From a virus, in the IMG/VR virus record IMGVR_UViG_3300004472_000067, positions 1 to 21,471 of that record: DNA of 21,471 nucleotides. The stretch is one strand, 5' to 3'. The notes under the pieces were generated by a model. The model was not told where the DNA came from. It was given only the letters and a program-made list of their open reading frames with translations, and searched no databases. Positions within the stretch are counted from its first letter, which is position 1, and each line of letters begins with the position of its first letter. This document shows positions 1 to 21,471 of this stretch, piece by piece. Position numbers and translations under genes: made by a program.

Positions 1-444
1 ACTGTAAAATCCGAAGCACAAAGTGCGTTGGCCGCTGCAAAAGGTGCTGCCGCCAACTTTGAACAAACTCTAATGGAGTTTGCAGAATCGACCCAAGCTC
101 AAATTGAAAACCTTGAACAGCAAATGATTGGTGCTACACAAGATGTAATCCATCAATTGCAACAAGATATTGAAGATTTGAAAAGTGCGGTGGAATCGAA
201 GATCCCGGCGTGGATGCATAAAACTCCCGAACAGTTGCTGCAAGATGCAATTAGTGGAATATGTGACCCTGCCGTTGATGGAATGGTTGTGCCGGATGAA
301 GGGACTGCTAAAAAAGCTGCTCCATCAACCGCACCTGCTACCAATCCGGGGCCAACTCCGGTTGAAACTTTTGCAGTTCCATCAAAACCTCCTATTAATA
401 CCAACCCAATTGTGGTTGATCCGGTAACAGGTGTAACGCCGTAA
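1..444 (+). CDS. C-terminal part of an unidentified tail hub/spike-region protein (5'-truncated by window)
   Basis: The reading frame is open from the first base, so the gene begins upstream of the window. The TTG at 28 is probably internal rather than a start. The visible ~147 residues begin Ala-rich, then form a probable coiled coil full of Glu, Gln and Leu heptad-like spacing. A short segment with a single Cys follows, and the protein ends in a Pro/Thr/Ala-rich tail that is probably unstructured. The stop codon overlaps the next start (TAATG), so the two genes are translationally coupled. Immediately downstream lies a PAAR spike protein. In T4 this position is held by the gp5 hub/lysozyme gene, so a hub or spike-associated role is the natural inference. 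No gp5 OB-fold, lysozyme or beta-helix motif is visible in the part seen. That it is a real CDS is near certain; its function is a guess. Confidence 0.75.
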   Translation, partial: TVKSEAQSALAAAKGAAANFEQTLMEFAESTQAQIENLEQQMIGATQDVIHQLQQDIEDLKSAVESKIPAWMHKTPEQLLQDAISGICDPAVDGMVVPDEGTAKKAAPSTAPATNPGPTPVETFAVPSKPPINTNPIVVDPVTGVTP

Positions 445-1451
445 TGACAAACGTAACCAGAGTAGGTGATTCATGTGTGCCCGGTCCAAGTGGTGGATAT
501 TCTACAAATGCGTTAACCGGGTCGCCAACTGTTAACGCGAATAGTTTACCTGTGCATCGGGTTGGGGATTCATGGATTTTACCCAACCCGAATCATAAAA
601 CATCTACTGGGTCGCCCAGTGTATATGCGAACCAAACTCAGGTTGCGAGGGTATTTGATCAGACTAACACAGGTTCGATTATCAATGTAGGATCGCCAAC
701 TGTATATGCGAATGAATCGTTCATTACCGTATCTGGTGTAACTATGCCATCAAACCAGAATTCATTCAAAAATGCTGAACCACTTATTGATAATGTTGGG
801 TACTCTGGTGTTGATGATGAATTTGAAGTAAATGGGAATGCGCCGGTATACCCACCGTTACCGCAAACCTCCCCACCAACCCCAATCCCGGTATCAGTTC
901 CGGTGGCTGTAGAAGATGATACCCCGGAACCGGAACCCGCCAGCACACCAGTTTCGGATTGCCATATGATTACACTACCGATTGATTATGATTTTCAATT
1001 GAGCACCAATTTTAAATTACGTGATTTGAGTATCAATGCACTATTCCCACATACGATTAAAGCACAAAACGGGCTTACTGAAGCACAGATCGTATGCAAT
1101 CTAAAAGCATTGGCTGAAAACATTCTAGAACCGTTCAAAGCACAGTTCGGGAGTTTTCGGATTAATAGTGGATTCCGTACAAGACAAAATGGAATATCAC
1201 AGCACGAAAAGGGACAAGCCGTTGACATTCAACTTCCCGGAAAGACATATGACCAATTGTTCGCAATTGCTCAGTGGGTTAAATCTAATATGAACTACGA
1301 TCAATTGCTATGGGAACATGGTAACGCACCGTGGGTACATATTTCGTTTAATCAGGCAGGGAATCGCCCAAAAAACGCTTCCAATTCTGTCATGACGATG
1401 TATCAAAACCATTATTCACCGGGTTTGAAAAAAATTACCAACTATTCATAA
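444..1451 (+). CDS. PAAR-repeat spike-tip protein fused to an M15-family peptidase
   Basis: 335 aa in two modules. Residues 1-93 carry three PAAR-like units with RVGD and GSPTV.AN signatures (RVGDS at 6-10 and 39-43; GSP(T/S)V at 26-30, 56-60 and 83-87). This is the fold that caps gp5/VgrG spikes in T4 (gp5.4) and in type VI secretion. A Pro/Glu-rich linker covers roughly 133-170. The C-terminal half looks like a peptidase M15 (VanY/L-Ala-D-Glu carboxypeptidase type) domain: SGFR at 242-245, then SQHEKGQAVD with H254 and D261 as likely zinc ligands, then WEHG (E291) and WVHIS (H299, third ligand). I infer a membrane-piercing tip that brings its own cell-wall-degrading activity, perhaps doing the job of the T4 gp5 lysozyme domain. 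The start overlaps the preceding stop (TAATG), and the fibre gene begins 9 nt after its stop codon. The domain calls are firm; the role in infection is inferred. Confidence 0.9.
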   Translation: MTNVTRVGDSCVPGPSGGYSTNALTGSPTVNANSLPVHRVGDSWILPNPNHKTSTGSPSVYANQTQVARVFDQTNTGSIINVGSPTVYANESFITVSGVTMPSNQNSFKNAEPLIDNVGYSGVDDEFEVNGNAPVYPPLPQTSPPTPIPVSVPVAVEDDTPEPEPASTPVSDCHMITLPIDYDFQLSTNFKLRDLSINALFPHTIKAQNGLTEAQIVCNLKALAENILEPFKAQFGSFRINSGFRTRQNGISQHEKGQAVDIQLPGKTYDQLFAIAQWVKSNMNYDQLLWEHGNAPWVHISFNQAGNRPKNASNSVMTMYQNHYSPGLKKITNYS

Positions 1452-1460
1452 GGAATTAGC

Positions 1461-4400
1461 ATGAGTGAAATACTCGATAGCAGCACATGGGAACCTACGA
1501 TTTACCAAATCTCGAAAGACGATCTGGTACTTGGTGGTGCCCCAATTATCGAAGATAATCTAATTATCTCCGGTGTTGCCAACATCGCATCCCAGCAGTT
1601 GACTAACCGTACAAATTATTTGAAAGACCGTGCCGATGCTACCGATGGTAATGTTTCTGCATTAACTGATCAAATGAATACAGCTAACACCAACATCGCA
1701 ACTGCCGCACATCGACTTGACGTTCTTGAACCGATTGTATCAACCATCACCGCCAACGTAGTGCTCGCTACCGATGACGCCCGTACCTCGGCTCAACTTG
1801 CCGGAGTAAGTGCCTCAGACGCTGCTGTAAGCGCTGCAAGTGCCGCTGATGCTGCTACTAGCTGTGCAACCGCATTGCCAAATGCATCCGCTGCTGCAAA
1901 CTCCGCAACTGCCGCTGCAACATCGGCTACAACATCGGCATCAAACGCTGCCGCTGCCGGAACGTCTGCAACCGCTGCCGCTGCAAGTAAAAACGCTGCT
2001 GCAATCAGTGAAACAAACTCCGCATCCAGTGCATCTGCCGCTTCTACGAGTGCGACCAATGCTGGGGCAAGTAAAACTGCCGCTGCAAACTCCGCAACTG
2101 CCGCTGCAACTTCGGCAACTGCCGCTGCTTCTAGTGCGTCTGACTCCGCAACTTCGGCTGCTGCTTCTAGTACCTCGGCCACCAATGCATCAAATAGTGC
2201 ATCTGCCGCTTCTACAAGTGCGACCAATGCCGGTGTAAGTGCAACATCCGCAACTGCTAGTCAAACTGCCGCTGCTGCGTCTGCTACATCTGCAACTGCT
2301 AGTCAAACCGCCGCTACGGCAAGTCAGACTGCTTCTGCTGGATCTGCTTCTGCTGCACTGTCAAGTGCAAACAACGCTGGGGTTAGTGAAACTAACGCGG
2401 CAACGTCTGCAACCAACGCTGCTACCAGTGCATTAGCCGCTGCGAACAGTGCTACCAGTGCATCAACAAATGCAACAAATGCCGTAGCCGCTGCTGCCGG
2501 GGCTTCGACCAACGCGGCATCTGTTTCGACCAACGCTTCTGCTGCTGCCAATAGTGCAACCAACGCTGCTGCAAGTGCCGCTGCTGCATCTACCAGCCAA
2601 ACCGCTGCTGCAACGTCTGCCACTGCTGCTGCTGCAAGTCAAACTGCCGCATCTACCAGCCAAACTGCTGCTGCTGGTTCTGTTACTTCGGCTGCAACAT
2701 CAGCTACGAACGCCGCTGGATCGGCCACTGCTGCTGCAACATCAGCAACCAATGCATCAAATGCTTCTGCGGCTGCAACCACTAGTCAAAATGCTGCTGC
2801 AACATCAGCTACGAACGCTGCTGCTTCTGCAACGACTGCATCAAATGCTCAAGCTTCCGTAGCTGCTTCTGCAACGACCGCAACATCTGCCGCAACATCC
2901 GCAACTAACAGTGCAACCGCTGCTGGTTCAAGCCAAACTGCTGCTGCTGGGTCGGCTGCTGCTGCTGCAACATCTGCAACCAATGCATCAAATAGTGCCA
3001 CTGCTGCTGCAACGTCTGCTACAAATGCTGCAACCAGTGAAACCAATGCCGGTAATTCGGCCACTGCTGCTGGTACAAGTGCTACAAATGCTGCTGCAAG
3101 TCAAACTGCCGTAGCTGCATCCGCAACGTCTGCTGCAACGTCTGCTACAAATTCGGCGAATTCTGCAACTGCTGCTGGTACAAGTGCTACAAATGCTGCA
3201 ACCAGTGAAACCAATGCCGGTAATTCGGCAACTTCGGCGTCTGGATATGCATCCGCTGCTGCAAACTCGGCAACATCATCAGGTACAAGTGCAACGAACT
3301 CGGCGAATTCTGCAACTTCCGCTGCCTCTAGTGCAACTGACGCTGCCAACTCCGCTGCTGCCGCCTTGGCTTATTCGATCCAACACTACAGAGGTTATTA
3401 CACTACCTTAGCTGCACTTACATCAGGTGTATCATCGCCAATTGCAGGTGATTATGCGGATGTTGATGCAGGTACTGGTTCTAACGCATCGCAATACATT
3501 TGGGATACAAACGATAGTGTTTGGGTGCCTGCAAGTGCTCCTACACCAGTCACTGCGTCTCAAGTAAAAGCATTGTATGAATCGAACCTGAATACCAATG
3601 CGTATACAGATGTTGAGAAAGCTAAATTAGGTACACTGTCATCTGTTGGATATCCAAGTCTTGCGATTGCCGCAACTCTTAATATCGGATCTGTAGATTC
3701 TACTACAATTCTTATTACGCATGTTCCCGGAGTAACTGTCACATCCTTTGGTACTGCGAACGCTGGTGTGTTCCGTCAATTGATTATCGGGTCCGGGCCA
3801 GGGCATACATTAACTTACAATGCAACTTCATTGATTATTCCGGGTTCCGCTAATATCAGTGTGACCGCAGGTACTGTTGTAGAAACTGTATCGTTGGGTG
3901 GTGGTAACTGGAAAATAACTTCGGTATGTAAAGCTGATGGTACGGCGGTGGTTGGCACTCCATGGACGGGTGGTACACTAACAAGTCCTATTAACGAAGC
4001 CCCGATGCAAAACATTGGAGTGGTATCAAGTAAAATTGATTTGGGTTCTGCAACAACAAACACCCTTGTTATAAATGCATCTGATGGTAGTGCAACAGTA
4101 AGCAATTTGGGTACACTTGTTAGTGGCGCAGCTCGAAAACTTATTAACCAATATTCATCACCTGTGGTTTTTGATAGTACGGGTAATATCCTTACACCGT
4201 TTACTCTTAACTATGGGGAGGTGGCTGAACTAACATACAATGGTAGTGGCTGGACCGTTACAGGAATCGTCCAATATTCACCATCATATTATCAGGTGAT
4301 GGCTGGATTTGCGAATGGAAGTGGTTCCGCGACGGGTACTGTAGATATCGCCGGTAGTTCGACCAACCCACGTTCAGCTCCGATCAAGTTGCGTGCAGGT

Positions 4401-5546
4401 ACAAACATGACCACACCAGAAAATGGTGCGTTCGAGTATGATGGTACATCGCTAACATTTACTACAGGTAGTTCGCGACTAACACTTGCTTCACCGACGA
4501 CCAACCTTGGTACAAAATTAGATGCAACCGCTAACGCAGTGTCTGCCACCAAGCTGGTTACCGCAAGAACCATTAACGGTGTGTCATTTGATGGAACCGC
4601 CAACATCACTGTAGCGGATTCAACAAAGGCTGCGAAGGGTGCAAACTCTGACATCACCAGTTTGACAGGATTAACAACTGCATTGACAGTTGGTCAAGGT
4701 GGTACAGGGGTAACATCACTTTCAGCTCTGGCAACTGCTATGAGTTTGGATCAGGTTACAAACACCAGCGATGCCAACAAACCAGTGTCAACCGCACAAC
4801 AAACAGCTTTGAATGCGAAGTTGGCGTTGGCCGGTGGTACGATGTCGGGTGCATTGAATGAAGCTCCATATGTTACTATTGCAAGTGCATCTACTGTAAA
4901 TATCGGGGCGGCAGCGGCCAACACAATCACAATTAGTGGTACTACAACCATTACAGCGTTTGACACCGTTGCGGTAGGGACTAAACGTACAGTAGGGTTC
5001 TCTGGGTCGCTTACACTTACATACAACGCCACTTCCATGATATTAATTACGGCGGCTAACATTGTCACCCAAGTTGGTGATTATGCGGTGTTCATGTCAT
5101 TAGGTAGCGGTAACTGGCAGATGATCGATTATATTCGGAAATCTGGTGTACCTCTTGGTATTATCGGTACATGTTCTCAAACAAGTGGTGTGCCAACAGG
5201 TTCCATCATTGAAACTGGTACAAATGCCAACGGGACATACACCAAGTGGGCAGATGGTACAATGATTTGTACTAAGACATTTGCAACGTTAGCCATTGCT
5301 TCTGCAACAGGTGCAACTACTCAGTCTTCTACATATACATTCCCAGCGACGTTTGTTGGTGCGTGGAGTCCAAATTACACTGGTCAAGTAACAGACGCAA
5401 CACCATCGGTATATTCTATCGGTATGTTTGACTGTGCGGTAGCTACAAGCCAAGTAGGATGGAGATTCACTATTCGAAACACCGGTGGTACTGCAATTAC
5501 TCAGATTCTGGGTGCCGCATTTACCGCTATCGGAAGATGGTATTAA
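1461..5546 (+). CDS. Large repeat-rich side/long tail fibre protein (lambda Stf-like)
   Basis: 1361 aa, with an AGGA ribosome site 7 nt before the start. Residues 1-~70 resemble the attachment domain shared by many phage fibres, including an LTNRTNYLKDR segment. Residues ~110-635 are an almost pure Ala/Ser/Thr/Asn shaft built from short units such as SATNA, SATAA and SQTAA, as in lambda Stf, and probably form a long trimeric rod. A YYTTLAAL segment starts the distal part. It holds three related beta-rich domains (about 738-828, 857-940, 1144-1229), a GQGGTG fibre motif near 1080, and an ALAGGTMSGALN motif near 1124. The protein ends in AIGRWY, a C-terminus common in fibre tips. No collagen-like Gly-X-Y stretch or carbohydrate-cleaving motif is seen. 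It probably binds the host receptor. It is unlike T4 gp34-37, and in T4 no fibre gene sits at this place. The fibre call is strong; which baseplate protein anchors it is unknown. Confidence 0.9.
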   Translation: MSEILDSSTWEPTIYQISKDDLVLGGAPIIEDNLIISGVANIASQQLTNRTNYLKDRADATDGNVSALTDQMNTANTNIATAAHRLDVLEPIVSTITANVVLATDDARTSAQLAGVSASDAAVSAASAADAATSCATALPNASAAANSATAAATSATTSASNAAAAGTSATAAAASKNAAAISETNSASSASAASTSATNAGASKTAAANSATAAATSATAAASSASDSATSAAASSTSATNASNSASAASTSATNAGVSATSATASQTAAAASATSATASQTAATASQTASAGSASAALSSANNAGVSETNAATSATNAATSALAAANSATSASTNATNAVAAAAGASTNAASVSTNASAAANSATNAAASAAAASTSQTAAATSATAAAASQTAASTSQTAAAGSVTSAATSATNAAGSATAAATSATNASNASAAATTSQNAAATSATNAAASATTASNAQASVAASATTATSAATSATNSATAAGSSQTAAAGSAAAAATSATNASNSATAAATSATNAATSETNAGNSATAAGTSATNAAASQTAVAASATSAATSATNSANSATAAGTSATNAATSETNAGNSATSASGYASAAANSATSSGTSATNSANSATSAASSATDAANSAAAALAYSIQHYRGYYTTLAALTSGVSSPIAGDYADVDAGTGSNASQYIWDTNDSVWVPASAPTPVTASQVKALYESNLNTNAYTDVEKAKLGTLSSVGYPSLAIAATLNIGSVDSTTILITHVPGVTVTSFGTANAGVFRQLIIGSGPGHTLTYNATSLIIPGSANISVTAGTVVETVSLGGGNWKITSVCKADGTAVVGTPWTGGTLTSPINEAPMQNIGVVSSKIDLGSATTNTLVINASDGSATVSNLGTLVSGAARKLINQYSSPVVFDSTGNILTPFTLNYGEVAELTYNGSGWTVTGIVQYSPSYYQVMAGFANGSGSATGTVDIAGSSTNPRSAPIKLRAGTNMTTPENGAFEYDGTSLTFTTGSSRLTLASPTTNLGTKLDATANAVSATKLVTARTINGVSFDGTANITVADSTKAAKGANSDITSLTGLTTALTVGQGGTGVTSLSALATAMSLDQVTNTSDANKPVSTAQQTALNAKLALAGGTMSGALNEAPYVTIASASTVNIGAAAANTITISGTTTITAFDTVAVGTKRTVGFSGSLTLTYNATSMILITAANIVTQVGDYAVFMSLGSGNWQMIDYIRKSGVPLGIIGTCSQTSGVPTGSIIETGTNANGTYTKWADGTMICTKTFATLAIASATGATTQSSTYTFPATFVGAWSPNYTGQVTDATPSVYSIGMFDCAVATSQVGWRFTIRNTGGTAITQILGAAFTAIGRWY
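3017..3061 (+). repeat. 45-nt exact direct repeat, copy 1
   Basis: This segment is identical, base for base, to 3185-3229. The spacing is 168 nt, a multiple of three, so the copies are in the same reading frame (56 residues apart). It encodes SATNAATSETNAGNSA-like residues of the fibre rod. Exact identity at third codon positions suggests recent duplication or gene conversion. Confidence 0.9.
3063..3094 (+). repeat. 32-nt exact direct repeat, copy 1
   Basis: Identical to 3168-3199. The spacing is 105 nt (35 codons), so it is in frame with its partner. It begins ACTGCTGCTGGTACAAG. It overlaps the neighbourhood of the 45-nt repeat pair, and together they suggest overlapping duplications in the distal end of the fibre rod. 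Confidence 0.88.
3168..3199 (+). repeat. 32-nt exact direct repeat, copy 2
   Basis: Second copy of the 32-nt repeat found at 3063-3094, offset by 105 nt and in frame. It runs into the second copy of the 45-nt repeat (3185-3229). Confidence 0.88.
3185..3229 (+). repeat. 45-nt exact direct repeat, copy 2
   Basis: Second copy of the 45-nt repeat found at 3017-3061, in frame within the Ala/Ser/Thr-rich rod of the fibre gene. After the copy the sequences diverge at once (CAACTT here, CCACTG there, after the shared final C). Confidence 0.9.
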
Positions 5547-5556
5547 TCTCTATAAC

Positions 5557-5564
5557 AATAAATA
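5557..5564 (+). promoter_or_regulatory. Possible weak T4-type late promoter (AATAAATA)
   Basis: AATAAATAC matches the T4 late octamer TATAAATA at seven of eight positions and carries the following C that is also seen after both perfect copies in this window. It lies in the 57-nt gap before the 96-aa gene, 40 nt ahead of that start, against 24 nt for the two perfect copies. Its last four bases form the start of the hairpin at 5561-5587. It may be a minor promoter, or just AT-rich spacer. Confidence 0.3.
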
Positions 5565-5587
5565 CCCAACTCATCGAGTTGGGTATT
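5561..5587 (+). terminator. Strong intercistronic hairpin after the fibre gene
   Basis: A perfect 12-bp stem (arm AATACCCAACTC and its complement GAGTTGGGTATT) closes a 3-nt ATC loop, 15 nt after the fibre stop codon. There is no T-run after it (it continues CACTAAAGG), so it is not a classic intrinsic terminator. It may attenuate transcription or protect the 3' end of the fibre message. The next gene's AAGGA ribosome site lies just downstream, outside the stem. Confidence 0.55.
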
Positions 5588-5603
5588 CACTAAAGGATTT
5601 GTA

Positions 5604-5894
5604 ATGATTATTAAATTTTCACCACAGCGTCGGGATGATGTCTTGACTGTTATTAAAACCGGGGATACGCTCAATATCAACGGTGAAGACTTCGATTTTT
5701 CTTTTATCACGGAAGGCGCGACGTTACCAGCGGAAGCTGTTGGATCTGAATGGGTTGTAGGGGATGTTAGTAGAACTAATGGACAATTAACTCTAACTGT
5801 ATTACTACCAAATTCTATAGATGCAACTGATGCTGCTAAATTCCCAGTTGATCTTACCGACCCAGTTGATGGGCCATTGGAGTTACCAGTATGA
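5604..5894 (+). CDS. Small fibre-adjacent phage protein of unknown function
   Basis: 96 aa, with AAGGA 8 nt before the start. It opens MIIKFSPQRRDD, followed by NGEDFDFS, GATLPAEAV and WVVGDV segments. From memory this resembles small proteins encoded just after tail-fibre genes in many myo- and siphoviruses and prophages of Proteobacteria. It is acidic, predicted mostly beta, and has no signal peptide or membrane segment. Its stop overlaps the next start (ATGA at 5891-5894). The position suggests a role with the fibre (assembly, cap or chaperone), but no activity is known to me. It has no counterpart that I recognise in T4, and together with its neighbours looks imported with the fibre module. 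Confidence 0.8.
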   Translation: MIIKFSPQRRDDVLTVIKTGDTLNINGEDFDFSFITEGATLPAEAVGSEWVVGDVSRTNGQLTLTVLLPNSIDATDAAKFPVDLTDPVDGPLELPV

Positions 5895-6229
5895 ATATTG
5901 ATGTAACCAAATTAGTTACCGCTGATATGAAAGCAGCTAAAGCTAAAGCAGAACTAGAATCACAATATGTAGATGTGGTACAGACCCAGTTAGATTTGAT
6001 TGCAAAATCTTATGGCTACGACAATATCAAAACTGCGGTGACCTATGCAGACGAACCAGCAGTTGCAAAATTTCAAACCGATGGGAAAGCTTTAAGAGCT
6101 TGGCGGTCATTGGTGTGGAATTATTGTTATGAACAATTGGCGTTGGTAGAAGCCGGTTCTAGAACCCAACCAACTATTGACGAATGGGTATCAGAACTTC
6201 CGGTGTTGGCACCAATTCAATATAGTTGA
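5891..6229 (+). CDS. Small fibre-adjacent protein, tail-fibre-assembly-like helical protein
   Basis: 112 aa, coupled to the previous gene by a 4-nt ATGA overlap. The protein is largely helical: an Ala/Lys/Glu-rich N-terminus, then QLDLIAKSYGYDNIKTAVTYADEP, in two parts YGYDNIK and YADEP, then AWRSLVWNYCYEQL. The YDDIKSA…YADEP…WRSLVW pattern is one I recall in small proteins next to tail fibres in many phages, often labelled tail-fibre assembly or hypothetical. An assembly-chaperone role is therefore inferred from position and pattern, not shown. No membrane segments or signal peptide are seen. Confidence 0.78.
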   Translation: MNIDVTKLVTADMKAAKAKAELESQYVDVVQTQLDLIAKSYGYDNIKTAVTYADEPAVAKFQTDGKALRAWRSLVWNYCYEQLALVEAGSRTQPTIDEWVSELPVLAPIQYS

Positions 6230-6241
6230 TATGAGGTCGGT

Positions 6242-6613
6242 ATGAGTAAATTTCTAAACAATCTGAAAAGTGAACAGTTGGGTAAATGGAACCATAGACT
6301 ATTGGCCCAACTTGATTTGCAGGATGACATTCATGGGGTGATTAGCGCTCCTGTAGATTTTGAAACAGACTTTGCATCAATCAACTCAATGCATAACATC
6401 ATTTTATTTCCTATATGGGCATTGGTGGCTGGGTATGGTAATCCATCTGCCGCATTGCATGACCATCTGTACACTACAGGTGAACTTAGCCGTAAAGAAT
6501 GTGATGGTGTTTTGTACCGTGCTTTAAGAGCTGAAGGTGTCGCTAAATGGCGTGCTTGGATGTTCTGGGCCGGGGTTCGTATTGGTGGTAGAAGTCATTA
6601 CATGACTGCATAA
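6242..6613 (+). CDS. DUF1353 family protein
   Basis: 123 aa, with an AGGT ribosome site just upstream. The family signature is clear: DFETDFAS at 39-46, a hydrophobic middle (IILFPIWALVAG, 53-64), ALHDHLY at 71-77, and a helical ECDGVLYRALRAEGV segment at 86-100, ending in a W/G-rich tail. DUF1353 proteins are common in tailed phages, often near lysis or tail genes, and their biochemical function is unknown. The conserved Asp and His residues of the HD-type motif hint at a metal or catalytic site, which is inference only. It is the last gene before a strong terminator, closing the tip/fibre transcription unit. Confidence 0.85.
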   Translation: MSKFLNNLKSEQLGKWNHRLLAQLDLQDDIHGVISAPVDFETDFASINSMHNIILFPIWALVAGYGNPSAALHDHLYTTGELSRKECDGVLYRALRAEGVAKWRAWMFWAGVRIGGRSHYMTA

Positions 6614-6614
6614 G

Positions 6615-6639
6615 AAAAGGGGCCAATTGGCCCCTTTTT
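6615..6639 (+). terminator. Intrinsic terminator, perfect GC-rich palindrome (copy 1)
   Basis: The arms AAAAGGGGCC and GGCCCCTTTT surround an AATT centre to make a perfect 24-nt palindrome, followed by one more T. It starts 2 nt after the DUF1353 stop codon. Being symmetrical, it could act on either strand, but all genes here read rightward. The 24-nt palindrome is identical to the one at 18209-18232. Confidence 0.95.
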
Positions 6640-6646
6640 ATTTGAT

Positions 6647-6654
6647 TATAAATA
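6647..6654 (+). promoter_or_regulatory. T4-type late promoter (TATAAATA) for the baseplate wedge operon
   Basis: A perfect TATAAATA octamer lies 7 nt past the terminator T-run. T4 late promoters consist of this -10 element alone and are read by RNA polymerase carrying the phage sigma gp55 with gp33 and the gp45 clamp. Transcription should start about 6 nt downstream, giving a leader of about 18 nt before the gp25 ATG. The octamer-to-ATG distance (24 nt) is the same at the second copy at 18239. Confidence 0.88.
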
Positions 6655-6677
6655 CAGAATACACAACAGGAATACAT

Positions 6678-7073
6678 ATGGATACTATAATCTATTCCGA
6701 TATCCGTAAGAATATGCTAATGGACCCAATTACATACGATGTATCTGCCGCTACCAATGACCGTGCTATTATCGATTCTGTTATGAATTTGGTATTGACG
6801 GAAAAAGGTGAACGGCTGTACCAACCTGAAGTTGGTGGGAACATATCCGGGCTATTATTCGAACTAATGTCCGATGAAACAACTTATATGATCAAACGGG
6901 AAATTCAGGAAGTAATCACTAACTGGGAACCAAGAGCGGTTCTGCAACAGGTTGATGTGATCCCTGATTATGATAACAACGCTTATTATATCACCATTCG
7001 ATTTTATACAATCTACAACTTAGAGTTGCTTCAAGTTGCAGCTCTAAACCTAAATTCTAAGGCTACTTCATGA
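6678..7073 (+). CDS. 25: Baseplate wedge subunit gp25
   Basis: 131 aa from this ATG, against 132 aa for T4 gp25. The open frame extends back to 6627, but that would put the start inside the terminator and upstream of the late promoter. The ATG at 6678 has AGGA 6 nt upstream and gives the right length. Family marks are GERLYQPEVGG near 44-54 and the conserved EPR motif (WEPRAV, residues 84-86), which in gp25/TssE-type proteins sits at the wedge core contacting the sheath. It forms the wedge core with gp6, gp7 and gp53 and helps start sheath polymerisation. The stop overlaps the gp6 start (ATGA). In T4 gene 25 lies elsewhere, whereas here it heads the wedge operon. Confidence 0.94.
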   Translation: MDTIIYSDIRKNMLMDPITYDVSAATNDRAIIDSVMNLVLTEKGERLYQPEVGGNISGLLFELMSDETTYMIKREIQEVITNWEPRAVLQQVDVIPDYDNNAYYITIRFYTIYNLELLQVAALNLNSKATS

Positions 7074-8917
7074 TTAATACCGACTTCTCTGCTTTAGCGT
7101 TTGCAGATATTAAGAACAGCTTAATCGACCATTATAAAAACAGTGCTAATTTCGCAGATTATGATTTCGAAGGGTCGCGAATGAACACCTTAATTGATGG
7201 TTTGGCATATGCGGCATTGTATCAAGGTACAATGGCGAATGCTGCATTATTCGAATCATTCCTGCAATCTGCTCGTAATCGTGGGTCTGTTGTAATGGGC
7301 GCCCAAAATATCGGATATGTACCCGCGTCCACCCGTGGTGCAACTATCGATATGGGTATCACATTAACTTATAACCAACCGGGTGCATTACCAAATTCAG
7401 CTAAAGTACCGTTTGGATTCAAATTCTCAGGTACGATGGGCGATACCAAGTACGATTTCGTAACCTTCAAAGATACGTTTATTACGAAGAATACAGCCGG
7501 TACATATACCGGTGATCTGAATGTTATTCAAGGTAAGATCATACGCCAACAATACACATGGGCTGCTAATACCCGAATTTTTATCCGAGATACCACAATT
7601 GATCGTAGATATATCAGAATTCAGGTAGATGGTGTTGATTATACCCTTGCAGGTAATGCCGCAAGAACAAATTCCACGGATGCTGTCTATTATTTCCGTG
7701 AAACCCAAGATGGGTGGACAGAGATTTACTTCGGTACTGGTGAATTGGAAATAATTCCGGGCCAGCCGGATCTGAGTAACTATGTTGGTGGTATCACACC
7801 CGCAGTAGGTCAGACCGTTGTTATCCAATATCTGTCGGTTAAAGGTTCAGCCGGTAACGGTATCACCACATTTAAAGCGGTGGATTCGGTTGCTGGATTT
7901 GACTTCGCGATCACATTGTCATCTGATGCTATCAGTGATGGTGGTGGTGACAAGGAAGATATTGAACGCATCAGAACAGTGGCTCCAAAGGTATTCGAGG
8001 CTCAGGGTCGTTGTGTGACCGCACAGGACTATGAAGCGTTTGTCCTCCAAGAGTTTGGATCGGTGGTTCAGGCAATTCGATGCTTTGGTGATAATACAAA
8101 ACCGGGTTATGCATTTATCGCGATCAAACCAGTCAATGAACTGGTAATGAATAGTGCGGAAATGCAGGCAATTGAAGACTACTTGTCGGATTACAATGTT
8201 GTTACAATTGCCCCTCTAATCGTTACCCCGGATTATATCTTCATTGAACAGACTATATCCGTGGATTATCGGGTTACTGAACTAAGTGTGTCTGAAGATC
8301 AATTAATTACCAACATCAGGGCTCAGGTGGAAGCATATTTTGCACAGAATATTACCACATTTTCAGCCAGTTTTCACACATCCAAGTTACTGAGTTATAT
8401 CGATAATACCGATACTTCGGTATTGGGTTCTAGATGTAGTATTCGTCTGGTTAAAGAGTTAGAAGATAACTATCTAACCCCGACAACAGGTGTAAACTTT
8501 CTGAATCCGTTGGTGCCTACAACGTTTATCAGTTCACCAATTTCATTTATTCAAGATCCCGCTAATCCATATGATCTGAATATTTTGAGTACGACTTCTG
8601 GTGGATTAGTGATTGGACCATTCAACGCCAATTCGGGGATTACCCAACAGGCATATGTTTTGAATGACTTCAATAGAGTAGGTACTTCACCTAATGATCA
8701 ATACTTTTGGATTGGTAATATTGATCATCCATCAGGGTCTGTATATTTCAACCTTGGGGCACTCGGGCTTCCTAGAACAAGTTTTGCTGTAGCGAATCTT
8801 CAAATGTATGCCAACCCGGTAGAGACTGATATCTATACCAAAAACGGTTCTCTGATTGTATACGAGCCTTTATTGCGCCCTACCTACATTTCAGTCGCCA
8901 TTCACCCAATTTTGTGA
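7070..8917 (+). CDS. 6: Baseplate wedge subunit gp6 (baseplate J-like)
   Basis: 615 aa, near the 660 aa of T4 gp6. The N-terminus matches T4 gp6 closely in pattern: YKNSANFADYDFEGSRMNTL, then LAYAALYQ, ALFESFL, and IGYVPAS. Around residues 316-355 is the baseplate-J family segment TAQDYEAFVLQEFGSVVQAI, with a C-terminal PGYAFIAIKP. In T4, gp6 dimers join neighbouring wedges into the inner ring that holds the iris of the baseplate, bound to gp7 and gp25. The start overlaps the gp25 stop by 4 nt, implying coupled translation and stoichiometric expression. No truncation or missing region is apparent. Confidence 0.95.
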   Translation: MINTDFSALAFADIKNSLIDHYKNSANFADYDFEGSRMNTLIDGLAYAALYQGTMANAALFESFLQSARNRGSVVMGAQNIGYVPASTRGATIDMGITLTYNQPGALPNSAKVPFGFKFSGTMGDTKYDFVTFKDTFITKNTAGTYTGDLNVIQGKIIRQQYTWAANTRIFIRDTTIDRRYIRIQVDGVDYTLAGNAARTNSTDAVYYFRETQDGWTEIYFGTGELEIIPGQPDLSNYVGGITPAVGQTVVIQYLSVKGSAGNGITTFKAVDSVAGFDFAITLSSDAISDGGGDKEDIERIRTVAPKVFEAQGRCVTAQDYEAFVLQEFGSVVQAIRCFGDNTKPGYAFIAIKPVNELVMNSAEMQAIEDYLSDYNVVTIAPLIVTPDYIFIEQTISVDYRVTELSVSEDQLITNIRAQVEAYFAQNITTFSASFHTSKLLSYIDNTDTSVLGSRCSIRLVKELEDNYLTPTTGVNFLNPLVPTTFISSPISFIQDPANPYDLNILSTTSGGLVIGPFNANSGITQQAYVLNDFNRVGTSPNDQYFWIGNIDHPSGSVYFNLGALGLPRTSFAVANLQMYANPVETDIYTKNGSLIVYEPLLRPTYISVAIHPIL

Positions 8918-8926
8918 TAATAAAAC

Positions 8927-11900
8927 ATGGCACAATCACCAGCATTAGAAATAGTTCGAATTAAGAATGTCGCCGGGACATTTGCCATGATTACATGGGA
9001 TGATCTGGGTGGTGTCTTCAACTATGAAGTTCAGAAATCTGCAAACAGCGGCCAATTTATTGCCGCTGGTATTACAAGCAGTTCTGAATATTTCGATCAA
9101 GATGTAACCCCAAATACCCTGTATGTTTACAGGGTACGTGCAATATCGACTGAATATACACCAAGTGATTGGACTCTATCAGAATCATTCACCACATTTG
9201 CAAGTAATTCATATGTGGTGACCTCGCAATCATCGGTATCGATTTATCAAAATTTCATCAATCAAAAATTGGTTAAAGCAAATAGTATTTTCAATTTCAA
9301 TAAAGATGAAATTGATGGTGTATTGGTTAAAGAAGGGTTCGCATTTAATAACTCACATACCAATATTACCGATGTTGAAAACTATATCCTATATCAAGAT
9401 GAATCGCTGCAATTATATGGTGACGTGTCCGAGGCATGCGGGGATAGATATAAGCTTCTACCAGCGTACTTCAATGATATTTTCTTTTCGTTTGAACGAA
9501 AACAATCTATTGTCCGATACTCAAAAAATAATGCTGCATCGTGGACTCTCCATCGCGGTATTCTTGGTCGAGTTGGTAACCCAGTAGGGACGCAAGTTGC
9601 TGTAACAACAGACGAATCTATGTACATCATGGGTTGGGATGGGATCTACAATCTTACATTCAGCACTGATATTAAATGGTCTGACAATGTTATGACACTT
9701 AGTTCTATCACCCAAACATTTAGTCCGAGTAATCCGGGGTCGTTCCGTATATCAAAACTGGTGGATCTACCATCTGGATTGGGTTATGGGTCGATTGAGG
9801 CAATTACAATTGATGAAGATGGGGATCGGATTTATGTAGCTTCGGCCAACACCATCTATTCACTGGAACTACAATCTATCAGTTTAGATGGATCTGGGAA
9901 TCGACAATGGAATACAAATACTATTGCGGTCACCGGTGACACAACAAATGATGTTCTGGTTAAAAACTTGGTAGCTTTCAACGGCTCCCTGTATGCGTAT
10001 GTGCCGGGTGTAAGGACAGGATCTGGGGTAACCCTTGAGAGTGGCTATAACGTAGCACCATCGACCTACGAAGGGATATACCAAATAGATTATGGTTTGA
10101 CCACATCGACCCGCGTGTATGGGAATGTGAGTGATGAACAAACTACACTAGATCCGTTGATTTCCAATCTATCTAGATCATCAACTCATATTTTATTTGA
10201 TGGTATTAATCGACCATATTTGTTGGCAGATGATCCATTATCATTGGAATCACCTACACCGGGCTATACTGATAGTGATTTAGATCCTGATAGAGTTGAT
10301 TATGCGGTTCAGTATGTAATAGACCCCACCAACATTGTAACAAATAACCGTGGTTATCGAAAACCAATACGATCTGTTGATGGTGTATCATGGATTACCA
10401 GAGAAGAAAACTATCACTATGAATCGCAATACTTGTGGTTTGATGGTAATAGAGTTTGGGTGAACTATAAAGCCAAGTTGGCATTGATTACCAAACGTGC
10501 AGATTTCGTTCAAGCATTTACCAATCCATCCGAAACTTTAGATAATGGTAAGTATACATTCTATGCGGATTCATTCAATATCAGCGGATTCCCCGGATAT
10601 GTTATCGGGATGGTATTTTACAAAAAAACGACCGGTGATCTTATTGGATATTACAGCCTCGGGTTCCGAACCCGCGACAATGCAATTTTCACATGGGTTC
10701 CAGATAGACAGATTGCAAATGCAATTTTAGCATCTAATTCCATTGATGCTGTTGTAGTGGAAGATACTCCGACTAATGAATCTGATATTGTGCCACCATT
10801 AGATCCAATGGTGTACCAATTCTTACCTGAGCAGTTCATTCAAAATGAACCTCTGTATGTATCGTTCGTGGAAGAATATCTGAAATTTCTATCCAGCGAT
10901 AGACATTCTGATTATGGTCAGTTGTATAATCTTATTCAAAACCATGATGTAAATGAAACTGAATATCTGCAAATGTTTTACAATGATCTATCGAAGCGAA
11001 ACGTCTATCTAGATACCGCAAAATGGACCCAGCTTTTGAAGTTCATTAACAACAGACCATCGGATCTATATTCCATCAAAGGTGTAAAAGATTCGTATAA
11101 GTTTTTGTTTAAATTGTTGTATAACGAAGAAGTGACGATCACAACGGAAATCGATTCGCAGTACGAATATGATATTATCGTTGCATCTGACAACGCTACA
11201 TCGGATCTAGTGGGTAATAGACTTACATGCAGCACCGGCTATGGGGATGTGGTGTACTATGATCGGTACTATGATACCAACGGTAATGCATACTGGCAGA
11301 TGACGCTAAATAACATCATAGGGGAGTTTGATATCGGCGAAACCATAACATCCGCAGGCAACCCAGCGTTTGCAGGGACTGTAATCCGTGGTGTTGTTGG
11401 TAAAGAAGCTCCACTTGATAGTCAGGATTACCTGAACCGTGGACCAACGTACTATGCGATATCGATCTACTCCCAAATGCAAGTTTCGAAATATCGTGAC
11501 GATGTTCTAAGGTTTGTGCATCCAGTTGGTTTTGGATTTGTTGGGATTATGCTGATCACCATGTTTGTAAACTCAGGTGTTTCGACAACCCACAAAGAAA
11601 CTTTGGTTGACATTTTGCAAACCCTAAAATGGGATATGGGACTTCCTAGTGTATATCCACCTACGTTACCAGCGTTGGATACCAATGGAAAATACCAGAT
11701 GAATAATTATGGTGTGATTCAAACAACCCCACATCCACTGGCAGGACAGGCATTTCCGCTGACTCCGACATATATGGCCGATAATCCACAAGTTATCGAC
11801 GGTCAGGATTCAGATCAACGTCGTAAGGATTCTTACTTGTTTGATAGTTCAAACCTGCGTTTCATAAACATGCGTAAACTTGTTGATCGTCGTCTAAAAG

Positions 11901-11929
11901 ATGGATTGACCCAAAGGAAAGATTCATAA
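8927..11929 (+). CDS. 7: Baseplate wedge initiator gp7
   Basis: 1000 aa, against 1032 in T4. Residues 1-~92 form a fibronectin-III-like domain (MITWDD, NYEVQKS, YVYRVRAIS), as in T4 gp7. A long beta-rich middle follows. The C-terminal third is strongly T4-like: KRNVYLDTAKW, YSIKGVKDSYKFLFKLLYNE, and VLRFVHPVGFGFVGIMLITM near residue 860, ending VDRRLKDG. Gp7 begins wedge assembly in T4 by binding gp10, then gp8, gp6 and gp25. No good Shine-Dalgarno sequence is visible upstream (TGATAATAAAAC). The start lies 9 nt after the gp6 stop, so translation may rely on re-initiation from gp6. The stop overlaps the gp8 start (TAATG). Confidence 0.95.
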   Translation: MAQSPALEIVRIKNVAGTFAMITWDDLGGVFNYEVQKSANSGQFIAAGITSSSEYFDQDVTPNTLYVYRVRAISTEYTPSDWTLSESFTTFASNSYVVTSQSSVSIYQNFINQKLVKANSIFNFNKDEIDGVLVKEGFAFNNSHTNITDVENYILYQDESLQLYGDVSEACGDRYKLLPAYFNDIFFSFERKQSIVRYSKNNAASWTLHRGILGRVGNPVGTQVAVTTDESMYIMGWDGIYNLTFSTDIKWSDNVMTLSSITQTFSPSNPGSFRISKLVDLPSGLGYGSIEAITIDEDGDRIYVASANTIYSLELQSISLDGSGNRQWNTNTIAVTGDTTNDVLVKNLVAFNGSLYAYVPGVRTGSGVTLESGYNVAPSTYEGIYQIDYGLTTSTRVYGNVSDEQTTLDPLISNLSRSSTHILFDGINRPYLLADDPLSLESPTPGYTDSDLDPDRVDYAVQYVIDPTNIVTNNRGYRKPIRSVDGVSWITREENYHYESQYLWFDGNRVWVNYKAKLALITKRADFVQAFTNPSETLDNGKYTFYADSFNISGFPGYVIGMVFYKKTTGDLIGYYSLGFRTRDNAIFTWVPDRQIANAILASNSIDAVVVEDTPTNESDIVPPLDPMVYQFLPEQFIQNEPLYVSFVEEYLKFLSSDRHSDYGQLYNLIQNHDVNETEYLQMFYNDLSKRNVYLDTAKWTQLLKFINNRPSDLYSIKGVKDSYKFLFKLLYNEEVTITTEIDSQYEYDIIVASDNATSDLVGNRLTCSTGYGDVVYYDRYYDTNGNAYWQMTLNNIIGEFDIGETITSAGNPAFAGTVIRGVVGKEAPLDSQDYLNRGPTYYAISIYSQMQVSKYRDDVLRFVHPVGFGFVGIMLITMFVNSGVSTTHKETLVDILQTLKWDMGLPSVYPPTLPALDTNGKYQMNNYGVIQTTPHPLAGQAFPLTPTYMADNPQVIDGQDSDQRRKDSYLFDSSNLRFINMRKLVDRRLKDGLTQRKDS

Positions 11930-12930
11930 TGACAGTTATATATCGTGGGTTGGTAACCCCTAAATTTAGAACAACCGCGATGATGAACTTTATTGGAAGA
12001 ATTGCGGATGATGCCGACTCGAACACATATTATATGTCGTTCGGTCGCGCAACACCGTGGTCCACCTACGAATCTAGTTCATATTTCAAACCACCATATC
12101 CGGTGACCAATGATACCGGTATTGCATCACTATGGGATGATATGCTTGGGCTTATCAAAGTGTCCAAGCTGTCATGGATTCCTGTAATCCCTCGCAGAGA
12201 TTGGGGAAACCCCACTTACCAAAATAGCCTGACATTCCAAATTGATGATGTGGTTGTTGTAAACTCCCTAACCGGCGTGAATAAATATGACACAGCCGAT
12301 GCGGGTTACATGGTATATCGATGTGTGCAAGTCCCACAAACCGATGGTACGTGTAGCGTCAACCAATTGAGAGATAGAACCGACTGCTTGATGGCAGGTG
12401 GTACATGGTCGCCTACCGCTAGTTTGGGTGGGCCTGATAATATCCCTAAAGGGAAGAATTCTGCATATGATTCTGGTGATGGTTATCTATGGGCTTTCCT
12501 GTATACCATTCCACCTGATGAAGTTATCAATTCGACCAACGATGATTACATTGTAGTCCCAACCCCGGATGATATTACCACCAACCCTAGTAAATGGGGT
12601 ATTGTAGATACCGGAAATATCAATCAAATCAGCCGAATTATTTTTGACATCAACTGTAGTTCCCTTATGGGCGCCGCACAGTTGACCGACCGAGATTTTA
12701 CTAATACAAACCGGGTGGGTAATACCGGATATCGTCAGTTGGCAATTCTGGTAAACCCGTTGCTTGCAAAAGCACATCAAGGTGACCCAGATGTCAAAGC
12801 TACTGATTATACCTATGACCCTAGCCAACTTCTGGTTGAATCCGGTGAAGTTCTTTACATTGAGAACCGACCTCCGATTTATCGATCTAGCGATCAGACA
12901 GAATCTATCCGAATTATTTTGAGTTTCTAA
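11929..12930 (+). CDS. 8: Baseplate wedge subunit gp8
   Basis: 333 aa, against 334 in T4, with matches along the whole length: VIYRGLVTPKFRT at the N-terminus, FGRATPW (38-44), VIPRRDWG (86-93), GDGYLWAFLYTIPPD, YIVVPTPDD, NPLLAKAHQGDPDVKA, ENRPPI, and the end DQTESIRIILSF. It dimerises in the wedge arm and contacts gp7 and gp10 in T4. Three cysteines (C132, C142, C153) and GGTW at 157-160 form a motif also present in T4 gp8. AAAGGA lies about 15 nt ahead of the start, which overlaps the gp7 stop. Confidence 0.97.
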   Translation: MTVIYRGLVTPKFRTTAMMNFIGRIADDADSNTYYMSFGRATPWSTYESSSYFKPPYPVTNDTGIASLWDDMLGLIKVSKLSWIPVIPRRDWGNPTYQNSLTFQIDDVVVVNSLTGVNKYDTADAGYMVYRCVQVPQTDGTCSVNQLRDRTDCLMAGGTWSPTASLGGPDNIPKGKNSAYDSGDGYLWAFLYTIPPDEVINSTNDDYIVVPTPDDITTNPSKWGIVDTGNINQISRIIFDINCSSLMGAAQLTDRDFTNTNRVGNTGYRQLAILVNPLLAKAHQGDPDVKATDYTYDPSQLLVESGEVLYIENRPPIYRSSDQTESIRIILSF

Positions 12931-12932
12931 TA

Positions 12933-13742
12933 ATGAGTAAAAACCTGCTTATCACGGGTGTTGCTGGTGATAATACAACCGGCGACACCTTATATAATGG
13001 TGCAACCAAGATCAATGCTATGTTTGGTGAGGTATATGATGCCTTTGGTCTACAAGGCTCTAATCCACAAGACATTCATGCAACTGGTTACTTCCAAACC
13101 CCACAACGTAGTTATTATACATATCCAGTAACCGCTGGTAGTATGTTGAATGTGGATACTCGAAATGGTGTTCTATCAGTCAAACTACCTAATGGTAGAA
13201 TTGGTGAAATGGTTAAACTTCGTGACCCTTTTGGGTCGTGGGTAACCAACCCAATTACGGTATATGCTGATGGTATTGAGGAAATCGATAGTCTCCTAAC
13301 TCCGGTTACGCTAAATATTTCATTCATCGAAGTTACATTTGTGTGTATCAATGATACACCGGGTCAAGTAAATTGGACGTACTCTCTCAAGAGTTTGATG
13401 GACAGGACAATTCGCCTGATCGATACAGTATTTGTTTTAACCCCAACAACTCCAATTACATACACAATCGGTAGTACGGCTTCTTTTACATCTGCACAGT
13501 TGTTCTTTACAGGATTACAACGTCAAGGTGGTACGGCTGTCACTTCCTCTGAAATTCACCTTGCCCATGATGGAACAACGCATGTTTATAATGAATCCTC
13601 GGTTCTTAGTACCGGCACTACTCGTGTATATGACATCGATTTTTCTATTCAGTCTGGTACTGTAGTTATGATGTTAACCACAACTTTACCACAAGTTAAA
13701 GTTGCCGTTAGATCGACCGATTTTACTCGAATTACACTGTGA
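12933..13742 (+). CDS. 9: Baseplate wedge / long tail fibre connector gp9
   Basis: 269 aa (T4 gp9: 288). The N-terminus TTGDTLYNGATKINAMFGEV followed by IHATGYFQT matches T4 gp9 (STGDILFDGGNKIN…IHATGYYQ). Later segments NWTYSL and VKVAVRST also correspond. In T4, trimeric gp9 is the socket for the long tail fibres and helps trigger contraction when fibres bind. The partner here could be the 1361-aa fibre in this window, which is inference. The first ~150 residues are visibly related to the start of gp10 next door. It starts 2 nt after the gp8 stop with only a weak ribosome site. Confidence 0.93.
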   Translation: MSKNLLITGVAGDNTTGDTLYNGATKINAMFGEVYDAFGLQGSNPQDIHATGYFQTPQRSYYTYPVTAGSMLNVDTRNGVLSVKLPNGRIGEMVKLRDPFGSWVTNPITVYADGIEEIDSLLTPVTLNISFIEVTFVCINDTPGQVNWTYSLKSLMDRTIRLIDTVFVLTPTTPITYTIGSTASFTSAQLFFTGLQRQGGTAVTSSEIHLAHDGTTHVYNESSVLSTGTTRVYDIDFSIQSGTVVMMLTTTLPQVKVAVRSTDFTRITL

Positions 13743-13753
13743 TGGTAGGCTAA

Positions 13754-15517
13754 ATGAAACAAGATATTATTTTAGGTGCAGCGGTCGATGATTCGACCGG
13801 TGACTATATTCGTCAGGGTGGGTTGAAGATCAACTCCAACTTTGATGAAGCCTACGCAGCATTAGGGGATGGAACTGAGTTCCACCCTGCCGGTGCTTTT
13901 CAAACATGGTCCCATAGTAATGGGTCAGATTTGACCCCAGATTTTGGTGAAGCATACAACATTAATACCTTGGCTGGTGTAATCGAGGTTACGCTACCAA
14001 AGGGTTCCCCCGCAGAGTATGGCCGTGTTATCAAATTACGCGACGTACACGCATCATGGGGCACCAATGATTGTATTGTTCAACCAACATCAGGTGATTC
14101 GATTGGGGGTTCAACCAACCCAGTTGACTTTGCCACAGACTTTTTAGATTTAACATTTGTCTATACATCCCCATCGACATGGAGATATATCTACGGTGTC
14201 AAATTGGACTCGCTTCCAGTTCTGCCCGGTGCCGGTGTTGTAGTACAGACATTTAGAGTAACACCAACTCAATATAATGATGGCTTCTTCACCAACATCA
14301 GTCCTTCTGGTTATGACGCAAGTTCGGTTCAGGTATATCGAAATGGTGCGTTGCTTACATATGATTCAAACATTGCTAACACCGACTATGGATCTAGATC
14401 CGGTACATCAATTACCCAATTGAATGGGATCGATATTTACGTCCCATATGTAGTGTCTGGTGATGTTATCACAATCATTAGCTATTCAAGAAGCGTTGAA
14501 AGTAGCCCTGTTTCATATGTTCGGTATGATTGCCAGATGATTTCGGCTGGTAACCCACAAGTTGCGGTCCCCGGACAATCTGCAAAGATTAAGACCGGTG
14601 GTATGTACAGTCTAACCGATTTTGGGCTTCCTACTGATGAACAGGTAAACCCGGCTGCATGTCAAGTGCTGGTTAACGGTACTGTATTGGTGGAGGCTGG
14701 TAAAGCACTTTTAAGTTCGGCTGGATATGAAGATTATGCCATCGGGGCCGATAGTTTAGGTCGTTGGAACCAGTTAAGCATTAGTCCAGATTTGAATGAT
14801 GGGGATATTGTTACTATCATCTATTTCAACAATGAAATTGGATCAATTTTAGGTTGGGATACGGTAGGTGGTATTCAATCAAGGGTTGCTGCTCAGTTCT
14901 TGGATACATCATTTATCTTTAATAGATCCAATAAGATTCGCTACACCGATACAACAAACCCATCGGCTGTTACTACAGCGGTTGTTGCAGGGACCGAAAC
15001 AAATATTCGGTTTGCAAACGTTATTCAATTGTTGGAATCGATATATCCTGTCGGTTCCCTCTATATGAATGCAAACAACCCAGCAAACCCATCGCTATAT
15101 ATGGGGTTTGGTACATGGGCTAGATATGCAACCGGAAGAACTATTTTTGGATTTACGGATGCGTTGGATAGTACCAACAGCCCAGATCCGTTGTTCGGTG
15201 TAAACCCGGATATCTTAGATGATTATGGTAATCCTGCGAAAATTGCTGGTAACAGAATTGGTGCTAGACAGGTGCAACTGGGTGTACAACACATCCCGGA
15301 ATTGGTGTCTGATCGTCAATATATGAGAGAAGCATTGTCAGGAACAGGTGAGATAAACCTTACCGGGTGTCTACCAGACCCGAGCGTGACATTGGCATCT
15401 TTAGCTACATATGAATTGGCAACGGTTAATATCAACGGTACAACAGGTCAATCTGCTGCGGACTTTGCTATTATTCCACCGGCCATCACAACTTATATCT
15501 GGGTGAGAACTGCATAA
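13754..15517 (+). CDS. 10: Baseplate wedge subunit and tail pin gp10
   Basis: 587 aa (T4 gp10: 602). Matches to T4 gp10 include DDSTGDYIRQGGLKINSNFDE at 12-32 (in two parts, DDSTGDYIRQGG and KINSNFDE), NTLAGVIEVTLPKG, IKLRDVHASW, and late in the chain IYPVGSLYMNANNPANPSLY followed by MGFGTW, ending TTYIWVRTA. Trimeric gp10 joins gp7 to gp11 and gp12 at the outer rim and moves as the baseplate changes from dome to star. The middle region lacks the Cys/GGTW motif that T4 gp10 has. The stop overlaps the gp11 start (TAATG). Confidence 0.96.
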   Translation: MKQDIILGAAVDDSTGDYIRQGGLKINSNFDEAYAALGDGTEFHPAGAFQTWSHSNGSDLTPDFGEAYNINTLAGVIEVTLPKGSPAEYGRVIKLRDVHASWGTNDCIVQPTSGDSIGGSTNPVDFATDFLDLTFVYTSPSTWRYIYGVKLDSLPVLPGAGVVVQTFRVTPTQYNDGFFTNISPSGYDASSVQVYRNGALLTYDSNIANTDYGSRSGTSITQLNGIDIYVPYVVSGDVITIISYSRSVESSPVSYVRYDCQMISAGNPQVAVPGQSAKIKTGGMYSLTDFGLPTDEQVNPAACQVLVNGTVLVEAGKALLSSAGYEDYAIGADSLGRWNQLSISPDLNDGDIVTIIYFNNEIGSILGWDTVGGIQSRVAAQFLDTSFIFNRSNKIRYTDTTNPSAVTTAVVAGTETNIRFANVIQLLESIYPVGSLYMNANNPANPSLYMGFGTWARYATGRTIFGFTDALDSTNSPDPLFGVNPDILDDYGNPAKIAGNRIGARQVQLGVQHIPELVSDRQYMREALSGTGEINLTGCLPDPSVTLASLATYELATVNINGTTGQSAADFAIIPPAITTYIWVRTA

Positions 15518-16122
15518 TGAGTATTAATAGACAGGCTGCATCGATTACAACTAATGATGCGGCTGATATCACATATGACCAAACACTGTTCCCGCAAATT
15601 GGGTCGGCATCTGCCGCCCAACAGGCGTTGGGTATCGATGGTCCAAATGTTCAGGCGGCACTTGATCAGATTTACGATAGTACCACGGTACAACCCGGTG
15701 CGATTGTTGTAACATTAAGTGCATTGAATCCGAATACTGCACCTACGGTAAGTTATTCGCAGGTTAGTAAAGTAACTGTTACCGGAACCCCGGTAGCGGG
15801 AACTCTAATGATTGCTGGATATCAAGTCCCAATTTTAGCAACCGATACCACAACACAAATTGCTACAAAAATCAGTACAGCATTGGCCGCAAACACAACA
15901 GTGTTTTCATCCGCCGTGGCTTCGACTAATACCGTGACGTATACCTATATTGATAGTCATGACCATCAAGTTGACAATAACATTCAGTTAGGGTTGACCG
16001 TATCGACTACCACAACCACATATGGTGGTACACCGGGATACCTCGGGTATGGTTGGTGGGAGCTGCTTGGGTCTGAAGCTAAATACGGTAAGACCTTCTA
16101 TAGCTGGCTGCGAATCTCATAA
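15517..16122 (+). CDS. 11: Baseplate wedge outer subunit gp11
   Basis: 201 aa (T4 gp11: 219). The match to T4 is clearest in the C-terminal half: TYTYIDSHDHQVDNNIQLGL aligns with T4 TYLDNQKH…STYGITIS, and PGYLGYGWWELLG aligns with PGYGTWNLLG. The chain ends YSWLRIS, against YHFERTA in T4. The N-terminal ~65 residues (Ala/Thr/Asp-rich, with a VQAALDQIYD helix) match the general gp11 layout. Gp11 trimers sit on gp10 and position the short tail fibre gp12 in T4. The order 10-11-12 is kept. The start overlaps the gp10 stop and there is no other plausible ATG nearby. Confidence 0.88.
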   Translation: MSINRQAASITTNDAADITYDQTLFPQIGSASAAQQALGIDGPNVQAALDQIYDSTTVQPGAIVVTLSALNPNTAPTVSYSQVSKVTVTGTPVAGTLMIAGYQVPILATDTTTQIATKISTALAANTTVFSSAVASTNTVTYTYIDSHDHQVDNNIQLGLTVSTTTTTYGGTPGYLGYGWWELLGSEAKYGKTFYSWLRIS

Positions 16123-16130
16123 GGTGAGTT

Positions 16131-16652
16131 ATGACAAACACATTTACATACGCTAAGGCTGTTTCGGAATCTTATACGGCCCCCAAAGTCGGATTTGACC
16201 CTACCACTGGCCCAGCGGTAGCTAAAGGATTTACCTCTACAAACGTGCAGGATGCGATTGTAGAGGCGAGATACATCCCGGTATATGCTAGCCAGACTAT
16301 ACCGGGGATCGTGCGTAACGCGACGGATACAGAGTCCCTATGGGAAGCTGTAGTCAATGCCTATGTCACACCAAACCAGATGGCCGCAAAGATTCATAAT
16401 TTTTGGACCAGTGTAATTCAACCTGCGATTCCACCAGCGGTAACTTTACCTACGTTTACATATGGCGGTTCTGGCTCCATGGCAGGGATGGCGTCTACAT
16501 ATACAAGTTTACCTGTAGGGTCATTTGTCGTATTTGAAGAATACTACACCTATGTTGTTGGGTGGGGTAATGGTAGTTCTACTGTCGGTGCATATCGTCG
16601 AAGAACAATGGTGAGAACAAATAATGCCGGATGGCAGATGGTGATTCAATGA
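16131..16652 (+). CDS. 12: Very short gp12-like (short tail fibre) protein
   Basis: 173 aa, about a third of T4 gp12 (527 aa), with an AGGTGAG ribosome site. The N-terminus GFDPTTG (21-27), TNVQDAI (37-43), and the unit SQTIPGIVRNATDTE…VTPNQMAAKI (54-88) match the T4 gp12 start (KFDPTD, VQAAI, then TTKGILFLATEQE…VTPATLATRL). Only one copy of that shaft unit is present, whereas T4 has several. The T4 zinc-binding collar and receptor-binding head are absent. Instead there is a compact C-terminus rich in Gly/Tyr/Ser/Thr, ending RTNNAGWQMVIQ. It occupies the gp12 position right after gp11. It may be a stunted fibre, a cap on gp11/gp10, or a plug with its own small binding domain. The N-terminal homology is fairly confident; the function is open. 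Confidence 0.78.
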   Translation: MTNTFTYAKAVSESYTAPKVGFDPTTGPAVAKGFTSTNVQDAIVEARYIPVYASQTIPGIVRNATDTESLWEAVVNAYVTPNQMAAKIHNFWTSVIQPAIPPAVTLPTFTYGGSGSMAGMASTYTSLPVGSFVVFEEYYTYVVGWGNGSSTVGAYRRRTMVRTNNAGWQMVIQ

Positions 16653-17239
16653 TTAATACTTCGGTTCAATCTGTTTCTGATTTGATGCAACAGATTGATG
16701 CTGTTATCCCAACTGGGAAACAGGCGATGCTTGCAAAGTTCAACGCATATTCTGGCGCATTTATTACATGTCAAGGTGTGGTTCCTTTAGAATATTTGAA
16801 TACTACAAATTTCACTTTTATCCAAATTGAAATCGATCCTGTGACCCAAAAGGTGGTTGGGACCAAAGATAGTTTCACTATTGTTGATATCGCCACCTCA
16901 AAGACTAAAATCTATGAGACTCAAGTAAACACCCTATGCAGGGAAAAAATCTATAAAAGATTTCATCTTGAAGTTCAATTGGATATCATCCGTCAGGCGG
17001 TTGCAGAACTATTGCAGAAGGTCGGTCTTGAGGATGAAGCGTTGTTTGATATGAACGATTACATCGATGATGTTAAACGTGCAAACAAGGTTTTGAAACA
17101 GTCCTATATCAGTAACCCAGATTTTGATTTCATTACCATTGAAGCTGAACAAGCTGAACAAGATGCTCAATTGGATGGTGGATTACATGAATTGATGGGG
17201 CCTGCCAACTTAGTTAGCCAAGGATTACTTGCAAAATAA
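16649..17239 (+). CDS. Unrecognised 196-aa accessory protein in the wac position
   Basis: I do not recognise this protein. The start chosen is the ATG in the ATGA overlap with the previous gene (16649); another ATG 18 nt earlier would add six residues. Residues 1-~85 look alpha/beta: a helix near 8-20, then CQGVVPLEYL and FTFIQIEIDP strands. Residues ~90-155 look helical, including REKIYKRFHLEVQLDIIRQA at 98-117, followed by an acidic stretch and a short hydrophobic end. There is no signal peptide, membrane segment or metal motif. It lies between gp12 and the oxygenase-like gene, tightly coupled to both (ATGA before, TAATG after), so it is probably made late with structural proteins. T4 fibritin is a long coiled coil of 487 aa, which this is not. 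Confidence 0.82.
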   Translation: MINTSVQSVSDLMQQIDAVIPTGKQAMLAKFNAYSGAFITCQGVVPLEYLNTTNFTFIQIEIDPVTQKVVGTKDSFTIVDIATSKTKIYETQVNTLCREKIYKRFHLEVQLDIIRQAVAELLQKVGLEDEALFDMNDYIDDVKRANKVLKQSYISNPDFDFITIEAEQAEQDAQLDGGLHELMGPANLVSQGLLAK

Positions 17240-17733
17240 TGGCACTCCAACTAATTGAATGCCCACATTTTACGCAAAGATTTTGTAGAGAACTTGTGAG
17301 CGAACTTGATGAATTTGATGCAAACAGATTCACAGATCGCTCTAAAGGAACTACTCTGTTCCGAACCATTGAACGGGTGCCTGCCAAATATCGATCCATG
17401 ATCAACTTGGATATTCCGAAGTCTATTCGAGAAAAGTTAATCAAGGCCGCACCAAAGTGTGGAAGCTTCCTAGAAGAAGTGATTGTAAATATGTATGAGC
17501 CGGGTGATTTTATCCCGATGCATATCGATTCACATCACTATTTGAGTTTCTGTGTTGTCCCACTGGTTGAAGATGGTGATGGATTCTCTGCGTATTTTGA
17601 TGGCCCAAACGGCGATGAAACTTTTTATCCAGACACTATCGGAACTGGTATCCATGTAACAGGCAACAAGCTTGTACATGCGGTCAGGCCGGTATCCTAT
17701 AAACGTTATATAGCATTGTATCTATACCTATGA
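17239..17733 (+). CDS. 2-oxoglutarate/Fe(II)-dependent oxygenase-like protein
   Basis: 164 aa. The facial triad of the double-stranded beta-helix dioxygenases is present: H95-x-D97 (PMHIDSHHY), distal H147 (KLVHAV), and R156 nine residues later (YKRYIALYLYL), which would bind 2-oxoglutarate. The MYEPGDFIPMHID lead-in is typical of prolyl-hydroxylase-like members. The N-terminal half opens with a helical CPHFTQRFCRELVSELDEF segment. Members are known in T4-like phages, especially cyanophages, where the substrate is generally unknown. Here it sits inside the baseplate operon, overlapping both neighbours (TAATG before, ATGA after), which suggests a virion protein as substrate, or a role in the late-infected cell. 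The fold is fairly certain; the substrate is not known. Confidence 0.88.
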   Translation: MALQLIECPHFTQRFCRELVSELDEFDANRFTDRSKGTTLFRTIERVPAKYRSMINLDIPKSIREKLIKAAPKCGSFLEEVIVNMYEPGDFIPMHIDSHHYLSFCVVPLVEDGDGFSAYFDGPNGDETFYPDTIGTGIHVTGNKLVHAVRPVSYKRYIALYLYL

Positions 17734-18206
17734 GCATCCATATTAAAAGAAAACATCTTACTAAGAAGGCTGTCAAGTTGCTAACCGCAATTTCAGATGG
17801 TGCTACTTGGGATGAATCAACATCCATTCGTCGTAGAATGGGTGCAAATGGGATGGATAACCCTTCTATGTATAAAACGTGGAAGTGGTATAAAATCCCA
17901 CGCCCTGATAAAGCAAACATCATTGATCAAACTCCAAATGGAATTTGGGATAAAACATTCCTATTCTTCTTTAGGAAGTATGATAAGGATGTTGGCCTGT
18001 TAGACACTATGACCAACTGGGTTGGCACCAAGAACACAGCAAGTTTCTTCTGCGTTTCTCTAGGTGTGAATCAACAAATCATCATTGATGGTGAGTTGTT
18101 CATGTTGGAACCGGGTGATTCTATCAAATTCAATATTACCCATGAACATCTAGTCCCGAAAGTTAAGGAAGACAATCTTTGGGCAATTTGGATGACAGTG
18201 GAATAA
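17730..18206 (+). CDS. Unrecognised 158-aa protein with a cupin-like C-terminus
   Basis: I do not recognise a family. The N-terminal ~60 residues are basic (MSIHIKRKHLTKKAVKLL, RRRMG) with several Trp (WKWYKIPRP). The C-terminal ~60 residues look beta-rich: TASFFCVSLG, QIIIDGELFMLEPGDSIKF, then THEH (H138, H140) and a final WAIWMTVE strand. The GELFMLEPGDSI pattern is cupin/double-stranded-beta-helix-like. Loosely, SFFCV…THEHLVPK…WAIWM parallels LSFCVV…KLVHAVRP…YIALYLYL in the upstream oxygenase, so it could be a diverged partner lacking the HxD pair. The start overlaps the oxygenase stop by 4 nt. It is the last gene before a terminator. The fold assignment is tentative. Confidence 0.8.
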   Translation: MSIHIKRKHLTKKAVKLLTAISDGATWDESTSIRRRMGANGMDNPSMYKTWKWYKIPRPDKANIIDQTPNGIWDKTFLFFFRKYDKDVGLLDTMTNWVGTKNTASFFCVSLGVNQQIIIDGELFMLEPGDSIKFNITHEHLVPKVKEDNLWAIWMTVE

Positions 18207-18208
18207 AT

Positions 18209-18233
18209 AAAAGGGGCCAATTGGCCCCTTTTT
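18209..18233 (+). terminator. Intrinsic terminator, perfect GC-rich palindrome (copy 2)
   Basis: The arms AAAAGGGGCC and GGCCCCTTTT surround AATT, followed by one extra T. It starts 3 nt after the stop of the 158-aa gene. It is identical over the 24-nt palindrome to the terminator at 6615-6638, and is likewise followed within a few bases by a late promoter. Confidence 0.95.
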
Positions 18234-18238
18234 CCGTT

Positions 18239-18246
18239 TATAAATA
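18239..18246 (+). promoter_or_regulatory. T4-type late promoter (TATAAATA) for the neck/terminase operon
   Basis: A perfect TATAAATA lies 5 nt after the terminator T-run and is followed by CTTG, so the extended match TATAAATACT fits T4 late promoters well. It is 24 nt ahead of the gp13 ATG, the same distance as between the first late promoter and gp25. It should drive gp13-gp14-gp15-gp16-gp17. Confidence 0.9.
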
Positions 18247-18269
18247 CTTGTATCAATTGGGGATATAAC

Positions 18270-19199
18270 ATGGCAACAGCTACAAATCCTACTCAACTTA
18301 AAAATATCATTCTCTCTCGACTAGGTGCCCCGGTTAATACAATTAACGTAACCGAACCTCAGTTGTTTGAAGCAATCGATAGAGCGGTAGATATTTACGT
18401 TGACTACCACTATGATGGTGTCAACAAGATGTATGTGATTAAAACTATTACAGATGACGATGTTGCGGCTGGACTAATCCAACTAGATGTCAAATTACAA
18501 GCAGTATCCAGAGTATACCGAAATACGATGTCGGTTGGTGGTGCTTGGTCGGATGGTTCGGTATTTGATGCTGGATGGCAATCTGGTGCGGATTTAATCA
18601 AAATGATGTCAGGCTCCCTAGGTGCATCTAGCCAAGGTGGTGGAATGTTCAGCGGGGGTGGGTATGGCTTGGCGTTATATGATGCTTTCCAACAGAACCT
18701 AGAACTTATTCAGCGGTTTTTCACACCAGACCTTAATTTTTGGTTCAATACCGACTCAGGTAAACTAAAAATTCTGAGTGAAGGTAATTTGAGTGTTGGT
18801 CAGATTGTAATTATCGAATGCTATGTTGCATCCGGTGTTTACGTGGATCAATCCTATATTTCGCAACCTGATGCCGCATCTGGATTGTTTGTTACAAACG
18901 CCGATCAGAATTACCATAACCCATACGCGTATACCATTGGCGGTACATCTGCCGACCCAACTCAATCTGCTACATTTATGAATCAATCGATTTACAATAA
19001 CCGTTGGTTGAAGGAAATGGCGACTGCGTATACCAAGCTGCAATGGGGTACAAATATGAAGAAATTCAATGGTCAACCATTACCGGGTGGTATTACTGTA
19101 AATGGTCAGGCGATTTACGATGAAGCACAGGCTGAAATCGCCGAACTTCGTAAAGAGCTACTAATGTTGCAAGAACCACTACCGTTTTATATGGAGTAA
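18270..19199 (+). CDS. 13: Neck protein gp13
   Basis: 309 aa, the same length as T4 gp13. The N-terminus LKNIILSRLGAPVNTINVTE matches T4 (LKDVILRRLGAP), with YVDYHYDGVNK after it. DLNFWFNTDSGKLK, IVIIECY, NNRWLKEMATAY and LPGGITVNGQAI also correspond, ending in an acidic helix AEIAELRKELLML. In T4, gp13 and gp14 complete the filled head at the portal and form the neck that receives the tail. A Gly/Ser-rich loop lies near 110-130. The ribosome site is weak (GGGGA, about 5-9 nt upstream), but the leader from the late promoter is short. Confidence 0.95.
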   Translation: MATATNPTQLKNIILSRLGAPVNTINVTEPQLFEAIDRAVDIYVDYHYDGVNKMYVIKTITDDDVAAGLIQLDVKLQAVSRVYRNTMSVGGAWSDGSVFDAGWQSGADLIKMMSGSLGASSQGGGMFSGGGYGLALYDAFQQNLELIQRFFTPDLNFWFNTDSGKLKILSEGNLSVGQIVIIECYVASGVYVDQSYISQPDAASGLFVTNADQNYHNPYAYTIGGTSADPTQSATFMNQSIYNNRWLKEMATAYTKLQWGTNMKKFNGQPLPGGITVNGQAIYDEAQAEIAELRKELLMLQEPLPFYME

Positions 19200-19202
19200 T
19201 TC

Positions 19203-19946
19203 ATGCCACTATGGAATACAAACGCTTGGGCATCAATTGAAACTGATGACCCAAGAACGTTGGATAATATTCGAAATCCATATTTTAATCATAATTCTAT
19301 CGTATCCGAATCGAGTTTATTGAATGATCTGGTTTCCGAATCTATCCAGATGTCTGGATTAGAATTCTGGTACATCAAAAGAGAACTCCCAAATCTAGAT
19401 CGCATCTTTGGTGAAGATTCTACAAACAAGTTTACAGATTACTACAAAGTCAATATGTACCTACAGTCGTACAACGGCTGGCAGGGACAACAAGACTTCT
19501 ATTCGAAGTTTGGTATTTCGGTTAGTGATGAGGTTGATTTGATTGTTCAGCCTGATATGTTTGCACATCAAACTAATGGGATGATTCCAAGACCGGGTGA
19601 TCTTGTTATGTGGGATCGTCGGGCGGCATCAGGAAGACCCGCACTATTTGAAATCATTTGGGTAGAACAGGATGATCCATTCCATCCAAACGGGACATTA
19701 CCATTTCGTCGGATTACCGCACAGAAATTTGCTTACAGTCGAGAAGATATGCCACTTATTAACCAATCTGTCATTCCAGATCCTAACGGTACTGATATCC
19801 CATCAGATATTCTGGATGAACTGATCCAAATGAGTAGTCATGGTGATATTGATCGCCCAGATTTTGCTGAATCTGATCAAATTCAATCGGAAGGTAGTGT
19901 ATTAACAGTATTTGATGAAAACGATCCATTTGGGGCTAGTTACTAA
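19203..19946 (+). CDS. 14: Neck protein gp14
   Basis: 247 aa (T4 gp14: 256). Matching segments include IRNPYFNHNSI, VSESIQMSGLEFWYIKRE, IFGEDSTNKFTDYYKVNMYL, FGISVSDEVDL, MFAHQTNGMIPRPGDLVMW, FEIIWVEQDDPF, and RRITAQKFAYS, in the same order as T4. It acts with gp13 in the head-tail connector. A GGAG ribosome site sits inside the end of gp13, three bases of spacer separate the two genes, and the stop overlaps gp15 (TAATG). Confidence 0.96.
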   Translation: MPLWNTNAWASIETDDPRTLDNIRNPYFNHNSIVSESSLLNDLVSESIQMSGLEFWYIKRELPNLDRIFGEDSTNKFTDYYKVNMYLQSYNGWQGQQDFYSKFGISVSDEVDLIVQPDMFAHQTNGMIPRPGDLVMWDRRAASGRPALFEIIWVEQDDPFHPNGTLPFRRITAQKFAYSREDMPLINQSVIPDPNGTDIPSDILDELIQMSSHGDIDRPDFAESDQIQSEGSVLTVFDENDPFGASY

Positions 19947-20734
19947 TGATAAATGATATCCACCAATACAACAAGTCAGTACGCAATTATGTCGTACTGA
20001 TGGGTACGTTGTTCAACAAAGTTACTATCCTCCGGCCAGATAAAACAGATCCGATGGTCGTTCCAATCACATATCAATCGAAAGAAAAATTCGTAGCATA
20101 TTTGCAGAACATGAACCAAAATACTGCCGGAGTATCTAATTTTCCAGACCTCCAAACAATCTTACCGCGCATGAGTTTTTTCATGCGCAAGTTGTATTAC
20201 GACAAATCTCGGAAAGTTAACACCCTGCAATATTCGATGAATATTATAGAACAGAATGGTTTGAAGGTTCATCAGAAACAGTTGGCCCCGGTTCCATACA
20301 ATTTTGAATTTGAAGTCTGTGTATATACAAGATATGAAGATGATATGTTGCAGATTATCGAACAGATTTTGCCATACTTCCAACCACATTTTAACGCTAA
20401 GATAAAAGAATTTTCCTTAGCAGGTGTCGTTGATCGGGACATTTACATCAATTTGACCGACTGCGAGCCAGAAGAGGAAATGATTGGGTTGATGGCGGAT
20501 GATCGTCGCCATGTAATTTGGAATTTGACGTTTGAATTGTATGGGTATCTGTACCCACAAATTCAATCCGCCAATATTATCAAGAAAACTATTGTCAATT
20601 TTGTAGGTAACGTAGAAGACCTATTAGATGATGCCGCTGCAATCTATAGGGTAACCAATGAAGTTATCCCAGAATCTGCGGATATCACTGATCCATACAT
20701 AATCCAAACCACGGAAGAATATCCGAATGGATAA
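19946..20734 (+). CDS. 15: Tail terminator / sheath stabiliser gp15
   Basis: 262 aa (T4 gp15: 272). The segment RYEDDMLQIIEQILPYFQP at 129-147 is almost identical to T4, and VPITYQSKEKF (39-49), TILPRMSF and the WNLTFELYGYLYPQ region also match. A gp15 hexamer caps the last sheath ring in T4 and joins the tail to the neck. The start overlaps the gp14 stop. The end overlaps the gp16 start by 8 nt. A short perfect hairpin (GCGCATGA … TCATGCGC) lies in the coding sequence at about 20167-20187; its role, if any, is unknown. Confidence 0.97.
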   Translation: MINDIHQYNKSVRNYVVLMGTLFNKVTILRPDKTDPMVVPITYQSKEKFVAYLQNMNQNTAGVSNFPDLQTILPRMSFFMRKLYYDKSRKVNTLQYSMNIIEQNGLKVHQKQLAPVPYNFEFEVCVYTRYEDDMLQIIEQILPYFQPHFNAKIKEFSLAGVVDRDIYINLTDCEPEEEMIGLMADDRRHVIWNLTFELYGYLYPQIQSANIIKKTIVNFVGNVEDLLDDAAAIYRVTNEVIPESADITDPYIIQTTEEYPNG

Positions 20735-21233
20735 AGAAGAATTCGATTTTCTGGAAACTGGGGATCTTGATGGGCTACTAGGTGGGGAAACCCGACCTAA
20801 GCCCGTTGTGGTCGTTTCTAAGACGAATCCAATCGAAGACCTAGCAGACCTAGATCCTAGCCTTCGAGACGACTTGAACGTCTCCAGAGCGACCCTGAGA
20901 GCACAGCAGGAAATTATGATGCAACTCGCTATCAGCATGGCCCCAGAGGTAATGCTAGCAGAACATCCAAAGATGGTGGAAGCGTTTGCAAAACTTATGG
21001 CCCAAATGACATCAGCATCGAAAGCGTTGGTGGACGTACATAAGGTCACCAAAGATGCAAAATCTGTTGCTAGCGTAACCACACATAACCAACAAATTAA
21101 CGCGGAAAAAGTCTTTATCGGAACCCATGGCGAACTGCTGAGTAAGATGGGAACCAGACAAGACACTCACGAAAAAGAAGTAAATTCAAAGGCTGTAAAA
21201 TATGACCCGGAAAAAAACAGAGCTACCGAATGA
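20727..21233 (+). CDS. 16: Small terminase subunit gp16
   Basis: 168 aa (T4 gp16: 164). The central segment VEAFAKLMAQMTSASKALVD (84-103) followed by VHKVTKD matches T4 (MEVFATLMGQMTTTNREIL…LHKDMKD), and NAEKVFIGTHGELLSKMG (125-142) matches T4 NATVFMGSPTELMDEIG. The N-terminal 50 residues are acidic. The central helices oligomerise gp16 into rings that recognise phage DNA and regulate the gp17 motor. The start lies within the end of gp15, with GGAAG about 10 nt upstream. The 3' end overlaps gp17 by 32 nt. Confidence 0.94.
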   Translation: MDKEEFDFLETGDLDGLLGGETRPKPVVVVSKTNPIEDLADLDPSLRDDLNVSRATLRAQQEIMMQLAISMAPEVMLAEHPKMVEAFAKLMAQMTSASKALVDVHKVTKDAKSVASVTTHNQQINAEKVFIGTHGELLSKMGTRQDTHEKEVNSKAVKYDPEKNRATE

Positions 21234-21471
21234 TGGTGAAATAGTCAATTCCACTTACGAATCGGATCTATTATCAGATGCAGAAGCGATGAGACTACTT
21301 CTTGAGAAAGATGGTAAAGAATTAGAATCCACTTTCATCAAAGCCCCAGACTTCCAATCAGTTGATCCAGACAACTTTATGTGTTTCAAAGATCGTGATA
21401 ATCGCCGTGCGAGATACATGGGCGACATGGATTTACGCCGTGCGGAACAAAGCAAACCGATGACGCCTGAA
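21202..21471 (+). CDS. 17: Large terminase subunit gp17, N-terminal 90 codons (3'-truncated by window)
   Basis: The frame from ATG 21202 is open to the window end (90 codons) and is too short to stand out as an ORF here. Residues 60-79, MCFKDRDNRRARYMGDMDLR, align with T4 gp17 QTYKDKNNKRSRYMGLPNLK, and the following MTPE aligns with the T4 WTRE just before its ATPase domain. The Walker A and nuclease motifs lie beyond the window. Gp17 is the packaging ATPase and headful nuclease. The start overlaps the last 32 nt of gp16. A good ribosome site is not obvious (AGGCTGTAAAAT), so coupling to gp16 is likely. Confidence 0.92.
   Translation, partial: MTRKKTELPNDGEIVNSTYESDLLSDAEAMRLLLEKDGKELESTFIKAPDFQSVDPDNFMCFKDRDNRRARYMGDMDLRRAEQSKPMTPE

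Follow-up and report, generated by a model that had tools for sequence, protein, structure and literature searches.

A PAAR spike-tip protein with a predicted M15 peptidase domain in T4-like phages whose gp5 has no lysozyme match

The central spike of phage T4 bears its wall hydrolase, a lysozyme, within the chain of gp5. The gp5 trimer is capped by the PAAR protein gp5.4, which sits on it as a monomer. In our Pfam searches the Phage_lysozyme domain of T4 gp5 spans residues 183-310 and the 97-amino-acid gp5.4 consists of PAAR only, as stated in an earlier note on the DNA studied here. The last strand of gp5 is said to bind gp5.4 (PMC4576200). Peptidases on phage tails have a precedent in the baseplate hub protein gp15 of Anabaena phage A-1(L): its peptidase domain is reported to have lysed host cells in vitro, and mutants to have been inactive (PMC10966104). 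We liken the two systems by description, with no M15 kinship implied, and the A-1(L) enzyme, as described there, is located on the hub and not on the spike cap. PAAR proteins of phages are portrayed as standalone and unfused in a jumbo-phage overview (PMC7824862). Here, we describe a viral gene that probably encodes the central-spike tip of a T4-like contractile tail, in which a cap-borne M15 peptidase of predicted activity would replace the shaft lysozyme during wall entry.

The window, i.e., the whole stretch of DNA analyzed, comprises 21471 bases of an IMG/VR virus record. One continuous ORF encodes a tip protein in which both constituent Pfam families exceed their curated cut-offs: PAAR_motif (PF05488) at residues 24-78 (E 1.2e-8, 35.5 bits vs 27) and Peptidase_M15_3 (PF08291) at residues 197-300 (E 2.4e-5, 24.9 bits vs 23.2). 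The top PHROG is PHROG 894, labelled 'endolysin' (residues 181-330, E 1.9e-17), and PHROG 281, PAAR, matches as well (E 2.8e-11). A phmmer search with the whole protein returned just SalCis10 (PAAR, E 1.6e-4) and one match at E 0.87. The fusion of PAAR to an M15 domain, and with it the placement of a hydrolase domain on the tip protein, had been proposed in the earlier note, and both hold: the two domains lie in one ORF and both are confidently modeled by AlphaFold2.

Table 1. Coordinates of the tip gene, its parts and the truncated upstream gene in the window (L009 is an overlapping contig).
Feature	Position	Strand	Evidence or remark
C-terminal 147 aa of 197-aa protein, Pro-rich tail	1..444	+	complete at L009:1727-2320
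PAAR-M15 spike-tip gene, 335 aa	444..1451	+	ORF, Pfam, PHROGs, AlphaFold2
PAAR domain, residues 1-97	444..734	+	Pfam PF05488; fold match T4 gp5.4 4KU0, c1882 4JIW
Pro-rich flexible linker, residues ~98-172	735..959	+	low pLDDT; invariant residues
M15 metallopeptidase domain, residues 173-335	960..1448	+	Pfam PF08291; 1LBU fold match
H254 codon, predicted zinc ligand	1203..1205	+	invariant 50/50 representatives
D261 codon, predicted zinc ligand	1224..1226	+	invariant 50/50 representatives
E291 codon, possible general base (predicted role)	1314..1316	+	invariant 50/50 representatives
H299 codon, predicted zinc ligand	1338..1340	+	invariant 50/50 representatives

The AlphaFold2 model was built from an alignment of 55 rows (A5) that includes standalone PAAR rows and M15 domains, and reached a mean pLDDT of 80.8; an earlier run with 7 rows (A3) gave a pLDDT of 40.6 and was discarded. 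Per ten-residue block, the PAAR part scores 85-96 up to residue 90, the M15 part is mostly at or above 90, and values fall below 50 at residues 98-102 and 104-159. Since the domain bounds in Table 1 follow this profile, the Pro-rich linker and subsequent M15 domain of the earlier note are retained, and the end of the PAAR domain moves from its residue 93 to about 97. The linker starts with a conserved NQN...NAEPLI stretch, and Q105, N106, N110 and D125 in this region are invariant among six aligned PAAR-M15 proteins.

In structure comparisons, the PAAR half best matches PAAR caps, namely c1882 (4JIW, Z 13.6) and T4 gp5.4 (4KU0, Z 12.3). The best solved match of the M15 half is the zinc DD-peptidase 1LBU, which we take to be the Streptomyces albus enzyme (Z 11.6 over 122 residues, rmsd 3.0, 18% identity); it shares the fold of the M15 domain and has no PAAR. 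Hedgehog domains follow at Z 5.8-7.0, and L-Ala-D-Glu-type enzymes score lower (ChiX 5.0, LysECD7 4.9, Ply500 4.5). 1LBU surfaced in this second structure comparison only and was absent among the 50 Foldseek matches listed, and searching solved structures with an M15-domain profile gave no match up to E 10. The best Foldseek matches in a viral library were a 329-aa viral protein, gp5 of phage pf16, and a 701-aa protein.

With T4 gp5.4 the window protein shares the PAAR fold, the place between gp5 and gp6 and a matching last gp5 strand; it differs by the added linker and M15 domain and by lacking several His/Cys residues of other PAAR caps. Such residues near the PAAR tip bind metal and are not required for membership of the Pfam family. 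In an alignment, the GH, HCC..CH and CGS positions shared by many standalone phage PAARs are mostly replaced in the PAAR of the window lineage, so that its tip may well carry no metal.

The gene upstream of the tip gene is truncated by the window edge, and a whole copy was therefore taken from contig L009 (IMGVR_UViG_3300004617_000112), which overlaps the window over 6608 bases with zero mismatches and carries a complete gp5 and the 197-aa protein ahead of the PAAR-M15 gene. This gp5 consists of an OB domain and the trimer β-helix. Pfam detected no enzyme domain, lysozyme included, in any of eight gp5 proteins of the lineage (L009, L010, L015, L016, L017, L019, Milchi and Astolliot), and in the run that included six of them the lysozyme of the positive control, T4 gp5, was recovered at E 1.3e-12. 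In alignment A4 the lineage proteins offer no equivalent for the bulk of the T4 lysozyme region, and both ends of gp5 are kept; the last strand reads GSRIDL, GSRVDL or GSTIDL in the lineage and GSRIDI in T4. The earlier note had suggested inspecting the complete upstream gene, where a full lysozyme domain would have spoken against its reading; none is seen in the full-length gp5 that L009 supplies for this virus. Compared with the T4 spike, the central spike would again bear one kind of virion-borne wall hydrolase, here a predicted one, but with a bare shaft and a peptidase on the cap. The gp5-like proteins adjoining the tip gene in Aura and Vibrio phages likewise have an OB domain and no lysozyme by Pfam; gp5 of PA5oct was looked for and not found.

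The PAAR-M15 gene sits between gp5 and the wedge genes gp25, gp6, gp7 and gp8, and window genes match the T4 wedge proteins gp25, gp6, gp7, gp8, gp9 and gp10, with a gp11 match under the cut-off. The stop of the 197-aa protein gene overlaps the PAAR-M15 start, and the lineage loci examined all have this gene, with its conserved Pro-rich tail, in the interval from gp5 to PAAR-M15. The Milchi counterpart is 46% identical; no Pfam family scored above cut-off. A role as partner of all PAAR-M15 proteins was rejected, as the Vibrio phage gene in that place is dissimilar. Downstream of the tip gene, positions 1461-5546 encode a fibre-like protein of 1361 aa, rich in Ala, Ser and Thr and without a match in Pfam, whose length and C-terminus differ among relatives (1050, 1050 and 655 aa) and whose gene is missing at the corresponding place in Milchi and Astolliot. 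Between this gene and gp25, positions 6242-6613 encode a DUF1353 protein (PHROG 1158, 'tail assembly chaperone').

A tblastn search of the tip protein against 50,697 phage records gave matches in 115, of which 25 cover at least 80% of the protein. These near-full-length relatives are Milchi and Astolliot (68-69% identity), 11 members of the PA5oct group (46%), nine of the Aura group (46-47%) and three Vibrio phages (41%). PAAR was above the Pfam cut-off in one checked member of each of the four groups; the M15 match of Milchi (22.2 bits) is under the cut-off, and the PA5oct and Vibrio phage proteins gave no Pfam M15 match. At least four phage groups with names thus already have the PAAR-M15 fusion in GenBank, where it stands unremarked, and no description of it in phages was found in the open PMC literature searched. 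The PA5oct (gp239), Aura and Vibrio 1.255.O groups share the single-chain PAAR-linker-M15 layout with the window protein at 41-47% identity, and differ in having their own genomes and gene neighbours. The PA5oct record notes a 'putative baseplate hub sub and tail lysozyme, muramoyl-pentapeptidase' with a PAAR motif. With genomes of 287 kb, the PA5oct group is an exception to the standalone-PAAR statement of PMC7824862. In two loci PAAR-M15 adjoins ribonucleotide reductase genes and not the baseplate cluster: L064:3404-4504, judged by eye, and PA5oct L003:8001-9023, by annotation.

We additionally scanned IMG/VR with an M15 alignment, using search motifs that favour this subfamily. The scan confirmed 143 loci, of which we considered the best 80. 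Their 92 M15 ORFs collapsed to 50 representatives at 90% M15-domain identity, of which 46 remained after exclusion of four cut ones. Among these 46, from the best 80 of 143 loci, M15 is located at the gp5 C-terminus in 31, on PAAR in nine and on other proteins in six. The 31 gp5-M15 proteins comprise 19 with M15 alone, ten with an additional GH19 domain (gp5+GH19-M15) and two with a lysozyme (one gp5+LYS-M15, one gp5+LYS2-M15); since the local profiles used to assign gp5 enzyme domains derive from one or two sequences, the 19 may include proteins with a missed second enzyme. This distribution shows the M15 subfamily as an apparently mobile spike-tip module. The gp5-M15 spikes, found in pf16, Cr30, Synechococcus phage BUCT-ZZ01 and metagenomic relatives, share with the window protein the M15 subfamily and its position at the C-terminal end of a spike protein, but carry it on gp5, where three copies are expected, often with a separate PAAR gene nearby. 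In pf16 itself, gp5 (L006:7014-8546) was published as a tail-associated lysozyme; Pfam finds OB and a sub-threshold M15 and no lysozyme, and the next gene encodes DUF5675. As to a single origin of the PAAR fusion, the tree requires four label changes, and an AU test did not reject one PAAR-M15 clade (p 0.273; p 0.365 without L064). IMG/VR scans with single proteins gave one locus for the Aura protein and zero confirmed loci for the PA5oct and Vibrio proteins. Two of the six cases on other proteins (L018:4980-5774 and L055:3701-4474) have a short N-terminus and adjoin a gp5 with a T4-type lysozyme at its end; they have no PAAR, yet retain a stretch resembling the region right after PAAR, and are perhaps PAAR-M15 proteins that lost their PAAR.

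A lysozyme or GH19 domain accompanies M15 in 12 of the 31 gp5-M15 proteins, so that M15 is not in every case a substitute for the glycan cutter. These doubly armed spikes lend some support to a reading in which M15 is auxiliary and a different virion protein, encoded outside the window, does most of the wall cutting, as does a 1183-aa protein near the spike genes of Aura, annotated 'endolysin' though free of Pfam matches. However, when the complete records of six genomes of the lineage (G001-G004, Milchi and Astolliot) were searched, PF00959 lysozyme was found in none, with two matches in the T4 control, and Pfam detects no further enzyme domain in the lineage gp5. This makes an auxiliary role unlikely, though a further wall enzyme may exist among the other virion proteins.

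The M15 zinc motif is H-x6-D ... H, and the tip protein contains it as H254, D261 and H299. These three residues and E291, which the earlier note had placed at the same positions, are invariant across the 50 representatives of the M15 subfamily, as is R245. Of ten pairs taken for dN/dS, three unsaturated at synonymous sites gave M15 values of 0.029-0.040 and the remaining seven had no usable M15 value; in these three pairs the domain is, as far as codon comparison tells, under strong purifying selection. We infer from these patterns that the tip M15 binds zinc and is active as an enzyme. Cleavage of a cross-bridge would fit 1LBU as the closest solved fold, and L-Ala-D-Glu cleavage would be compatible as well. 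A catalytically dead domain with a binding or structural role only could be argued from the predicted nature of the activity; set against the invariant motif and the purifying selection, this is very improbable. The record of PA5oct flags its homologue, 46% identical and the sole relative seen with mass-spectrometry marks, as ESI-MS/MS, suggesting that this homologue is a virion protein.

The M15 domain might also serve to release progeny when infection ends, as an endolysin whose fusion to PAAR is incidental, as the label of PHROG 894 and the annotation of the Milchi PAAR-M15 copy, both 'endolysin', would have it. Yet the tip gene is fused to a spike cap within a baseplate cluster, and all six lineage genomes have a GH108 gene and a Hydrolase_2 gene, both away from the tip gene; the two Milchi genes occupy 33815-34300 and 37794-38426, likewise under the label 'endolysin'. 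Together with the gp5 location of M15 in two-thirds of the uncut representatives (31/46, among the best 80 of 143 loci), this leaves very little credence for a release function. Finally, a type VI-like effector whose peptidase damages the cell envelope instead of opening a path for the tube would share the layout of PAAR, linker and C-terminal hydrolase, but is hardly credible for a gene in a T4-like baseplate cluster (gp25, gp6-gp10) and not in a T6SS, all the more as a phage that opened the wall more widely than at one spot would presumably impair its own infection. Among bacterial and archaeal genome contigs, a pattern scan confirmed five relatives, all in Prevotella or Hoylesella records, with no PAAR-M15 fusion among them; as these match the M15 half only, the resemblance to type VI PAAR effectors drawn in the earlier note is one of layout, and the scan lends kinship no support.

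We favour, then, a cap-borne peptidase that acts in wall entry, and the interpretation of the earlier note is, as a whole, supported; neither of the two outcomes that the note had named as refuting was encountered. In this mechanism, the PAAR half would cap the gp5 β-helix trimer like T4 gp5.4, and the zinc M15 peptidase would hang from it on a Pro-rich, flexible tether some 70 residues long. The evidence for docking on the trimer end consists of the gene neighbourhood and the conserved gp5 end. Upon sheath contraction, the cap would pass first through the outer membrane and deliver the peptidase into the periplasm, where it would cleave stem or cross-link peptides of peptidoglycan and let the tube pass. 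The tip peptidase would thereby substitute for the lysozyme domain of T4 gp5 that is absent from the gp5 of this virus. If PAAR is monomeric on the trimer here as well, a virion would carry one enzyme and not three. A wider proposal, for which we see even chances, is that a T4-like branch moved wall breaching from three shaft lysozymes to a single tethered cap peptidase, with one enzyme molecule per virion, and that evolution has exchanged the M15 module between the end of gp5 and the cap, so that phages would have their own equivalent of PAAR effectors.

The window lineage places the PAAR-M15 fusion in T4-like phages of ordinary size too, beside the PA5oct group. Annotation labels are affected, among them 'endolysin' for the Milchi copy and the tail-associated lysozyme name of pf16 gp5. 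Should the tip peptidase prove active, phages would be seen to arm the cap as well; the protein also raises the testable question of how many wall-cutting enzymes are needed per virion and whether they have to be shaft-bound.
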